Shown here one piece after another: positions 1 through 64,000 of a stretch of DNA of 64,000 nucleotides; the stretch's first letter is position 1; the number at the start of each line of letters is the position of its first letter. Both the position numbers and the translations under genes were made by a program. Source of the stretch: Halorubrum sp. CSM-61 (GTDB taxonomy: Archaea; Halobacteriota; Halobacteria; Halobacteriales; Haloferacaceae). Below the pieces are notes generated by a model. It made no database searches. It saw only the letters and a list, made by a program, of their open reading frames with translations, and had not been told where the DNA came from. The stretch spans positions 102,536 through 166,535 of the forward strand of contig NZ_RJJW01000005.1 in assembly GCF_003781945.1 (NCBI RefSeq). Direction: 5' to 3'.

Positions 1-281
1 CACTCTCTGCGGTGCTCGCGTCGCCTGCGCTGCCCTCACGGCTGCCCCTTTGAGTCCCACCCCGCACAGCACCGCGCCTCACACCTCCCCAGCCTCGTCG
101 GCTCGGCGCTTATAAGCGCCGAGCCGACTCCCTCGCACGCGCTGACTCGCGGCCGCCCCCGGCGGCCGCTCGCAGGCGCGCGCCACCGCACAGTTCTTTA
201 TAAGCAATCGCCGCTATCGCTCACAGTCCGTTTAAATACGGTCTCGCCACCACCGATCTGAGACACTCACTCCCGCAATCA
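1..281 (-). repeat. structured intergenic element, copy 1 (cut off by the window start)
   Basis: Read on the minus strand it has a leader beginning near 281, a TATA-like box at 197-204, the block GCGGTGGCGCG, a hairpin with GCGGCCGCC arms (about 139-161), a perfect 13-bp hairpin (97-109 with 116-128, loop TTATAA), the block GAGGCTGGGGAGG, the block GGGACTCAAAGGGGCAG, and the left arm of a large stem-loop that runs off the window. The same order of blocks occurs in three other intergenic regions here. About 100 bp upstream of the TATA box is also shared with copy 4. It lies directly downstream of the codirectional Na+-symporter gene. No coding content is credible. Function unknown. Confidence 0.85.
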
Positions 282-323
282 CTCGCCGAATGAGGATTTC
301 GACAAAGCCGAAGTGTCGCGCTG

Positions 324-1679
324 TTATCGCGCCGCCAGCCACTCGGCGAAGTTCCCGGTGAGGAAGTCGGCGTAGTCGACGATCCCGAGGTACAGCGAGA
401 CGACGACGACGATCACGATCGGGATCCGGACGATCCAGATCCACGCGGTCCCGAGCCCGCCGAGGTCGCCGATCCCCTTCTGTAGTTCCTCACGGGCGAC
501 GTCGGGGATCACCCACCCGACGAACAGCGCGAGCAGCAGCGAGCCGAGCACGAGCAGGACCCCGTCCGCGAGCCCGTCGTACAGGTCGAGGAAGATCAGG
601 TCGACCGTGACCGGGACGCCGAGCAGGAAGACGGCGACGCCGATGGCGATCGCGGCGGGGACGCGCCCGACGCCGACCTCGTCGATCAGGTACGAGACGA
701 GCACTTCGAGGATGCTGATCGCAGAGGAGAGCGCCGCGATTCCGACCATCGCGAAGAACACGATCCCGAGGATCCGACCGCCGGGGACGGTGGAGAACGC
801 CGACGTGAGGCTCACGAAGATCGCGCTGGCGCCGGGACCGCCGGGCTCGATCCCGGCGGCGAAGAGGAACGGGAAGACGACGAAGCCGACGATCACGGCG
901 ATGAGCGTGTCGAGCGCGACGATCACGCCGGCGTCGGACGCGAGGTTGCGGTCCTCGCCGAGGTAGGAGGCGTAGGTGATCATCACGCCCATCCCGAGCG
1001 AGAGGGTGAAGAAGGCCTGTCCGGCGGCGGCCGGCAGGATGCTCGTCCAGTTCGCGACGAGGTAGCCGAAGTCGGGGGAGAGGTAGTAGCTGTACGCCGC
1101 CCCGGACGCGTCTAAGGTGAACGCGTACGCCGCGAGCCCGAGGAGCAGGACGATGATCGCCGGCACCATCACCTTCACGCCGACCTCGATGCCCTTCCGC
1201 ACGCCGGCGGCGATGATCGCGATGACGAGCGCCATGAACACGGCGTGGAAGAGGAGGGAGTCGATCCCGGTGGTGACGGTACCGAACAGCTGTCCGGCCT
1301 CTTCCGGCCCCGCGAGCGCGTACCCGTCGGTGACGCCGATCAGGGTGTATCGGAGGAACCAGCCGGCGACCACGCTGTAGTACGAGAGGATGACGAAGCC
1401 GATGGCGACGAACAGCCAGCCGAGGTAGTGCCACGCCCCGCTGCCGAGCTCCCGTATCGCGCCGACCGGGTTGAGGTTGGTGTACCGCCCGATCACGAAC
1501 TCGACGAGGATCGCCGGGAAGCCGATCAGCGCGACGAAGAGCAGGTAGACGAAGAGGAACGCGCCGCCTCCCTCCTGTCCGGTGATGAAGGGGAACCGCC
1601 AGATGTTCCCTAACCCGACCGCGCTGCCGACCGCGGCGAGGATGAACCCCGCCCGTGTCGCCCATGTCTCGCGTGCCAT
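324..1679 (-). CDS. sodium-dependent transporter, NSS/SNF family
   Basis: A 451-residue polytopic membrane protein of the neurotransmitter:sodium symporter family, which couples Na+ entry to uptake of amino acids or related solutes. The N-terminus carries the family signature with GSAVGLGNIWRFP at about residues 17-29 (the unwound helix that binds Na+ and substrate). Hydrophobic segments run to the end and suggest the bacterial-type 11-12 helix form. It starts at an ATG preceded by a short spacer and stands alone. The substrate cannot be read from sequence; a branched or aromatic amino acid is only a guess. Confidence 0.93.
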   Translation of the reverse strand: MARETWATRAGFILAAVGSAVGLGNIWRFPFITGQEGGGAFLFVYLLFVALIGFPAILVEFVIGRYTNLNPVGAIRELGSGAWHYLGWLFVAIGFVILSYYSVVAGWFLRYTLIGVTDGYALAGPEEAGQLFGTVTTGIDSLLFHAVFMALVIAIIAAGVRKGIEVGVKVMVPAIIVLLLGLAAYAFTLDASGAAYSYYLSPDFGYLVANWTSILPAAAGQAFFTLSLGMGVMITYASYLGEDRNLASDAGVIVALDTLIAVIVGFVVFPFLFAAGIEPGGPGASAIFVSLTSAFSTVPGGRILGIVFFAMVGIAALSSAISILEVLVSYLIDEVGVGRVPAAIAIGVAVFLLGVPVTVDLIFLDLYDGLADGVLLVLGSLLLALFVGWVIPDVAREELQKGIGDLGGLGTAWIWIVRIPIVIVVVVSLYLGIVDYADFLTGNFAEWLAAR

Positions 1680-1871
1680 TGGTGTGCAGGATCGAAACCT
1701 CGGACCGCCTAAAAGCGTGTCTCTCCGCCGCTCTAACCGCGATCATCAAACATGATCAATCGGTCACCGATCGGTAGCGGAGACGGTCCGGCGTGGCGTG
1801 TCGAGATGAAGCCGCGTTCGACCCCCGTCGGGGACCGTGAATTTAATAGCCGGACGGCGACCTCACGGGAT

Positions 1872-3260
1872 ATGGAACGCGTAGACGTCGCGATCGTGGG
1901 TGGCGGTCCGGCCGGGTCCTCCGCAGCGCACGCGGCCGCGACCGGCGGCGCCGACGCGCTCGTGCTCGAAAAGGGGGTTCCCCGCGCCGACCGCGACCGG
2001 CTCGGTCCGGACTCGACCGACGCCGCGGGCATCCTCGACTACTGGGTCGACATCATGGGGATCCACCCCGACGAGTTCGACGACGGGGTGGTCCAGCGCG
2101 AACTGAACCGCGCGGAGTTCCGCGGCCCGGACGAGTCGGCGACGCTCACGAGCACCGGGATCGACTCCTCGTACGACGAGTTCGGCTACACCTTCCACCG
2201 CGCGCGCTTCGACGACTGGCTCCGCGACCGCGCCGAGGACGCCGGCGCCGAGTACCGCGCCGGCGTGTCGGTCCGCGGCGTCGACACCGACCCCGACGTC
2301 TCACCCGGGAGCGACGACCCTCGACACCGCGTCGAACTCGCCTCCGGCGAGACGGTCGGCGCGGAGTTCGTCGTGCTCGCGGACGGCCCCCAGCGCACGG
2401 TGACGAACAAGGTGCTCGACGAGTACCTCCCCGCGGACGCGGCCGCCTCCGACCGGCTCGCCTCCCGGACGGCCAACCACATCGCGTACCAGGAGTACCG
2501 CCGCGTTCCCGAGGAGGTGTACGAGGAGGTGAACGACGCCATCGTCTTCTGGTGGGGCGTGATGCCCGGCGAGACCGCGTACCCGTGGATCTTCCCGAAC
2601 GCCGACCGCGTCTGCCGGATCGGGCTCACGATGCCGATCGGACTCGACATCGACGAGTTCGATCGCGACGCGTACGCGTTGCTCGACGCCGACGACGAGT
2701 CGATCCCGCAGGGCGGCGAGTACGTCCGCCGCCTCCTGGAGTGGCAGTACGGCGACGAGTACGACGTCGAGGATGACTTCCCGCTCGTCGAGGACGCGGG
2801 CAAGCGGAACGGCACCGAGACGTACCCGATCTCCTCGACGCGCCCCATCGACTCGCCGACCGAGGCCGGGATCGCGGTCGCCGGCGGCGCGATGGGGACC
2901 ACCTCCGCCTTCCACGAGGGCGGCGACCACGTCGCGGTCCGCACCGGCGCGATCGCGGGCGAGCTCGCCGCCGCGGGCGACATGGCCCCCTACAACCGGC
3001 GGTGGAAGGAGGCGATCGGCGACGAGATCGTCCGGAACGTGACGATGGCCGACATGGTCGCCGACTACGACCCCGACGACTGGAACCGAATCATCGGCGC
3101 GGCCGACGCGATGCTCGCGGCCGACGCGAGCGGCGGGCTCCTCTCGCAGCCGTACCGCTCCGGCTGGGAGTCGGTGAAGCTGCTGCTCGGCTACAAGTGG
3201 AACAAGCGCCGCGTGAAGAAGGACTACGTCGGTATCGACGAGAGCGAGTACGTCTACTGA
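1872..3260 (+). CDS. geranylgeranyl reductase family FAD-dependent protein
   Basis: A 462-residue flavoprotein. The N-terminus is a Rossmann FAD-binding motif (VAIVGGGPAGSSAAHAA, about residues 5-21), followed by the acidic end of strand 2 (LVLEKG). A later glycine-rich segment (IAVAGGAMGTTSAFHEGG) matches the second FAD contact of geranylgeranyl reductases. These enzymes saturate isoprenoid double bonds, for example of archaeol lipids or of menaquinone side chains. An upstream in-frame ATG exists at 1752, but the conserved dinucleotide fold begins at 1872, so I use that start. Which isoprenoid is reduced is unknown. Confidence 0.88.
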   Translation: MERVDVAIVGGGPAGSSAAHAAATGGADALVLEKGVPRADRDRLGPDSTDAAGILDYWVDIMGIHPDEFDDGVVQRELNRAEFRGPDESATLTSTGIDSSYDEFGYTFHRARFDDWLRDRAEDAGAEYRAGVSVRGVDTDPDVSPGSDDPRHRVELASGETVGAEFVVLADGPQRTVTNKVLDEYLPADAAASDRLASRTANHIAYQEYRRVPEEVYEEVNDAIVFWWGVMPGETAYPWIFPNADRVCRIGLTMPIGLDIDEFDRDAYALLDADDESIPQGGEYVRRLLEWQYGDEYDVEDDFPLVEDAGKRNGTETYPISSTRPIDSPTEAGIAVAGGAMGTTSAFHEGGDHVAVRTGAIAGELAAAGDMAPYNRRWKEAIGDEIVRNVTMADMVADYDPDDWNRIIGAADAMLAADASGGLLSQPYRSGWESVKLLLGYKWNKRRVKKDYVGIDESEYVY

Positions 3261-3302
3261 CGCGGCGCAGGCGCAGTCGCTTTCCGCGGTCGCTCGGCCC
3301 GG

Positions 3303-4424
3303 CTACCGAATGACCGGCGCGGTCAGCTCCCGCGGGTCGGTCGCGATCCTGTCGACGTCGACCGGCTCGACCTCGTGTGTCGGCCACTGGCCTGTCTTCG
3401 TTAGCGTCTCGGTCCGGTCGGGCGCGACGAGGTGGGTGTCCTCGCTTTTGGCCCCCCGTACGGTGGGGTTCCACGCGTAGGCCATCGGCCACCGGACCGG
3501 CTCGTCGCTCTCGGGGGTCGCGATCCACTCGCGGCCCGCGAAGCCCGCCGCGCCGCCTTGGTGGTGTTCGCGCCACTCCTCCGCGAAGCCGACGGCGTCG
3601 TACGCCTCGCGGATCGCGTCGAACACGTCGCCGGCGGTGTCCGGGTCGTCCGAGTCGGTGAGGTCTCCGGCCGCGGCGGCCTCGGTCGCCGCGAGCGCGG
3701 TCGCCTCCACGCGGGCGGCCGCGCGGTGACGGTCCTCCAGCCATTCGGGGGCGTCGAACGCGACGGTGCGGGTGAGCGAGGCGTACAGCCCGGCGCGCTC
3801 GGCGGTGACCGACACGAGCGCGTAGTCGCCGAGCGTCGCGTCGCTCGGGGTGTAGTGGCGGTACCGCTGCGCGCGCTCCGCGCCGCCGACGAGCACGACC
3901 GGGGTGTCGACGTCGCGAGACGCGAGGGAGATGTCGATGCCGGCGGCGACCTCGTACTCCGGGTCCTCCGGTTCGAGGTTGCGGCAGACCGTTTCGAGGG
4001 CGGCGGCCGTCTCGCGGCCGAGCTCGCGGTAGCGCTCGACGTCGTCGTCGGTGAGCGGCTGGCGGAGGCGGCTCCCGTCGACGCGCTCGAAGCCCGGCGC
4101 GTCGAAGTCGGCGGCCGCGGGCGCGGGCGAGCGCTCCGCGACGGCCTCGGCCAGCGAGCTCGCGTGCCACGGGAACGACTCGACGGCGACGGCCTCGGGG
4201 AGCTCCTCGTCGGCGAGCCGATTCGCCTCGATGTCGTCGGTGATCACCCGGAGCTCGCCGTCGTAGCCGGCGGCGGCGACCCCGAGGTCGGCGTCGGCGT
4301 CGACGACGTTGTCGCCGCCGGTGAGCCACGCGAACCCGTTCGGCTTGGCGAACCAGACCGCTTCGAGCCCGCGCTCGTCGAGGTACGCGTCGAGCCTCTC
4401 GGTACGGGCGGCGAGATCGACCAT
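3303..4424 (-). CDS. M24 (creatinase/Xaa-Pro peptidase) fold protein, metal ligands apparently lost
   Basis: A 373-residue protein with the two-domain layout of creatinase/prolidase proteins: an N-terminal domain (residues 1 to about 125) and a pita-bread C-terminal domain. Recognisable family segments are LYASLTRTVAF, HHQGGAAGF and the late SEDTHLV. In metal-dependent M24 peptidases the first two positions carry aspartates (DxG and SDxTRT) and a later EPG glutamate; here they read VSV, ASLTRT and WNPTV. The enzyme is therefore probably not a dinuclear-metal aminopeptidase. It may be a creatinase-like hydrolase or non-catalytic. It converges on the geranylgeranyl reductase gene. Confidence 0.8.
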   Translation of the reverse strand: MVDLAARTERLDAYLDERGLEAVWFAKPNGFAWLTGGDNVVDADADLGVAAAGYDGELRVITDDIEANRLADEELPEAVAVESFPWHASSLAEAVAERSPAPAAADFDAPGFERVDGSRLRQPLTDDDVERYRELGRETAAALETVCRNLEPEDPEYEVAAGIDISLASRDVDTPVVLVGGAERAQRYRHYTPSDATLGDYALVSVTAERAGLYASLTRTVAFDAPEWLEDRHRAAARVEATALAATEAAAAGDLTDSDDPDTAGDVFDAIREAYDAVGFAEEWREHHQGGAAGFAGREWIATPESDEPVRWPMAYAWNPTVRGAKSEDTHLVAPDRTETLTKTGQWPTHEVEPVDVDRIATDPRELTAPVIR

Positions 4425-4530
4425 GCCGGACGGTAGCCGGTGCGGGACTAAAAGGGGTCGAAAGCGGCGACGGTCGGCTTGCGGACCGGCGCGCCGGTGG
4501 CGTCGGCCGGCGCGCGGGTCAGCGCCCGAC

Positions 4531-5946
4531 TCAGTACGGCAGCGCGTACAGCACGACCGCGAGGAACGGCGTCAACAACAGCAGCATCGCGATCGCGTAG
4601 CCGAACATCTCCCGCGCCTTGATCCCGGTGATCGCGAGCAGCGGCAGCGCCCAGAACGGGTTCAACAGGTTCGTGTGGGCGTCGCCGACGGCGTACGCCA
4701 TCGTCGCCTGCCCGGCGGGGACGCCGAGGTTCCCCGCGGCCTCCAGCACGGAGGGACCGAGGACGATCCACTCGCCGCCGCCGGACGGGACGAACAGGTT
4801 GACGATCGAGGCGGTGATCCACGCGATCACGGGGAACGTCTCCGGCGTCGAGACCGCGAAGAGCCCCTCGGCGATCGTCTCCGAGAGCCCGGAGAAGTTC
4901 ATGATCCCCTGGATCCCGGCGAAGAAGGGGAACAGGAGAATGATCCCCGCGGCGGCCTCCGCGGCCTCGCCGAACTTCTCGCGGTACAGGGCGGGCCGGG
5001 TGTAGACGAGCAGCCCGACGAACAGGAAGCCGAAGTTGACGACGTTCAGCGTCAGCGCGTCGAGCCCCTGCGTGGCGAAGAGGTACCCGACGTAGGCGAC
5101 GCCGGTCAGCGCGATGAGACCGCCGAGGAGGCGGCTGTTGTCGATCCGCTCCGCGGGCGTCGGCGAACCGCTGGGCTCGGCGCGGGGATCGTCGATGCCG
5201 CCGTCCGCCTCGGCGGAATCGAAGAGGCGTTCCTCGGCGACGTACTCGGTGATCCCCTGCGCGCGGTCGCCGGTCGGCGCGAGCAGGTACAGCATGAGCG
5301 ACGCGAACAGGATGGACAGCGCGGTGAGCGCCAGCCCGTAGGCGCTGAAGACGGTGGCCGAGGTGGGGACGACGCCGTCGAGCACGCCGAGCTCGATGAA
5401 CTCGTTGCCCGGGGTCGCGATGAGCAGCGGCGCGGAGCCGGAGAGCCCCCAGTGCCACGTGAGCCCGAGCCCCATGTAGCCGGCCACGCACAAGATGGGG
5501 TAGTGGACGTCGATCCCGTTCTCGTGGGCGGTCTTTCCCATCTCGCGGGCGAAGATAGCGCCGATGATGAGACTGAATCCCCAGTGGACCCACGCGAGCG
5601 CCATCGCGACGAAGCCGACGAGCACGACGGCCTGTTTCCCGTCGCTCGGCAGTCGGGTGAGCGACCTGAGCGCGCCGTTGACGCGCGGGTGATACGCCAC
5701 CACGAACCCGGTCATCAGGATGAGCACCATCTGCATCGCGAACGTCAGGAAGAGCCAGAACCCGTCGTACCAGAACCCGACCGTCTCGAACACGCCGGTC
5801 CCCTCGACGACGATCGCCGCCACGTACGCGACGTACGTGAGAATGATCGCGAAGAGGAACGGGCTGGGCATGAATCGTTCCACGACCCCGGCGAGACCGT
5901 CACCGAGACGTTCTACCGCGGTCGCGTCAGTCGATTTGGTTGCCAT
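4531..5946 (-). CDS. short-chain fatty acid transporter (AtoE/TIGR00366 family)
   Basis: A 471-residue polytopic membrane protein of the AtoE-like short-chain fatty acid permease family, expected to take up small carboxylates such as butyrate or acetoacetate. Visible family features are the N-terminal VERFMPSPFLFAIILTYV helix, the HWGFSLIIGA segment, the paired LTWHWGLSGSAPLLIATPGN stretch and the C-terminal VPSGGGEW and HTNLLNPFWALP motifs. A hydrophilic linker of about 50 residues sits mid-protein. I prefer the ATG at 5946 (MATKSTD) over an in-frame ATG seven codons upstream, since the extension is not conserved-looking. No adjacent fatty-acid genes. Confidence 0.9.
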   Translation of the reverse strand: MATKSTDATAVERLGDGLAGVVERFMPSPFLFAIILTYVAYVAAIVVEGTGVFETVGFWYDGFWLFLTFAMQMVLILMTGFVVAYHPRVNGALRSLTRLPSDGKQAVVLVGFVAMALAWVHWGFSLIIGAIFAREMGKTAHENGIDVHYPILCVAGYMGLGLTWHWGLSGSAPLLIATPGNEFIELGVLDGVVPTSATVFSAYGLALTALSILFASLMLYLLAPTGDRAQGITEYVAEERLFDSAEADGGIDDPRAEPSGSPTPAERIDNSRLLGGLIALTGVAYVGYLFATQGLDALTLNVVNFGFLFVGLLVYTRPALYREKFGEAAEAAAGIILLFPFFAGIQGIMNFSGLSETIAEGLFAVSTPETFPVIAWITASIVNLFVPSGGGEWIVLGPSVLEAAGNLGVPAGQATMAYAVGDAHTNLLNPFWALPLLAITGIKAREMFGYAIAMLLLLTPFLAVVLYALPY

Positions 5947-6117
5947 CGGGCCGGATATCATCACCATTTATGATAAACGTTGGCATGGTAGCGTTCGATC
6001 CGCCTGATCGCGGGTGCGCGTTCGCGGATTCGGGCGACGGGAACGCGAAAACGCATTCGTTTCGAAAGGTTCAATTGTATCCCCGGGATACGAGGAGATG
6101 CGTCAGTAAGCCCCTGC

Positions 6118-6192
6118 GGGTTGGTAGTCTAGTCCGGTTATGACACCTCCTTGACATGGAGGAGGCCGGCAGTTCAAATCTGCCCCAACCCA
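6118..6192 (+). tRNA. tRNA-Val (anticodon GAC)
   Basis: A full cloverleaf can be folded: acceptor GGGTTGG with CCAACCC, anticodon stem CCTCC/GGAGG with loop TTGACAT (anticodon GAC), and a T arm containing GTTCAAATC. The discriminator is A at 6192. No intron is visible and CCA is not encoded. Confidence 0.95.
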
Positions 6193-6309
6193 CTTCTGTT
6201 TCAGACTGAATTCGTTAGTCGTCGATATTCGCGTCGATCGTCGTGAGGCGTTCGTTCTCCGGAGCCGACCCGCGCAAGCTACAAGCCGCTCGTCCCCCAA
6301 CGGTGCGGT

Positions 6310-6657
6310 ATGTCACCATCGCTCGCCGACGAGCCGGTCGAGCCGGCCGACGAGGACGCCGACCCGCTGACGGACGACGAGTACGACCGGTACCTCGCCG
6401 ACCTCGGCTCGGAGTGGGAGGTCGTCGACGACCACCACCTCGAAGCGACCTACGAGTTCGGCGACTTCGCGGACGCGCTGGCGTTCACGAACGAGATCGG
6501 CGAGCTCGCCGAGGAGGAGTGGCACCACCCCGACATCCACCTCTCGTGGGGAGAGGTCGGCGTCGAGATGTGGAGCCACGAGATCGGCGGGCTCCACGAG
6601 TCAGACTTCGTGATGGCCGCGCGGATGGACCGCATCTACGACGGGTACGACGATTGA
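6310..6657 (+). CDS. 4a-hydroxytetrahydrobiopterin dehydratase (pterin carbinolamine dehydratase)
   Basis: A 115-residue protein of the PCD/DCoH family, the usual length for this enzyme plus an acidic N-terminal tail of about 20 residues. The active-site signature [13 protein letters not shown] is present, followed by the conserved later histidine (WSHEIGG) and aspartate (ESDF), fitting the family pattern of two adjacent histidines, a third histidine and an aspartate. The enzyme dehydrates carbinolamine pterins made by aromatic amino acid hydroxylases; in archaea lacking these it may act on other pterins or the molybdopterin route. It stands alone behind tRNA-Val. Confidence 0.93.
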
Positions 6658-6754
6658 GCCGGGGGCAGTCGAAACCGGACTCCCGTCGAGCGGTCTCGGA
6701 GGGGCCGACGAGGTAACGAACGGCTTTAAACCCCTCCCGACGGAAATGGGGATA

Positions 6755-7237
6755 ATGAGCGCGAACGTCTTCCTGGTCCCGATCGACCCGGAGAACTTCG
6801 ATCGAACGGTCCGGTCCGCGGTCGACCTCACCGAGTACGACGACCGCCCGGACCCCCTCGACGACCTCGACGAGACCCGTCTGTGGGCCGTCGACGACGA
6901 CAGCGGAAACGGCTCGACGTTCGAGCGGATGGAGGAGGGCGACCTCCTCCTCTTCTACCACGACGACGAGTACCTCGCCACCGGTCGGGTCGGGACGACC
7001 TTCGAGGACGAGGACCGCTGGGTCTCCAGCACGTTCTGGACCGCGTTCCCGACGACGCGCGTGTACACGGTCACCGACTTCGCGGCCGTCTCCGCCCCGA
7101 AGCGCGCTGTCAACGCCATCTTCGACTACTCCGAGTCGTACACTCCCGGCTTCATGCGCGTCGCCGACGACCGGGTGAACGCCGAGCTCTCCTCGATCGA
7201 GTCCGCGATCGAGCACTACACGAAGCGGAACGCCTGA
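6755..7237 (+). CDS. small EVE/PUA-like domain protein
   Basis: A 160-residue protein that opens with a beta-strand and FLVPIDPENF, continues with TRLWAVDD, ERMEEGDLLLFYHDDEYLATGRV and ends in a helical segment. This order (W-x-V, then GD-x-L-x-F, then G-x-V) resembles EVE/PUA-like domains that read modified bases and often accompany restriction systems. The assignment rests on pattern only. An ATG three codons upstream (6746) is possible; the ATG at 6755 is closer to typical homologue starts. Neighbours are not obviously related. Confidence 0.6.
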   Translation: MSANVFLVPIDPENFDRTVRSAVDLTEYDDRPDPLDDLDETRLWAVDDDSGNGSTFERMEEGDLLLFYHDDEYLATGRVGTTFEDEDRWVSSTFWTAFPTTRVYTVTDFAAVSAPKRAVNAIFDYSESYTPGFMRVADDRVNAELSSIESAIEHYTKRNA

Positions 7238-7277
7238 GCGCGCCGCCGGTTCTTCTCTTCCAGTTGTCGATTTTCCC

Positions 7278-8210
7278 CTAAACCGCGTCGAGAAGCGTCT
7301 CGTAGGCGGCGCCGTAGCGCTCCGCGACGCGCTCCGGATCGCCGCGTTCGTCGCCCGAGAGGGCCGGGAGATCCACGGTCGCCAGCGGTTCGATCATCTC
7401 GGTCACGGTTCCGGTGTGCTCCTCCATCGTCCCCTCGCGCGGGCTCCCCGAGGCCACCGCGCGCGCCTTCGCGTAGCGGTCGCCGGCGTAGATCCGCGCG
7501 CGGCCGGGTTCGACGACCGCCGCCGCGTCGGGCTCGACCGGGCCGTCCCGCGGAAGCGGCCCGGCGATGTCCGCGTACGACTCGACGACGACCGGCACCG
7601 ACGCTGCCGCGACCCGCGCCGCGACCCGGTCGAACGCCGGGAGGTAGTCGGCCGCCATCACGTCGTTGAACGCCGCCACGTCGTCGACGCGGGTCGCCTC
7701 CGCGAGCGGGAGTCGGTCGGCGAGACTGTCGGGGAGCAGTCCCGCCGCCTCGGCCGCTCCGTTGACGACGAACCGGGAGCCGTCCTCGGTCGTCACCCGA
7801 TCGCAGAGGAACGTCCGGTCCGCGTCGCCCAACATACCGGTCCGACCGGGGGTCGGCCGCCAGAGCCGGTGGACGGGGTTGATCGACTCCGGCGTGATCG
7901 CCTCGGGAGTGCTCGCCTCGGGGCCGTCTCCGCCCCGCCCCCGATCGCCGATGCTCGGAAGCGGTCGCGTGCTCGCGGCCGCGAGGCGCCTCGCGTCCTT
8001 CCCGTAGAGCCGGCCCGCGTCGCTCGCGATCCGGTAGTCGTCGTGGTCGTACCAGTAGTCGTTGCCGGCGCGGGGCTTGACGCCGACCGCGTCGTCGGCG
8101 CGGGCGGCGAGGCTCGCCACCAGCCCGGTCGAGAACGTCGTCTTCCCGGCGTCGACGCGGGCGCCGCCGGCGACGAGGACCACCGGCGCGTCGGAGCGCT
8201 CTCGGCTCAC
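7278..8210 (-). CDS. P-loop ATPase, dethiobiotin-synthetase-like fold
   Basis: A 310-residue protein with a clear Walker A motif near the start (GGARVDAGKTTFSTGL, about residues 15-30), of the type found in SIMIBI-class ATPases such as dethiobiotin synthetase and cobyric acid synthase. A mid-protein segment VPVVVESYADIAGP could be the Walker B region. No biotin or cobalamin gene is adjacent, so I do not assign a pathway. Its start overlaps the stop of the upstream small gene by 4 bp, which suggests translational coupling and a two-gene operon. Confidence 0.7.
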   Translation of the reverse strand: MSRERSDAPVVLVAGGARVDAGKTTFSTGLVASLAARADDAVGVKPRAGNDYWYDHDDYRIASDAGRLYGKDARRLAAASTRPLPSIGDRGRGGDGPEASTPEAITPESINPVHRLWRPTPGRTGMLGDADRTFLCDRVTTEDGSRFVVNGAAEAAGLLPDSLADRLPLAEATRVDDVAAFNDVMAADYLPAFDRVAARVAAASVPVVVESYADIAGPLPRDGPVEPDAAAVVEPGRARIYAGDRYAKARAVASGSPREGTMEEHTGTVTEMIEPLATVDLPALSGDERGDPERVAERYGAAYETLLDAV

Positions 8211-8554
8211 GCTCCGTCTTGGGGGTCGGCGTCTCCGGTCTCTTCGCCCTCTCCCGCTTCGTCTTCTCCCGCTTCACCCTCGACCGCGTGGGGCGCGACC
8301 CCGTAGTAGCCCGGGCCGTCCTCTTCCAGCGGCTCCGCGATCACGAGGTCCTCGGCGTGGGTCATCACCCACGGGATCGCCCAGTCGATCAGCACGGCCT
8401 CGGTGTCGGGGTCGATCTCGGCGTCCGGCTCTAGCTCCTGCAGGAGCCGAGCGATCTCGGGGACTGTGTACATTTGGTCCGGCTCGAACAGCTCCGCGGG
8501 CTCGTAGAAGTCACACGGGTAGGTCGCGTCGAACGCCGACTTGGGCTGAGGCAT
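8207..8554 (-). CDS. conserved haloarchaeal hypothetical protein
   Basis: A 115-residue acidic protein. The ordered part (first 85 residues) has a helical segment with YTVPEIARLLQEL and ends PGYYGVAPHAVE; the last 25 residues are a Glu/Gly/Asp tail. A longer frame exists upstream, but its content is arginine-rich and looks non-coding, so I place the start at the ATG at 8554. It overlaps the following ATPase gene by 4 bp, so the two are probably made together. Function unknown. Confidence 0.7.
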   Translation of the reverse strand: MPQPKSAFDATYPCDFYEPAELFEPDQMYTVPEIARLLQELEPDAEIDPDTEAVLIDWAIPWVMTHAEDLVIAEPLEEDGPGYYGVAPHAVEGEAGEDEAGEGEETGDADPQDGA

Positions 8555-8712
8555 GGGGGTCGCTACGGCGTCACGTCCGTAAACGCTGCCGATACGGGCG
8601 GCACCGAGTCGCCCCGTGCCTCTCTCACCAAGCGACGACGCCGACGCTCTGCGATCGGGGTGCGAAAAAATTCGGGATTTCGACGCGCGTCGCGGCGCGT
8701 TCGAGTGGAACG

Positions 8713-9312
8713 TTACTCGAAGAGTTCGACGGCCTGCTCGTAGCGGGTCGAGGGCTCGTCCCAGTCGACGACCTCGAAGAAGTTGTCGACGAACTCGCCG
8801 CGGGCCGGGCCGTAGTCGTGGTAGTAGGAGTGCTCCCACACGTCCAGCGCTAAGATTGGGTGACCGCCCCAGATCGCGCCCTGGTCGTGTTTGTCGACCA
8901 CGACGTTGCGAAGCCGGTTCGAGAACGTGTCGTACACGAGAAGCGCCCAGCCACTGGCCTCGGACGCCGCCGCCTCGAACTCGCCCTTCCAGGCGTCGTA
9001 CGAGCCGAAGTCCTCCTCGATCCGGTCCGCCAGCGCGCCCTCGGGCTCAGCGCCGCCCTCCGGGCCCATGTTCTGCCAGAACAGGTCGTGGAGGATGTGC
9101 CCCGACGAGTTGTGGGTCACGTTCCGTATCGCTCCACCGGACGACGAGAAGTCGCCCGACTCGCGGTTCTCTTCGAGCGTCTCCTCGGCCGAGTTCCACC
9201 CGTTCACGTACCCCTGATGGTGCGTGTCGTGATGCCATTCCAGCACCTGCTCGGAAAGGTGCGGCTCCAGCGCGTCGTACTCGTACGGTAACGGATCGAG
9301 TTCGTAGCTCAT
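8713..9312 (-). CDS. sod: superoxide dismutase (Mn/Fe type)
   Basis: A 199-residue enzyme that converts superoxide to oxygen and hydrogen peroxide in the cytoplasm. The four metal ligands are all visible: histidine in LEWHHDTHHQGYV, histidine in HILHDLFWQNM, and the aspartate and histidine of DVWEHSYYHDY. The length is typical for the family. The start at 9312 (MSYELDPLPY) fits other SODs; upstream codons are not conserved-looking. A single-gene unit. Confidence 0.97.
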   Translation of the reverse strand: MSYELDPLPYEYDALEPHLSEQVLEWHHDTHHQGYVNGWNSAEETLEENRESGDFSSSGGAIRNVTHNSSGHILHDLFWQNMGPEGGAEPEGALADRIEEDFGSYDAWKGEFEAAASEASGWALLVYDTFSNRLRNVVVDKHDQGAIWGGHPILALDVWEHSYYHDYGPARGEFVDNFFEVVDWDEPSTRYEQAVELFE

Positions 9313-9630
9313 CGTTGTATCACCTGTCAGCAACATGGCTCGGAAACCTGTTAAAGATAATGCGGTACACGGTACCACGCGTCATTAGACTCGGCCGGCG
9401 TCGAATGTCGCGGATCGGGAGCGCTGGACTCGCGGTTCAGGCTGAGTCGAGATCGAATGGGAGTGAGCCGATCGGTATCCGCCTCGTTTCAATGTAACTG
9501 AAAGAAGTTTCTCTGACTCCCGCGCGCTGACGGTGGGACTGGGATTCGAACCACGGTCGCTCCCGATCGGTCGCTCTCTGATTCGAATCCCGCACGAGAC
9601 GCGCGCGGCGCGGAGTGCGCCGCGCGCTGA
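9313..9630. other. intergenic region between sod and tRNA-Ser
   Basis: About 318 bp without a credible gene. The left part is the promoter side of sod. The right part holds a 32-bp copy of the tRNA-Ser 3' end and its flank (annotated separately) and a GC-rich inverted-repeat stretch (GCGCGCGGCG and its complement, about 9600-9626). Nothing else recognisable. Confidence 0.6.
9521..9552 (-). repeat. duplicated tRNA-Ser 3' end (att-like fragment)
   Basis: These 32 bases are identical to 9621-9652, exactly 100 bp away. The repeat covers the discriminator, the 3' acceptor strand and most of the T arm of tRNA-Ser plus 10 bp of downstream flank. Integrases of archaeal elements use tRNA 3' ends as attachment sites, so this may be a scar left by insertion and loss. 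Only about 68 bp lies between the copies. Confidence 0.75.
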
Positions 9631-9714
9631 CGGTGGGACTGGGATTCGAACCCAGGAAGCCGTGAGGCTACCGGTTTTCAAGACCGGCGCAATGGGCCGC
9701 TCTGCCATCCCACC
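9631..9714 (-). tRNA. tRNA-Ser (anticodon TGA)
   Basis: On the minus strand a class II tRNA folds: acceptor GGTGGGA/TCCCACC with discriminator G, anticodon stem GCCGGT/ACCGGT around loop CTTGAAA (anticodon TGA), and a long variable arm (AGCC...GGCT). The long variable arm and the G discriminator fit serine. No intron seen. Confidence 0.94.
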
Positions 9715-9740
9715 GCACCCGGTCCGTCGGGGGCGTGTGA

Positions 9741-10274
9741 CTAAGGGGTGTCGGTGTCGGCCGATCCGTCGCTCCCCCGAAGCCGGTAGTGGATCGCGAA
9801 CACGACGAGCGCGGCGAGGATCGGCGGCGCGACGCCGGCGATCTGCGGGAGCCCGTAGAGGGCGACGACGACGGCCGACTCGGTCGGCTCGCGGAGCTCC
9901 GCCGGCGCGGAGACGACCATCCCGACGTACAGCGAGACGAGGAACAGGAATCCGCCGTACGCCAGTTTCCGGTCGTACCCCGGCTTCACGGGATCGCCGC
10001 GACGGTGCCGCCGGGCGACGAACAGCAGGGGCGCGAGCAGCGGCGCGACCGCGGCGAACCCGGCGATCACGTACAGCGACCGGGAGAACAGGAACGTCCC
10101 GCCCTGTACCTCCGCGGTCTCGGCCATCCAGACGACGAGCGCGAGGGTCACCACCGTCGCGATCAGCCCGGCCGCGAGCGCCCCGATCACGCCGTACACG
10201 CGCATGGTCCACGACTCCGTCTCGCGGATCGCGTAGGGGATCGCGCCGAACACCCCGCGGTAGCTGTCTGCCAT
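9741..10274 (-). CDS. conserved four-helix membrane protein
   Basis: A 177-residue protein with four clear hydrophobic segments (about residues 24-50, 59-83, 103-122 and 135-163) separated by short loops, one of them basic (ARRHRRGD). I choose the ATG at 10274 (MADSYRGV); the in-frame extension to 10328 looks like upstream DNA. No known family is recognised. It sits between tRNA-Ser and a divergently oriented gene. Confidence 0.72.
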   Translation of the reverse strand: MADSYRGVFGAIPYAIRETESWTMRVYGVIGALAAGLIATVVTLALVVWMAETAEVQGGTFLFSRSLYVIAGFAAVAPLLAPLLFVARRHRRGDPVKPGYDRKLAYGGFLFLVSLYVGMVVSAPAELREPTESAVVVALYGLPQIAGVAPPILAALVVFAIHYRLRGSDGSADTDTP

Positions 10275-10432
10275 CGACGCCGCTACGGCCGAGGGAGAAT
10301 TAAACCCCTCGTCGGCGGGCGCGACCATCCCGGCTGTGACTCACCCGAGTACTGCGATCGACGTTCCCCCTACGAGAGTCGCGCCGTTCCGGGTGACGTG
10401 ATCTTTTATACCCCGCGGTGGCACCATCCCAC

Positions 10433-11113
10433 GTGGGCCTGTACGACACGTATCTCGCCGTTCGCCACCGTCTCCACGACGGCGACCCGCCGGAACACGT
10501 CGCGATCGTCATCACCGAGCGCGACCTCCTCGCCGACGGCGCGTTCGACACCCTCTCGGCGGCGCTCGGGTGGGCCGTCGAGTACGGTGCAGAGCGCGTC
10601 ACCGTCTCGGTGTCCGTGCTCGACGAGGCCGTCGTCCCGACGCTCGTCCGCGAACTCCGTCAGGTCGACGCCCCTCGGCGGTTCGTCGTCCGAGGACCGG
10701 AGGACGCGGCGCTCGACGGGGGAGCGGTCGGCTCGGAAAGCGGTACCGGAAGCGACCCGGGACAGAACGCGCGCGGCGAGCGACCGGACGACGCGCCGAT
10801 CCGGATCACCGTCGGGCTCGGCGGGAAGGCCGAGTTCGCGGCCGCGGTCCGGGAGATCGCGGCCGACGTGGACGCCGGCGACCTCGATCCGGCGTCGATC
10901 GACGCCGCCGACGTCTCGGACCGGCTGGTGTTCCCCGAGGAGCCCGACCTCGTGATCAAGACCGGCGCCGAGCGGCTCTCGGACTTCGCCATCTGGCAGT
11001 CGGTGTACGCCGAGCTCTACTTCACCGACGTGAACTGGCGGGACTTCAGGAAGCGAGACTACCTCCGGGCGGTGCTCGACTTCCAGGACCGACAACGGCG
11101 GTTCGGGCGGTAG
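10433..11113 (+). CDS. UppS-like (cis-prenyltransferase) family protein, degenerate N-terminus
   Basis: A 226-residue protein whose C-terminal 50 residues match cis-prenyltransferases closely: ERLSDFAIWQSVYAELYFTD followed by NWRDFRKRDYL. The N-terminal catalytic motif of active UppS/Z-FPP synthases (HxxxIMDGNxR) is replaced by VAIVITERDLL, and the middle contains a Gly/Ser/Asp linker. A catalytic role in polyprenyl diphosphate synthesis is therefore doubtful; a regulatory or scaffolding partner of a second UppS is possible. A TATA-like TTTATA lies about 25 nt before the GTG at 10433, fitting a leaderless transcript; a GTG at 10418 is the alternative. Confidence 0.7.
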   Translation: MGLYDTYLAVRHRLHDGDPPEHVAIVITERDLLADGAFDTLSAALGWAVEYGAERVTVSVSVLDEAVVPTLVRELRQVDAPRRFVVRGPEDAALDGGAVGSESGTGSDPGQNARGERPDDAPIRITVGLGGKAEFAAAVREIAADVDAGDLDPASIDAADVSDRLVFPEEPDLVIKTGAERLSDFAIWQSVYAELYFTDVNWRDFRKRDYLRAVLDFQDRQRRFGR

Positions 11114-11141
11114 GCGGGCGGGAAGGGAGACGTCCGGAACT

Positions 11142-12308
11142 TCACCAGACGAACCGGAACAGGAGCGTGAACGTCACGAGCGCCCCGACCGTCGAGAGGA
11201 TCGGGACGACGTTCTGCATCAGCACGACGCGTGCGCTCGTGGTCGGGTTGAACAGGTCCGACGCGGAGGGGATGTCCGACGGGTCTCCCTCGCCGATCGG
11301 CCCCGTCTCGTCCGCTTTCAGCGCGCCCACGGACACTTTCGGCTCCTTCTCGCCGCGGATCCCCTGTTTGACCGTCACGGTTCGGGTCGCGCGTCCCCAC
11401 CCGAGGCCGACGATCGACATCGTCGCGATGATGACGAACGACGCCGGGATCCCCACCGCCGAGAGGCTGATGACGATCCCGGAAGAGACGCAGGCGACGA
11501 CGATCGCCGCGGTCAGCGGGAGGTCGGTGATGTCGTTGCCGAGCGTGTCGAGCGTCCGGCGCGCGATCGTGAACGCCCCGACCGCGACGGAGGCGCTTCC
11601 GAGGAGGATCATCGGCGTCATCTCGACGTTGTCGAGCGCGACGAGCGGCGCGATCGCGTTCGCGATGTTCGACGTGCCCGAGGAGAAGGCCATCAGACAG
11701 CCGATCGCGATGACGACGAAGCCGCCGATCAGCTCGCGGCGCGTCGTGTTCGGCCCCGGGACCGGCTTCGGGACGATCCCCGACCGGTCGAACTCGAACA
11801 GCGCGCCCTCGGTGCTCTCGATCGCCACCCAGCTGTCTATCGCGGGGTAGAAGTACCGCCCGACGACGCCCGAGACCCAGAATCCGATGATCGGCGCGAC
11901 GAGCCACCAGATGGCGATCTCGCCCATCACGGCCCGGTCGAGGGTGCCCGTCGCCAGCCCGAGCCCGGCGATGGCGCCGACCGCCGTCATCGACGTCGAC
12001 GCCGGGACGCCGGCGAAGTTGCCCACGAACAGCGCGCCGCCGATGAAAAAGAGAACCACGATGCTCGTCTCCAGCGTGAACACGTTGCCTCCGGTGACCA
12101 GGTCCTCGCCGAGCGTCGTCACGACGCGCTGTCCCAGCGTCCCCGCGCCGATGAAGAAGAACACCGACATTAGCGCCGCGGCGCCCGACTTCGATATCAC
12201 GTCCGCGCCGACCGCCGGCCCGAACGCCGGCCCGGTCGTCGCGCCGCCGATGTTGTATCCGACGAACGCCGCGACCACGAACCCGACGAGAAGTAAGGCC
12301 TCAACCAT
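11142..12308 (-). CDS. inorganic phosphate transporter, PiT family
   Basis: A 388-residue integral membrane protein. The family repeats are visible: an N-terminal VGYNIGGATTGPAFGPAV and NFAGVPASTSMTAVGAIAGLG, and the C-terminal mirror FSSGTSNIANAIAPLVAL and GIPASFVIIATMSIVGLGWG. These are the two inverted halves of PiT carriers, which import phosphate with Na+ or H+. I start at 12308 (MVEALLL), seven codons inside the longest frame. Divergent from larC. No phosphate regulator lies next to it, although a PhoU gene occurs at 34.7 kb. Confidence 0.92.
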   Translation of the reverse strand: MVEALLLVGFVVAAFVGYNIGGATTGPAFGPAVGADVISKSGAAALMSVFFFIGAGTLGQRVVTTLGEDLVTGGNVFTLETSIVVLFFIGGALFVGNFAGVPASTSMTAVGAIAGLGLATGTLDRAVMGEIAIWWLVAPIIGFWVSGVVGRYFYPAIDSWVAIESTEGALFEFDRSGIVPKPVPGPNTTRRELIGGFVVIAIGCLMAFSSGTSNIANAIAPLVALDNVEMTPMILLGSASVAVGAFTIARRTLDTLGNDITDLPLTAAIVVACVSSGIVISLSAVGIPASFVIIATMSIVGLGWGRATRTVTVKQGIRGEKEPKVSVGALKADETGPIGEGDPSDIPSASDLFNPTTSARVVLMQNVVPILSTVGALVTFTLLFRFVW

Positions 12309-12477
12309 ATACTCGTTACAACGACACACGGCGGGTTAAGCGAACAGGTTTCCGCGTCCCGACAGAAGCGACCGAGACCGAGTGGCTGCGGGGCGATCGC
12401 TCGGAGATCCGACCCGAGCGCGTCGCCGGCGAGGCGGATACCGGAGGTATTTGTCCCGCGGCGGCCTCCGGTCAGGC

Positions 12478-13899
12478 ATGCGAACGCTCGTCTTCGACGG
12501 TCGGACCGGTGCCGCCGGCGACATGATCTGCGCCGCGCTGATCGCGGCCGGCGCCGATCCCGACGCCCTCGCGCCCGTGGCCGACCGGCTCCCGGTCCGG
12601 TACGAGGTGGGCGAGACGACGAAAAACGGGATCCGAGCGACGACCGTCGACGTGCTCCTCGACGGCGACGACGGCAGCGGCGGAAGCAGTGACGGCGGCG
12701 ATGGCGACGGGGAGGGCCACTCGCACGAACACTCCCACGACGACCCCGAACACGGCCACACTCACGACGGCTCCGAGCGCGCCCACACTCACGACGACCC
12801 CGAACACGCCGAGGGGGCCGGCGTCCACCGCACCTACCTCGAGGTCGTCGCGCTCGTCGAGTCGATGGGTCTCCCCGAGTCCGTCGAGTCGGTCGCGCTC
12901 GACGCCTTCGAACGCCTCGGCCGCGCGGAAGCGTCGGTCCACGGCACCGACCTCGACGAGACGCACTTCCACGAGGTCGGCGCCGACGACGCGATCGCCG
13001 ACGTGGTCGGCGCGGCGCTGCTGGTCGACGACCTCGACCCCGACCGAGTCGTGACCACCCCGGTCGCGACCGGCGGCGGCGAGGTCGAGATGAGCCACGG
13101 CGTCTACCCGGTCCCCGCGCCGGCGACGACCGAGATCGCGGCCGGCGCCGACTTCTCGGTGGTCGGCGGGCCTGTCGACCGCGAGCTGCTCACGCCCACG
13201 GGCGCCGCGATCCTCGCCGCGGTCGCCGAGGGCGTCGACGCGATCCCCGACCTCGCTATCGACGCCGCCGGTTATGGGGCCGGCGACGCGACCTTCCCGG
13301 ACCACCCGAACGTGCTCCGGGCGCTGGTCGGCGAGGGACGCGATCCGGAGGCTGAGAACGGTGCTCACGGCCACGCTCACGGACACGACGACGCGGCCGA
13401 ACGCACCGAAGACCACGGCCATGCCCTCGTCCACGACGACATCGCGGTCCTCGAAACGAACCTTGACGACGCCGCCCCCGAGGTGCTCGGCGGACTCCAG
13501 GAGACGCTCACGGAGGCCGGCGCGCGCGACGTGACGATCGTCCCGACCACGATGAAGAAGTCGCGACCGGGTCACCTCGTGAAGGTCATCTGCAAGCCCG
13601 AGGACGCCGAGGCGGTCGCGGAGCGGCTCGCCCGCGAGACCGGGACGCTCGGGGTCCGCCAGTCCGGCGCGAGCCACCGGTGGATCGCCGAGCGAGCGTT
13701 CGAAACGGCGGTGCTGTCGATCGACGGGGAGGAGCACGAGGTGGCGGTGAAGGTCGCCTCGACCGCCGACGGCGACGCCTACGACGTGAGCGCCGAGTAC
13801 GACGACGCCGCCGCGGTCGCGGAGGCGACCGGCCTGCCGACTCGGGACGTGCTCCGCCGGGCTGAGCGAGATGTGCGCGATAGGCTCGGTGAGGAGTAG
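12478..13899 (+). CDS. larC: nickel-pincer cofactor biosynthesis protein LarC
   Basis: A 473-residue protein starting MRTLVFDGRTGAAGDMICAAL, the LarC/DUF111 signature. LarC inserts nickel into the pyridinium-dithiocarboxylate mononucleotide to give the Ni-pincer cofactor of lactate racemase-type enzymes. Later family segments are ETHFHEVGADDAIADVVGAA, LTPTGAAIL and TTMKKSRPGHLVKV. Two histidine-rich insertions, about residues 80-116 and 300-325, probably bind metal. Here LarC is one continuous frame, unlike the frameshifted larC1/larC2 of Lactobacillus. No larA, larB or larE is nearby. The start at 12478 is set by homology to the family N-terminus. Confidence 0.93.
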   Translation: MRTLVFDGRTGAAGDMICAALIAAGADPDALAPVADRLPVRYEVGETTKNGIRATTVDVLLDGDDGSGGSSDGGDGDGEGHSHEHSHDDPEHGHTHDGSERAHTHDDPEHAEGAGVHRTYLEVVALVESMGLPESVESVALDAFERLGRAEASVHGTDLDETHFHEVGADDAIADVVGAALLVDDLDPDRVVTTPVATGGGEVEMSHGVYPVPAPATTEIAAGADFSVVGGPVDRELLTPTGAAILAAVAEGVDAIPDLAIDAAGYGAGDATFPDHPNVLRALVGEGRDPEAENGAHGHAHGHDDAAERTEDHGHALVHDDIAVLETNLDDAAPEVLGGLQETLTEAGARDVTIVPTTMKKSRPGHLVKVICKPEDAEAVAERLARETGTLGVRQSGASHRWIAERAFETAVLSIDGEEHEVAVKVASTADGDAYDVSAEYDDAAAVAEATGLPTRDVLRRAERDVRDRLGEE

Positions 13900-13923
13900 C
13901 GGAGCGCTGATTGGACTCCCCGG

Positions 13924-14235
13924 TCACCCCGGCGGTTCGACCCGTTCGACCCGCCCCGGTTCGACGCCGAACCCGTTCGCCAGTCGGTCGGCGACGCGGT
14001 CCGCGACGCGCTCGGCGGACCGGTCCGCCTCCGGGACCGAGAGGGTCGCGACCGCCTCGACGGTCGTGTCGTTGAGCCCGGGCTGGAGGCCGGCGATCGA
14101 CAGGTCCTCGACGTCGACGCCGTCGACTCGCTCCAGCTGCGCGCGGGCGCCGGCGGCGAGGTCGCCGGCGGCGGCCTGCGAGACTCGAACCCTTACGGTC
14201 GCTTCCACGGTCTCCGAGTGGATGGCTGCTGCCAT
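13924..14235 (-). CDS. small conserved haloarchaeal protein
   Basis: A 103-residue protein, probably soluble, with a beta-strand-rich start (TVEATVRVRVS), a helix (AAGARAQLERVDGVDVEDLSI) and a C-terminal acidic helix. The pattern of alternating strands and helices could be an ACT- or ferredoxin-like fold, but I do not recognise a family. The ATG at 14235 is preferred since the frame upstream has a non-coding look. It converges on larC. Confidence 0.5.
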   Translation of the reverse strand: MAAAIHSETVEATVRVRVSQAAAGDLAAGARAQLERVDGVDVEDLSIAGLQPGLNDTTVEAVATLSVPEADRSAERVADRVADRLANGFGVEPGRVERVEPPG

Positions 14236-14786
14236 GAGTCCCTCGCCGCGAGTCGAACGCGGCGCGGATCGGTCCGCGGCCTCGAACGCGGGTCCCGCTT
14301 CGACGGACCCGGCGCTCGCGAGGGGTGCACGGTCGCGTCCGGCGGTCGGGGATCGGTGCCAACGCTCACCGGACGACACAGCGACGGCTGGAGAAGTCGG
14401 GATGCGGTCCGTCCCGCGGGGAACTCCCCCAGCCGACGCGCGTCACGCGGTCGGGCGGACGGACCGTGTCTCCGGAATCCCGTAGCCGTTCCAGCCGAGG
14501 AGCGCGCCGCTGACGAGAGCGGCGGACGCCGAGGCGGCGGAACGGAAGCGGGTCATACGTGGACTCCGGCGGCGCGAAAGCGCCGTTACCGATTCGATAT
14601 GTCGGGTGGTTATTAAATCTATGGCGGACGTGTGAATTGGTAACAGATCACTTATAAGTGGTTGTCGACCGGTCCGATCGCGACCGCGAATCCCGCACAG
14701 ATGACCCGTATCGGCCGGTTCCGGCGAGGGCGAGACGACAGGCCTATGACGAACGCCCGACCAGTTGCGCGTAAGCAGCCACCGTC
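14236..14786. other. 550-bp intergenic region before aspS
   Basis: No confident gene. A 37-codon minus-strand frame at 14443-14556 (starting MTRFRSAASASAALVSG) has a signal-peptide-like start but is too short to accept. A perfect 12-bp palindrome CACTTATAAGTG at 14649-14660 contains a TATA core and may be the aspS promoter, which would leave a leader of about 100 nt. Confidence 0.4.
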
Positions 14787-16091
14787 ATGATCGAGCGAAT
14801 CCACACGTCGGACGTCGAACCGGACGCGGACGAGGTCGCCATCGCCGGCCACGTCCACGAGATCCGCGACCTGGGAGGCCTCGTCTTCCTCATCGTGCGC
14901 GACCGCGAGGGGCTCATCCAGATCGTCTTCAAGGAGGAGCGCGAGCCGGAGCTGTTCGAGGCCGTCCAGGACGTGGGCGCCGAGGACGTGGTCCGGGTCG
15001 TCGGCGAGCCGCTGGAGAGCGATCAGGCGCCCGGGGGCGTCGAGATCGCGCCGACCGAGTACGAGGTCATCGACGAGGCGGACTCCCCGCTCCCGCTCGA
15101 GATCTCGAAGGACATCGAGGTCGACCTCTCGACCCGGCTCGACAACCGCGCGCTCGACCTCCGCAAGCCGGAGACGCTCGCCGTGTTCACGCTTCGCTCG
15201 AAGCTGATGACGGCGATGGAGGAGTGGTTCGACGGCGAGGGGTTCGTCGACATCAAGACGCCGCTCATCTCGAAGGGCGGCGCCGAGGGCGGCGCCGAGC
15301 TGTTCCCGATCCTCTACTACAACCAGGACGCGTTCCTGTCGCAGAGCCCGCAGCTGTACAAGCAGATGCTGATGGCGTCCGGCTACGAGGCCGTCTACGA
15401 GACGGGGACCGCGTTCCGCGCCGAGGACTTCGCGACCTCCCGCCACGTCTCCGAGATCGCGATGTTCGACGTCGAGCTCGCGTACATCGACGACCACGAC
15501 GACGTGATGGACGTCCAAGAGGAGTCGCTGCGCCACGCGCTCCGCGAGGTCGCCGAGAACGCCGAGCGCGAGCTCGACCTGCTCGACGTCGACCTCGACG
15601 TGCCCGAGGACGACTTCCCGCGGATCACCTTCGACGAGGCGCTCGACGTCTTAGAGACCGAGTTCGGCCACTTCCCGGACGACCCGACCGACCTCGACAC
15701 GAAGGGCGAGAAGCTGCTCGGCGAGCACTTCGAGGAGCGGGGTCACCCCGCGTTCTTCGTCGTCGGCTACCCCGACGAGAAGTTCTACTACATGCAGGAC
15801 GTCGAGGGCGACGACATCGCCTCGCGGAAGTTCGACCTCATCTACAAGGGCCAGGAGCTCTCCTCGGGCGGCCAGCGCGAGCACGACGTCGAGCGCATGG
15901 TCGAGGTCATGGAGGAGGAGGGCGTCGAGACCGCCAACTTCGAGTTCTACATCGAGGCGCTCAGCTTCGGCACTCCGCCCCACGGCGGCTACGGGCTCGG
16001 CATCGACCGGCTCGTCCAGAAGGTCGCCGACCTCGACAACATCAAGGAGGCGATCATGTTCCCGCGCGACCCGAACCGGCTCGAACCGTAA
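14787..16091 (+). CDS. aspS: aspartyl-tRNA synthetase, archaeal type
   Basis: A 434-residue class II synthetase that charges tRNA-Asp (and probably tRNA-Asn). The N-terminal OB-fold anticodon domain (residues 1 to about 105) is followed by motif 2 ([19 protein letters not shown]) and motif 3 ([12 protein letters not shown]). The anticodon domain has histidine in [12 protein letters not shown] and proline in DQAPGGVEI, where discriminating archaeal enzymes are reported to carry tryptophan and lysine; this points to a non-discriminating enzyme working with GatCAB. The ATG at 14787 is the natural family start. Confidence 0.96.
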
Positions 16092-16291
16092 CGCGGTCGG
16101 AGTCCGCCGACGCCGTCCGCGGCCGCGGTGTCGCCAGCGGGCGTCCGACGTATCTTTTATAAGCAGTCGTCGAAGTTATCTAATTCCCGCTTTCAAGCCG
16201 CCTTCCGTCGATTAAACCGAGTAAAATCGGGCGCAATTCGGCTGAACGGCTTGTGGTATTAAAGGTGACAGCGGCCCGAGCGGGAGTCGTC

Positions 16292-16561
16292 ATGAACGCG
16301 ATCCGAACGACACTGATCGTGGCGCTCGCCGCGGTGGTACTGATCGGGACCGGCGCCGTCGCGGCGACCCCCGGACCGGACAACGCCTCGGGCGGCGCGG
16401 GGCCGCCGAGCGACCTACCGGGCCCGGTGCCGGACTTCGTCGGCGACATCTTGAGTAGCGTGAACGACTTCCTCGGCGGCGGCGTCGACGACCTCGGTGA
16501 GAACGTGAGCGACGACGCCGGCGACGGTGCGGACGAGAGCGCAGACGAGGAGGAGGCGTAA
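16292..16561 (+). CDS. small secreted or membrane-anchored acidic protein
   Basis: An 89-residue protein with a Sec-type signal or anchor: residues 1-4, then a hydrophobic run of about 18 residues ending GTGAVAATPG. The remainder is Gly/Pro/Asp-rich and very acidic, ending DESADEEEA. The ATG at 16292 puts the hydrophobic run at the N-terminus. The next gene starts one base after its stop, so they form a two-gene unit with the DUF4382 lipoprotein. No family recognised. Confidence 0.65.
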   Translation: MNAIRTTLIVALAAVVLIGTGAVAATPGPDNASGGAGPPSDLPGPVPDFVGDILSSVNDFLGGGVDDLGENVSDDAGDGADESADEEEA

Positions 16562-16562
16562 C

Positions 16563-17297
16563 GTGACGGACCGAACGCCCGACCGCGTCGCGCTCGACCG
16601 GCGGACGTACCTGCAGGCGGCCGGCGCCGCCGCGCTCGGCGTGTCCGGCCTCGCCGGCTGCGTCGGTCGCGCGACCGGGACGCTCGCGACCGCCGTCACC
16701 GACCAGCCCGCCGACATCGGCGACTTCGAGTCGCTCGTGGTCACCGTCGAGGGGATCTGGCTCGGTCCCGAGGGCGCCGAGAGCGGCGCTGAGGGGAACG
16801 AGACGGACGACGGGGATGCGGACGGAGCCGGCGACGGCGCCGACGGCAACGAGACCGACGACGGGAGCGACGTGGACGATGAGGAGGACGGCGGCGAGCC
16901 CTCCGGCCGCGAGTACCACGAGTTCGACGAGCCGCAGGAGGCCGACCTCGTCCGGCTCCAGAACGGGGAGACGCAGCTGATCGACGAGCGCGAGCTCTCG
17001 CTCGGCACGTACCGGTTCCTCCAGTTGGACGTCTCGAACGTCGAGGGCACCCTGGAGGACGGCGACGAGGCGCAGGTCGACCGCCCGGGGAACGCGCCGC
17101 TGACGTTCAACGCGGAGTTCGAGGTCCGCGAGAACACCCGAACGGTGTTCACGGCCGACTTCGCTCCGGTCCGGCGCGGGAACGGGCGGTACCTCCTGCG
17201 CCCGGTTCCGAGCGGGATCGAGGTCGACTACGAGGAGACGGACGGCGGCTCCGGAGACGGCAACGAGACCGACGGAACCGACGAGAGCGACGAGTAG
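16563..17297 (+). CDS. DUF4382-type lipoprotein with Tat signal
   Basis: A 244-residue exported protein. The N-terminus has a twin-arginine motif (DRRTYLQ) followed by a hydrophobic stretch and a lipobox (GLAGC), so it should be folded in the cytoplasm, exported by Tat and lipid-anchored. The mature part resembles DUF4382: FESLVVTVEGIWL, LVRLQNGETQLIDERELSLGTYRFLQLDV and a final beta-rich section, interrupted by an acidic Gly/Asn linker. The start is GTG at 16563, one base after the upstream stop. Role at the cell surface unknown. Confidence 0.78.
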   Translation: MTDRTPDRVALDRRTYLQAAGAAALGVSGLAGCVGRATGTLATAVTDQPADIGDFESLVVTVEGIWLGPEGAESGAEGNETDDGDADGAGDGADGNETDDGSDVDDEEDGGEPSGREYHEFDEPQEADLVRLQNGETQLIDERELSLGTYRFLQLDVSNVEGTLEDGDEAQVDRPGNAPLTFNAEFEVRENTRTVFTADFAPVRRGNGRYLLRPVPSGIEVDYEETDGGSGDGNETDGTDESDE

Positions 17298-17599
17298 GCG
17301 GGGGAGCCGGCGTCTCGCCGCGTTCCCCGACGGTCCCCCGTTGAAGTCGCGGTTCGGTCGCACCGGCCGACGACGGTCGTCCGGCCGTTGCCGACCGCGG
17401 CTTCGGGGTCAGGGTTGGGAGCGGTCCCGGGATTCGGGGACCAGGGGAGTGCACGGCGGAATCGGTCCCCCGTCGGAGGCACACGACCCGTTCGATCGTC
17501 CCGACGCGGCGAACCGCGGCGGGACGGTCGGGGTTCGTTCGACGAAACGCAGCGAGACGACGCGAGACGGCGCGAGCGACCTGCGCCGTACCCACGCGA
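17298..17599. other. 302-bp convergent intergenic region
   Basis: Lies between the end of the lipoprotein gene and the end of the TVP38-like gene on the other strand. GC-rich, with no credible reading frame, repeat or RNA gene seen. Confidence 0.5.
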
Positions 17600-18277
17600 T
17601 CACGCGGTCGGCGACGCGCGGTCTCTTATAAACGTTCGATACAGCGGACCGGCGAGCAGCAGCGCTCCGAGACCGGCCATCGCGACCAGCGCGGTCGGAT
17701 CGATCGAGGCCGCGTCGCCGGCCGCGAGCCGAGTGACGGAGACGCCGATCGCGACGCCGACGACCGCCCACGGGAGCTCTCCGAGCGCCGTGCCGACGAG
17801 AAGCGAACGGAGGCGGATCCCGGACCCGCCGGCGGCGACCGAGACGGCGTCCGAGGGAACCGGCAGCAGCCGCGTCGCGGTGACGGCCCGAACGCCGCCC
17901 GTTGTTTCGGCCAGCCGCTCCCCCGCGCCGCAGAGCCGGTCGGCCAGCTGCGATCCCTCGCGGGCCCGGACCCGACCGGCGCGCGCGAGCCAGTACGGGG
18001 GGAGCGCGGTCGCCACCATCGCGGCGACGCCGACCGGGAGCCCGGCCCACCCGTACCCGAAGCCGGCGACGACGGCGAGCAGCGTCGTCGGCCACGCGAG
18101 GAAGGGGCGGATCGCCGTCAGCGCGACCAACGCGACGCCGAACCGGACCGGATCGTCGGCGAGCCACGTCAGCGGCCCGAGCACGGCGTCGGGGGAGACG
18201 ATCCACGCGAGCGCCGCGAACGCGGCCACCGCGACCCCCGCGAGCGCGTACCCGACGGCGCCGGTTCGGCGGTTCAC
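17600..18277 (-). CDS. TVP38/TMEM64 (VTT domain) membrane protein
   Basis: A 225-residue integral membrane protein with the VTT/SNARE-associated signature: RPFLAWPTTLLAVVAGFGYG, then WAGLPVGVAAMVATALPPYWLAR and a later TRLLPVPSDAVSVAAGGSGI. Four to six hydrophobic segments. Members are lipid scramblases or transporters (DedA/TVP38 superfamily). The substrate is not known. The next gene upstream, 61 bp away on the same strand, is also a membrane protein. Confidence 0.83.
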   Translation of the reverse strand: MNRRTGAVGYALAGVAVAAFAALAWIVSPDAVLGPLTWLADDPVRFGVALVALTAIRPFLAWPTTLLAVVAGFGYGWAGLPVGVAAMVATALPPYWLARAGRVRAREGSQLADRLCGAGERLAETTGGVRAVTATRLLPVPSDAVSVAAGGSGIRLRSLLVGTALGELPWAVVGVAIGVSVTRLAAGDAASIDPTALVAMAGLGALLLAGPLYRTFIRDRASPTA

Positions 18278-18338
18278 GAGCGGCCGTGCTCCCTCGGGCG
18301 ATAAACGCTTTGTGGAGCGCCGGTCTCGGAGGCGGCTC

Positions 18339-18866
18339 TCACTCCTCGACGAACTCCCGACGGAACTCGGCCGAGAGGTGCTCGCGCTGCCACGCGTCGA
18401 TCGCGGACTCGTCGAGACGGGCCGCCCAGACCGCGAGCAGACCGACGGCGAAGGCGACGCCGGGAAGGATCAGCGCGGCGGCGTCGACGAACAGCTCCGG
18501 GCGAAAGAGAAAGAGGGCGATCCGGTCTCGGTACGCGTCCCACGCCGGCCCGAACGCGACCCACCGGAACGCGGTCGGGACGAGCGCAACGGTCGTGACC
18601 GGGTAGAGTGAGGCGTCCGTCACCGGCCCACCTCTGCCGCGCGCGAACGCAGCGGCGTAGAACCCCCAGCAGGCCAGCGACGCGACCGCGGAGGCGACCC
18701 GCCGAGGACCGTCAGGCGCGCCGTGATCGAGGGCGCCGAGCTCGAACAGGAGCCCGGCGGCGCCGACGTAGCCGATCAGGCAGGCGAGCGCGCCGCCGAC
18801 GAGGACGCCGGCGTGGGCGGCCCGCGACTGGTTCGCGAACGGGGCCAGACCGATCGGAAGCGACAT
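18339..18866 (-). CDS. membrane protein of unknown function
   Basis: A 175-residue protein with four hydrophobic segments (about residues 18-43, 58-76, 85-103 and 126-146) and an acidic C-terminal helix (AWQREHLSAEFRREFVEE). The start MSLPIGLAPF is the only plausible ATG. Same strand and close spacing as the TVP38-like gene, so possibly cotranscribed. No family recognised. Confidence 0.68.
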   Translation of the reverse strand: MSLPIGLAPFANQSRAAHAGVLVGGALACLIGYVGAAGLLFELGALDHGAPDGPRRVASAVASLACWGFYAAAFARGRGGPVTDASLYPVTTVALVPTAFRWVAFGPAWDAYRDRIALFLFRPELFVDAAALILPGVAFAVGLLAVWAARLDESAIDAWQREHLSAEFRREFVEE

Positions 18867-18950
18867 CGGCGAGAGATGGAGTCGCTCGGCGGTTGAAGCT
18901 TGCGAGTCGCTCTCCGGGTTCCGGCGAGCGACGGCACGGGGAAGCCCGTG

Positions 18951-19778
18951 TTACGACAGCTTTCCGAGCGCCTCGAAGAAGTCGGAGGGAGGCCCGGCGA
19001 TCCGCATCGGCGGGGTCGTCCGCTCGACGGTCACCTCGGTCGGGGCGGGGAGGGTCGCCACGTTCCGCCCGTCGCTGGCGACGACGACCTCCTCGACGCC
19101 CTCGACCGCCACGGTCACGGTCGCGTCGGCGTCGACCACGAGCGGGGGCATCCCCTCGTCGGCGACCATCTCGTTGACGACGAGCCCGCTCACTCCCGGA
19201 TGGACGAGCGGGCCGCGCTCGGAGAGGTTGTACGCGGTCGAGCCCGTGGGCGTCGCGACGAGGACCCCGTCGGCGTGACCGCTTGCGTACCGGCTCCCGT
19301 CCACGCGGACCTCGTAGTCGATCCCGGCGCCGGGACCTCGTCGATCGCCTTGGATCACGATCTCGTTGGCCGCGGGGACGGAGGTCCAGCAGTCGGTCCG
19401 GGCGACGAGCCGCGGCGCCTCCCGCACGTCCATCTCGCCGCGGTCGAACGCATCGACCTCCGAGAGGACGGCCTCCTCGGCGTCCTCCGGGGAGACCGCG
19501 TTGAGGAAGCCGACCTCTCCGAGGTTGACGCCGACGATCGGGGTGTCCTCGGCGTTGCGTGCGACGAAGAGAAACGTCCCGTCGCCGCCGACCGCGACCG
19601 CGAGATCGCAGTCCGCGAGCGCGCCGACCGCGCGGCCGGCGTCCGGCTCGCCGAGCGCGTCGGCGGTCTCGGCGTCGAGCCAGACGGACGCGCCGGCGCC
19701 GACGACCGCGTCGCGCAGCTCGTCGGCGACGGCGACCGCGCGATCGCTCCCCTTCCGCGCCACGATTCCGACCTCCAT
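18951..19778 (-). CDS. nadK: NAD kinase
   Basis: A 275-residue enzyme that phosphorylates NAD to NADP. The diagnostic motif GGDGTFL (about residues 60-66) is present, followed by VNLGEVGFL, the NE motif (AANEIVIQGDR), the glycine-rich ATPTGSTAYNLS and a C-terminal VVASDGRN segment. The frame could start nine codons upstream, but the ATG at 19778 (MEVGIVARKG) matches the usual N-terminal strand. It is divergent from the KaiC-like gene with 121 bp between starts. Confidence 0.95.
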   Translation of the reverse strand: MEVGIVARKGSDRAVAVADELRDAVVGAGASVWLDAETADALGEPDAGRAVGALADCDLAVAVGGDGTFLFVARNAEDTPIVGVNLGEVGFLNAVSPEDAEEAVLSEVDAFDRGEMDVREAPRLVARTDCWTSVPAANEIVIQGDRRGPGAGIDYEVRVDGSRYASGHADGVLVATPTGSTAYNLSERGPLVHPGVSGLVVNEMVADEGMPPLVVDADATVTVAVEGVEEVVVASDGRNVATLPAPTEVTVERTTPPMRIAGPPSDFFEALGKLS

Positions 19779-19899
19779 GCGCCACCGATTCTCGCCGCCG
19801 GACAAAAGGATGCGGACATCGGACCGCGGTTCCGGAAAGTTTCAAGCCGCCCCCCCGCCTTGCCAGAACCATGTCGAGCCCCGACGGCCGACTGGAACC

Positions 19900-21285
19900 A
19901 TGAGCGAAGACGACGACTGGTTCGAGCGCGCGTTGCGAGACGCCGACGCGGACAGCGGTGCGGCGGACGACGGGGATGAGGACGGAGCCGGCGACGACCG
20001 AGCCGAAGCGGACGCCGAGGCGCACGAGGGAGACGAACCTCAAGAGGCGGCCGAACACGAGGGAGACGACAACCGCGACGCCGAGCGCGATGCCGAGCGG
20101 GGGAGGGACCCGTTCGGCGGGATCCGCGAGGGGGAGCGGGACCCGTCGCGAGGAGTCGGCGGCGACCTCGACGAAGGCGATTTCGGCGATGACGACTTCG
20201 GCGGTGAGGCCCCCGACGACGATCCGTTCGGCGGCGGGTCGTTCGGCGAGGACGACCCCTTCGGCGGCGGATCGGCGGGAGGCGACACCGAGGACCCGGC
20301 CGGCTCCGAAGGGGGATTCGGCGGCGGGTCGTTCGGCGAGGACGACCCCTTCGGCGGCGGTGAGGGCGATGAGGGCGGTGGGGATGACGGGGACGGCGGA
20401 CCGCCCAGCGGCGGACGGACCGGCGGCGGACCGGCCGGCGGATCGGCGGACCCCTTCGGCGGGTACCGCGGGAGCGCCGCGGGCGACTCGGGCGGCCCGA
20501 ACGACGTCGGATTCGGCGAGTTCGACGGCGGGGAAGGCGGCGACCCGTCGTCGGGGTTCGACGCCGACCCCGACGAGTTCGAGTCGTCGATCGAGCGCAC
20601 CGACGTCGGGATCGAGGGGCTCGACGAGATGATCCTCGGCGGCGTCCCGTGCCGCTCGCTGCTGTCGGTCATCGGCGGCGCGGGGACCGGAAAGACGACG
20701 TTCGCGCTCCAGTTCCTCAACGAGGCGCTCGAGTCCGACCGGAAGGGGATCTACATCACGCTCGAACAGACCCGGGAGTCGATCCTCTCGACGGCCGAGG
20801 AGAAGGGGTGGTCGTTCCGCGAGCACGCCGACGAGGACCGGCTCGCGGTGGTCGCCATCGACCCGATCGAGATGGCGAACTCGCTGGCGTCGATCCGGAA
20901 CGACCTCGTCCGGCTCATCGCCGAGTTCGACGCCGACCGGCTGGTGTTAGACTCTGTCTCGCTGTTGGAGATGATGTACGACGACCCGGCGAAGCGGCGC
21001 TCGGAGGTGTTCGGGTTCACCCGGTCGCTGAAGGCGGCCGGCGTCACGACCCTGCTCACCTCGGAGGCGAGCGAGCGGAACCCCTACGCCTCCCGGCACG
21101 GGATCGTCGAGTACCTCACCGACGCGGTGTTCGTGCTCCAGTACATCCGCGGCACCGACTTCCGGGAGACGCGCCTCGCCGTCGAGATCCAGAAGATCCG
21201 CGACGCCAACCACTCCCGGCAGTCGAAGCCGTACGAGATCACCGACACCGGCATCTCGGTGTACGGACAGGCGAACATCTTCTGA
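19900..21285 (+). CDS. KaiC-like RecA-superfamily ATPase with a long acidic repeat N-terminus
   Basis: A 461-residue protein in two parts. Residues 1 to about 228 are extremely acidic and glycine-rich and contain at least six DPFGG units, two inside a duplicated GGSFGEDDPFGGG block. Residues 229-461 form one KaiC/RecA domain: LDEMILGGVP, Walker A GGAGTGKTTFA (about 258), the paired-glutamate region YITLEQTRES, the Walker B strand DRLVLDSVS and the late EIQKIRDANHS. Single-domain KaiC homologues act in signalling and motility control (ArlH is related). The tail looks disordered and may recruit partners or drive condensation. Confidence 0.85.
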   Translation: MSEDDDWFERALRDADADSGAADDGDEDGAGDDRAEADAEAHEGDEPQEAAEHEGDDNRDAERDAERGRDPFGGIREGERDPSRGVGGDLDEGDFGDDDFGGEAPDDDPFGGGSFGEDDPFGGGSAGGDTEDPAGSEGGFGGGSFGEDDPFGGGEGDEGGGDDGDGGPPSGGRTGGGPAGGSADPFGGYRGSAAGDSGGPNDVGFGEFDGGEGGDPSSGFDADPDEFESSIERTDVGIEGLDEMILGGVPCRSLLSVIGGAGTGKTTFALQFLNEALESDRKGIYITLEQTRESILSTAEEKGWSFREHADEDRLAVVAIDPIEMANSLASIRNDLVRLIAEFDADRLVLDSVSLLEMMYDDPAKRRSEVFGFTRSLKAAGVTTLLTSEASERNPYASRHGIVEYLTDAVFVLQYIRGTDFRETRLAVEIQKIRDANHSRQSKPYEITDTGISVYGQANIF

Positions 21286-21373
21286 CGGCGGCTTCGCGCG
21301 CGGCGAGTGGTTTCGCAATCGCTCTCACAGCTCGTCGTGAACATTTTTCCCTGCTGAATGTATCGGCTGTGAT

Positions 21374-24300
21374 ATGACTGCTACCTCGGGAATTCTCGAC
21401 GCCCTCCACGGAATTTCCTCTCGTCTGAACGGGGATATGAGCGAAAAGGACGTGGAGAACACCTTTCTCAACGAAGACTTCTACACCCTCCTCGGATACG
21501 AGGGAGCCGGACACGACCTCCGAAGCGAGTGGACACTGCCCGATAACCGGCGTCCGGATTACGTCACGCTCGACAGTAACGAGTCGGTCACGGCGGTCTA
21601 CGAGTTCAAAACGAGTGGCCGCGAACTCGGCCCCCACGAGGATCAACTGTTCCACTACGTAGACGAACTCAAGGCCGACTACGGCGTCCTCACTAACGGA
21701 GAGGAGCTGCGACTCTATCGGCGGGAGGAACAGTCGCGGCTGCTGACCGTCTCGCTCGGAGATGCGACGGAGAGCGACGCCGCCGACCTGGAAGCGGCCC
21801 TCCGAAAGCCAGAGTGGGACATCACCGATCCCGAGAGCGTCACCGCCTTCCTCGACGGCCTCGACGAGGTGGAACTCGACGGCCAGCTCGGACAGGAACA
21901 CTTCTTCGAAACGTTCCGCTTGGAGGAGGACAGCCCCTTCGCCAACCTCGTGACGGCGATGATGGACCTGCTCGTCGAACTGAGGGACGAACAGGAAGCG
22001 AAGTTCGTCAAAGGGGCGTACGACTTCTGGGAGGCGAGCTACGCCAGCGAACCGGACGAGACGCCCGACTCGTGGGAGCCGTTCATCGAGGGCGGGCAGT
22101 CCCTCCGGGACTTCATGTTCTGTCTGGAGTCCGGTCACGCGCTTCTCGCGCGGCTTCTCTTGGCAAAGGCGACCGACGATCACGACTTCTTCCCCAACAG
22201 CAAGGGGCTTCGTCGGTACTTCGACGAACTCGGTGGTTTCAGCGGGAATATCGAACTTGACGCCTACCCGGTCGCGGCGAACGGGATGATCGAGGACATG
22301 CGGAACCAGCTCGTCCAGAGCCTGTTCGAGGACGACATCTTCATCTGGTGGACGGATGGCTACGGCGAACAGACGGCGAGCCAACACGACAACCCGTACA
22401 CCCGCTTCCGCGACGTGGCGAAGGAGGGGAGCGAGGTGAGCCGTGTGAGTCCGGCGACTCGCGAGCGGTTCAGTCGCGCTATCGCGCACGTCTCTTTCGC
22501 GGTCCTCAAGTTCGACTTCGCGGAGATCGAGGGCGACCCGCTCGGAGATCTCTACCAGCGGTACTTCGACCCGGAGACACGGAAGGCACTCGGGGAGTTC
22601 TACACCCCACAGCCGGTCATCGACTACATCATGGACGGCGTGGACTACGACGTCGGCGTCTCGGAGGAACGCATCATCGACCCGTCGTGCGGGTCCGGGA
22701 CGTTCCTCGTCGAGGCGGTCGATCGCTACCTCGACGACGTGCGCCGGTACAACGACGATCCCGATTGGTCGGAACACCTCACCGAACTGTGTACGACGCC
22801 GCACATCGTCGGACTCGACATTCACCCGTTCGCGGTGTTGATGGCGCAGATTCGCTTTATGGTCGCGATCCTCCCCGAGTACCGGGAGGCGAAGCGAGAG
22901 AGTGAGAGCTTCACCATCCGGCGACTCCCGATCTTCCGAACCGACTCCCTGCGGAACGAGCGCGAACTGACGGGGATCGATATCGGCGACGACGGGCAGA
23001 CGCAGATGACGCTGGACTCGATCACGGAGGACAGTCAGGACGTGAAGATCCCCGTGCCCCTTCCCATCGAGGTCGACGAGGACGAGGTGGCCGACTCCGA
23101 ACTGGAGGACGGCTTCCTCGTCCAGCGGGTGCGGATGCCGAAGTACGATACGGCAAAAGTGAACGCCGGGGTTCGGAACTTCGGAGAGTATTACGCGGCT
23201 CTACAGGGCGTCCTCGACGTGGTGAAGTTCCACATGCAGGAAGGTTGGTGGGAGTACGGCGGCGGCCTCGAAGAAGGAATCCACCGCTACACGACTCGCG
23301 AGTACGAGGGCGTTGAGGAGTTCTTCGAGCCGTACGTCAACGACATTCTCGCGACAGTGCGTTATCTGCAGGAGGATCACGGTGATGGACGGCTGTTCAA
23401 GATGTTCGAGGACACCGTCCTCGCGCTCGTTGTGAAGAACTACATGGACTATGATTATGTCGTCGGAAATCCCCCTTACGTTCGCGTTCAAAACCTTCCA
23501 AACCGACAGAAGGAGTACCTCGATCAGCTCTATGACTCTGCGATCGGGAATTATGATTTATATTGTCTGTTCACTGAACGAGGGATCGACCTTCTGGACG
23601 ATGGGGGCCGACTTGGATACATTGTCCCGAACCAGTTCATGCATACGGACTACGGTGCGGGAATGAGGTCCGAGATACTGAATCGTACATCAATCGAGGA
23701 GATGTACGACTTCCGTAATTCGGGTGTCTTTGAGGACGCTATGAATTGTCCTGCCATTTTCATTCTGGAAGAGGAAGACGACGCGGACGTGAGAAGTGAG
23801 AATGATATTCGCAGTATCCGAGTAAAGTCAAATATCGATCAAAAATCCGGCCGCGCAGTTGACAAAAAAGTTATCGACTTGGTAAGTGAGAAACGAGGTA
23901 GTTCTGGATATAGCGATCAGTATCTGGATGCTTTTGATTACCCACAGAATCGTCTCACAGCAGATGATTATTGGGCGCTCATGCCGCCTCATGAGCTAGA
24001 AATATTTGAGAAACTTGAACAAAAAGCTGATCAGAGAATATCCGATGTCGTTGATTCGGTGTTTGCCGGGACACAGACGGGGGCAAATAAGGTCTATGTC
24101 GTTACTCTCGTTGATGCTGATCGGATCGATAGTTCAGATGGGGGTCGCACTGTCACCGTCAAACCATCCGGAGAGGAACAGACTTACGAGGTTGAGACGG
24201 ATCTGCTTCGCCCTTGGCTCCAAGGGAACGATATTCGGCGGTGGCGCGGTGATTGGTCTGGCCAACACGTTATTCTGCCCTATTATATCGAAGGAGAAGG

Positions 24301-25255
24301 AGATCAGCGCAACGCACAGCTATACGATCCTGATGAGATGCGCGATAATTATCCTCTCACATGGGATTACTTTGAGGAGCATCGTGATGCACTTGAGGCG
24401 AGAGAGGGTGGTCGTATGCGCGGACGAGAAGATTGGTACGGATTTACGTATCCGAAGAGTCATGAGCGGTTCGAGCGACTGAAATTAATAGCACCGGCAA
24501 TCTCCATGGATTCCCGGTTCATGTTCGATGAAACTGGGAGTTGGTACTTCAAAACCGGATACGGTATTCAGGCCGAACCTCGCTTCGAAGAGCAAACATC
24601 AGTGTTAGCAGCCCAACTTAACTCAAAAGCCCTCAACTTCTATTTCAAACATATCGCTGCGCTCAAGATCAGCGGAGCGTATGAATACCGCGCACAGTTT
24701 GTCGAAAAGTTACCTTATCTGATGCCCAATCAGACTGATGAATCCAATAACATTTCGTCGAAAGTCGAAAATATCATACAAATCGTCGACATGAGTAACA
24801 AGACGGAGCGCTTCCCCGAAGCCTACCTCGGAGACTTCGACGGCGATCTCGGATACATTGATTACGAGTGGCAGACCCGACGGTATCCGGTGAACGCAGA
24901 CATTCAGGAGAAAGGGACAGAGGGACGTTTTGCTGTTACCGCTGGTCGCTCCGACGAGATCACCGATCCGCTCATGGATCGAGGAGATCGTGAGGAGCGG
25001 AAGCTTCGAGCGCAGTATGTCCATACCGCTGTAGACGGGAGAAATATGAAGAAGGGAGAAGAGCAAACGATTCCGATCCCGAGGTCTCGTGATGGCGTGA
25101 AACAGCTCATCGAGGCACTGGAGTCCGATCGACAGACCGTCGACGAGACGAGCATCGAAGCCCTCGAAGCGGAGATCGACGAGATCGTGTACGACCTGTT
25201 CGACCTGACTTCGGACGAGCGTGACGTTGTCGAAGACTATCTCGAAGTGTTCTGA
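21374..25255 (+). CDS. Type IIG restriction-modification enzyme (Eco57I-like, single chain)
   Basis: A 1293-residue protein that should both methylate and cut DNA. An N-terminal nuclease has a PD-(D/E)xK pattern (RPDYV at about 60, then VYEFKTSG at about 76). A helical linker follows. The adenine methyltransferase carries motif I IDPSCGSGTFLVEA (about 435) and motif IV NPPYVRVQN (about 699). The C-terminal third is the target-recognition region, with the WLQGNDIRRW and YPKSHERFERL segments common in this class. The stretch 23440-24820 is clearly richer in A+T than the rest, suggesting a recently swapped recognition domain. Stand-alone, with tRNA-Gly and att-like debris downstream. Confidence 0.9.
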   Translation: MTATSGILDALHGISSRLNGDMSEKDVENTFLNEDFYTLLGYEGAGHDLRSEWTLPDNRRPDYVTLDSNESVTAVYEFKTSGRELGPHEDQLFHYVDELKADYGVLTNGEELRLYRREEQSRLLTVSLGDATESDAADLEAALRKPEWDITDPESVTAFLDGLDEVELDGQLGQEHFFETFRLEEDSPFANLVTAMMDLLVELRDEQEAKFVKGAYDFWEASYASEPDETPDSWEPFIEGGQSLRDFMFCLESGHALLARLLLAKATDDHDFFPNSKGLRRYFDELGGFSGNIELDAYPVAANGMIEDMRNQLVQSLFEDDIFIWWTDGYGEQTASQHDNPYTRFRDVAKEGSEVSRVSPATRERFSRAIAHVSFAVLKFDFAEIEGDPLGDLYQRYFDPETRKALGEFYTPQPVIDYIMDGVDYDVGVSEERIIDPSCGSGTFLVEAVDRYLDDVRRYNDDPDWSEHLTELCTTPHIVGLDIHPFAVLMAQIRFMVAILPEYREAKRESESFTIRRLPIFRTDSLRNERELTGIDIGDDGQTQMTLDSITEDSQDVKIPVPLPIEVDEDEVADSELEDGFLVQRVRMPKYDTAKVNAGVRNFGEYYAALQGVLDVVKFHMQEGWWEYGGGLEEGIHRYTTREYEGVEEFFEPYVNDILATVRYLQEDHGDGRLFKMFEDTVLALVVKNYMDYDYVVGNPPYVRVQNLPNRQKEYLDQLYDSAIGNYDLYCLFTERGIDLLDDGGRLGYIVPNQFMHTDYGAGMRSEILNRTSIEEMYDFRNSGVFEDAMNCPAIFILEEEDDADVRSENDIRSIRVKSNIDQKSGRAVDKKVIDLVSEKRGSSGYSDQYLDAFDYPQNRLTADDYWALMPPHELEIFEKLEQKADQRISDVVDSVFAGTQTGANKVYVVTLVDADRIDSSDGGRTVTVKPSGEEQTYEVETDLLRPWLQGNDIRRWRGDWSGQHVILPYYIEGEGDQRNAQLYDPDEMRDNYPLTWDYFEEHRDALEAREGGRMRGREDWYGFTYPKSHERFERLKLIAPAISMDSRFMFDETGSWYFKTGYGIQAEPRFEEQTSVLAAQLNSKALNFYFKHIAALKISGAYEYRAQFVEKLPYLMPNQTDESNNISSKVENIIQIVDMSNKTERFPEAYLGDFDGDLGYIDYEWQTRRYPVNADIQEKGTEGRFAVTAGRSDEITDPLMDRGDREERKLRAQYVHTAVDGRNMKKGEEQTIPIPRSRDGVKQLIEALESDRQTVDETSIEALEAEIDEIVYDLFDLTSDERDVVEDYLEVF

Positions 25256-25257
25256 CG

Positions 25258-25263
25258 TTTTTT
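25258..25263 (+). terminator. T-run after the restriction-modification gene
   Basis: Six consecutive T begin 3 bp after the stop codon of the Type IIG gene. Oligo-T runs terminate archaeal transcription. Position is the only evidence. Confidence 0.35.
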
Positions 25264-25304
25264 GTCGTCGTACCTACGGCTCGCGGTGTTGCTCGCCGCA
25301 GGTA

Positions 25305-25326
25305 TGTACCGTCCGGGAATCGAACC
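25305..25326 (-). repeat. partial tRNA-Gly 3' end, diverged
   Basis: 22 bp match the minus-strand 3' end (discriminator, acceptor, T arm) of the intact tRNA-Gly downstream with two differences. It lies 50 bp after the Type IIG gene and looks like an attachment-site remnant. Confidence 0.7.
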
Positions 25327-25388
25327 AGAGGAAGACGGTCCGGGCGTGCGGCCTCGCTTCGCTCGGCCGTTCCGGGCTGCGGCTTCCA

Positions 25389-25457
25389 GGGTTCAATTCC
25401 CGGACGGTGCATTTCTCTCACTACGTTCGAGAAATGCACCGTCCGGGAATTGAACCC
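25389..25457. repeat. 29-bp perfect inverted repeat made from the tRNA-Gly 3' end
   Basis: Arms 25389-25417 and 25429-25457 are exact reverse complements around an 11-bp spacer. The right arm is the T arm and acceptor end of the real tRNA-Gly plus 6 bp of flank; the left arm is an inverted copy of it. Whatever inserted or left here duplicated the tRNA end in the opposite orientation. Confidence 0.85.
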
Positions 25458-25505
25458 GGGCTATTAGCTTGGGAAGCTAATGTCCTACCACTGGACCAAC
25501 GGTGC
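25435..25505 (-). tRNA. tRNA-Gly (anticodon CCC)
   Basis: On the minus strand: acceptor GCACCGT/ACGGTGC with discriminator A, D arm with AGTGGTAGGAC, anticodon stem TTAGC/GCTAA around loop TTCCCAA (anticodon CCC), T arm with GGTTCAATTCC. 71 nt, no intron, CCA not encoded. Confidence 0.95.
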
Positions 25506-25596
25506 TCACTCGGGAGTATCCGACCTTCCCACTTCAACGTAGCGCTTCCGGTGCCGGGAGCCACACCCTTAACCCGCCGCCGACGGAGTCGTCCCC

Positions 25597-27045
25597 ATGC
25601 ACTCGCAGCCGAACCAGACGGACGTGACGGTCGATCCGGCGGCCGTCGAGCGCGTTCGCGAGCGACGCGCCGAACTCGCGCCGGCGCTCGGTCGGACGTG
25701 GACCGACGGCGAACCGCGACGCTTCCTCACCGACCTCACCGCGATCGGGAGCCGGATGGCGGGCAGCGAGGGGGAGCGCCGGGCCGCCGCGATCGTCGCC
25801 GACGCGTTCGAGCGGGCGGGGCTCTCCAACGTGGAGACGAGACCGTTCGAGATGGACGCGTGGGAGCGCGGGGACGCGACGCTCCGAGTGACGGCGCCGG
25901 GACGCGACGGCGCGACGGCGACTCGGGAGTTCGAGGCGCTGGCGCTGCCGTACTCTCCTTCGGGGAGCGTCACCGGCGAACTCGTGGACGTGGGGTACGG
26001 CACGCCCGCCGAGATCGACGAGCGGGACGTGGAGGGCCGTATCGCGGTCGCGTCGACGACGACCCCGGAGGGCGGGCGGTTCGTCCACCGGATGGAGAAG
26101 TTCGGCTACGCGATCGAGGCGGGCGCGGTCGGCTTCGTCTTCGTCAACCACCTCGACGGCCAGCTCCCGCCGACGGGGTCGCTGACGTTCGGCGAGGAGG
26201 CCGACGCGGTCGCCGTCGGCGTCTCGAAGGAGACCGGCGCGTGGCTCCGGGAGTACGCGGTCGACGGGAGCGACGAGAGAGGGATGGGGACGGACGGCGA
26301 CGCCCCCGCGGCGACCGCCGAGCTGTCGGTCGCGGCGACGACCGAGCCGGGCGAGAGCCGGAACGTGATCGGGCGCGCGGGCCCGGACACCGACGAGCGG
26401 CTCCTCCTGCTCGCGCACTACGACGCCCACGACATCGCGGAGGGCGCGCTCGACAACGGCTGCGGGATCGCGACCGTCGCGACCGCCGCGGGGATCCTGA
26501 CCGAGGCGGCCCTCCCGATCGGCGTCGACGTGGTCGGCGTCGGCTCCGAGGAGGTCGGACTCCTCGGCGCGGAGCGGTTGGCCGAGCGGCTCGATCTCGA
26601 CCGGGTCAAGGGCGCGGTCAACGTCGACGGAGCGGGGCGGTTCCGCGACCTCGTGGCGCTCGCGCACGCCTCCGAGACTGCGGCGTCGGTCGCCGAGGCG
26701 GTGGCGACGGCGACGGGCCAGCCGATCGCGGTGGACGCGGAGCCGCACCCCTTCTCCGACCAGTGGCCGTTCGTCCGGCGCGGGGTGCCCGCCCTCCAGC
26801 TCCACAGCGACTCCGGTGACCGCGGACGGGGGTGGGGACACACCCACGCGGACACTCGCGACAAGGTCGACGACCGGAACGTCCGGGAGCACGCGATGCT
26901 CGTCGCCCTGCTCGTCGCCGACTTCGCGGCCCCCGAGCGCGACGCACCCCGGCTCGACCGCGACGACCTAATCTCGGCGCTCCGCGAGGCCGACTTCGAG
27001 ACGGGAATGCGCGCGGCCGACCTCTGGCCCGCCGGCTGGGAGTGA
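25597..27045 (+). CDS. M28 family zinc metallopeptidase (aminopeptidase)
   Basis: A 482-residue peptidase with an inserted PA-like domain (about residues 120-235). The two-zinc site is visible: histidine and aspartate in LLLAHYDAHD, aspartate in LDNGCGIA, the paired glutamates in GVGSEEVGLLGA, aspartate in AVNVDGAG, and the final histidine in GWGHTHADTRDK. M28 enzymes release N-terminal amino acids. No export signal is evident, so it probably acts in the cytoplasm. The start at 25597 follows the tRNA-Gly promoter side. The C-terminus nearly touches the convergent nadE. Confidence 0.92.
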   Translation: MHSQPNQTDVTVDPAAVERVRERRAELAPALGRTWTDGEPRRFLTDLTAIGSRMAGSEGERRAAAIVADAFERAGLSNVETRPFEMDAWERGDATLRVTAPGRDGATATREFEALALPYSPSGSVTGELVDVGYGTPAEIDERDVEGRIAVASTTTPEGGRFVHRMEKFGYAIEAGAVGFVFVNHLDGQLPPTGSLTFGEEADAVAVGVSKETGAWLREYAVDGSDERGMGTDGDAPAATAELSVAATTEPGESRNVIGRAGPDTDERLLLLAHYDAHDIAEGALDNGCGIATVATAAGILTEAALPIGVDVVGVGSEEVGLLGAERLAERLDLDRVKGAVNVDGAGRFRDLVALAHASETAASVAEAVATATGQPIAVDAEPHPFSDQWPFVRRGVPALQLHSDSGDRGRGWGHTHADTRDKVDDRNVREHAMLVALLVADFAAPERDAPRLDRDDLISALREADFETGMRAADLWPAGWE

Positions 27046-27046
27046 G

Positions 27047-27961
27047 TTAGTTTTTCCCTCTCGTCGGCATCGGCGCCGTCGTGCGCTTGTGCGCCGAGGC
27101 GCGGTGGCGAGCGAGCAGATCCGCCACCGTCTCCTCGTCGACCTCGGTAGCCGACCGGTCGGCGATCGTCTCGGCGTCGAGCCCGCGGTCGACACCGAGC
27201 CGCAACACCGCGTCGATCACGTCGTAGGGGGCACCGAGGTCGTCGGCGTCGCGCTGTCCGGGGAGGAACCCCGCGGTCGGCGGCTTCTCGACGACGAACT
27301 CGGGCACGTCGAGCTCGGCGGCGAGCGCGCGAACGTCGGTCTTGTACAGGTGGCCGAGCGGCAGCAGGTCGGCGGCGCCGTCCCCGTGTTTCGTGACGTA
27401 GCCGAGCAGGTGTTCGCTCCGATTGGTCGTGCCGCAGACGAGGCGGTTCGTCGCGTTGGCGGCGAGGTACGCCATCGACATCCGGAGCCGAGCGATCGCG
27501 TTCCCCGAGCGGACCGGCTCGTCGTGGAGGTCGAACCGGTCGGGGGCGATCGCGCCGAACTGCGCGAACAGCGGCTGGAGGTGGACCGTGTCGTGCTCGA
27601 TCCCGAGCGCGTCCGCGAGCGCCTCGGCGTCGCGGGCGTGAGGCGCCCCGATCTTGTTACAGGGGAGGATGAGTCCGTACACCCGGTCGGCGCCGAGCGC
27701 CTCGACCGCCAGCGCCGCCGTGACCGTGGAGTCGAGGCCGCCGCTCATGTTGACGACCGCCCCGTCCGCGTTCGCGGCCGCGACCCGGTCGTCGACGAAC
27801 GTCCGGATCCGGTCGCGCTCCGCGGCCGGATCGGGCGGGTCCAACGGGTCAGCGTCGTCGAGGTCCTTTCGGGCCGGTGAGTCATCGCCGCTCGACGCGG
27901 CGGCCGCGGAGCGGTCGGGGACGGCGTCCGACTCGAACGCGGTCGGCTTCGAGTTACCCAT
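27047..27961 (-). CDS. nadE: NAD+ synthase (ammonia-dependent type)
   Basis: A 304-residue enzyme that amidates deamido-NAD to NAD using ATP. The ATP-pyrophosphatase P-loop VVNMSGGLDSTVTAAL is at about residues 72-87, followed by the dimer-core RLRMSMAYLAANATNRLVCGT, the GYVTKHGDGAADLLPLGHLYKT segment and the C-terminal EKPPTAGFLPGQRDADDLG. There is no glutaminase domain. The first 45 residues are a low-complexity extension. I use the ATG at 27961 rather than a longer frame. Confidence 0.94.
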   Translation of the reverse strand: MGNSKPTAFESDAVPDRSAAAASSGDDSPARKDLDDADPLDPPDPAAERDRIRTFVDDRVAAANADGAVVNMSGGLDSTVTAALAVEALGADRVYGLILPCNKIGAPHARDAEALADALGIEHDTVHLQPLFAQFGAIAPDRFDLHDEPVRSGNAIARLRMSMAYLAANATNRLVCGTTNRSEHLLGYVTKHGDGAADLLPLGHLYKTDVRALAAELDVPEFVVEKPPTAGFLPGQRDADDLGAPYDVIDAVLRLGVDRGLDAETIADRSATEVDEETVADLLARHRASAHKRTTAPMPTRGKN

Positions 27962-28405
27962 CGATTCGCCCCCCGGACGGCGGTTTCGGGGTAGAACCGT
28001 CTGTGGACGGTCCGCTCGAAACGCGCGATCTTCGGACGGTTCGAGCGGCACCCGGTTCGCGTGTGTACCGCGGACGCGTGGAGGCGTCGGGTCGAAAGCT
28101 CATGTTCGCCAGTCGCTTCCGAACGGACGGGTAAATACTCACGGTGAGACTTGTTTAAGGTATTACCCGAATTACGACGTATAAGATCTACTCTGTTCGT
28201 ACTTCTACACTGTATGTCAAATAATACCCAGAAAATACGAGAGATAGGAAGGGCGCGCGTCTCCGTGGTGGTGTTATACCACGCCTAGATTGTAAATCCG
28301 ATATTTTGTGACGAACAAAACCGTATCTCCGCGAGAAATATCTATTCAACAGTATAAGGGAGATTTAGCCAAACGTTTATACACCAAAATGCGATTGGTG
28401 CGTCC
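27962..28405. promoter_or_regulatory. 444-bp AT-rich regulatory region between nadE and an HTH regulator
   Basis: No gene seen. The right half (28140-28405) is far richer in A+T than its surroundings. It includes a 15-bp inverted repeat GTGGTGTTATACCAC (28268-28282). A TATA-like TTTATA about 28 nt before the regulator's ATG is followed by CACCAA-N7-TTGGTG (28382-28400). The last repeat sits between TATA and start, where a bound repressor would block initiation; autoregulation is an inference. Confidence 0.55.
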
Positions 28406-28939
28406 ATGTCGACGATACAGCTCACGAGCAGTCAGAAACGGGTGCTCACGGCCCTCGTGAACCTCGCGGAGAACGCGGACCGACCGGTGTCCGGTTCGCG
28501 GATCGCCGAGTCGATCGATCGAAACGCGGGGACGGTCCGAAACCGGATGCAGAGCCTGCGCGATATCGGGCTCGTCGAGGGAGTCGCCGGCCCCGAGGGC
28601 GGCTATGTCCCCACCGACGCCGCCTACGAGACCCTCGGCGTCGCACGGATGAACGACGCCGCCCGCACGCCCGTCGAACGCGAAGGCGACCCGGTAGAGG
28701 AGGTGAACGTCGAGGAGATCGACCTCTCCAGCGTCGCCAATCCCGAGTTGTGTCGGGCGGAACTCGTGATCCGCGGCCCGGTCGGCTCCTTCGACGCCGG
28801 CGATCGCGTGACCGTCGGTCCGACGCCGGGCGGTGGGCTCCGGCTCTCGGGGGTGGTCGACGCGACCCACGTCGACGGAAACACCCTATTGGTCCGCGTC
28901 GAGGGCATGGAGACGCCGGGCACGGAACGGGCGGCGTAG
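28406..28939 (+). CDS. HTH transcriptional regulator (Rrf2/TrmB-like winged helix)
   Basis: A 177-residue protein. Residues 5-75 form a winged helix: SSQKRVLTALVNLAEN, GSRIAESIDRNAGTVRNRMQSL as the recognition helix, and the wing GLVEGVAGPEGGYVPT. The C-terminal 90 residues include RAELVIRGPVGSFDAGDRVTVGPTPGGGLRL, probably a ligand-binding or dimerisation domain. The ATG at 28406 lies close behind a TATA box, so the mRNA is probably leaderless. An inverted repeat overlaps the promoter. Targets are unknown. Confidence 0.8.
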   Translation: MSTIQLTSSQKRVLTALVNLAENADRPVSGSRIAESIDRNAGTVRNRMQSLRDIGLVEGVAGPEGGYVPTDAAYETLGVARMNDAARTPVEREGDPVEEVNVEEIDLSSVANPELCRAELVIRGPVGSFDAGDRVTVGPTPGGGLRLSGVVDATHVDGNTLLVRVEGMETPGTERAA

Positions 28940-28953
28940 CGCAGGCAGCCGGC

Positions 28954-29844
28954 CTATCGGGTCGCATCGGTCTCCGCGATCCGGTCTCGGATCGCGCCCG
29001 TCGCCGCGGCGGCGTGTCGTGCGTCGCGGTAGCGCTCTCCGAGGGCGACGCGCGCGCTCTCGGCCGCCTCGGGGTCGACCGCGAAGGAGACGCCGTCGTA
29101 GGACACGTCCCAAAGGACCAGCGGCTCCGGAGGCGCGGGGCCGATCCCAAGCTCTCCTGGGACGGGTTCGGGAGCCAGCAGCCGGTCGATCAGGGTGAGG
29201 TCGGCCGCGCCGCGCCCGACCGCCCGAACCGTGGCGACCAGCCGGCGCACGAGCGCCCGCGGGAACCCACCGGCGCTCACCTCGACGACGAGGAGGTCGC
29301 CCTCTCGGGTCGCGCTCGCGGTTAGATCCCGGACCGTTCCGGTCTCGTCGCTCGTCAGGTTCTGGAAGTCGTGCTCGCCCGAGAGACGAGCGAGCGCGTC
29401 GCGGACGCGGTCGTCGTCGACGGCGTGGTCGCAGTTCGTACCCTCCTCGCCGCGAGCGGGCGCAAACAGGTGATACCGGTAGGTCCGCCGGACGGCGTCG
29501 TGGGTGGCGTGGAGCCCGTCCGGCGCGTCGGCGGCCGCCCACACGCGTACCGAGCCCGGGAGGTGCCCGTTGAACGCCCGCGGCGTGAGCCAGTCCGGCG
29601 CCGCGAACGCGACCGTCTGCGCGACCGCGGAGACGCCGGCGTCGGTCCGCCCCGCGGCGGCGTACCCAGGCGGCGTCGCGTGCGTCGGCCCGTCGCCGCG
29701 GTCGAGGACCCCGTGTTCGGCGAGCGCCCGCAGCAGGGTCCCCTCGACGGTCGTCGCGTGGGGCTGGCGCTGGAAGCCGGCGTACTCGCGGCCGTCGTAC
29801 GCGACCCGGAACGCGCGGGTCGCCGAGCGCGAGGCGTCGGTCAC
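28954..29844 (-). CDS. truA: tRNA pseudouridine synthase A
   Basis: A 296-residue enzyme making pseudouridine in the anticodon arm of tRNAs. The N-terminal YDGREYAGFQRQP and the catalytic AAGRTDAGVSA (aspartate nucleophile, about residue 70) are present, as are YRYHLFAP and the late VSAGGFPRALVRRLV. It shares a 4-bp overlap with the upstream UspA gene, so the two are probably transcribed together from the UspA promoter. Confidence 0.95.
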   Translation of the reverse strand: MTDASRSATRAFRVAYDGREYAGFQRQPHATTVEGTLLRALAEHGVLDRGDGPTHATPPGYAAAGRTDAGVSAVAQTVAFAAPDWLTPRAFNGHLPGSVRVWAAADAPDGLHATHDAVRRTYRYHLFAPARGEEGTNCDHAVDDDRVRDALARLSGEHDFQNLTSDETGTVRDLTASATREGDLLVVEVSAGGFPRALVRRLVATVRAVGRGAADLTLIDRLLAPEPVPGELGIGPAPPEPLVLWDVSYDGVSFAVDPEAAESARVALGERYRDARHAAAATGAIRDRIAETDATR

Positions 29845-30338
29845 TCCGCGTCGGAGACGTCGTCCGCGTCGGCGTCCTCGCCCGCGACTGCACCCTCATC
29901 CCCCTTATCGCGGTCGGCCATCGGCACCGTGACGACCGGGACGGGGGAGACGCGCACCACCTTTTCGGTGACGCTCCCGAGGAGGACGCGCCGGATCCCG
30001 GAGCGCGCGTGGCTCGGCATCACGACCATGTCGGCGCCCACGTCGCCGATCGCGTTCTCGATGACCTCGAGGGGCTCGCCGCGAATCACGTTACCGACCA
30101 CGTCGACGCCGGCCGACTCCAGCTCCGCCGTCACCGTCTCGACCCGCTCCTCGGCCGCGTCCTCGACGCGCTCCGCGAACGCGCCGGCCTGAGGCCCGCG
30201 CAGCGTCTGGGCGACCGTGTCGATCGCGGAGACGACGTGGACGGTCGCGTCGTACCGCTCCGCGAGGCTCTTCGCGTGCGGGATCGCGTCGTTCGCCTTC
30301 CCGCCCGGCGCCACGGGGAGGAGGATGTCGTCGTACAT
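29841..30338 (-). CDS. universal stress protein, UspA family
   Basis: A 165-residue single Usp domain followed by a 25-residue acidic tail. The start MYDDILLPVAPGG and the ATP-binding signature near the end (VMPSHARSGIRRVLLGSVTEKVVR, a G-2x-G-9x-G(S/T) type motif) are clear. These proteins bind ATP and act in stress responses. The ATG at 30338 begins the Usp fold exactly; a much longer frame upstream is not coding. Its stop overlaps the truA start by 4 bp. Confidence 0.92.
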   Translation of the reverse strand: MYDDILLPVAPGGKANDAIPHAKSLAERYDATVHVVSAIDTVAQTLRGPQAGAFAERVEDAAEERVETVTAELESAGVDVVGNVIRGEPLEVIENAIGDVGADMVVMPSHARSGIRRVLLGSVTEKVVRVSPVPVVTVPMADRDKGDEGAVAGEDADADDVSDAE

Positions 30339-30415
30339 ACGTGAGGGTCCGCCCGCCGAGTGGAAAACGGTACCGGCCGTCGCGAAACGGGACGCGAGGA
30401 CCTGGAGACGCGGCG

Positions 30416-30616
30416 CTACAGCCCGAGCGAGTCGAGCAGGTCGAAGCCGACGCCGGCGTAGCCGACGAGCTTGAACCCGAGGTAGATCCCGACGATCGCC
30501 ACCACCCCCGGCAGTTCGGGCGGGGCGGGGATCGGGACGCGGAGGAAGGCGAACAGCGCGCCGACCGTGAGGCCGACGATCAGGGCCGCGGCCGTCATCA
30601 CGGGCGTGGAACTCAT
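30416..30616 (-). CDS. XapX domain (DUF1427) small membrane protein
   Basis: A 66-residue protein with two hydrophobic helices and the XapX pattern [30 protein letters not shown]. The function of XapX proteins is unknown; some sit beside transport genes. I start at MSSTPV (30616); an ATG nine codons upstream (MSRRRRTDD) is possible and would add a basic N-terminus. It is divergent from the cyclophilin gene. Confidence 0.85.
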
Positions 30617-30749
30617 GTCGTCGGTTCGGCGGCGTCGACTCATAAGGGCGGCGTTCCCGACCGATGCGGTGCGATCTGTGGGGGCCGGCCGATCCCCGGC
30701 TACGCCGCGGATGGGCAGGGTTTTCAGACGGGCGCCCCTCCACGGGGAC

Positions 30750-31316
30750 ATGGCACGAGAGGTTTCCAACCCCGACAACCCGCAGGTGACGCTGCAGACG
30801 AATCACGGCGACGTCGTCGTCGAGCTGTTCGCCGACCGCGCGCCGAAGACGGTCGAGAACTTCCTCGGACTGGCGCGTCACGACCCCGCGGCCGACGCCG
30901 ACCCCGCCCGCGACACGAACACGTGGGAGGACCCCGAGAGCGGTGAGGTCCGCGGCGACTCGCTGTACGAGGGCAACGTCTTCCACCGCGTCATCGAAGA
31001 CTTCATGATCCAGGGCGGCGACCCGCAGGAGTCCGGTCGCGGCGGCCCCGGCTACCAGTTCGACGACGAGTTCCACGACGACCTCACCCACGACGGCCCG
31101 GGAATCCTCTCGATGGCGAACTCCGGCCCGAACACGAACGGCTCGCAGTTCTTCATCACGCTGGACGCCACGCCCCACCTCGACGGCAAGCACGCCGTCT
31201 TCGGGCAGGTCATCGACGGGATGGACGTGGTCGAGGATATCGGCTCCGTCCCGACCGACCGCCGCGACGAGCCCCGCGACACGGTCGAGATCGAGCAGGT
31301 CACGGTCGACGAGTAA
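30750..31316 (+). CDS. peptidyl-prolyl cis-trans isomerase, cyclophilin type
   Basis: A 188-residue cytoplasmic cyclophilin that catalyses proline isomerisation in folding proteins. Catalytic and binding-pocket segments are visible: [20 protein letters not shown] (active arginine and the FMIQGGD signature), [17 protein letters not shown] and [18 protein letters not shown]. An insertion of about 25 acidic residues follows the first helix, as in other haloarchaeal members. The start at 30750 (MAREVSNPD) gives the normal length. Confidence 0.95.
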
Positions 31317-31382
31317 GACGGCGATCCGGGATATTCCTTTTAAGCGGTTGGCGTTGATCCGATAGCGATCGGCTTCTCTGTG

Positions 31383-31780
31383 GTGAACACCTCCAAAGCC
31401 CCAGCCGCTCGGCTATACGTGTTTGACTGCGGATCGGCGGCGAACACCTCCAAAGCCCCAGCCGCTCGGCTATACGTGTTTGACTGCGGATCGGCGGCGA
31501 ACACCTCCAAAGCCCCAGCCGCGAGGAGCGCGGAGGCGATGTAAGCACCGCAAGGAGCGAGTGAAACGAGCGACTGAGGAGCGCAGCGAGCGTGCGCGCT
31601 CCTCGCGGCTGCCCCTTTGAGTCCCGCCCGCCGTACCGCACAGCACCTCACGCCTCCCCAGCCTCGTCGGCCGGCCTCCGCTTCGCGCCGGCCGCCCGAC
31701 TCCCTCGCACCGGCGGTTTCGCGGCCCTTCGGGCCGCTCACCGGGACGCGCCACCGCACAGCTATTTATAAGTAATCGCG
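31383..31780 (-). repeat. structured intergenic element, copy 2 (with inverted loop)
   Basis: On the minus strand: TATA-like box (about 31763-31772), GCGGTGGCGCG, hairpin with GCGGCCC arms, a variable hairpin (31669-31675 with 31687-31693), GAGGCTGGGGAGG, GGGACTCAAAGGGGCAG, and a large stem (31516-31531 with 31596-31611, 16 bp perfect). It ends in GGGGCTTTGGAGGTGTTC repeated three times. The 64-bp segment inside the large stem is in the opposite orientation to that of copies 1, 3 and 4. It lies directly after the stop of the codirectional dehydrogenase gene and converges with the cyclophilin gene. Confidence 0.88.
31385..31520 (-). repeat. 57-bp tandem repeat, two full units and one partial
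   Basis: Units begin at 31385, 31442 and 31499, a period of exactly 57 bp, with the full units essentially identical. Each has the conserved GGGGCTTTGGAGGTGTTC block and a GTATA core. The array forms the 3' end of element copy 2; copy 3 has a diverged two-unit version. Confidence 0.92.
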
Positions 31781-31798
31781 ATCTACCCAGTAGTCAGC

Positions 31799-32746
31799 TC
31801 AAACGACCCGATTCTCCAGTTCCTCGCCGCCGTCGAGTCGACCGACGTTCTCGGCGAGGATGTCGGCGACGCGCTCGTAGTAGTGCGGGGTGTGGCCGGC
31901 GTTGTGCGGGGTGATCGTGACGTTGCCGAGCCCCCACAGCGGGTGGTCCTCGGGGAGCGGCTCGGGGTCGGTCACGTCGAGCGCGGCCCCGCGGATGCGG
32001 CTGTTCCGGAGCGCCGAGACGAGCGCGTCGGTGTCGACGACCGGACCGCGGGCGATGTTGACGAGGACCGCGTCGGCTCGCATTGTCCGGAGCGCGTCGG
32101 CGTCGACGAGCCCCCGGGTCGCCTCCGTGAGCGGGCACGCGAGCACCACGTACTCGGCGTCCGCGATCGCGTCGTGGAACTCGTCGAACCCGTACACCTC
32201 GTCTGTCGGGCCGCCCTTCTCGGGCGAGTACCGGACGCCGGTCGTGTCCACGTCGAAGGGCTCCAACCGGTCCACGACCGCCTCGCCGATCGCGCCGAGC
32301 CCGACGATCGCGACGGTCGAGCCGTACACCTCGGTCGTCTCGTAGCTCCGCCACTCCCGGCGCTCCTGCTGGCGGTGCGCGCGCGCCCATTGGCGGGCGT
32401 GGGTGATCATCGACCCGAGGACGTGCTCGGCGATGTTCGGCCCGTGGACGCCCGAGGCGTTCGTCAGGGCGACGCCGTGGTCCTCGAGCGCGTCTCGGGG
32501 GAGGTGGCCGGTCCCGGCGAACACGCACGCGAACAGCTCCAGGTTCTCGGCGGCGGCCAGCAGCTCCTCGTCGACGTCGAGCCCGACCGCGATCCGCGCG
32601 GTTTCGAGCAGCTCGCGCTCCTCCGCCGGCGTCCGAGCCAGCGCGACCGATCGGTCCGGGAGCCGCTCGCGGATCGCCGCTGCCAGCTCCTCGCCGCCGG
32701 AGCCGTGGATCGTCTGTCGCAACACGACGATGTCTGGGTCGCTCAT
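31799..32746 (-). CDS. D-2-hydroxyacid dehydrogenase (NAD-dependent)
   Basis: A 315-residue enzyme of the D-isomer 2-hydroxyacid dehydrogenase family. The NAD-binding motif VGLGAIG is mid-protein (about residues 146-152). Catalytic residues fit the family: arginine in VNIARGPVVDTDAL, glutamate in DVTDPEPLPEDHPLW and histidine in ITPHNAGHTP. The substrate could be glyoxylate/hydroxypyruvate or another 2-oxoacid. Element copy 2 begins only about 20 bp after its stop codon. Confidence 0.9.
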   Translation of the reverse strand: MSDPDIVVLRQTIHGSGGEELAAAIRERLPDRSVALARTPAEERELLETARIAVGLDVDEELLAAAENLELFACVFAGTGHLPRDALEDHGVALTNASGVHGPNIAEHVLGSMITHARQWARAHRQQERREWRSYETTEVYGSTVAIVGLGAIGEAVVDRLEPFDVDTTGVRYSPEKGGPTDEVYGFDEFHDAIADAEYVVLACPLTEATRGLVDADALRTMRADAVLVNIARGPVVDTDALVSALRNSRIRGAALDVTDPEPLPEDHPLWGLGNVTITPHNAGHTPHYYERVADILAENVGRLDGGEELENRVV

Positions 32747-32832
32747 GGGGGAGAAACTCGACGCAACGGATAAAAAGGGTGGCCGTCCGGCGACCGGTGC
32801 CGGATCCGTCGGGCGTGTCCGGCGGTGTCCGC

Positions 32833-34059
32833 CTACTTCAGCGCCGCGTCGAACGCCCGCCGGAGGTCCGCCTTCATGTCGTCGACGTGCTCGATCCCCA
32901 CCGAGACGCGGATGAGCCCGTCGGTGAGCCCGGCCGCGAGCCGCTCTTCACGGGGGATCGCCGCGTGGGTCATCGCGGCCGGCTGCTCGATCAGGCTCTC
33001 GACGCCGCCGAGCGACTCCGCGAGCGTGAACACCTCGGTCTCGCTGACCACGGCCGACGCCTGATCGAGGGTGCCGTCGAACTCGAACGAGAGCATGCCC
33101 CCGAACGCGTCCATCTGCTCCGCCGCGAGCTCGTGGTCCGGGTGGCTCTCCAGTCCGGGGTAGTAGACGCGGCTCACGTCCTCGTGGTCCTCCAGCCACC
33201 GCGCCAGTTCCATCGCGTTCTCGCAGTGGCGGTCCATCCGGACGGAGAGCGTCTTCGTCCCGCGCAACACGAGAAAGGAGTCGAACGGGCCCGGCGTCGC
33301 GCCCACCGAGTTCTGGTAGAAGCCGAGCCGCTCGTCGAGGTCGGCGTCGTCGACGATCAGCGCGCCGCCGATGGTGTCGGAGTGACCGCCGAGGTACTTC
33401 GTCAGCGACTGGGAGACGATGTCGGCACCGTGTTCGAGCGGGCGCTGGAGGTACGGGGTCGCGAACGTGTTGTCGACCGCACAGAGCGCGTCCGCCTCGT
33501 GAGCGATCTCGGCGAGCGCGCCGATGTCGTTGACGTTCATCAGGGGGTTCGTCGGCGTCTCGACCCACACGAGCTCCGTCTCCTCGCGCAACGCCGCCCG
33601 GACCGCGTCGTGGTCGGTCGTGTCGACGAAGGAGGTCTCTAAGTCGTACTGCTCGTACACCTGCGTGAGGATGCGGTGGGTCCCGCCGTACACGTCGTCG
33701 CCGGCGACGACGTGGTCGCCCGCCTCCAGCAGGTTGAGAACGGTGTTTATCGCGGCCATCCCGGAGGCGAAACAGCGCGCGTGGCTCCCCGACTCCAGCG
33801 AGGCGAGGTTGGCCTCGAGGTCGGTCCGGGTCGGGTTCCCGGTCCGGCTGTACTCGTACCCGCGGTGTTCGCCCGGTCCGTCCTGTTTATACGTGGAGTT
33901 CGCGTGGATCGGCGTCATCAGCGCGCCGGTCTCCGGGTCGGGCTCCTGGCCGGCGTGGATCGCCCGGGTCTCGAAGCGGTAGTCGTCGGCGTCGCTCTCG
34001 CGGGATCCGCCCCCCTCGCGGGAGTCGTCGCCCTCGACGTCGTCGGATCGGTCGCTCAT
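32833..34059 (-). CDS. cystathionine gamma-synthase/lyase family PLP enzyme
   Basis: A 408-residue PLP enzyme of the Cys/Met metabolism family. Visible are the [22 protein letters not shown] region that contacts PLP phosphate, CFASGMAAI, the [13 protein letters not shown] segment and the catalytic lysine in [13 protein letters not shown]. The first 25 residues are an acidic extension. Members form cystathionine or cleave it or homocysteine derivatives; sequence alone does not separate synthase from lyase. Alone between the dehydrogenase gene and tRNA-Glu. Confidence 0.93.
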
Positions 34060-34176
34060 ACCCGACGGTCGTCGCCGAGGGAAGTGATTCTTCCCCTTCC
34101 GGGGCGGTCAGAGGCGAGGGAGAGATGGAATCCGCGAGCCACAGCGCGGCCGCTGGCGGCGTGAGACCGTGAGAAG

Positions 34177-34287
34177 TGCTCGGTCAGGGATTTGAACCCT
34201 GGTCGTCGGCTGTCTTCCAAACCGGCGCGCCGTCGCGCCGCGTCTGCCGAAAGGCCAACATGATTGGCCGGACTACACCAACCGAGC
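34177..34287 (-). tRNA. tRNA-Glu (anticodon TTC) with a 36-nt archaeal intron
   Basis: On the minus strand: acceptor GCTCGGT with discriminator A, D arm with AGTCCGGCCAATCAT, anticodon stem TTGGC/GCCGA and T arm GGTTCAAATCC. The loop starts CTTTCG and ends A; removing 34212-34247 leaves a normal 7-nt loop CTTTCGA with anticodon TTC. The junction folds as a canonical bulge-helix-bulge: central helix CTTT/GAAG, three-base bulges CGG and ACA, inner helix CAGAC/GTTTG. The tRNA splicing endonuclease should remove it. Mature length 75 nt. Confidence 0.92.
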
Positions 34288-34716
34288 GCAATTTCGGCTT
34301 GTGCCCCATCCAATTTAACTCTTCTTAACTCGCCGCACCGTGGGAGGCGTCGGCAGGGTCACGTCGTCCGGTTCGGCCCGGGCCCCGGCCCGCTGTCAGT
34401 CCTCGTTTCGGTTCGGGTCCTGGTCGTCGCGCCCGCGGTGGGCTCGACCATCGCCGACGTCGCGGCCGACGTGAGTCCCGGAGCGGGAATTGACGGTTCC
34501 GACCCCGAATTTGCTGTGAACGCCGGTGTCTCGATCCAATTCCGGGGGAAAGTATATAGTCCTATATAAAACATAGTGGGATAATCACCGACCGATATTT
34601 CTGCCGGACGATGTTCGAACGCTCATTTAAGTACCGATATATCGACGGGTAGAGGCCGTAGTACCCCGGTATATATTTCGAACAGATTTAAGGTATATGG
34701 GATGTGATATCGTGGT
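34288..34716. promoter_or_regulatory. 430-bp intergenic region with the phoU promoter
   Basis: No gene seen. The right half is AT-rich and holds several TATA-like sites: a 16-bp palindrome TATATAG-TC-CTATATA at 34553-34568, GTATATATTT near 34670, and ATTTAAGG about 27 nt before the PhoU ATG, which would give a leaderless mRNA. The palindrome could be an operator or a two-way promoter core. Confidence 0.5.
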
Positions 34717-35715
34717 ATGGAGACGAGGAAGGTGCAAGTCACCGGCGGTTCGACGTACACGGTCTCGATTCCGAAGACGTGGGCGACCGACAACGACGTC
34801 GAGGCGGGAACGGAGATCGAGTTCCATCCCGACGGTGACTCGCTGTTCCTCACGCCGCGCTCCGAGGAGGAGCGCACCCGCGGGACGCTCGATATCTCGG
34901 ATCTGTCGGGACAGGCGCTCACCCGCGCCGTGACGACGATGTACGTCAGCGGGTTCGACGTGATCGAACTCGAAGGAGCCGAGATCACCACCGAGCAGCG
35001 GTCGACGGTCCGCGAGGCGGTCCAGAGCCTCGTCGGACTGGAGGTGTTAGAGGAGACCCGCGACCGAGTGGTCGTCCAGGACCTCCTCGACTCCTCTGAG
35101 CTGTCGATCCACAACGCGGTCACGCGGATGCGGCTGATCTCGCTGTCGATGCTCGAGGACGCCATCGCGGCGCTCTCCGAACGCGACCACGACCTCGCGC
35201 GCGACGTGATCGGACGGGACGACGACCTCGACCGGCTCTGGCTCGTCGTCTCGCGGATCTTCCGGGCGACCCTCCGGACGCCGAAGGCGGCCGAGGAGCT
35301 CGGGCTCCCGCGCGAGGAGTGTTTCGACTACCACTCCAGCGCCCGCCAACTGGAGCGGATCGGCGACCACGCGACGAAGATCGCCCATCTGACGCTGAGC
35401 ATCGAGGAACCGCTGCCCGACGACGTGGTCGAGGCGGTCAACGACCTCTACGGCGACGCGGTCGAGGTGATCGACACGTCGATGGACGCGCTGTTCGCGG
35501 ACGACAGCGAGGAGGCGACCGCCCTCGCGAACGAGGCGCGCACCGGCGTCCGGGCGATCGACGAGCGGGTGCGCGCGATCGACGAGCTGCTCCGCGAGCT
35601 GGACCCGACCCGCGCGCAGCTGCTCGGGCTGGTCGTCGACTCCGTGCTCCGGTCGGCCGACTACGGCGGTAACGTCGCGGAGACGGCGCTACAGAAGGCC
35701 GCGCCGACGCCGTGA
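34717..35715 (+). CDS. AbrB/PhoU-type phosphate regulator
   Basis: A 332-residue protein. Residues 1-45 form an AbrB-like DNA-binding fold (KVQVTGGSTYTVSIPKTWA), and residues from about 115 form two PhoU repeats of helices with YHSSARQLERIGDHATKIAHL, the metal-binding E/D-rich helix. This AbrB-PhoU fusion is typical of haloarchaea and is believed to tune phosphate uptake. The promoter upstream is unusually rich in TATA-like sites. The ATG at 34717 begins the AbrB strand. No Pst operon is adjacent. Confidence 0.88.
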   Translation: METRKVQVTGGSTYTVSIPKTWATDNDVEAGTEIEFHPDGDSLFLTPRSEEERTRGTLDISDLSGQALTRAVTTMYVSGFDVIELEGAEITTEQRSTVREAVQSLVGLEVLEETRDRVVVQDLLDSSELSIHNAVTRMRLISLSMLEDAIAALSERDHDLARDVIGRDDDLDRLWLVVSRIFRATLRTPKAAEELGLPREECFDYHSSARQLERIGDHATKIAHLTLSIEEPLPDDVVEAVNDLYGDAVEVIDTSMDALFADDSEEATALANEARTGVRAIDERVRAIDELLRELDPTRAQLLGLVVDSVLRSADYGGNVAETALQKAAPTP

Positions 35716-35768
35716 GCTGAGGTTCTCCGAACGACCACGACCGCCGGTCGGATCGCCGGAGAAGCGGG

Positions 35769-35774
35769 TTTTTT
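35769..35774 (+). terminator. T-run after the PhoU gene
   Basis: Six T residues 54 bp beyond the PhoU stop and before the next ATG. A plausible archaeal termination signal; evidence is position only. Confidence 0.3.
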
Positions 35775-35799
35775 GGGCGTCGCAGTCGGACGGGTCGGT

Positions 35800-36183
35800 A
35801 TGCCAGAGATCGAACTCGGCGTGCCGAAGGGTGTCGTCGAGTCGCTGCCGGAGGAGGGCGGCACGGCCGAGCAGGACATGCGACGCGCGATCGCCGGGAT
35901 CCAGTCCCGACTGAACGACGAGATCGCGGGCGCGGAGCCGGCGGAGGCGGCCGAGGTCGTCGCCGACGCGGTCGAGCGCATGGAGGCGCAGGCGAGCACG
36001 TACCACGAGTTCGTCCCGGAGCTGCGCGCGTGGGGTCAGTCGCCGATCTACGCCATCGCGTGGCGGAACCTCTACCTGGAGCTCATCGGGCAGCTGTACG
36101 AACACGAGTGGCTCGGCGACGAGCTCGACCGCGAGCGCAACTTCCGGCTCGTGGAAGACGGGATCCGGCTGTCGGACCTCTAG
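35800..36183 (+). CDS. conserved haloarchaeal hypothetical protein
   Basis: A 127-residue, mainly helical protein. Segments that look structured include MRRAIAGIQSRLNDEI and a C-terminal half rich in aromatics (SPIYAIAWRNLYLELIGQLYEHEWL). No transmembrane helix and no known motif. The ATG at 35800 starts right after the T-run that follows PhoU. It is codirectional with the MoaD-like gene 85 bp downstream. Function unknown. Confidence 0.7.
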   Translation: MPEIELGVPKGVVESLPEEGGTAEQDMRRAIAGIQSRLNDEIAGAEPAEAAEVVADAVERMEAQASTYHEFVPELRAWGQSPIYAIAWRNLYLELIGQLYEHEWLGDELDRERNFRLVEDGIRLSDL

Positions 36184-36268
36184 GGGGCGAGTCGGGCGTC
36201 GCCGCCGACGGCGCCGCCGGATCCCCGGCGTCGCCCGTTTTTAAGCCGTCGGGGTTCGATCGGTAGGT

Positions 36269-36556
36269 ATGGAACTCGAACTGCGGTTCTTCGCGACGTT
36301 CCGCGAGGCCGCCGGAGGGAAGACCGTCACCGCGGAGTTCGCGGACGGGTCGACCGTCGGCGACGTGTTGCGAGAGCTGGAGGCGGAGTACGAGGGGATG
36401 AACGGCCGCCTCATCGTCGACGGCGACCTCGCTCCGCAGATCAACGTCCTGAAGAACGGCCGCGAGGTGCTGCACCTCGACGGGCTCGACACCGCTCTCG
36501 ACGACGGCGACCGCGTCTCCGTGTTCCCGCCGGTCGCGGGCGGTGGTGAGCCGTGA
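36269..36556 (+). CDS. MoaD/SAMP-type ubiquitin-like protein
   Basis: A 95-residue beta-grasp protein (MELELRFFATFREAAGGKT ... DRVSVFPPVAGG). Such proteins carry sulfur for molybdopterin synthesis or are conjugated to lysines as archaeal SAMPs, both through a C-terminal diglycine. Here the chain ends GGG-Glu-Pro, so two residues follow the glycines. The final codons overlap the GTG start of the next gene by 4 bp, which may be why the tail is extended. Either the tail is trimmed or the protein acts without a free GG end. Confidence 0.88.
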   Translation: MELELRFFATFREAAGGKTVTAEFADGSTVGDVLRELEAEYEGMNGRLIVDGDLAPQINVLKNGREVLHLDGLDTALDDGDRVSVFPPVAGGGEP

Positions 36557-36864
36557 GCGACGCGGAGCTCCCGCCGGCCGAAGACGGCTGGGAGCGGAAG
36601 GAGATCAAGTACCGAGGCATCTCGCGGCGCCTCGCGGCCCACTACCTCGTCAACCTCGGCGGCGAGCTCGTCGGGACCGACGACCCCGCGGAGGCGACCC
36701 GCGTGGACGGCGACGGGTGGCGCGTCGCGCTCAGCGCCGAGAAGGTGACCGCCGCCGGCGCAATCTCGCTCACCGAGGTGACCGCGTCGTTCGTAGGCGA
36801 TCCCGAAGCGCTCGCCGCGTTGCTCCCGAGGTACCGGCAGAAAGCGATGCGCGCCGGCGGGTGA
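36553..36864 (+). CDS. small protein cotranslated with MoaD-like gene (possible MoaD-associated domain)
   Basis: A 103-residue protein with a predicted mix of strands and helices: ERKEIKYRGISRRLAAHYLVNLGG, then GDGWRVALSAEKVTAAGAISLTEV and a C-terminal LLPRYRQKAMRAGG. Similar-sized domains are fused to the C-terminus of MoaD in some prokaryotes, so this may be a split partner; that is a pattern-based guess. It ends in GG, which is notable beside a MoaD-like protein with a masked end. Start GTG at 36553, overlapping the gene before; its stop overlaps the next start. Confidence 0.65.
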   Translation: MSDAELPPAEDGWERKEIKYRGISRRLAAHYLVNLGGELVGTDDPAEATRVDGDGWRVALSAEKVTAAGAISLTEVTASFVGDPEALAALLPRYRQKAMRAGG

Positions 36865-37292
36865 TGGCCGACGGCGACGACCCCGACGACTCCCGATCGC
36901 CCGGCCCGTATCCGATCGAGGGGGCGGCCCTCGTGAAGGCGGCGGCGCTCGCGAGCGTCCCCGCCGAGCGCCTCCCCGAACTGCTCGCGCGGGTGCAGGC
37001 CGACCTCGGCCCGCGGCTGGGCGAGTACCGCCGGCGGTACGAGCAGATTGCGGCGGAACCGGACCGCGAGACGTTCCTCGTCGAGCCCGACCATTGGGAG
37101 GGGTTCGCCGACCGGCTCGAGCTCTCGGACCGCGAGCGCGACGCGGTCGCTCGCGCCCACGAGGCCGCCGTCGAGCGCGCCGGCGACGGCGACCGACGGG
37201 CGGAGTTCGAGACCGCACTGGAGATCCGGTCCGGCGTCGTGATCGGCGTCTCCGACGAGAGCGGTGAGGCCGGCGACCGCGACGGGGAGTGA
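36864..37292 (+). CDS. conserved hypothetical protein in the MoaD-like operon
   Basis: A 142-residue acidic, helical protein. A central block (YPIEGAALVKAAALASVPAERLPELLARVQADLGPRLGEYRRRYEQIA) looks like a helical bundle, followed by LVEPDHWEGFADRLELSDRE. Its ATG shares bases with the stop of the preceding gene, so the three genes from 36269 are translationally coupled. No known family recognised. Confidence 0.65.
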   Translation: MADGDDPDDSRSPGPYPIEGAALVKAAALASVPAERLPELLARVQADLGPRLGEYRRRYEQIAAEPDRETFLVEPDHWEGFADRLELSDRERDAVARAHEAAVERAGDGDRRAEFETALEIRSGVVIGVSDESGEAGDRDGE

Positions 37293-37346
37293 CGGCCGGA
37301 TTGCGGCCACCGACGCCTTTTCGGCGCCCCGCGCAGACGTGCCGAC

Positions 37347-38066
37347 ATGCGACTCGCTCGCCTGCTCACGCCGGAGGGACCGGTTTCGGGGCGCTACGAG
37401 GACGGGGTCATCGTCGCCGAGGACGGCCGGTACGAGGTCGGCCGCGACGGGCGGCTCCTCCCGCCCTGCGACCCGAGCGCGCTCTACTGCGTCGGCCGGA
37501 ACTACGCGGAGACGCTCGACCAGATGGAGTACGAACGACCGGAGGAGCCGGACTTCTTCATCAAGCCGCCCGCGAGCCTGCTCGCGCACGGCGAGTCGAT
37601 CCGGTATCCCGAGTGGACCGACGAGCTGACCTACGCCGGCGAGCTGGTCGCCGTCATCGACGAGCGGTGCCGCGACGTCGACCCCGAGGACGTGCCCGAT
37701 GTCGTCCGCGGGTACACCGTCATGAACGACGTGGACGCGTTGGACCAGCAGGGCCGGACCGCGCGCAAGGCGTTCGACGGCTCCGCGCCGCTCGGGCCGT
37801 GGATCGAGACCGACGTGGACCCGACGAACCTCGACATCTCGACGACGGTCGGCGGGGAACAGCGGCAGGACGCCAACACCGAGCTAATGTTGTTCGGTCC
37901 CCGCGAGATCGTCTCGTACCTCTCGAAGCGGTTCACCTTCGAGCCCGGCGACTGCGTCGCCTTCGGGAGCCCGGCGAACCCGGGGCTCGTCGAGCCTGGC
38001 GAGCGCGTGGAGATCACCTACGAGGGCGTCGGGACGCTGTCGAACCCCGTCGTCGAGGGGGAGTGA
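37347..38066 (+). CDS. fumarylacetoacetate hydrolase (FAH) family protein
   Basis: A 239-residue protein of the FAH superfamily of metal-dependent hydrolases, decarboxylases and isomerases acting on 2,4-dioxo compounds. Segments CVGRNYAETLDQM, DFFIKPPASLLAHGESI, YAGELVAVI and GYTVMNDVDALDQQ follow the family order. The usual E-x-E pair of metal ligands reads A-G-E, so one ligand may differ. It begins 54 bp after the MoaD-like operon. Element copy 3 starts within about 10 bp of its stop. Confidence 0.87.
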   Translation: MRLARLLTPEGPVSGRYEDGVIVAEDGRYEVGRDGRLLPPCDPSALYCVGRNYAETLDQMEYERPEEPDFFIKPPASLLAHGESIRYPEWTDELTYAGELVAVIDERCRDVDPEDVPDVVRGYTVMNDVDALDQQGRTARKAFDGSAPLGPWIETDVDPTNLDISTTVGGEQRQDANTELMLFGPREIVSYLSKRFTFEPGDCVAFGSPANPGLVEPGERVEITYEGVGTLSNPVVEGE

Positions 38067-38070
38067 CCGA

Positions 38071-38413
38071 GAACGCTTTTAAAGGGTGTGCGGTGGCGTG
38101 CGCCTGCGAGCGGCCGCCCTTGGCGGCCGCGAGTCAGCGCGCGCGAGGGAGTCAGTCGCCGGAGCGAAGCGACGGCGACTGACGAGGCTGGGGAGGTGTG
38201 AGGTGGGGGGCGGTCGCGGTGCGGGGTGGGACTCAAAGGGGCAGTCGCGAGGACGAAGACGCGTGATGCAAGGACCGCAGGAGTGAACGCAGTGAACGAC
38301 GAGGACCGCAGCGAGCGCATCGAGTCCTCGCGGCTGGGGCTTTGGCGGTGTTCACTGACTCTCCGGCGTCAACGACGTATAAGCGAGCGGCTGGGGTTTT
38401 GGCGGTGTTCACC
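38071..38413 (+). repeat. structured intergenic element, copy 3
   Basis: Plus-strand order: CTTTTAAAGGG entry box (about 38076), GCGGTGGCGTG, hairpin GCGGCCGCC/GGCGGCCGC (38110-38118 with 38122-38130), an 11-bp perfect variable hairpin (38151-38161 with 38173-38183), GAGGCTGGGGAGG, GGGACTCAAAGGGGCAG, and a 13-bp large stem (38242-38254 with 38324-38336, one G-U type pair). It closes with two GGGG(C/T)TTTGGCGGTGTTCAC blocks 57 bp apart. It starts a few bases after the FAH gene and converges with the DUF418 gene. Non-coding; function unknown. Confidence 0.88.
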
Positions 38414-38511
38414 GTCGTGCAGCTGTCAAACACTGATAAACGACTGATCGGAGCGCAGAAACGAATCCCGACACGGTTCCCGTCGAGCCCTCCACCGCGC
38501 CCGATCTCCAC

Positions 38512-39732
38512 TCAGTCCGGATTTCGCATCGGCTGCCGCTCCCCGTACGTCAGCGTCCGCCACACCCACTCTACTGGACCAAACCGGAAGCGCCGCAGCC
38601 ACACCACCGACAACACGATCTGCACCGCCCAGACGGCGGCGACGAACCCGAGCTGTTCGACGCGGCTGACGGAGCCGAACAGGCCGAGCCCGTGGCCGTA
38701 GAAGACGGAGGTGGCGATCACCGTCTGGAGCAGGTAGTTCGTGAACGCGGTCCGGCCGACCGCGGCGAGCCCGCGGGTCACGGGGCCGTCCGGGCGACGC
38801 CGGGCGTACAACATTACGAGCCCGAGGTAGCCGCCGGCGAGGGGGAAGCTGCCGACGTAGACGAACTGTCGCCAGTACAGCGCGGCGTCGGCGCTCCAGT
38901 CGTTGGCCTCGATGTAGGCGACGCCGGCGACGGTGATCGCGAGGCCGACGACGCCGAGCGCGACGAGGCGGCGGTAGAAGGCCGCCGACCGCTCGCCGGT
39001 CAGCACGTCCCAGCGGTACAGCGCCATCCCGAGGAGCATGGTGCCGCCGACCTGCCAGAAGCTCCCGCCGATATAGCCGGTCGTCTGTCGGTCGAACGAG
39101 GAGGCGACGCGGTGGTCGAGCTGTTCGAGCCACCCGCCGCGGTACGCCGCGACCTGCTGTCGGATCGCGGCCTCGGACGGCGCCCACTGGGCCGCGACCG
39201 CGTCGCCGCCGAGGCTGATCGCCGCGAGCAGCTCCGTCACGGGGATGAAAAGCAGGAAGACGGCGCTGAGTCCCGCGAGCTGTCGCGCGTCGAGGTTCCG
39301 GAACGCGACGACCACCAGCGCGGTCACCCCGTACGCGACGAGGATGTCGCCGTACCACAGCAGGTACGCGTGCACGAGCCCGATGGCGATGAGGATAGCG
39401 GTCCGCCGGTAATGGAGCCGCACCGCGTCCTGCCCCTTCGCGTTCTTGCTGTCGACGAACAGCAGGATCCCCGCGCCGAACAGCGCCGAGAACAGCGTGA
39501 TGAACTTGTTCTGGGCGAACACGTGGCTGAACGCCCACGCCCAGTAGTTCGCGCCGGTGAAGTCACCGTACACGGCCCCGTCGGCGTAGACGGTGGGGTT
39601 CAACAGCGTCTGCTCGGGCATCGAGAACGACCAGACGTTGATCAGGAGGATGCCGAGCAGGGCGAGCCCCCTGAGCGCGTCGAGGGAAACGATTCGGTCA
39701 GAGGGCGGCGTCGGGCCGGAATCGCGGGTCAC
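38512..39732 (-). CDS. DUF418 family membrane protein
   Basis: A 406-residue membrane protein with about ten hydrophobic segments. The start SLDALRGLALLGILLINVWSF and the C-terminal DUF418 segment (LAAVGRTAFTNYLLQTVIATSVFYG followed by WLRRFRFGPVEWVWRTLTYGE) are characteristic. DUF418 proteins resemble acyltransferase-3 type membrane proteins, but their reaction is not established. It stands alone; its end converges with element copy 3. Confidence 0.9.
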   Translation of the reverse strand: MTRDSGPTPPSDRIVSLDALRGLALLGILLINVWSFSMPEQTLLNPTVYADGAVYGDFTGANYWAWAFSHVFAQNKFITLFSALFGAGILLFVDSKNAKGQDAVRLHYRRTAILIAIGLVHAYLLWYGDILVAYGVTALVVVAFRNLDARQLAGLSAVFLLFIPVTELLAAISLGGDAVAAQWAPSEAAIRQQVAAYRGGWLEQLDHRVASSFDRQTTGYIGGSFWQVGGTMLLGMALYRWDVLTGERSAAFYRRLVALGVVGLAITVAGVAYIEANDWSADAALYWRQFVYVGSFPLAGGYLGLVMLYARRRPDGPVTRGLAAVGRTAFTNYLLQTVIATSVFYGHGLGLFGSVSRVEQLGFVAAVWAVQIVLSVVWLRRFRFGPVEWVWRTLTYGERQPMRNPD

Positions 39733-39813
39733 GAGTTGGCTCGCAAAAGGGAACGCAGGACCGAATAGGTTCGGATAGCGGGTAGAGAGCGGTAGTTCGG
39801 CCGGATGCCCCGG

Positions 39814-40884
39814 TCAGTCCAGCCTGATCGCCTCGCCGCGCTCCGAGGACCGGTAGATCGCGTCGATGACGCGCTGAACGGACAGCGCCTCCTCGACCGT
39901 GTTGATGTCGGGCGCCTCGCCCGCGGCGACCGCCTCGAGGAACGCCGCCTGCTCGGCGGCGTGGCTGTCGCCCTCCCGCGTCTCGATCTCGGCGTCGGAG
40001 AAGTGGTGGTTCTCGCCGTCGAACGCGGTCGCCTCGTGGATCGTGAGCTCGTTGCTTCCGCGGTCGAACGTCGCGCCCGCCTCCGTGCCCCGGATCACGA
40101 ACTCGTCGTTCGTCGGGCGGTTCGTCGCCCACGCGACCTCCAGCGAGACGGTGTTGCCGTGGGCGTCGCGGATGAACGCCGACGCGGAGTCGTCGACGTC
40201 GAACCCCTCGGGGCCGTCGTCGCCGCCCCACATGTTGACGTACGCGTAGTCGTCGCGGGCCCCGAACTCCGAGCGCGTCTCGCCGGAGACCTCGACGACC
40301 TCGGGGTGATCGAGGAAGTAGAGCGACAGATCGATCGCGTGGACGCCGATGTCGATGAGCGCGCCGCCGCCGGCGATCTCGTTGGACGTGAACCACGAGC
40401 CGCGGCCGGGGACGCCGCGTCGGCGGACGTAGTTGGCCTCGACGTGGGTCGTCTCGCCGAACCGCCCCTCCTTTTGGTACTCCTTCAGCACCTGCACCGG
40501 CTCCGCGAAGCGGTTGTTGAACCCGACCATACAGAACCCCTCGGCCTCGCGGGCGGCCTCGGCGATGCGCTCCGCGCTCTCGATGTTGTGGGCCAGCGGC
40601 TTCTCTAAGAGCACGTCGAGGCCGGCTTCGAGCGCCGAGACCGCGTACTGCTCGTGGAACCGGTTCGGCGTCGTGACGAGGACGGCGTCGCACTCCTCGT
40701 AGAGGTCCGTGTCGTCCTCGTAGGCGTGAACGTCGAACTCCTCGTGGAACCGCCGGCGCGCGTCCGCGTCGATGTCCATCCCGCCGACGAGGTTCGCGCC
40801 GCGCTCCACGAGCCTCGTCGCGTGGTGGTTCCCGATCCCGCCGAGGCCGACGATCCCGACGGCCACGTCGTTCGCGTGAGTCAT
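39814..40884 (-). CDS. Gfo/Idh/MocA family NAD(P)-dependent oxidoreductase
   Basis: A 356-residue dehydrogenase. The N-terminal Rossmann motif GIVGLGGIGNHHA and the diagnostic LLEKPLAHN (lysine of the EKP motif) are present, as is the GGGALIDIGVHAIDL segment carrying the catalytic histidine region. These enzymes oxidise sugar or cyclitol hydroxyls. Codirectional with the genes up to 43255, although a small membrane protein lies between. A role with the nearby TPP enzyme and TIM-barrel epimerase is possible. Confidence 0.93.
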   Translation of the reverse strand: MTHANDVAVGIVGLGGIGNHHATRLVERGANLVGGMDIDADARRRFHEEFDVHAYEDDTDLYEECDAVLVTTPNRFHEQYAVSALEAGLDVLLEKPLAHNIESAERIAEAAREAEGFCMVGFNNRFAEPVQVLKEYQKEGRFGETTHVEANYVRRRGVPGRGSWFTSNEIAGGGALIDIGVHAIDLSLYFLDHPEVVEVSGETRSEFGARDDYAYVNMWGGDDGPEGFDVDDSASAFIRDAHGNTVSLEVAWATNRPTNDEFVIRGTEAGATFDRGSNELTIHEATAFDGENHHFSDAEIETREGDSHAAEQAAFLEAVAAGEAPDINTVEEALSVQRVIDAIYRSSERGEAIRLD

Positions 40885-40969
40885 ACGCCGAATTCACAAC
40901 GGATGTTGTTAAGGCTCACGCTCCGGGCAGCAGTGGAGGACCCGTCGAGACGCCGGATGCCGAGGAGAG

Positions 40970-41410
40970 TTACGAGACCACCGCGAACGCGGCGAAAAGC
41001 ACGTCGAGCAGTTCGATCAGCCGATCGATCGACTCCGCGCCGGCGCCGAGGCGCTCGCCGCCTGTCAGGAACTCCTCGATCCGTTCCGACTCCCGGGCCC
41101 ACACGAACCGCGCGAGGAGCCAGCCGCTCCCGAGGAACGCGAGCGTCGCCAAGAGCCGCGAGACGAGGAGGAGCCGCAGGAGGAGCGGACACAGCAGTAC
41201 CGCGGCCAGCGCGCCGACGACGAGGGTGACGATCGACGCCGCCGACTCGCCGAGTCCGGGATCGACGGTCCCCGTCCCCGAGAGGAGGACGAACCCGCCG
41301 ACGGCGACGGCGAGCACGCCCCAAACGACCGTCGCGAAGAGTCGCACGTGGCCGTCGTACCCGGAGCCGGCGTCCGCCGGCACGTCGTCGTGGACCCAGG
41401 GATTGCGCAT
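40970..41410 (-). CDS. small membrane protein
   Basis: A 146-residue protein with three hydrophobic segments (about residues 24-43, 57-82 and 84-104) and an amphipathic C-terminus that ends hydrophobic. The N-terminus has HDDVPADAGSGYDGHVRLF. No family recognised. The frame and clear membrane segments support it as a gene. Confidence 0.62.
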   Translation of the reverse strand: MRNPWVHDDVPADAGSGYDGHVRLFATVVWGVLAVAVGGFVLLSGTGTVDPGLGESAASIVTLVVGALAAVLLCPLLLRLLLVSRLLATLAFLGSGWLLARFVWARESERIEEFLTGGERLGAGAESIDRLIELLDVLFAAFAVVS

Positions 41411-41497
41411 GGTCGGCCTCGCGTCTCCACCGGCATATACCTCGCTTCAGATACCCGAAACGCGAGCGGTGAAGGGAACGGGGGAAACGCGACCGGC

Positions 41498-43255
41498 TCA
41501 CCGCTCCCGCGTCATCCACTCGCTCGCCTGCGGCTCGTCCGGGTCGGTGACGACCTCGATCAGCGCGGGCCCGTCCCGGTCCAGCGCGGAGGCGACCGCC
41601 TCGCCGACCCCGTCCCGATCGGTCACTCGCTCGGCGCCGACGCCCATCCCCTCGGCGACGGCGACGAGGTCCAGCCCCGCCTCGGCCCAGCCGTACGCGC
41701 CCGGCGGAAGGTCGTACGACCGCGACGCCTCCTCGCTGATGATCGCGTAGTCGTCGTTGTTGAACGCGACGACGGTCACGTCGAGTCCCTCCGCGGCCAG
41801 CGTGTGCAGCTCGTGAACGCACATCATGAGACCGCCGTCGCCGACGAGCGCAACCGCGTCGCGGTCGGGGCCCGCGAGCTTCGCCCCGATCGCCGACGGA
41901 AGCGCGGTCCCCATCGTCGCCCACGATCCCGGGTTCACGTACCGCGAGGGGCCGGCCGCGGGGAACGAGACGAGCGTCCACAGCCGGGACCCGCCCGCGT
42001 CCGCGGTGACCGCGGCCTCCGACGGGAGCGCCTCGCGGACCTCGCGGAGGGCCTCGACCGAGCTGAGGGGGTTGTCGGGGGCGCGCTCGTCGGCGACCGC
42101 GTCGAACCGCTCTCGGTCCGCGGAGCGAACCGCCTCGGCCCGCGCGGCGCCGGTCGGCGACCCCGACGAGCCGGCCGGCTCGTCGGCGGACCGCCCGTCC
42201 AGCCGAGCCGCCAGCGCTCGCAGGAACCGGTCGGCGTCCGCGACGACGCCGAGGTCGGCGTCGTAGCCGAACCCGATGTCGTCGCCGTCGAGCGTGACGT
42301 GGACCAGCGACTCGGGCAGCGACACCGACCACGAGGCGGTCGCGACCGCGTCGAGGTCGGAGCCGACGACGAGCCCGCGGTCGGCGTCGGCGAGGAGCTC
42401 GCGGAGTTCGACGCTCGACCCGCCACAGAGCACGCCCGCGGAGAGGCGGTGCGTCTCGGGGAGCGTCCCCTTCCCCTTGTAGGTCGTGACGACCGGGGCG
42501 TCGAGGCGCTCGGCGACGGCGCGGAGGGAGTCGCTCGCGCCGGCGCGCCTGACGCCGCCGCCCGCGAGGAGCACCGGCGCGTCGGCCCCGGCGAGCAGGT
42601 CGGCGGCCCGATCGACGGCGTCCGCGGGCGGGGCGGGAGGCGCGGCCGGCTCGCGCTCTCCGACCGCCGGCTGGGGCGTCCGGCTCGCGAGCACGTCCTT
42701 CGGGATCCCGACGCGGACGGGACCTTGGGGGTGCTCGCGGGCGACCCGGATCGCCTCGGCGACGGCCGGGACCGCGCCGGCGGGCGAGTCCACGAGGACG
42801 TTCTCCTTGACCACCGCGTCGTACGTCTCGGGCGGCGTCTCGTGGATGCCGTCGCCCCCGCGGACCTCGCGTTCGGTCTCGACCGCGAGGTGGAGGAGGG
42901 GGACGCAGTCGTTCAGGGCGTTCTTCAGCCCGTTCATCGCGTTCATGTCGCCGGGGCCCGGGACGACGATCGACGCCGCCATCGCTCCGGGCTCGCTCGT
43001 CTCCGCGTACCCCCACGCCTGATGGGTCACCGCCGTCTCGTGGCGCGCGACGACGAACCGGGCGTCGCGCTCGCCGAGCGCTCGGTTCAGCGGGAGGGTC
43101 TGCTTGCCGGGGATCCCGAACGCGACGTCGATCCCGCGACCGAGCATGCAGTCGACGACCGCCTCGGCGACCGTCGGAGCGTCGCCCGCGTTCGGACCCG
43201 TGCCGGTCCGAGGATCGTCGGGGTTCGTACCGCTCGGGGACTCGTCCGTGTCCAT
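41498..43255 (-). CDS. thiamine pyrophosphate-dependent enzyme (acetolactate synthase-like)
   Basis: A 585-residue TPP enzyme with the three usual domains. The N-terminal Pyr domain has VAFGIPGKQTLPLNRALGE and the activating glutamate in VARHETAVTHQAWGYAE. The C-terminal PP domain has GDGGLMMCVHELHTLA and AFNNDDYAIIS, the Mg/TPP motif GDG-X~25-NN. The middle domain is less conserved. Members include acetolactate synthase, benzoylformate and oxalyl-CoA decarboxylases and the inositol-pathway IolD. No ilvN-type small subunit is adjacent. The ATG at 43255 is preferred over a 32-codon longer frame that looks non-coding. Confidence 0.9.
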   Translation of the reverse strand: MDTDESPSGTNPDDPRTGTGPNAGDAPTVAEAVVDCMLGRGIDVAFGIPGKQTLPLNRALGERDARFVVARHETAVTHQAWGYAETSEPGAMAASIVVPGPGDMNAMNGLKNALNDCVPLLHLAVETEREVRGGDGIHETPPETYDAVVKENVLVDSPAGAVPAVAEAIRVAREHPQGPVRVGIPKDVLASRTPQPAVGEREPAAPPAPPADAVDRAADLLAGADAPVLLAGGGVRRAGASDSLRAVAERLDAPVVTTYKGKGTLPETHRLSAGVLCGGSSVELRELLADADRGLVVGSDLDAVATASWSVSLPESLVHVTLDGDDIGFGYDADLGVVADADRFLRALAARLDGRSADEPAGSSGSPTGAARAEAVRSADRERFDAVADERAPDNPLSSVEALREVREALPSEAAVTADAGGSRLWTLVSFPAAGPSRYVNPGSWATMGTALPSAIGAKLAGPDRDAVALVGDGGLMMCVHELHTLAAEGLDVTVVAFNNDDYAIISEEASRSYDLPPGAYGWAEAGLDLVAVAEGMGVGAERVTDRDGVGEAVASALDRDGPALIEVVTDPDEPQASEWMTRER

Positions 43256-43387
43256 ACCGCGAGGTCGACGGACCGGGTGTTGAAACCTTCGACGGCCGAG
43301 GATTCCGGCGGGCGCCGCCGGAGCGTCGCCGGCCCCGCGGCCGAGAACCACCCGAACGGCTACGTCGCTGGCCGAGAGAGTGGCGGT

Positions 43388-44128
43388 ATGGTAGACATCG
43401 CGGTCCAGTTGTACACGTTACGCTCGCTCGACGCGTCGCTCCCGGAACTGCTCGATCGGGTGGGAGCGGCCGGCTACGACGGGGTGGAGTTCGCCTACCG
43501 GGTCCGCGAGTCGCCGGTCGAGGACGTGCTGGCGGCGCTCGACCGGAACGGACTCGCCGCCGCGTCCGCGCACGTGCAGATCGAGGCGCTGGAAGACGAG
43601 TTCGACGAGACCGTCGACCTGTACGACCGGCTCGGCGTCGACACCTTCGTCGTCCCGGGGATCGACGGGGAGGAGTTCGAGGACGCGGCCGCCGTCGACG
43701 AGGTCGCGGCGCGGCTCGACGACATCGCGGACGCCCTCGAGGCGGTGGGCGTCCGGTTCGCGTACCACAACCACCACGAGGAGTTCGCGACCGTGGACGG
43801 CGAGCCCGCGATCGAGCGGCTAATCGACCGGACCGACGACCTCGTCGGCTTCGAGATCGACGTGGGCTGGGCGCTCGTCGGCGGGGCGGACCCCGCCGCC
43901 TTCATCGACCGACACGCCGACCGGATCACGCACGTTCACGCCACCGACGTCGACGTCGACGGCGGCGAGCCGGTCGCGCTCGGCGACGGCGACGTGGACC
44001 TCGACGCGGTCGTCGCGAGCGCGCGAAACGCCGACTGCGAGTGGCTCGTCTACGAGGACGACGACCCCACCGACGCGATCGCGTCGGTCGAACAGGGCGC
44101 GCGGGTCCTGCGGGACGCGCTGGAGTAG
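43388..44128 (+). CDS. sugar phosphate isomerase/epimerase (xylose-isomerase-like TIM barrel)
   Basis: A 246-residue TIM-barrel protein starting VDIAVQLYTLRS. Metal-site segments are visible: AGYDGVEFAY, RFAYHNHHEEF, FEIDVGWALVGGADP and HVHATDVD, the Glu/His/Asp/His pattern of the family. Relatives epimerise or dehydrate keto-sugars and inosose (IolE/IolI). It is divergent from the TPP enzyme gene with 132 bp between, so shared control is possible. Confidence 0.9.
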   Translation: MVDIAVQLYTLRSLDASLPELLDRVGAAGYDGVEFAYRVRESPVEDVLAALDRNGLAAASAHVQIEALEDEFDETVDLYDRLGVDTFVVPGIDGEEFEDAAAVDEVAARLDDIADALEAVGVRFAYHNHHEEFATVDGEPAIERLIDRTDDLVGFEIDVGWALVGGADPAAFIDRHADRITHVHATDVDVDGGEPVALGDGDVDLDAVVASARNADCEWLVYEDDDPTDAIASVEQGARVLRDALE

Positions 44129-44146
44129 TCCGGCGCGTCTCGCCGC

Positions 44147-46054
44147 CTACTCGGCGACGTTCGTCTCCCGCACCCGGATCCCCTTGCGCGCGAGGTGCCG
44201 CATCTGTCGCTGGGCGAACTCCTCCTCGCTCGACCCGCGGGTCGCGAGCACGTACACGAGCGCGGAGCCGGTCGGCCGCATGGTCCGGCCTGCGCGCTGT
44301 GACCCCTGTCGCCGCGAGCCGCCGAGACCGCTGGCGACGACCGCGAGCTCGGCGTTCGGGAGGTCGATCCCCTCGTCGCCGACGCGGGAGACCACGAGGG
44401 CGTCGACCTCGTCGCGGTCGCGGTCGTCGCCGTCTCTCCCCTCGTCCTCCTTCCGGAACCGCCGGAACAGCTCCGCGCGCTCGTAGTGGGGCGTCTCGCC
44501 GCTGACGAAGGGGACGCCGAGCGCGTCGGCGATCGCCTCGCCCTGATCGAGGTACTCGATGAACACGAGCGCCTTCTTGTCGCGGTGGGCGGCCAGCAGG
44601 TACCGAATCTCCTCGATCTTCGCGGGGTTCTCGGCCGCGAGCCGGCGTCGCTCTCGGCCGTCGGCGCTGGCGTACTCGTTGCGCGCCATCTCGTCGCGCC
44701 ACGGGACGTACCGGATCTCCACTTCCGGCTCCTGGACGAAGCCGGCCTCGAACAGCTCGTCCCAGTCGGCGCCGATCGGTCGCCCGATCAGGGTGTAGAT
44801 CTCCTCCTCGCTGCCGGTCTCGCGAACGGGCGTGGCCGAGAGGCCGAGGCGGTGTTTTGCTTGCAACTCTGCAGACCGTGAAAATATAGGGGCTGTGATG
44901 TGATGCGCCTCGTCGAAACAGATCAGCCCCCACTTCCGGGAGTCGAACAGGGCCCGGTGGCGGTCCATCCCGGCGATCTGGTAGGTCGCGATCGTGACCG
45001 GCCGGATCTCCTTTTGACCGCCGTGGTACAGTCCGATGTCGGCGGGATCGATCGTGGAGTGGTCGAGCAGTTCCTCGCGCCACTGCCCGGCGAGCTCGCG
45101 GGAGGGGACCAGAATGAGCGTCTCGCCGCCGACCGCCGCGATGGTCGCGATGGCGGCGACGGTCTTGCCGGAGCCCGGCGGGCCGACGTACACCCCGGAG
45201 CGCGCGTCGAGGAACGTCTCGACCCACGTCTCCTGGTAGTCGCGGAGGTCGGTCGTCAGGTCGATGTCGACGGGGTCGCCCACGTCGAGGTCGCGGTCGT
45301 CTTCGACCGGGTAGCCGGCGTCGTAGAGGGCGCGTTTGACCGCGGCGACGGCGTCCTCGTTCACCCACGCCTCCGTCTCGGAGATGGGCGCGCGGAGGTG
45401 ATCGGCGTCGAGGTGCTGGTCCGCGACGTTCCCCATCAGGCTCTCGCTTGCGGCCTGGAGGACGACGTAGCCGTCCTCGTGGGTATACAGTCGAAAGCGG
45501 TGCGCGCGGCGCCACTGGTCGCGTATCCAGTCTTCGAGGTGGTCGAACCGGCGCGGGAGCACCGACCGGAGGCCCGCGATGAGGCCGTCGGCGTCCTCGA
45601 ACGGCGCGGCCCACACGTCCTCCTGCCGGATGCGGTAGAGGTACCCGCGCGTGTCGGGCTCGGTGCCGGTGGTGTCGACGAGGTGCGCGAACTGCGAGAG
45701 CCGCGCGCGGGTGAACTGCGTCGGGCGGTCGACCACGATCTCCCGGCGGTCGGGGAACGCGACGACGCGCTCGCGGGTCGCCAGCCGGCCCCAGTCGGTC
45801 GGGTAGAAGACGACGGGGTCGCTCTCGACGTCGAGCCGGTCCACGTCGCCGCGGTCGACGAGCGCGGCGAGGGCGTCGCGCGCGGCCGCCTGCGAGGTGC
45901 CGAGCCGTCTCGCGACCTCGCTCGCGGTCGCGACCGGTCGCTCCTCGGCCTCTAACGCCTCGTGGAAACGATCGAGCGAGAGCTCCTCTGCGGTGTCGTC
46001 GGAATCGTCGGCGTCACCGGCGGTGGGCTCGGAGTCGCCGGAGTCGTCGGTCAT
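44147..46054 (-). CDS. XPB/RAD25-type DNA helicase
   Basis: A 635-residue superfamily 2 helicase. After an acidic N-terminal tail comes a winged-helix-like segment (about residues 45-105) and a damage-recognition-like region. Helicase motifs follow: Q/Ia area LRDYQETWVETFLD, Walker A VGPPGSGKT, DEAH (CFDEAHHITA), LSATPVRE, and the motif V-VI block SRVGDEGIDLPNAE with GSQRAGRTMRP. Such archaeal XPB homologues open DNA in repair. The ATG at 46054 starts just after a non-coding stretch; the longer frame is not credible. It is divergent from element copy 4. Confidence 0.93.
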   Translation of the reverse strand: MTDDSGDSEPTAGDADDSDDTAEELSLDRFHEALEAEERPVATASEVARRLGTSQAAARDALAALVDRGDVDRLDVESDPVVFYPTDWGRLATRERVVAFPDRREIVVDRPTQFTRARLSQFAHLVDTTGTEPDTRGYLYRIRQEDVWAAPFEDADGLIAGLRSVLPRRFDHLEDWIRDQWRRAHRFRLYTHEDGYVVLQAASESLMGNVADQHLDADHLRAPISETEAWVNEDAVAAVKRALYDAGYPVEDDRDLDVGDPVDIDLTTDLRDYQETWVETFLDARSGVYVGPPGSGKTVAAIATIAAVGGETLILVPSRELAGQWREELLDHSTIDPADIGLYHGGQKEIRPVTIATYQIAGMDRHRALFDSRKWGLICFDEAHHITAPIFSRSAELQAKHRLGLSATPVRETGSEEEIYTLIGRPIGADWDELFEAGFVQEPEVEIRYVPWRDEMARNEYASADGRERRRLAAENPAKIEEIRYLLAAHRDKKALVFIEYLDQGEAIADALGVPFVSGETPHYERAELFRRFRKEDEGRDGDDRDRDEVDALVVSRVGDEGIDLPNAELAVVASGLGGSRRQGSQRAGRTMRPTGSALVYVLATRGSSEEEFAQRQMRHLARKGIRVRETNVAE

Positions 46055-46194
46055 TGCCCCCGGTTCGGTCGCGAGGGGGAAATGGATAGCGTCCGCGGCC
46101 GGGGGCGGAGTGGGGCGAAGGGGCTCCGCTAAAACCCTACCGTTCGGAGATATGCTCACCCGAAACGACCGGTCGCTGAGGGGTGCTTCCTGAT

Positions 46195-46538
46195 TGATTG
46201 CGGGAGTAAGTATTGCAGATCGGTGGTGGCGAATCAGTACTTAAAGGATCCGTGAGCGATGGCGACGATCGCTTATAAAGAACAACGCGGTGGCGCGCCC
46301 CGGTGAGCGGCCCGTAGGGCCGCGAACCGACGGTGCGAGGGAGTCGCTGGCGGCTATCGCCGCCAGCGACGAGGCTGGGGAGGCGTGAGGCGCGGTTGCG
46401 GTGCTGTGCGGGTGGGATTCAAAGGGGCAGTCGCTGTGGGCGGCGCAGGCGACGTAAGCACCGCAGCGAGCACCGCGAGCGAGGAGCGCAGCGAGCGTGC
46501 GCCGCCCACAGCGACTGGGGCTTTGGAGGTGTTCACCG
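46195..46538 (+). repeat. structured intergenic element, copy 4 (most complete)
   Basis: Plus-strand order: leader from about 46195 (shared with copy 1), TATA-like CTTATAAAG (46272-46280), GCGGTGGCGCG, hairpin GCGGCCC/GGGCCGC (46307-46313 with 46317-46323), a perfect 12-bp variable hairpin (46343-46354 with 46359-46370, loop TATC), GAGGCTGGGGAGG, GGGATTCAAAGGGGCAG, a perfect 19-bp stem (46428-46446 with 46499-46517, 52-nt loop), then GGGGCTTTGGAGGTGTTCACC. Beyond 46538, further degraded TATAA units continue to about 46595. It lies between the XPB gene and the DUF4258-like gene. Non-coding. Confidence 0.9.
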
Positions 46539-46629
46539 CAATACCGTCGATCACTTATAAACAGCCGCTAGCAACGTCACCCGATCACGTATAAAACCTC
46601 GATCAACTAACGTGCGAGACGTACTCCCG

Positions 46630-47352
46630 CTATCGACCGGATGGACCGTGACAGCCGCGGCCGGTGATCGCGTCCTTCGACCGGAACCGGCACCCGCAGG
46701 CGGTACAGCGGACGAACGGCTCGCCGGGCTCCGTTTCGAGCCGGTGCTCGCCGACGACGAAGGGGCGCGTCACCGTCCGGGGTCGGATCCGGTCGGGGAT
46801 CGGCGTGGCGGCGGACTCGCTCAACGCCGCCCGCACGGCGATGGTGTCGACGTCGACGGGATCCCAGCGGGGGGCGTCGAGGGCCGCCTCGCGGTCGGCC
46901 ACCTCGGTCCAGCCGGTGACGACGACCGGGGAGTTCGTCTCCGTGTCGCTCACGACGACGACGAACCGGATCCCGCCGTCGACGAGGGCGAACCGCCAGC
47001 CGTCGGTCCGGTTCCAGCGGAGCTGACCGTCCCGGATCGCGTCGCTGACGGTCCGGGTCGAGACGTATCGGCCGGGCTGTTCCAGCCGCTCGCGGAAGTG
47101 ATCGGTGAGGGCGTAGCGCCCGGGGTCGCGGACGGGCGGGTCCTCGGGCGTTCTGCCCGCGGAGTGACGCTTGCCCGCTCTCGGTCGCCGAGAGCGGGGG
47201 GCGTCCGCGTCCGGCCCGTGCGGGAGGGTACCGGATCTCGTCGTCGTTCGCCGGCGAGACCCCGCCGGCGCGGTCGAGGACGCGGTCCGACGCTCCGTCG
47301 ATCCGGGACGGGATGACTCGGCGTCTCCCGGCCCGCCCTGTCGGGATGCCAC
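46630..47352 (-). CDS. DUF4258-like protein with a C-terminal zinc ribbon
   Basis: Up to 240 residues. The first 75 are Arg/Ser-rich and perhaps not all translated. The recognisable part has a DUF4258-like pattern (RYALTDHFRERLEQPGRYVSTRTVSDAI, then WRFALVDGGIRFVVVV), a RelE-like toxin fold family. It ends with a zinc-ribbon-like CTACGCRFRSKDAITGRGC. The GTG at 47352 sits about 25 nt after a CTTAAG TATA-like site, giving a leaderless start. No antitoxin gene is visible next to it. Function uncertain. Confidence 0.6.
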   Translation of the reverse strand: MASRQGGPGDAESSRPGSTERRTASSTAPAGSRRRTTTRSGTLPHGPDADAPRSRRPRAGKRHSAGRTPEDPPVRDPGRYALTDHFRERLEQPGRYVSTRTVSDAIRDGQLRWNRTDGWRFALVDGGIRFVVVVSDTETNSPVVVTGWTEVADREAALDAPRWDPVDVDTIAVRAALSESAATPIPDRIRPRTVTRPFVVGEHRLETEPGEPFVRCTACGCRFRSKDAITGRGCHGPSGR

Positions 47353-47457
47353 TGAGTGTTGGTACAGAGTGTGCTCTTAAGTGTGTTACGGCGGCACAGG
47401 GGTGCGGTCTGCGGATCGGTTCCGAGATCCCGGAAGTCTCCGCACGGCGGTCGCGCG

Positions 47458-48426
47458 CTACTCGTGGCCGGAGACGCGGACCGGCTCGTACGGCTCCTCT
47501 AACCACTCCACGTCCGACTCGGAGAGGTCGACGTCGAGCGCCTCGACGGCGTCCTCGAGGTGCTCGACACTGGATGTGCCGACGATGGGGGCGTCGACGA
47601 CCTCCTGCCCGGCGACCCAGCGGAGCGCGATCTGGGCCATCCGCACGCCCTTCTCGTCGGCCAGCTCCTCGACCCGACGGTTGATCTCCTCGCCGCCGCC
47701 CTCGCGGTACGGGCGTCCGAGCGCCGTCTCGTGTCCCCCGCGGGTCGTCGCGTCGTCCTGCTCGTACGGGCGCGCGAGGTAGCCGGCGCCGACGGGACTC
47801 CACGGGATCATTCCGATCCCCTCCTTCTCGCAGAGCGGGACCATCTCGCGCTCCTCCTCGCGGTACGCGAGGTTGTAGAGGTTCTGCATCGTAACGAACC
47901 GCTCGTACCCCTCCCGGTCGCTGGTGTGCAACGCCTCGGCGAACTGGTGAGCCCACATCGAGGAGGCGCCGATATACCGCACCTTCCCGCGTCGCACGGC
48001 GTCGTCGAGCGTCGACAGCGTCTCCTCGATCGGCGTGTCGTAGTCCCACCGGTGGATCTGATAGAGGTCGACCGTGTCCATTCCCAGCCGGTCGAGGCTG
48101 TTCTCAAGCTCCTGTTCGATCGCCTTCCGCGAGAGCCCGCCCGAGTTGGGGTTCGACTCGTCCATCTCGCCGTACACCTTGGTGGCGACGGTGAACCGGT
48201 CGCGGTCGTACTCGGCGAGCACGTCGCCGAGGACCTCCTCGCTCTCGCCGTTCGAGTAGACGTTGGCCGTGTCGAAAAAGGTGATACCGAGGTCGATCGC
48301 GCGCTCGATCAGCTCCCGTCCCTCCTCCTCGTCGAGCATCCACTCGTGCTCGCTCCCGAAGCTCATACAGCCGAGCGCGAGCCGGCTGACGCTCGCGCCG
48401 GTGTCGCCCAGCGTCGTGTACTCCAT
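47458..48426 (-). CDS. aldo/keto reductase
   Basis: A 322-residue (alpha/beta)8 NADPH-dependent carbonyl reductase. The family signatures are clear: MEYTTLGDTGASVSRLALGC, the catalytic aspartate and tyrosine in FFDTANVYSNGESEE, lysine in VATKVYG and histidine in YQIHRWDY, with the IIPWSPVGAGYLAR-like segment near the cofactor (here MIPWSPVGAGYLAR). It is 53 bp from, and codirectional with, the TrmB regulator gene, so that regulator may act on it. Substrate unknown. Confidence 0.95.
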   Translation of the reverse strand: MEYTTLGDTGASVSRLALGCMSFGSEHEWMLDEEEGRELIERAIDLGITFFDTANVYSNGESEEVLGDVLAEYDRDRFTVATKVYGEMDESNPNSGGLSRKAIEQELENSLDRLGMDTVDLYQIHRWDYDTPIEETLSTLDDAVRRGKVRYIGASSMWAHQFAEALHTSDREGYERFVTMQNLYNLAYREEEREMVPLCEKEGIGMIPWSPVGAGYLARPYEQDDATTRGGHETALGRPYREGGGEEINRRVEELADEKGVRMAQIALRWVAGQEVVDAPIVGTSSVEHLEDAVEALDVDLSESDVEWLEEPYEPVRVSGHE

Positions 48427-48479
48427 ACGGATCGAGCGGGCCCGGGACTTAAAAAATCACAGCGCGAGCGACGCCCCGA

Positions 48480-49532
48480 TCACAGCGCGGGCGGCTCGCC
48501 GCGTCCGATGACGATCTCCTGTCCCTCGACGTCCTCGAGGGCGGCGACGCGACCGCCGATGGCGACCCGGCCGGTCTCGGTCTCGACGGTGAGCGACGCG
48601 ACTTCCTCGGTGTCCTCGAACGCGAGGTCGACGACGCGCCCCCGGACGGTCACCGAGTCGCCCGTCTCGATGTCGCGCCCCTCCACGGTCGCGTAGAACT
48701 CCTCGCCCTCGAACTCGCGGACGTCCTTGACCGCGCGGCGGATCGAGGCGTAGCGGCGCGGGAACGGGCGGGCGGCCCCGTCGGCGGCGAGCGTCTCGGC
48801 GGTCGTCCACAGCACGGTGCCGAAGAAGCCGGAGACGAGGAACCCGAGCGCGGAGCGGTTGAAGATGACGCCGTAGCGCTCGCGGTCGTCGCGGAGCGCG
48901 TCCTGCGTGGCGTACACCGAGTACTCGCCGTCGCCCACGGCCAGGATCGGGGTGGTGATCCCGCGGCGGGCGCGGGCGATGGTCGCGACCTCCAGGTAGT
49001 CGAACTCGTCGGGGTCCGGCGCGCGCGAGGCGGGCGTGACGAGCAGTTCGACGCTGACGCCCGCCTGGACCTTCGCCGCGAGCTCGTCGCGGAAGCGGCG
49101 GAGCAGCCCCGGCGTGAGCGATAACGCGAGCTCGTACTCGGCGCCGGCGATCACCTCTTCGAGGTATCGGAGGATCGTCGATCGCGACTTCACCAGCGAC
49201 ACCGCCTCGGTCTCGCGGGTCGGCGCGGTGTAGCGGGCCTCCAGCTCGTCGACCATCTCGGCGAACGACGACCGGAGCTCCCCGAACGCGTCCTCCGGGT
49301 CGACGGCGACGATCTTCATCGGGCGGGACTCGCGGAGCTCCACGAGCCCCCGGTCCGAGAGGCTTCGGACCGTGTCGTACACGCGCGGCTGCGGGATGTC
49401 GGTCCGGTCGGCGATGTCGCTCGCGGTCAGCTCGCCGTGTTCTAACACGGCGAGGTACGCGTCGATCTCGTACTCGCCGAGGTTGAATCGGTCCCCGACG
49501 CGGTCGAGCGTGCCGCGGAGATCGTCGGTCAT
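48480..49532 (-). CDS. TrmB family transcriptional regulator
   Basis: A 350-residue regulator. Residues 1-75 form the TrmB winged helix ([41 protein letters not shown] and [12 protein letters not shown]), a coiled-coil region follows (about 85-115), then a phospholipase-D-like/sugar-binding domain and a small beta-barrel C-terminus that ends [13 protein letters not shown]. TrmB proteins sense sugars and control glycolysis or transport. It probably shares a transcript with the aldo/keto reductase downstream. Confidence 0.92.
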
Positions 49533-49605
49533 AGAGGTGTCGAGACGGTCCTCCGGTATAGCTTTTTACTATGAGCCGAGTAGCACGCGTTTTCAGAGCC
49601 GCGTC

Positions 49606-50346
49606 CTACATGTACATTCGATCGTAGGTCCCGTCGGGCTCGCGCTCCTCGATCCGCTCGGCCAGGTCCTCGTAGTGGCGGCGCACGTCGGCCGCGAACG
49701 ACGCCAGCGGCCCCGAGTCGACGCCCAGATCGTACGTCTCGTCGATCGTGTCCACGAGCCGCACCGCGGCGTCGGCGTCCGGCGCCTGCGCGTGGACCGG
49801 CGTGATGAACACGCCGACGCCGAGCGGGGAGTCGATTCCCCGTTCGAGCAGGGACGCGTTCGTCCCGTCGAGGAACCCCGACTCCATCGGCGGGACCCGG
49901 TCGTCGTCGAGACGCCGTTCGCGGTAGTCGTCCGTCGCGACGTAGAAGGTGCGGTGGGCGTCCGGACCGTGCGGGATCGGAACGCCGGAGAGCACCGCGA
50001 TCTCCGAGACGCCCGCGGACTCCGTCCAGTCGAGGACGGCCGCCGCGAGCCGCTCGCCGAGCACGGGCGGAACGAACTGCTCGGCCACGAGCACGGTGAC
50101 GTCGAGGTCGTCGTCGGAGTACAGTCGGAGCGGGTGCCGCGGACGCCCCTTCTCGAAGGGCGTGATCGACGGGAGCCCTTCGGCTCGGACGAATCCCGTC
50201 TGTTCGAGCTCGAGGTTCTTGATGAGGTAGTCAACGGCAGTCAGTTCGGCGAGTCCGAACGACGCGAATCCGGCGACGAGCACGTCGCTCGGCGCTGATT
50301 CGTGTGTGACGCTGAAGGACGGGCCGTCGCGTGGCGAGTTCGGCAT
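49606..50346 (-). CDS. PAC2 family protein (proteasome assembly chaperone-like)
   Basis: A 246-residue protein with the PAC2 fold: VLVAGFASFGLAELTAVDYLI near the N-terminus, then VTVLVAEQFVP, IAVLSGVPIPHGP and the late LGVGVFITPVHAQAPDADAAVRLVDTI. Archaeal members resemble proteasome assembly chaperones, but many act elsewhere. Alone between TrmB and the AOR-family gene. The ATG at 50346 gives a natural start. Confidence 0.87.
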   Translation of the reverse strand: MPNSPRDGPSFSVTHESAPSDVLVAGFASFGLAELTAVDYLIKNLELEQTGFVRAEGLPSITPFEKGRPRHPLRLYSDDDLDVTVLVAEQFVPPVLGERLAAAVLDWTESAGVSEIAVLSGVPIPHGPDAHRTFYVATDDYRERRLDDDRVPPMESGFLDGTNASLLERGIDSPLGVGVFITPVHAQAPDADAAVRLVDTIDETYDLGVDSGPLASFAADVRRHYEDLAERIEEREPDGTYDRMYM

Positions 50347-50454
50347 ACGCCCGCTTCTCCGGGCGGCGGGTTAATAGTGAGTAGCTCTCCGCGGTTCTCT
50401 ACCGCGCGTCGGACCTGTACCATCCCGACGTCCGGCGGTCGACTTCGACGCGAT

Positions 50455-52371
50455 TCAGTCTTCCGGGGTCGCCGCGGGGGGATCTATCGAACCGTCGTCC
50501 AGCGGTGTCGCGCCGTCGACGACGGCAGCGAGCCCGAGCCGCTCGACCGTTTCCGGCGTCGGAAGTCCGCGCTCGCCCCAGCCGCGCAGCACGTAATACC
50601 TGTCCAGCAGACGGTCGAACGCGTCGCCGTCGACGCCCGGGGTTCCGTCCTCCGCCGCCGAGCGGAGCGGGTCGGGGAGGCGGTCGTCCGCGCGGTCGAA
50701 CCCCTCACGGGCGTTGAACAGCCGCGTGAGCGTCCAGATCCGTTCGCCGGTCGTCGCGAGCGTCGCGACCGGGTCGGTCCGCGCCTCGGGATCGGCTCTA
50801 CGGGCCGGGTCGCCGCGGTCCGTACCGTCGCGATCGGCGTCGGCGACGGTCGGGTGATCGATCGCCGAGAGCCACTCCGCGCCGAGATCGGTCCCGACGG
50901 TCTCGCCGACGAAGTCGTCGACGACGAGGCTCCACAACACGGACCGGGCGTTCTGTTCGCCGACCACGTCGCGGACCCGATCGGCCGGGGTTCGGTCGGG
51001 CCGATCGACGGGTTCGGTGTCCTGCGGTCGCGCGCGACGGTGGCACGCCCCGCGATCGCTCGTCGCGTAGGCGAGCGCGACGCCGACCGCCGCTCGCGGG
51101 TCGAAGCCCGGCAGGGCCATCGACTTCACGGTGGGCACGAGCGCCTGGCCTCCGAACCGAGCCGCGGCGGCGTCGATGCCGTCGGCGAGCGCGTCCGGGA
51201 GTTCCGGGTCCGCGTCGAGGTCGTCCGCGGCCTCTCGAGCCGCGATCGCCTCCAGCAGGCGCTCGGCACCGTCCGCGTCGCCGAAGCCGACGGGACAGTC
51301 GACGATCCCCGCCTCGCCGGCGCGGATCGCCCACGCGACCGCGTTGCCCGCCCCGATCACGTCGAGACCGAGCCGGTCGCAGATCCCGCAGAGTTCGACG
51401 ACCCGATCGAAGTCGCCGATGCCGAGACCGGCTCCGAGCGTGATCGGCGCCGCGCCGCGGGGGACCACCTCGCCCTCGGACGTTTCGATCCGGAAGCCGC
51501 CGGGGACGGCCGGGTCCGTGTCCCGGGCATCGTCGTCCGTCCCCTCGCGACCCGTCGCGCGTTCGAGCGCGGCCTCGACGCCGATGTCGTCGGTACCGGC
51601 GAACCCGGTCTCCGTCCACCCCTCCGCCGCGAGGAGGCCGACCTCGTTCGCGTAGTCGACCGTTTCGATGGTCTCGCCGGCCGCCTGCCACTCGCCCGTC
51701 GCGTCCCGTTCGTAGGCCGCCGCGTCGCGGTCCCGAAGCGCGGCGAGGTCGTCCGGAACCGTCGGTGGGGGATCGCGAGCGACGACCGCCTTCAGCCGCT
51801 TCGCACCCATCACGGCCCCGGCACCGCCGCGGCCCGCGTGGTGATCGCCGCCGTCGCTCGCGACCGTCGCGTACACCGCCTCGCGCTCGCCGGCCGGGCC
51901 GACGCAGGCGACCCCCGCGTCCGGGAACCGCTCGGCCGTCTCGGCGGCGTCGTCTCCCCACGCGTCGCTCGCCGCGATCCGCGCGCGACCCCCCTCGATC
52001 TCGACGCGAACCGGTCGGTCGGCGGCGCCGGTCACGAGCAGCCCCAGGCAGTCGTCGAGCGATCCGGCGAGCCGGTCGGCGAACGCGCCGCCGGCGTAGG
52101 AGTCGAGAAAGCCGCCGGTGAGCGGCGACTTCGTCACTACGGCGTACCGCGTCTCGCCCGGGAGGAACCCCGAGAGCGGTCCGCCGAGAAACGCGAGGAG
52201 ATTCTCCGGTCCCGTCGGGTCCGCTCCCGGCGACAGCTCCTCGTAGAGGTAGCGCGCTCCGAGCCCCTTCCCGCCGACGTAGTCGCGTCGCCACTCTCGC
52301 GGGACGCGCTCGCGGGCGGTCTCGCCCGTCGAGAGGTCGACCCGGAGGACGTGGGTGCGGCTCCGGCTCAT
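50455..52371 (-). CDS. aldehyde:ferredoxin oxidoreductase family protein lacking iron-sulfur cysteines
   Basis: A 638-residue tungstopterin-type oxidoreductase. The N-terminal domain is standard: YVGGKGLGARYLYEEL, FLGGPLSGFLPGETRYAV, KSPLTGGFLDSYAGGAFADRLAG and AGRGGAGAVMGAKRLKAVV. The second pterin region keeps ATSDRGACHRRA and GLDVIGAGNAVAWA. What is missing is the CxxCxxxC triplet that normally precedes the LGAGLGI-type segment (here PGGFRIETSEGEVVPRGAAP), and the fourth cysteine after the late helix reads SLVVDDF. Without a 4Fe-4S cluster it may not use ferredoxin. Divergent from a YqeC-like gene with 105 bp between. Confidence 0.88.
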   Translation of the reverse strand: MSRSRTHVLRVDLSTGETARERVPREWRRDYVGGKGLGARYLYEELSPGADPTGPENLLAFLGGPLSGFLPGETRYAVVTKSPLTGGFLDSYAGGAFADRLAGSLDDCLGLLVTGAADRPVRVEIEGGRARIAASDAWGDDAAETAERFPDAGVACVGPAGEREAVYATVASDGGDHHAGRGGAGAVMGAKRLKAVVARDPPPTVPDDLAALRDRDAAAYERDATGEWQAAGETIETVDYANEVGLLAAEGWTETGFAGTDDIGVEAALERATGREGTDDDARDTDPAVPGGFRIETSEGEVVPRGAAPITLGAGLGIGDFDRVVELCGICDRLGLDVIGAGNAVAWAIRAGEAGIVDCPVGFGDADGAERLLEAIAAREAADDLDADPELPDALADGIDAAAARFGGQALVPTVKSMALPGFDPRAAVGVALAYATSDRGACHRRARPQDTEPVDRPDRTPADRVRDVVGEQNARSVLWSLVVDDFVGETVGTDLGAEWLSAIDHPTVADADRDGTDRGDPARRADPEARTDPVATLATTGERIWTLTRLFNAREGFDRADDRLPDPLRSAAEDGTPGVDGDAFDRLLDRYYVLRGWGERGLPTPETVERLGLAAVVDGATPLDDGSIDPPAATPED

Positions 52372-52476
52372 TCAGACGCTCTGCGCGGCGGAGACGTATC
52401 AATCTGTTCGCCACGGAACCCGATCGCCGGTCTCACCGACCGCCAGACTGAGACGGCCGGGGATCGAACGCCGCGT

Positions 52477-53208
52477 ATGGACCTGACGACCGCGCTCGAC
52501 GCCCGCGACGCCACCGTCTGCGTCGTCGGCGCCGGCGGTAAGAAATCGGTGCTGTTCGCGCTGGCCGACCGGCTCGACCGAGCGGTAGTGACCGCGAGCG
52601 TCCGGATACCGATCTTCGACGACCGGGTCGCCGCGGTGCGCGTGACGGAGGACCCGGCGGCCGCGCTCGCCGAGGCGGGACCCGAGGAGTGGCCGCTCGG
52701 GCTGGTCCCCGAGCGGGAGCGATCCGACCGGTACCTCGGGTACGACGCGGACACCGTCGCCGATCTCGCCGACGCCGCGCCGGGCGCGACGCTCGTGAAG
52801 GCGGACGGCGCGCGCCTCCGCGAGTTCAAAGCGCCGGGCGACCGCGAACCGCAGATCCCGTCGAACGCGGACGTCGTCGTCCCGATCGCGAGCGCGCACG
52901 TCGTCGGCGAACCCCTCACCGAGGAGCTCGTCCACCGGCCGGAGGAGGTCGCCGCGATCACCGGCCGCGAGATCGGGTCGGAGATCCGCCCCGCGGACGT
53001 CGCGACGGTGCTCGCGAGCCCGGCGGGCGGGCTGAAAGGCGTCCCGAGCGACGCGACCGCGATCCCGGTCGTGAACAAGGTCGACGACGAGGCGGACGCG
53101 GCCGCGGCCCGGAAGATCGCGGGGGAGATCCGCCTCCGCGCGAACGTGCCGCGCGTCCTCCTCACGCGTATGACCGCGGACGACCCGGTCGTCGAGGTCG
53201 TCGACTAG
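52477..53208 (+). CDS. YqeC-like molybdenum-hydroxylase accessory protein
   Basis: A 243-residue nucleotide-binding protein resembling YqeC, the accessory protein of selenium-dependent molybdenum hydroxylases. The N-terminal glycine-rich loop reads VCVVGAGGKKSVLFALA (GGKKS rather than the usual GGKTT); later segments are LVKADGARLREFKAPGDREPQIP and IPVVNKVDDE, characteristic of the family. The usual YqeC TTTTH motif is replaced by TASVRIP. No selenium or xanthine-dehydrogenase genes are near; its divergent neighbour is the unusual AOR protein, which suggests a shared job in pterin-metal cofactor maturation. Confidence 0.82.
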   Translation: MDLTTALDARDATVCVVGAGGKKSVLFALADRLDRAVVTASVRIPIFDDRVAAVRVTEDPAAALAEAGPEEWPLGLVPERERSDRYLGYDADTVADLADAAPGATLVKADGARLREFKAPGDREPQIPSNADVVVPIASAHVVGEPLTEELVHRPEEVAAITGREIGSEIRPADVATVLASPAGGLKGVPSDATAIPVVNKVDDEADAAAARKIAGEIRLRANVPRVLLTRMTADDPVVEVVD

Positions 53209-53834
53209 GCCGATTCCGGAGGCGCGTCTCCGATCTCCGAAAACGACCGCCACAGCGCCCGGTACAGCGTCCACGCGTCGACGCCCGCGCGTTCCGTCAC
53301 GACCCGGCAGGCCTCGTCGAACCGCCGGTAGTCGGCGACGGACGGCGGGTCCGGGTACTCGCCGTCGAGCTCCCCGGCCGCGACCAGCACCGCCCACGTC
53401 CGGCGGTCGATCGCGACGAATCGCGTCGGCGCGAGGAACTGGAGGAAGCCGGACGCGACCGCGACGTCGACCCCGTCGAGCGCGGTGAGGGCGTCGACGG
53501 CGGCGTCGACGTCCGGCGGATCTCGGTCCGGTTCCTCACTCTCGTCGGTCCCCGCGCCGACCGCGTCGGCCGCGGTTCCGATGGCGTCGACCACGTCGTC
53601 GAAGTCGTTGTCGCGGAACGCCTCCTCCCGCTCGCGTCGCTCGCGGTCCGGGTAGTCGCCGAGGTACCGCCGGAAGTACCACCTGACGATCCACTGGGCG
53701 TCGCGTCGCCCGTACTCGTCGCCGGCGAACGTCTTAGGAACCGTCTCGACGTGCTGGCGCTCCACGTCGTACAGCGGTTCCGCCTCCGCGTACGCCCGGG
53801 CGCTGTCCCTGATCCTCGACTCGCTCAGATCCAT
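53205..53834 (-). CDS. helix-hairpin-helix-like protein of unknown function
   Basis: A 209-residue protein. The second half, LTALDGVDVAVASGFLQFLAPTRFVAIDRRTWAVL, resembles the helix-hairpin-helix plus D-R-x-W pattern seen in DNA glycosylase-like proteins (GVGxxxAS...P..F.xxD.R.W). The N-terminal 90 residues are acidic and helical. No iron-sulfur cysteines. I infer nucleic-acid binding only from this pattern. It converges on the YqeC-like gene, the stops overlapping by 4 bp. Confidence 0.68.
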   Translation of the reverse strand: MDLSESRIRDSARAYAEAEPLYDVERQHVETVPKTFAGDEYGRRDAQWIVRWYFRRYLGDYPDRERREREEAFRDNDFDDVVDAIGTAADAVGAGTDESEEPDRDPPDVDAAVDALTALDGVDVAVASGFLQFLAPTRFVAIDRRTWAVLVAAGELDGEYPDPPSVADYRRFDEACRVVTERAGVDAWTLYRALWRSFSEIGDAPPESA

Positions 53835-53924
53835 CGCCCGTCGGTAGGGTGGTGAGAGGGATGAACGTTCGTCCCTATCGTCCCGATCGATCGTTTCACA
53901 ATGTCGTGGGTGTTGATCACACGT

Positions 53925-55046
53925 ATGACAGACGACCGGATCCCGGTCACCGTCCTCAGCGGCTACCTCGGCGCCGGGAAGACGACATTGGTGAACCACC
54001 TGCTCGCGAACCCCGGCGACCGACGGATCGCCGTCATCCTGAACGACATGGGCGAGGTGAACGTCGACGCGGAGCTGGTCGCCCGCGAGAACGACGAGGA
54101 GGGGATCGTCGACCTCTCGAACGGCTGCATCTGCTGTCGGCTGCAGGACGACCTGCTGAGCGAGGCCGCGGCGCTCGCGGCGTCCCGCGAGTTCGACTAC
54201 CTCCTCGTCGAGTCGTCGGGCATCTCCGAGCCGATCCCGATCGCGCGGGCGTTCACGGAGGGGACCGACGAGTCGGCGATCGACCCCACCGAGCGCTTCC
54301 GGCTCGACACGATGGTGACCGTCCTCGACACCTACGGGTTCTGGAAGGAGTTCGACGCGGGGGAGGGCCTCCCCGGGGACGGGGAGCCCGCCGCGGACCG
54401 CCCCCTCGCGGACGTGCTCGTCGAGGGGATCGAGTTCTGCGACGTGCTCGTGTTGAACAAGACGGACGTGGTCCCCGACGACGTGCTCGACGAGATCGAG
54501 TCGGTCGCCGAGCGGCTCGGCCCGCGGGCGAGGCGGATCCGGACGAGCTACTCCGAAGTCGATCCCGGCGAGGTGCTCGACACGGGGCGGTTCGACTTCG
54601 AGACGGCCAAGCGGTCGCCGGGATGGAAGCGCGCGATCGCGGAGAACGGAGGCGAGGACGAGCGCCACGGCGATCATCGGGGCCACGACCACGCCGAGGG
54701 CGCCGCGGCGGCCCACGGCGTCGACTCGTTCGTCTACCGGTCCACTGACGCCCTCGATCCCGAGTCGTTCGCCGACTGGCTCGCCGACTGGGACGGCGCC
54801 GTCGTGCGGGCGAAGGGCGTCGCCAACGTCGCGGGCACCGACGAGGTCATCGGCGTCAGTCAGGCCGGCCCCTCGGTGCAGGCGGGACCGATCGGCGAGT
54901 GGGGACCCGACGACGACCGACGCACGCGGCTCGTGTTCATCGGCAGCGAGATGGACGAAGCCCGGATCCGGGGGGAGCTCGACGAGTTGGCGGCGACCGA
55001 CACCGACTCCTCGGCGTCGGCGGCAGCAAACGCCTTCCCGCTCTAG
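53925..55046 (+). CDS. CobW/COG0523 family metal-handling GTPase
   Basis: A 373-residue GTP-binding protein of the G3E family. Walker A is [18 protein letters not shown], the metal-binding CxCC motif appears as NGCICCRLQ, then [14 protein letters not shown] and the NKTD specificity motif. A histidine-rich loop ([21 protein letters not shown], about residues 245-265) precedes the CobW_C domain. Such proteins deliver zinc, cobalt or iron to target enzymes. The ATG at 53925 puts the P-loop at residue 13. Neighbours include two tiny CxxC proteins and a zinc formaldehyde dehydrogenase. Confidence 0.93.
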
Positions 55047-55056
55047 GGTCGTCGGG

Positions 55057-55209
55057 TCAGATCCCCAGCTCCGCCTGCAGGTCGTCCCAGTCCTCGTGGA
55101 ACCCGTGGGTGGACTCGGTCTCGGCGCCGACTGCTTGCTGGTAGACGTCGTCGTACTTCAACAGCTCCCCCCAGCCGTCGTGGAACGCCCAGTTGCAGTA
55201 CTTACACAT
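55057..55209 (-). CDS. 50-residue protein with an N-terminal CxxC motif
   Basis: A very short gene that reads MCKYCNWAFHDGWGELLKYD and ends in an acidic helix (DWDDLQAELGI). The CKYC pair directly at the N-terminus together with a histidine could hold a metal. Codon use and the clean frame with an ATG and stop support it. It is convergent with the CobW gene; partner unknown. The match to a known family is not recognised. Confidence 0.6.
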   Translation of the reverse strand: MCKYCNWAFHDGWGELLKYDDVYQQAVGAETESTHGFHEDWDDLQAELGI

Positions 55210-55371
55210 ACGCGCCGAAACGCGCGGGACCGACATACCGGTTTCGGCGGTCCGGGCGCGGGAGTAGTCCCGACACCACCGACGGGAACGAGTTCCGTGA
55301 CCCCCGACAGAGTGAACCCCGCTCGTGACGTACGGTACCTATCGGCGCGGACGGACCGCGACGAGACACTC

Positions 55372-55539
55372 ATGGTCACGTACAGGCGCGGCGGACACGT
55401 ACAGAGCGGTGACGACGCGGTCGAACGCACCTGCGAGCACTGCGGCTGGCACTGCGTCGCCGACGGCTACCCGGAACTCGTCGGGCGGTACCAGTCGCAC
55501 CTCCGGGACGAGCACCCGAAGGCGTGGCTCCGGGCCTGA
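55372..55539 (+). CDS. small C2H2-like zinc-finger protein
   Basis: A 55-residue protein: a basic N-terminus (MVTYRRGGHVQSGDD) and a single finger with two CxxC-type cysteines (TCEHCGWHC) and two later histidines (YQSHLRDEHP). This spacing resembles small haloarchaeal zinc-finger proteins, which often bind nucleic acid or proteins. The ATG at 55372 is chosen because the frame upstream is not finger-like. No partner is evident. Confidence 0.72.
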   Translation: MVTYRRGGHVQSGDDAVERTCEHCGWHCVADGYPELVGRYQSHLRDEHPKAWLRA

Positions 55540-55596
55540 GAGTCGCCGTGGGTTAAAAATTTGGAACGCGGGACTGCGAGGCGTCGCCTCGGCGGT

Positions 55597-56766
55597 TCAG
55601 GGCTCGAGCAGGACCTTCGTGACGCCCTCCTCGCGGGCGTCGAACGCCTCGTACATCTCCGGCGCCTCGTCGAGGTTGACGCGGTGGGAGACGACCCAGC
55701 TCGGGTCGGCGCGCCCCTCGATGATCATGTCGCGGAGGTACCGGTTGTACTCCTTCACGTTACACTGTCCCGTGCCGCACTTGAGCCCCTTCTCGAAGAA
55801 CTTCCCGAAGTCGATTCCGAGCCGCCCCTGCGCGGCCATGTCGTCGGGCGCGCCCGGGTCCTCCGGCACGTAGAGGCCGGGGATGCCGAGCTCGCCGGTC
55901 GGTCGGACCACGCGGATCAGGTTGTTGATCACGACCGCCGGGTTCTCCTTGGCCGGCTGGTAGGAGTAGTCCTCCGTCTCGGTGTCGACGTCGTCCGGGT
56001 CGGTCGCCTGATACCCGACCGCGTCGACGCCCTTGTCGACCATCCCGCCGTGTTCCTCGATGATCTGGTCGACCGGGTCGCCCTCGGAGAAGTCGATCGG
56101 ATGGGCGTCGCAGTGCTCCTCGGCCAGCTCCAGCCGGCTCGGGACCTGATCCACGACGTAGATCTCGGCGGCGCCCTTGATTTTCGCGCTGTAGGCGGCC
56201 ATCAGTCCCACCGGTCCGGCGCCGAAGATGGCGACGGACTCGCCGGACTCCAGGTTCGCCAGTTCGGTGCCGTGCCAGCCGGTCGGGAAGATGTCCGCGA
56301 GCAGCGAGAACGCGTCCTCGTGTTCGCGCCCCTCGGGCAGTTTCAGCGCGTTGTGGTCCGCGTACGGGACCCGCAGCTTCTCGGCCTGTCCACCCGGGTA
56401 CGGTCCCATCGCGACGTAGCCGTACGCCCCGCCCGCGAAGCCGGGGTTGACGTTGGTACAGAAGCCGGTGTACCCCTCCTCGCAGTTCTGACAGAACCCG
56501 CAAGAGACGTTGAAGGGCATCACGACGCGGTCGCCCTCCTCCAGCGTCGAGACGGCCTCGCCGACCTCCGAGACGACTCCCATGTTCTCGTGACCGAACA
56601 CGATCCCCTCCTCGGCGGCGGTCCGTCCCTCGTACATGTGCAGGTCGGAGCCGCAGATACACGAGGTCGTGATGTCGACCACGACGTCGTTCGGGTGTTC
56701 GATCTCCGGTTCGTCTACGTCTTCGACGGCCACGTCGTACGGGCCTTGGTATACAACCGCTCTCAT
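55597..56766 (-). CDS. fdhA: glutathione-independent formaldehyde dehydrogenase (zinc alcohol dehydrogenase family)
   Basis: A 389-residue zinc-dependent dehydrogenase that oxidises formaldehyde to formate with NAD. Catalytic zinc residues are in ICGSDLHMYEG and FGHENMGVV; the four structural-zinc cysteines occur in CGFCQNCEEGYTGFC. The NAD motif is AIFGAGPVGLMAA. The inserted FDH-type segment (residues about 265-305, with ATDPDDVDTETEDYSYQPAKENPA) separates it from plain alcohol dehydrogenases. The start at 56766 is supported by a palindromic TATA core (56782-56795) about 23 nt upstream. Divergent from the formate dehydrogenase gene. Confidence 0.92.
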   Translation of the reverse strand: MRAVVYQGPYDVAVEDVDEPEIEHPNDVVVDITTSCICGSDLHMYEGRTAAEEGIVFGHENMGVVSEVGEAVSTLEEGDRVVMPFNVSCGFCQNCEEGYTGFCTNVNPGFAGGAYGYVAMGPYPGGQAEKLRVPYADHNALKLPEGREHEDAFSLLADIFPTGWHGTELANLESGESVAIFGAGPVGLMAAYSAKIKGAAEIYVVDQVPSRLELAEEHCDAHPIDFSEGDPVDQIIEEHGGMVDKGVDAVGYQATDPDDVDTETEDYSYQPAKENPAVVINNLIRVVRPTGELGIPGLYVPEDPGAPDDMAAQGRLGIDFGKFFEKGLKCGTGQCNVKEYNRYLRDMIIEGRADPSWVVSHRVNLDEAPEMYEAFDAREEGVTKVLLEP

Positions 56767-56971
56767 GGTAATTGCAACTATATTATTATAATAATCCGTA
56801 GTAAGCATTTTTCATTATATCTTATATTTAACAACTCTTCTTGTTATATTGTTAGCAAGGAACGTGCACGGGGGGTCGAACCGTTCCCGATCGGTCGGGG
56901 GACCACCGGTACACTCATTGACGCGGACGATAGATCGTGTGATATGTGCTCATACGGGGGTGGTGCGACCG
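56767..56971. promoter_or_regulatory. 205-bp divergent promoter region between fdhA and the formate dehydrogenase gene
   Basis: The left half is strongly AT-rich, unusual for this genome, and contains a perfect 14-bp palindrome ATTATTATAATAAT (56782-56795) at the position of the fdhA TATA box. The shared control region suggests coordinated expression of formaldehyde and formate oxidation. Confidence 0.6.
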
Positions 56972-59110
56972 ATGTCCGGTGAGGCGGACGACGCGGTGAA
57001 AACGATCTGTCCGTACTGCGGCGTCGGGTGCGGGATCAAGGTACGGCAGGGGAACGACCCCGGCGACGTGAACTTCATGCCGTGGGGCGAGGCGCCCGTC
57101 AACGAGGGACGCGTCTGCATCAAGGGCGGCGCGGCGACCCAGGTCGTCGACCACGAGGAGCGACTCACGGAACCGCTGATAAAGGAAGACGGTGAGTTCC
57201 GCGAGGCGACGTGGGAGGAGGCCTACTCGCGGATCGTCTCGGAGATGGAGCGGATCCGCGACGACTACGGCCCCGACGCGATGGGATTCTTCGGCTCCTC
57301 GAAGACGATGAACGAGGAGAACTACCTCCTCCAGAAGCTCGCGCGCCGGTACGGCACCAACAACGTCGACAACTGCACGCGGATGTGCCACGCCTCGACG
57401 GTGTGGGCGCTCCGGACCAGCCTCGGCGCGGGCGCGATGACGAACAGCATGGCGGACTTAGAGGAGGCGGCCGACGTCTTCTGGATCCAGGGGGCGAACC
57501 CCGGCGAACAGCACCCGATCGCCAACAGCCAGTACTTCCGGCAGGCGGTCCTCGAAGGCGCCACAGTTATCCAGGTCGACCCCCACGCCAACAAGACCAC
57601 CCGGTCGTTCGAGATCGAGGAGACGGACCGGCACATGCACCTCCAGCTCAACCCCGGCGCCGACATCCCCCTCCTCAACGTCGTCCTGAAGACGATCCTC
57701 GAACGCCACGAGGAGGAGCCGGACGCGGGCTGGATCGACGAGGCGTTCATCGACGAGCGCACGGAGGGGTTCGAACACCTGAAGGAGACCCTCGCGGACT
57801 TCGACAAGGCGGCGGCCGCCGAGGAGGCCGGCGTGCCCCTCGAGGACATCGAGCTCGCCGCGGAGAAGTACGCGATGGCGAACAACGCCGCCATCTTCAC
57901 CGGGATGGGGATGAGCCAGCACACCTGCGGCGTCGACAACGTGCAAAACGAGATCAACCTCGCGCTGATCACGGGGAATCTCGGGGAGCCCGGCACCGGC
58001 GTCAACCCCCTCCGCGGGCAGAACAACGTCCAGGGGACCAGCGACGTGGGCGCGATGCCGAACGTGCTTCCGGGCTACCAACTCGTCGACGACGACGAGG
58101 TCCGCGAGTCGGTCGAGGAGGTGTGGGGCTTCGATATCCCCGCGGAGCCCGGACTCACCAACGTCGAGATCTCCCACGAGGCGGGTCACTCGGTGAAGGG
58201 ACTCTACGTGATGGGCGAGAACCCCGTGATGAGCGAGCCCGACGGCAACGAGGTCGAAGAGCGCCTGAAGTCGTTGGAGTTCATGGTCGCGCAGGACATC
58301 TTCATGACGGAGACCGCCGAGTTCGCGGACGTCGTCCTTCCGGCGACGACGTGGGCCGAACGCGGCGGCACCGTCACCAACACCGACCGCCGCGTCCAGC
58401 GGATGCGCGGGGTCGAGAAGGTCCACGGGGACACCAAACACGACCTCGACATCCTGATGGAGGTCGGCAGTCGCCTGTTCAGCGAGGACGAATTCCGGTT
58501 CGACGACGTGGAGGCCGTCTTCGAGGAGCTCCGGGAGGTGTGCCCGATCTACCACGGGATGACCTACGACGGGCTCGGCGAGGGGGGGCTCCACTGGCCC
58601 TGCTACGAGGAGGGCGACGAGGGCGATCAGTTCCTCTACGAGGACTCGTTCGACACGGAGAGCGGGCTCGGTCAGATCGAGGGCGTCCGCCACCAGCCGC
58701 CGAAGGAGGTTCCCGACGAGGAGTACCCGCTGATCCTCACCACCGCCCGGCTCGAGGAGCACTACAACACCGGGACGATGAGCCGACGCTCGCCGACGCT
58801 CTCGCGACAGCACCCCGAGAACTTCGTCGACGTCCACCCGAACGACGCCGCGGAGTACGGGATCGAGGACGGAGAGACGGTGACGCTCCGGTCGCGGCGC
58901 GGCGAGATAGAGGTGAAAGCGCAGGTGACCGAGGACATCAAGGAGGGCGTCGTCTGGACGACGCCGCACTTCGCGGCCGCCTCCGCGAACCGACTCACGA
59001 ACGACGTGCTGGACGACCGGGCAAAGATACCGGAGTACAAGGCCGCTGCGGCCGAAATCGAGGTCGGGATCGATCCCGAAAACGAGGACACGGCGTCCGC
59101 CGACGACTGA
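56972..59110 (+). CDS. formate dehydrogenase catalytic subunit (molybdopterin/tungstopterin)
   Basis: A 712-residue enzyme of the bis-MGD oxidoreductase family. An N-terminal 4Fe-4S motif is CPYCGVGCGIKV with the fourth cysteine in RVCIKGGA. The active-site region NCTRMCHASTVWALRTSLGAGAM matches FDH-H type enzymes with cysteine in place of selenocysteine. Further segments DVFWIQGANPGEQHPI, GMGMSQHTCGVDN and LRGQNNVQGTSDVGAMPNVLPGY follow the family. The C-terminal MopB domain ends with TTPHFAAASANRLT. No beta subunit or fdhD is adjacent. The ATG at 56972 is preferred; a GTG at 56963 is possible. Confidence 0.93.
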   Translation: MSGEADDAVKTICPYCGVGCGIKVRQGNDPGDVNFMPWGEAPVNEGRVCIKGGAATQVVDHEERLTEPLIKEDGEFREATWEEAYSRIVSEMERIRDDYGPDAMGFFGSSKTMNEENYLLQKLARRYGTNNVDNCTRMCHASTVWALRTSLGAGAMTNSMADLEEAADVFWIQGANPGEQHPIANSQYFRQAVLEGATVIQVDPHANKTTRSFEIEETDRHMHLQLNPGADIPLLNVVLKTILERHEEEPDAGWIDEAFIDERTEGFEHLKETLADFDKAAAAEEAGVPLEDIELAAEKYAMANNAAIFTGMGMSQHTCGVDNVQNEINLALITGNLGEPGTGVNPLRGQNNVQGTSDVGAMPNVLPGYQLVDDDEVRESVEEVWGFDIPAEPGLTNVEISHEAGHSVKGLYVMGENPVMSEPDGNEVEERLKSLEFMVAQDIFMTETAEFADVVLPATTWAERGGTVTNTDRRVQRMRGVEKVHGDTKHDLDILMEVGSRLFSEDEFRFDDVEAVFEELREVCPIYHGMTYDGLGEGGLHWPCYEEGDEGDQFLYEDSFDTESGLGQIEGVRHQPPKEVPDEEYPLILTTARLEEHYNTGTMSRRSPTLSRQHPENFVDVHPNDAAEYGIEDGETVTLRSRRGEIEVKAQVTEDIKEGVVWTTPHFAAASANRLTNDVLDDRAKIPEYKAAAAEIEVGIDPENEDTASADD

Positions 59111-59209
59111 GCGAGGCGCCCAGTCGACTCAGAAGTAGACCGGCGGTAGCGGTTGGCCGAGCGGGCGTCGGGAGAAACGCTTTTTCGGGTGGGCGACGGC
59201 GGGTTCGCT

Positions 59210-60310
59210 ATGGCACAGTCCGGGGGGATCGCGTCGGTCGCGAACTGGATCACCCAGTTCGCTGACGTGCTCCGCGGCGTCTTCGGATCGGCGGGCGGGC
59301 GCCTGTTACTCGTGATCCTGTCGGTCGCGCTCGGCGTCCTCGTCTCGAAGTTCCTCGTGCGCCTCATCGGGCGGCCCGTCGCGCGTCGCGTGTCGAGACA
59401 GAGCGTCGCGCAGACGATCGTCAGGGGGGTCCGCGTCGGGACCATCACGGTCTCGCTGCTCGTCGGGCTCTGGGCCGGCGGGTTCCGCTTCACCGATCTG
59501 CTCGTGGGGACCGCCGTCTTCTCCGCCGTGATCGGGATCATCCTCGCGCCGCTCGTCGGGAACTTCATCAACGGCGTGTTCATCCTCGCGGACCAGCCGT
59601 TCGAGATCGGCGACATGATCGAGTTAGAGAACGGCACGACCGGGTTCGTCGAGGACATCACGATCCGGTACACCAAGATATTCACGCTCGACAACACGTT
59701 CCTCGTCGTGCCGAACGGGGCGATGCGCGAGCGCGACGTCACCAACTACTCCGCCGAGGACGAGCGCACCCGGCGGACGATCGAGGTGCTCGTCACCTAC
59801 GAGAGCGACGTCTCGGAGGCCCGGCGCCTCATCGAGCGCGCGGCACGGGACTGCGACGCGGTGATCGACGGCGGCCCCGACATCCGGGTCGGCGTCGCGC
59901 GCTACACCGCGAGCCCGGACTGCCGCCTCCACGAGTTCGGGGACGACGGCGTGCTCCTCCGGCTCCGGTACTGGGTGAAGAAGCCGTACAAGCTCGCGAA
60001 GGTCCAGTCCGACGTGAACACCCGGATCCGCGAGCGGCTCAGAGACGCCGACGTGGAGATGGCGTACCCGCACCGGCACCTCGTCTTCGACGACACCTCC
60101 GGAATCGCGCGGGTCGGCGGTCCGGAGGACGGTCGGCCGGCGGGCGAGCGCGCCGGCGACAAGCCCGATCCGGAAGCCCGAGGCGCGGGCAACGCCGAGG
60201 ACCCCGCTCGTAGTGTCGACTCCGCCGGCGGGGCTGACTCGTCAGGTGGCGTCGACTCGGGCGGGGGCATCGACCCGGACGGCGACACCGACTCGGGCGG
60301 CGATCGATAA
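59210..60310 (+). CDS. small-conductance mechanosensitive channel, MscS family
   Basis: A 366-residue membrane protein with three to four helices: an N-terminal helix (about residues 30-50), a second about 75-95 and the pore-lining helix with GTAVFSAVIGIILAPLVGNFINGVFI. The MscS beta domain follows (DMIELENGTTGFVEDITIRYTKI and FLVVPNGAMRERDVTNYS). It releases solutes on osmotic downshock, a clear need in haloarchaea. The last 65 residues are a Gly/Ser/Asp tail. The ATG at 59210 gives the usual N-terminus. Confidence 0.93.
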   Translation: MAQSGGIASVANWITQFADVLRGVFGSAGGRLLLVILSVALGVLVSKFLVRLIGRPVARRVSRQSVAQTIVRGVRVGTITVSLLVGLWAGGFRFTDLLVGTAVFSAVIGIILAPLVGNFINGVFILADQPFEIGDMIELENGTTGFVEDITIRYTKIFTLDNTFLVVPNGAMRERDVTNYSAEDERTRRTIEVLVTYESDVSEARRLIERAARDCDAVIDGGPDIRVGVARYTASPDCRLHEFGDDGVLLRLRYWVKKPYKLAKVQSDVNTRIRERLRDADVEMAYPHRHLVFDDTSGIARVGGPEDGRPAGERAGDKPDPEARGAGNAEDPARSVDSAGGADSSGGVDSGGGIDPDGDTDSGGDR

Positions 60311-60390
60311 CTGTTCCCGTCCGACACGCCCTGTGGCGCGCTCCCACGGAACCGGAACGCTGATAGACCGAGGCCCCCGCTTATAAATCA

Positions 60391-62154
60391 GTGAGCGACG
60401 AGCCCTCCAAGGACTCACCGGAGTCGCCTTCGGAGGTCGGCGGTACCGGTTCGGATACCGGATCCGATACCCATACCGAATCCGATTCCGATTCCGGCCC
60501 CGGTCCCACCGAAGACACCGGTGACGACGGCGATCCGATCGACGAGACGAACGGTAGCGACGCGGCCGACGACGCGTCCGAAAGAGCGACCGACGGCGGC
60601 TCCGCCGGCGGTGCCTCCGGCGACGGCGGCCCCGACGACCCGTCCGAGGATCGAGTGTCCGAGGAATCGATCACCGAAGGGAGCCTGATCCGGCCGCTGT
60701 TCCACCTGGCGTGGCCGATCGTGGTCATCCAGCTGCTGCAGGTGATGTACAACGTCGTCGACACGCTGTACCTCGGGCGGCTGTCGGCCGAGGCGGTCGG
60801 CGCGATCAGCCTCGCGTTTCCCCTGATCTTCCTGCTCATCGCAGTCGCCGGCGGCTTCACGACCGCGGGGGCGATCCTCGTCGCGCAGTACACGGGCGCG
60901 GACGGGGACCGGTCCGCGGGGCTCGTCGCGGGGCAGACCATCTTCAGCGTCTCCGTGCTGTCGGTGCTCATCGGCGTCGCGGGGTACTTCTACACGCGTC
61001 CGGCGCTCGAGATCCTGCCGAGCGACCCCGACACGGCGGCGACGGTGATCCCGCTCGCGGCCGACTACATGGAGATCATCTTCCTCGGCATCCCGCTGAT
61101 GTTCGGGTTCTTCGTGTTCTCCGCGCTGATGCGCGGGTACGGCGACACCCGGACGCCGATGGCGGTGATGGTCGTCTCTGTGTTCCTGAACGTCCTCCTC
61201 GACCCGTTCCTCATCTTCGGGTTCTCGGCGAACCCGCTGTTCGAGTGGCTGGCGGCGGTGCCGCTCGTCGCGGCGCTCGATCCGGTCGGGATCCAGGAGT
61301 CCCTGTTCGCGGCCACCGGGTTCACCGGCTACGGGATCGAGGGGGCCGCGATGGCGACGATCTTCTCGCGCGGAGTCGCCACCGCGATCGGGCTCTGGCT
61401 GCTGTTCGCCACGGGGCTCGGTCCCGCGGTCTCCGTGAGTCACCTCCGGCCGGACCTCGGGTTCATCGAGGACATCTTCCGGCTCGGGCTCCCCTCCAGC
61501 GTCGAGCAGACGACCAGCGCGCTCGCGATGATCACCCTCACGGCGATGGTGGTCACGTTCTCGCCGCCGGTGGTGGCGGCCTACGGGCTGGGCAACCGGC
61601 TCATCTCGCTGGTGTTCCTCCCGGCGATGGGGCTCGGGCGCGCGATCGACACGATGGTCGGGCAGAACCTCGGCGCGAACCGGGCGGACCGCGCGGCGCG
61701 CTCGGTCAAGCTCGCGGCGTCGACCGGGGCCGGGGTGATGTTCCTCGTCGCGCTCGTCGCCGTGACGTTCACGGAGCCGATCGTCGGCGCCTTCCTCGGC
61801 GACGTGCCCGACGCGCCCGCGACCGTGGCGTACGCGGTCGAGTACGTGCAGATCCGGTCGGTCGAGTTCGCCTTCATCGGCGTCTCGCAGGTGATCCTCG
61901 GCGCGTTCCGCGGGGCCGGAAACACGAAGACCGCGATGGTGATCTCGATCCTCACTCTGTGGGTCGGGCGGGTCGCCAGCGTGGCCTACCTCGTCTTCGT
62001 CGCCGGCTGGGGCGAGACGGGGATCTGGGTCGGAATGGCGCTCGGGAACGTCCTCGGTGCCTTGGTCGGCGTCGCGTGGTTCGCGCGCGGAACGTGGACG
62101 GAGCGGTACATCGACGACCCGGCGCCCGACGTGGATCCCGTCGGCGACGACTGA
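60391..62154 (+). CDS. MATE family multidrug/cation efflux transporter
   Basis: A 587-residue protein with twelve hydrophobic helices in the MATE arrangement: LAWPIVVIQLLQVMYNVVDTLYLGRL at the start of the core and LGLPSSVEQTTSALAMI at the second half, with LGQN-type TMVGQNLGANRADRA. Members export drugs or dyes with Na+ or H+. The first 90 residues are an acidic Ser/Gly/Asp tail that may be disordered. I start at the GTG at 60391; a GTG at 60655 would remove the tail and lies better relative to the TATA-like TTATAAAT at 60380, so the start is uncertain. Confidence 0.9.
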   Translation: MSDEPSKDSPESPSEVGGTGSDTGSDTHTESDSDSGPGPTEDTGDDGDPIDETNGSDAADDASERATDGGSAGGASGDGGPDDPSEDRVSEESITEGSLIRPLFHLAWPIVVIQLLQVMYNVVDTLYLGRLSAEAVGAISLAFPLIFLLIAVAGGFTTAGAILVAQYTGADGDRSAGLVAGQTIFSVSVLSVLIGVAGYFYTRPALEILPSDPDTAATVIPLAADYMEIIFLGIPLMFGFFVFSALMRGYGDTRTPMAVMVVSVFLNVLLDPFLIFGFSANPLFEWLAAVPLVAALDPVGIQESLFAATGFTGYGIEGAAMATIFSRGVATAIGLWLLFATGLGPAVSVSHLRPDLGFIEDIFRLGLPSSVEQTTSALAMITLTAMVVTFSPPVVAAYGLGNRLISLVFLPAMGLGRAIDTMVGQNLGANRADRAARSVKLAASTGAGVMFLVALVAVTFTEPIVGAFLGDVPDAPATVAYAVEYVQIRSVEFAFIGVSQVILGAFRGAGNTKTAMVISILTLWVGRVASVAYLVFVAGWGETGIWVGMALGNVLGALVGVAWFARGTWTERYIDDPAPDVDPVGDD

Positions 62155-62185
62155 GATCGGGATCGGAGGGTGGACGGCGGGGGAA

Positions 62186-62413
62186 TCAGTGTCGGAACAG
62201 GTGGATCGCGTCCTCGTCGCGGAGGAGACAGAACCGCGCGCCGTCGTTCTCCGGGAAGGTCGTGCCCGTTTTTCGGGTGGTGAACAACCGGTTGAAGGGG
62301 GCGTCACACACCGGACAGGCCACGTCCTTTCGGTTCTCCCAGAGGCTCGTCGCACCCGTGTCCTTGAGCTGTTTCAGCGCGTGGCGGTGGTCGTGCACGT
62401 CGAAACGCGGCAT
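62186..62413 (-). CDS. small CxxC zinc-finger-like haloarchaeal protein
   Basis: A 75-residue protein: a helical N-terminus (FDVHDHRHALKQLKDTG) and one CPVC motif (DVACPVCDAPFNRLF), ending in RDEDAIHLFRH. It may bind zinc through the cysteines and histidines. It resembles short proteins widespread in haloarchaea, and some similar proteins are annotated near motility genes, but nothing here supports that link. The ATG at 62413 fits. Confidence 0.75.
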   Translation of the reverse strand: MPRFDVHDHRHALKQLKDTGATSLWENRKDVACPVCDAPFNRLFTTRKTGTTFPENDGARFCLLRDEDAIHLFRH

Positions 62414-62468
62414 GGGTGGACGTCCGCGGGCCGCAAGTTGAACGTGACCCCGCGAGTATCAGCGGTGA

Positions 62469-63272
62469 TTACGATTCGGAGTCGGAGAGCAGGTCGCGAG
62501 CGCGGTCGAGAGCGGTCTCGTCGCCGGTTCTGACGTACTCACCCAGCTCGCCCGCGGCGTCGGCGAGGGCGTCCGCGTCGGCCGGCGGTACGTCACCCGT
62601 GAGCGCCTCGACGCGCTTCACCCGGTCGCGGAGGCGTTCGAGAAGCTCTCTGGTGGGGTCGATCCGGGCGTGCGGGTCGTCGCCTGCGACGGAGACCGTG
62701 GGGGCGGACGCGTCGGCGTCGCCCTGCTCACCGCTTTCGGCCTCGGAGAGTTCGTCCAAGAACGCGAGGAGGTCGCTCCGGTACTCGTCGACTGCGCGGA
62801 CCGCGGCCATCCCCCGCGCCTCGCGGAGGGAGTCGGGCACCGCCTCGGTCGCGGGCCGGTCGCCGTCGGCGGCGCCGGCGAGCAGCGCGAGGAGGTACTC
62901 GCGGTCGCGGTCGGTGGGATCGCGCAGCCGATCGTAGAGGTCGACCGCCTCCAGCAGCTCGCGGGCGGCGAGGTACGCGTCGTCGAGCGGGAGCAGTTCG
63001 CCGCCGCGGATGAACCCCCGCTTGCGGGCGTACTCGCGGAGGTCGGCCTTGAGGTCGTCGACGCCCTCCTCGGGGAGCGTCCCGCGGGCGTCCCCGAACC
63101 GGGCGCGGTGGGGGGTCAGATCGAGGGTCGCGGGCGCGTCGGTGTGGGCGGTCCTGTCGTCGACGCCGACGCTCCTGAGGGCGCCGCAGTCGGGACACTC
63201 GACGGACCCCGTCTCGTAGTACGACCACCGCGCGCCGCACTCCTGACACTCCCGTTCGCCGCGGACCTTCAT
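62469..63272 (-). CDS. zinc-ribbon protein with a helical C-terminus
   Basis: A 267-residue protein. The N-terminus has a TFIIB-type zinc ribbon (CQECGARWSYYETGSVECPDCG, four cysteines in two CxxC pairs). The rest is helical and acidic, with KADLREYARKRGFIRGGELLPLDDAYLAARELLEAVDLYDRL. I place the start at MKVRGERECQEC (63272), three codons inside the longest frame. No family name can be confirmed; conserved-looking in haloarchaea. Confidence 0.78.
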   Translation of the reverse strand: MKVRGERECQECGARWSYYETGSVECPDCGALRSVGVDDRTAHTDAPATLDLTPHRARFGDARGTLPEEGVDDLKADLREYARKRGFIRGGELLPLDDAYLAARELLEAVDLYDRLRDPTDRDREYLLALLAGAADGDRPATEAVPDSLREARGMAAVRAVDEYRSDLLAFLDELSEAESGEQGDADASAPTVSVAGDDPHARIDPTRELLERLRDRVKRVEALTGDVPPADADALADAAGELGEYVRTGDETALDRARDLLSDSES

Positions 63273-63414
63273 GCGAGCCACTTCGTCGCGTTCCGCGTAA
63301 AGGGCTGTGGGTCGTAGCTGGGGACGATTCGGCGGAGCAGAAGGGAAGAGGATGGGCAGAGGACCTGCCTTCCGTCCGTCACATTATATATGCGGTCCCG
63401 GTGAACCGGGAAGC

Positions 63415-64000
63415 ATGGGTTGGCAAGCCGTCGAAGCCGTTGACGACGCCGTCGAGGCCACTCGTCGGTTCCTGTTCCCGTTCAGCCTCGTTCGCTGGGC
63501 GAAGCTCGCTCTCCTCGTCCTCCTGATGGGCGGCGGAGCGAACGCCGGCGTGTCCGTTCCCGCGGCTCCCGACGCCCGAATCGGAGGGGTTTCGCGAGTT
63601 CCTGGAGTCGGATGGGCCGAGACGGGGACGGAATCCGGCGTCGTGGAGTTCGAGACCGTCGTCTCGGACCTCCTCGGCGGTCTGCCGGGCGATTGGCTGA
63701 TCGCCGCCGTCGCGATCGTCGCGGTCGTCTGTGTGGTCGCGTTCTCGGTGGCCTCGCTGTCGCTTCGGCTGGTCTTTTACGACGCGCTCCGGACGAACGA
63801 GGTCAGCCTGTGGCGGCCGTTCCTCGGGCGACTCCGGCAGGCGGTCGGGCTGTTCGTCGCCTCCGTGGTCCTCTGGTCGCTCGCCGCCGGGCCGATCGCG
63901 CTGGCGGTGCTCCTGGCCGCCGCCGCAGAGGCGCCGATCGGGTGGGGACCGATCGACTCGTTCGCGGCGGCGGTGGGGTCGCTGTCGATCGGTCCGGCGG
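63415..64000 (+). CDS. membrane protein, truncated by the window end
   Basis: The first 195 residues of a membrane protein. It starts MGWQAVEAVDDAVEATRRF, then a hydrophobic stretch (LALLVLLMGGGANAGVSVPAA), another (LIAAVAIVAVVCVVAFSVASLSLRLV, about residues 98-123) and a third (AVGLFVASVVLWSLAAGPIALAVLLAAAA). The TATA-like ATTATATA at about 63383 is roughly 27 nt before the ATG at 63415, so the transcript is probably leaderless. The frame is open at the window edge; function unknown. Confidence 0.8.
   Translation, partial: MGWQAVEAVDDAVEATRRFLFPFSLVRWAKLALLVLLMGGGANAGVSVPAAPDARIGGVSRVPGVGWAETGTESGVVEFETVVSDLLGGLPGDWLIAAVAIVAVVCVVAFSVASLSLRLVFYDALRTNEVSLWRPFLGRLRQAVGLFVASVVLWSLAAGPIALAVLLAAAAEAPIGWGPIDSFAAAVGSLSIGPA

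What the first reader, a model, noticed from the sequence alone, without database searches (positions are those of the whole stretch)
50455..52371. AOR-family protein that kept tungstopterin motifs but lost all four iron-sulfur cysteines
Aldehyde:ferredoxin oxidoreductases bind a 4Fe-4S cluster through CxxCxxxC in the middle and one later cysteine. Here the region before LGAGLGIGDFD reads without any cysteine, and the late position reads SLVVDDF. The pterin-binding segments (GRGGAGAVMGAKRLKAVV and TSDRGACHRR) are intact. If the metal-pterin is still bound, electrons must leave by another route, or the protein does non-redox or internally balanced chemistry.
Basis: partly seen in the sequence, partly recalled or inferred. 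Interest (0 to 1): 0.78.

Follow-up and report, generated by a model that had tools for sequence, protein, structure and literature searches.

The report
Cysteine-free AOR relative tied to formate dehydrogenase
A tungsten-enzyme relative in salt-loving archaea has lost its iron-sulfur cluster and a key active-site residue in one ancient, well-conserved step, and it travels with formate dehydrogenase and a cofactor-maturation gene, so it is probably a retired enzyme now helping to build or serve formate dehydrogenase.

Summary
The 638-aa AOR-family protein (50455-52371, minus) has no CxxCxxxC and has Asp485 where the fourth cluster cysteine lies. It is not an error or a pseudogene: all 51 aligned haloarchaeal orthologues lack all four cysteines, against 0 to 1 of 30 reference AORs at each site, and dN/dS is about 0.2. 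The loss happened once (100% SH-aLRT), inside cysteine-bearing relatives. It came with loss of catalytic Glu313 (Ala/Ser/Gly) and Glu311 (Arg). The AOR fold is kept (AF2 pLDDT 92; TM 0.83-0.90 to AOR/FOR).

'Pterin segments intact' is only half right. One pterin motif, Arg76, Thr243 and His448 stay; the phosphate/Mg loop and second pterin motif are rebuilt, but cysteine-bearing sisters share that, so it predates the loss.

The new finding is context. In 286 genomes, 145 of 146 with the protein also hold yqeC and 137 of 146 hold formate dehydrogenase (FDH). The genes often cluster (yqeC-mobA-AOR*-fdh). FdhD, the usual FDH cofactor sulfurase/chaperone, is absent from all 286.

Best reading: a non-redox AOR-fold accessory protein of haloarchaeal FDH, probably a W/Mo-pterin carrier or hand-over protein. 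The FDH link is strong; the mechanism is inferred.

The parts
50455..52371 (-). Cysteine-free AOR-family protein (AOR*), 638 aa
   Evidence: AFOR_N/AFOR_C; AF2 pLDDT 92.2, pTM 0.93; Foldseek top hits are all AOR-family
51472..51546 (-). Residues 276-300: where CxxCxxxC sits in other AORs; here a variable acidic linker without Cys
   Evidence: C288/C291/C295 deleted in 51/51 orthologues; residues 280-285 are the only stretch with pLDDT < 50
51451..51459 (-). Residues 305-307 Arg-Gly-Ala, replacing Glu311-Tyr-Glu313 (catalytic Glu)
50914..50919 (-). Residues 485-486 Asp-Asp; 485 replaces the fourth cluster Cys (C494)
   Evidence: 51/51 orthologues
50932..50934 (-). Trp480 in place of Asp489 of the second pterin motif
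   Evidence: 51/51; aromatic also in Cys-bearing sisters
51838..51843 (-). His177-His178 in place of Arg182-Ala183 (pterin phosphate/Mg loop)
   Evidence: shared with haloarchaeal Cys-bearing sisters
52096..52098 (-). Tyr92 in place of Asn93 (Mg-binding position)
51361..51378 (-). Residues 332-337 DRLGLD: retained first pterin motif (Asp338/Asp343)
51040..51045 (-). Cys443-His444: retained active-site His448; Cys443 invariant
52372..52476 (.). 105-bp divergent intergenic region shared by AOR* and yqeC
   Evidence: ORF coordinates
52477..53208 (+). YqeC-family protein (TIGR03172), divergent neighbour
   Evidence: 167 bits against cut-off 73; co-occurs with AOR* in 145/146 genomes
56972..59107 (+). 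Formate dehydrogenase alpha subunit, about 711 aa
   Evidence: TIGR01591 738 bits against cut-off 666

Best explanation
AOR* descends from a cysteine-bearing tungsten oxidoreductase. It lost its electron outlet (the 4Fe-4S cluster) and its catalytic glutamate on one branch and was recruited as a non-redox accessory protein of haloarchaeal formate dehydrogenase (FDH). Most likely it holds or hands over a W/Mo-pterin (bis-MPT, or the GMP-extended bis-MGD form) during FDH cofactor maturation, working with YqeC and the MobA guanylyltransferase, in a lineage that has no FdhD. Shown here: the loss, its single origin and conservation, the AOR fold, and the FDH/YqeC/MobA association. Inferred: that it binds a pterin cofactor at all, that it acts in maturation, and the order of steps.
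For: Loss of all four Cys plus E313, with strict conservation of the replacements (R305, D485, D486) and of the retained pocket. One loss on a 100%-supported branch nested within Cys-bearing sisters. Purifying selection. AOR fold. Co-occurrence in 286 genomes: AOR* with YqeC 145/146 (Fisher p 3e-43), AOR* with FDH 137/146 (p 5e-38), YqeC with FDH 168/169. The three well-assembled genomes first counted as AOR* but lacking YqeC hold only the Cys-bearing sister. YqeC lies within 10 kb in 61 of 101 genomes and FDH types 1-2 in 27 of 103. A RefSeq-annotated plasmid reads yqeC - Mo-cofactor guanylyltransferase - AOR* - hypothetical - molybdopterin oxidoreductase - NuoF-like. FdhD 0/286, own genome included. 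AOR-family proteins bind bis-MPT, and MobA converts bis-Mo-MPT taken from E. coli YdhV to bis-MGD that fits another enzyme (PMC9103625). FdhD normally does sulfuration and delivery for FDH (PMC13197769).
Against: No direct evidence of cofactor binding. Second pterin motif Asp489 and Mg-loop residues are changed, so the cofactor could be different or absent. AOR* is missing from 32 of 169 FDH genomes and is present in 9 without a detected FDH (four of those 9 are under 90% complete), so FDH can be made without it. Co-occurrence counts are not phylogenetically independent. The role of YqeC is itself unknown; deleting it in C. difficile gave no clear phenotype (PMC11448449).
Confidence: 0.45

Rival explanations
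1. AOR* no longer binds a metal-pterin and is a purely structural, assembly or regulatory partner of FDH or its operon.
For: N93, R182, A183 and D489 are all replaced, and C494, which also contacts the pterin, is Asp. Gene association with FDH is independent of cofactor.
Against: R76, G95, T243, D338, D343 and H448, all deep-pocket residues, are 50-51 of 51 conserved. The pocket changes are shared with sisters that keep the cluster and E313 and so are probably enzymes.
Confidence: 0.22
2. It still binds a W/Mo-pterin and catalyses a non-redox or internally balanced reaction on a C1 or aldehyde substrate linked to formate metabolism.
For: His448, Thr243 and Tyr/Phe427 are kept. C1 genes lie nearby in some genomes, such as formate-THF ligase.
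Against: Catalytic Glu313 is Ala/Ser/Gly in all orthologues seen. The tightest partners are cofactor-maturation genes (YqeC, MobA) rather than a pathway enzyme.
Confidence: 0.14
3. Still an oxidoreductase; electrons leave the W/Mo centre through a partner such as the FDH Fe-S subunit or NuoF-like flavoprotein bound where the cluster used to be.
For: Association with Fe-S/flavin FDH subunits in some loci.
Against: E313 was lost together with the cluster. The gap is filled by a disordered acidic linker of variable length, not a conserved interface. Gene order and orientation relative to FDH vary.
Confidence: 0.1
4. Sequencing or frame error, or a decaying gene.
For: None found.
Against: Same state in 51 distinct orthologues, dN/dS 0.21-0.27, confident fold.
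Confidence: 0.01

Closest known systems
Aldehyde/tungsten oxidoreductases (PfAOR 1aor, FOR 1b25, H. volcanii WOR83 9q1t, A. aromaticum AorB 8c0z)
   Same: AFOR_N/AFOR_C domains, fold (TM 0.83-0.90 to AOR/FOR), first pterin motif, Arg76, Thr243, His448
   Different: No 4Fe-4S cysteines, no catalytic Glu313, rebuilt Mg/phosphate loop and second pterin motif
Cys-bearing sister clade (L192-L194, L205, L207, L208, L228-L232)
   Same: Tyr93, aromatic residue at 489, mostly His182-His183 and Asp495; nearest relatives in the tree
   Different: Keep all four Cys and E311/E313; no YqeC, MobA or FDH recognised beside them in the loci read
E. coli YdhV
   Same: AOR-family protein with no known substrate that holds bis-Mo-MPT, purified without a functional cluster (PMC9103625)
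   Different: Described as a cluster-type protein whose cluster is unstable, not as one without cluster cysteines; not known to be FDH-linked
FdhD (FDH sulfurase/chaperone)
   Same: Proposed role: pterin cofactor delivery to FDH
   Different: No sequence relation; FdhD is absent from all 286 genomes searched
YqeC/SelD selenium-dependent molybdenum hydroxylase system
   Same: YqeC and MobA-like partner genes
   Different: Here the enzyme is FDH; SelD over cut-off in only 26 of 286 genomes, not in the window's own

Membership tests
AOR/WOR superfamily (by descent) | AFOR_N + AFOR_C domains and AOR fold | tested here: met
Aldehyde:ferredoxin oxidoreductase (functional) | 4Fe-4S ligands CxxCxxxC plus a late Cys (99% of family, PMC10413684) | tested here: not met
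   0/51 orthologues
Aldehyde:ferredoxin oxidoreductase (functional) | Catalytic Glu313 and His448 (PfAOR numbering) | tested here: not met
   His kept 51/51; Glu is Ala/Ser in 51/51, Gly in some further orthologues
Aldehyde:ferredoxin oxidoreductase (functional) | W-bis-MPT ligand residues | tested here: inconclusive
   R76, G95, D343 kept; N93, R182, A183, D489, C494 changed
Aldehyde:ferredoxin oxidoreductase (functional) | W or Mo content, aldehyde oxidation | not testable with these tools
   needs purified protein
FdhD | FdhD-NarQ domain (PF02634) | tested here: not met
   AOR* is not FdhD and no FdhD was found in 286 genomes
FDH maturation factor (functional role) | Co-occurrence and clustering with FDH | tested here: met
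FDH maturation factor (functional role) | Required for FDH activity or metal loading | not testable with these tools
   needs a deletion strain

The most novel reading that the evidence does not exclude
The AOR fold has been turned into a cofactor sulfuration or delivery chaperone for FDH that, with YqeC, replaces FdhD throughout haloarchaea; the invariant Cys443 beside His444 in the metal pocket would be the natural candidate for sulfur transfer.
Probability: 0.15. Interest if true: 0.85.

Novelty: new variant of a known kind. Interest (0 to 1): 0.62.

Why it matters
A family regarded as redox enzymes (cluster motif in 99% of members, PMC10413684) contains a whole conserved branch that cannot do its textbook electron transfer and shadows another enzyme's gene set. 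That makes two open questions testable in a genetically tractable group: how haloarchaeal FDH is matured without FdhD, and what YqeC does. The papers found here do not describe this branch; RefSeq labels it only 'aldehyde ferredoxin oxidoreductase C-terminal domain-containing protein', so automatic annotation may mislead metabolic models.

Tried and rejected
Frame or sequencing error: rejected. Substitute cysteines at the cluster site: rejected. 'Pterin pocket intact' and, conversely, 'pocket decayed after cluster loss': both rejected, since the remodelling is shared with Cys-bearing sisters. YqeC as a selenium marker here: unlikely, SelD over cut-off in 26/286 only. First co-occurrence count wrongly included three genomes that hold only the Cys-bearing sister; corrected. 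YqeC gave no informative PDB relative. Paper searches for a described Cys-less AOR clade or for FDH maturation in haloarchaea found none; subscription papers and supplements could not be searched.

Full report
OBSERVATION. The gene is one open frame on the minus strand, 50455-52371, 638 aa. Pfam gives AFOR_N 196 bits and AFOR_C 228 bits. Alignment with P. furiosus AOR, A. aromaticum AorB and 30 other AORs puts C288, C291 and C295 in a deletion and C494 at Asp485. The same holds for all 51 distinct orthologues aligned; 29-30 of 30 references carry each Cys. The PfAOR and AorB sequences were taken from the PDB alignments printed. Conserved cysteines of the clade are 156, 331 and 443, none at a cluster position. 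dN/dS against Halorubrum-type orthologues is 0.21-0.27. The gene is therefore real and kept under purifying selection.

THE ACTIVE SITE. From published structures (PMC10413684, AaAorB numbering) the cofactor contacts are Asn92, Ala182, Arg75, Gly94, Arg181, Asp361, Asp504, Ile508, Cys509 and Val510, and the proposed catalytic residues Glu331, His464 and Tyr443. In PfAOR numbering the clade keeps R76, G95, T243, D338, D343, H448 and Y/F427. It changes N93->Tyr, R182->His, A183->His, E311->Arg, E313->Ala/Ser/Gly, D489->Trp, C494->Asp and L495->Asp. The AF2 model is confident (pLDDT 92.2, pTM 0.93) and its only significant PDB relatives are AOR-family structures (1b25 TM 0.86/0.90; 1aor 0.83/0.87). 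The one stretch below pLDDT 50 is residues 280-285, exactly where the cluster loop was; its length and acidity vary among orthologues.

EVOLUTION. A profile of the clade searched over 247 genomes of the phylum found sister proteins (512-566 bits) in a few haloarchaea and one genome outside the order. They keep all four Cys and both Glu, yet already have Tyr93, an aromatic at 489 and mostly His182-His183 and Asp495. Pocket remodelling therefore came first; cluster and Glu313 were lost later. A maximum-likelihood tree built without the trait columns needs one change, with the Cys-less clade at 100% SH-aLRT and the sisters joined at 96% and 99% (quick search, no bootstrap). Several Halorubrum genomes (G021, G033, G068, G231) hold both forms. 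Clade-specific changes concentrate at residues 251-317 and 485. The sister loci read show aldo/keto reductase, amidase/peptidase and similar neighbours, with no YqeC, MobA or FDH recognised (judged from gene sequences, not a family scan).

CONTEXT. In the window AOR* faces yqeC across 105 bp (TIGR03172, 167 bits against 73), and an FDH alpha gene lies 4.6 kb beyond the AOR* start (TIGR01591, 738 bits against 666). Across about 57 haloarchaeal loci the recurring neighbours are YqeC, MobA-like transferase, FDH alpha in several architectures, NuoF-like, HdrA/FlpD-like and TorD-like proteins. RefSeq-annotated plasmids show the same, e.g. Haladaptatus salinisoli yqeC - guanylyltransferase - AOR* - hypothetical - molybdopterin oxidoreductase - NuoF-like. 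In 286 genomes of the order: AOR* in 146, YqeC in 184, FDH types 1-3 in 169. AOR* with YqeC 145/146; AOR* with FDH 137/146; FDH with YqeC 168/169. The lone AOR* genome without YqeC, G133, is 77% complete. YqeC is within 10 kb of AOR* in 61 of 101 genomes with printed coordinates, and FDH types 1-2 in 27 of 103. Orientation varies, so AOR* looks like a separately transcribed accessory rather than a fixed subunit. Gene lists were transcribed by hand. FDH types were set by score bands, and a further FDH-like group (about 53-59% identity over the catalytic part) without consistent YqeC was not counted, so '168 of 169' applies to the three counted types only.

FdhD AND SELENIUM. FdhD is absent from all 286 genomes, the window's own included, while the same search rings in 8 of 14 controls. 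FdhD is needed for FDH sulfuration and delivery in bacteria (PMC13197769). SelD exceeds its cut-off in only 26 of 286 genomes, so YqeC beside FDH is mostly not a selenium marker. Haft and Self proposed YqeC as an SDMH accessory from orphan SelD loci, including Haloarcula (PMC2276186); the SelD-linked YqeC copies here are a second, separate set (L150-L153).

MECHANISM. A protein that keeps the AOR shell and part of the pterin pocket, lacks an electron outlet and the catalytic acid, and follows FDH, YqeC and MobA fits a holder or hand-over protein for the FDH cofactor. Precedent for the chemistry: bis-Mo-MPT taken from the AOR-family protein YdhV can be converted by MobA to bis-MGD that fits another enzyme (PMC9103625). 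Shown: loss, single origin, fold, conservation, association. Inferred: cofactor binding, role in maturation, step order. That AOR* is functionally tied to FDH or its maturation I hold at about 0.75; the carrier mechanism at 0.45.

NOVELTY. The 2026 classification of 92 WOR clades (PMC13328260) names haloarchaea, in the passages found, only for clade 83; the haloarchaeal WOR83-like paralogue in this genome (L001) retains the cluster cysteines. No paper found here describes a Cys-less clade; supplements could not be read. I rate it a new variant of a known kind.

Noticed in passing
286 genomes of the window's order: Haloarchaea with formate dehydrogenase have no FdhD at all, so FDH cofactor sulfuration there must use another route or be absent.
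   Followed up: partly
window 52477-53208 and order-wide: YqeC co-occurs with FDH types 1-3 in 168 of 169 genomes and mostly without SelD; the label 'selenium cofactor biosynthesis' is doubtful here.
   Followed up: partly
L150-L153: Second YqeC copies lie beside SelD and a MobA-like gene, a separate selenium-type locus.
   Followed up: no
L192-L194, L205, L207, L208, L195 (G475): A small Cys-bearing sister clade shares the unusual pocket (Tyr93, mostly His-His, aromatic 489) but keeps the cluster; in Halorubrum an aldo/keto-reductase-like gene follows it.
   Followed up: partly
AOR* residues about 276-300 (51472-51546) and orthologues such as L176: The lost cluster loop is replaced by an acidic linker of very variable length, with near-repeated GETADGD units in one species.
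   Followed up: no
loci L015-L031, clusters c5, c6, c10, c13: Conserved small genes next to AOR* in many genera (DUF7124, DUF7405, a 117-aa protein, a small membrane protein) of unknown role.
   Followed up: no
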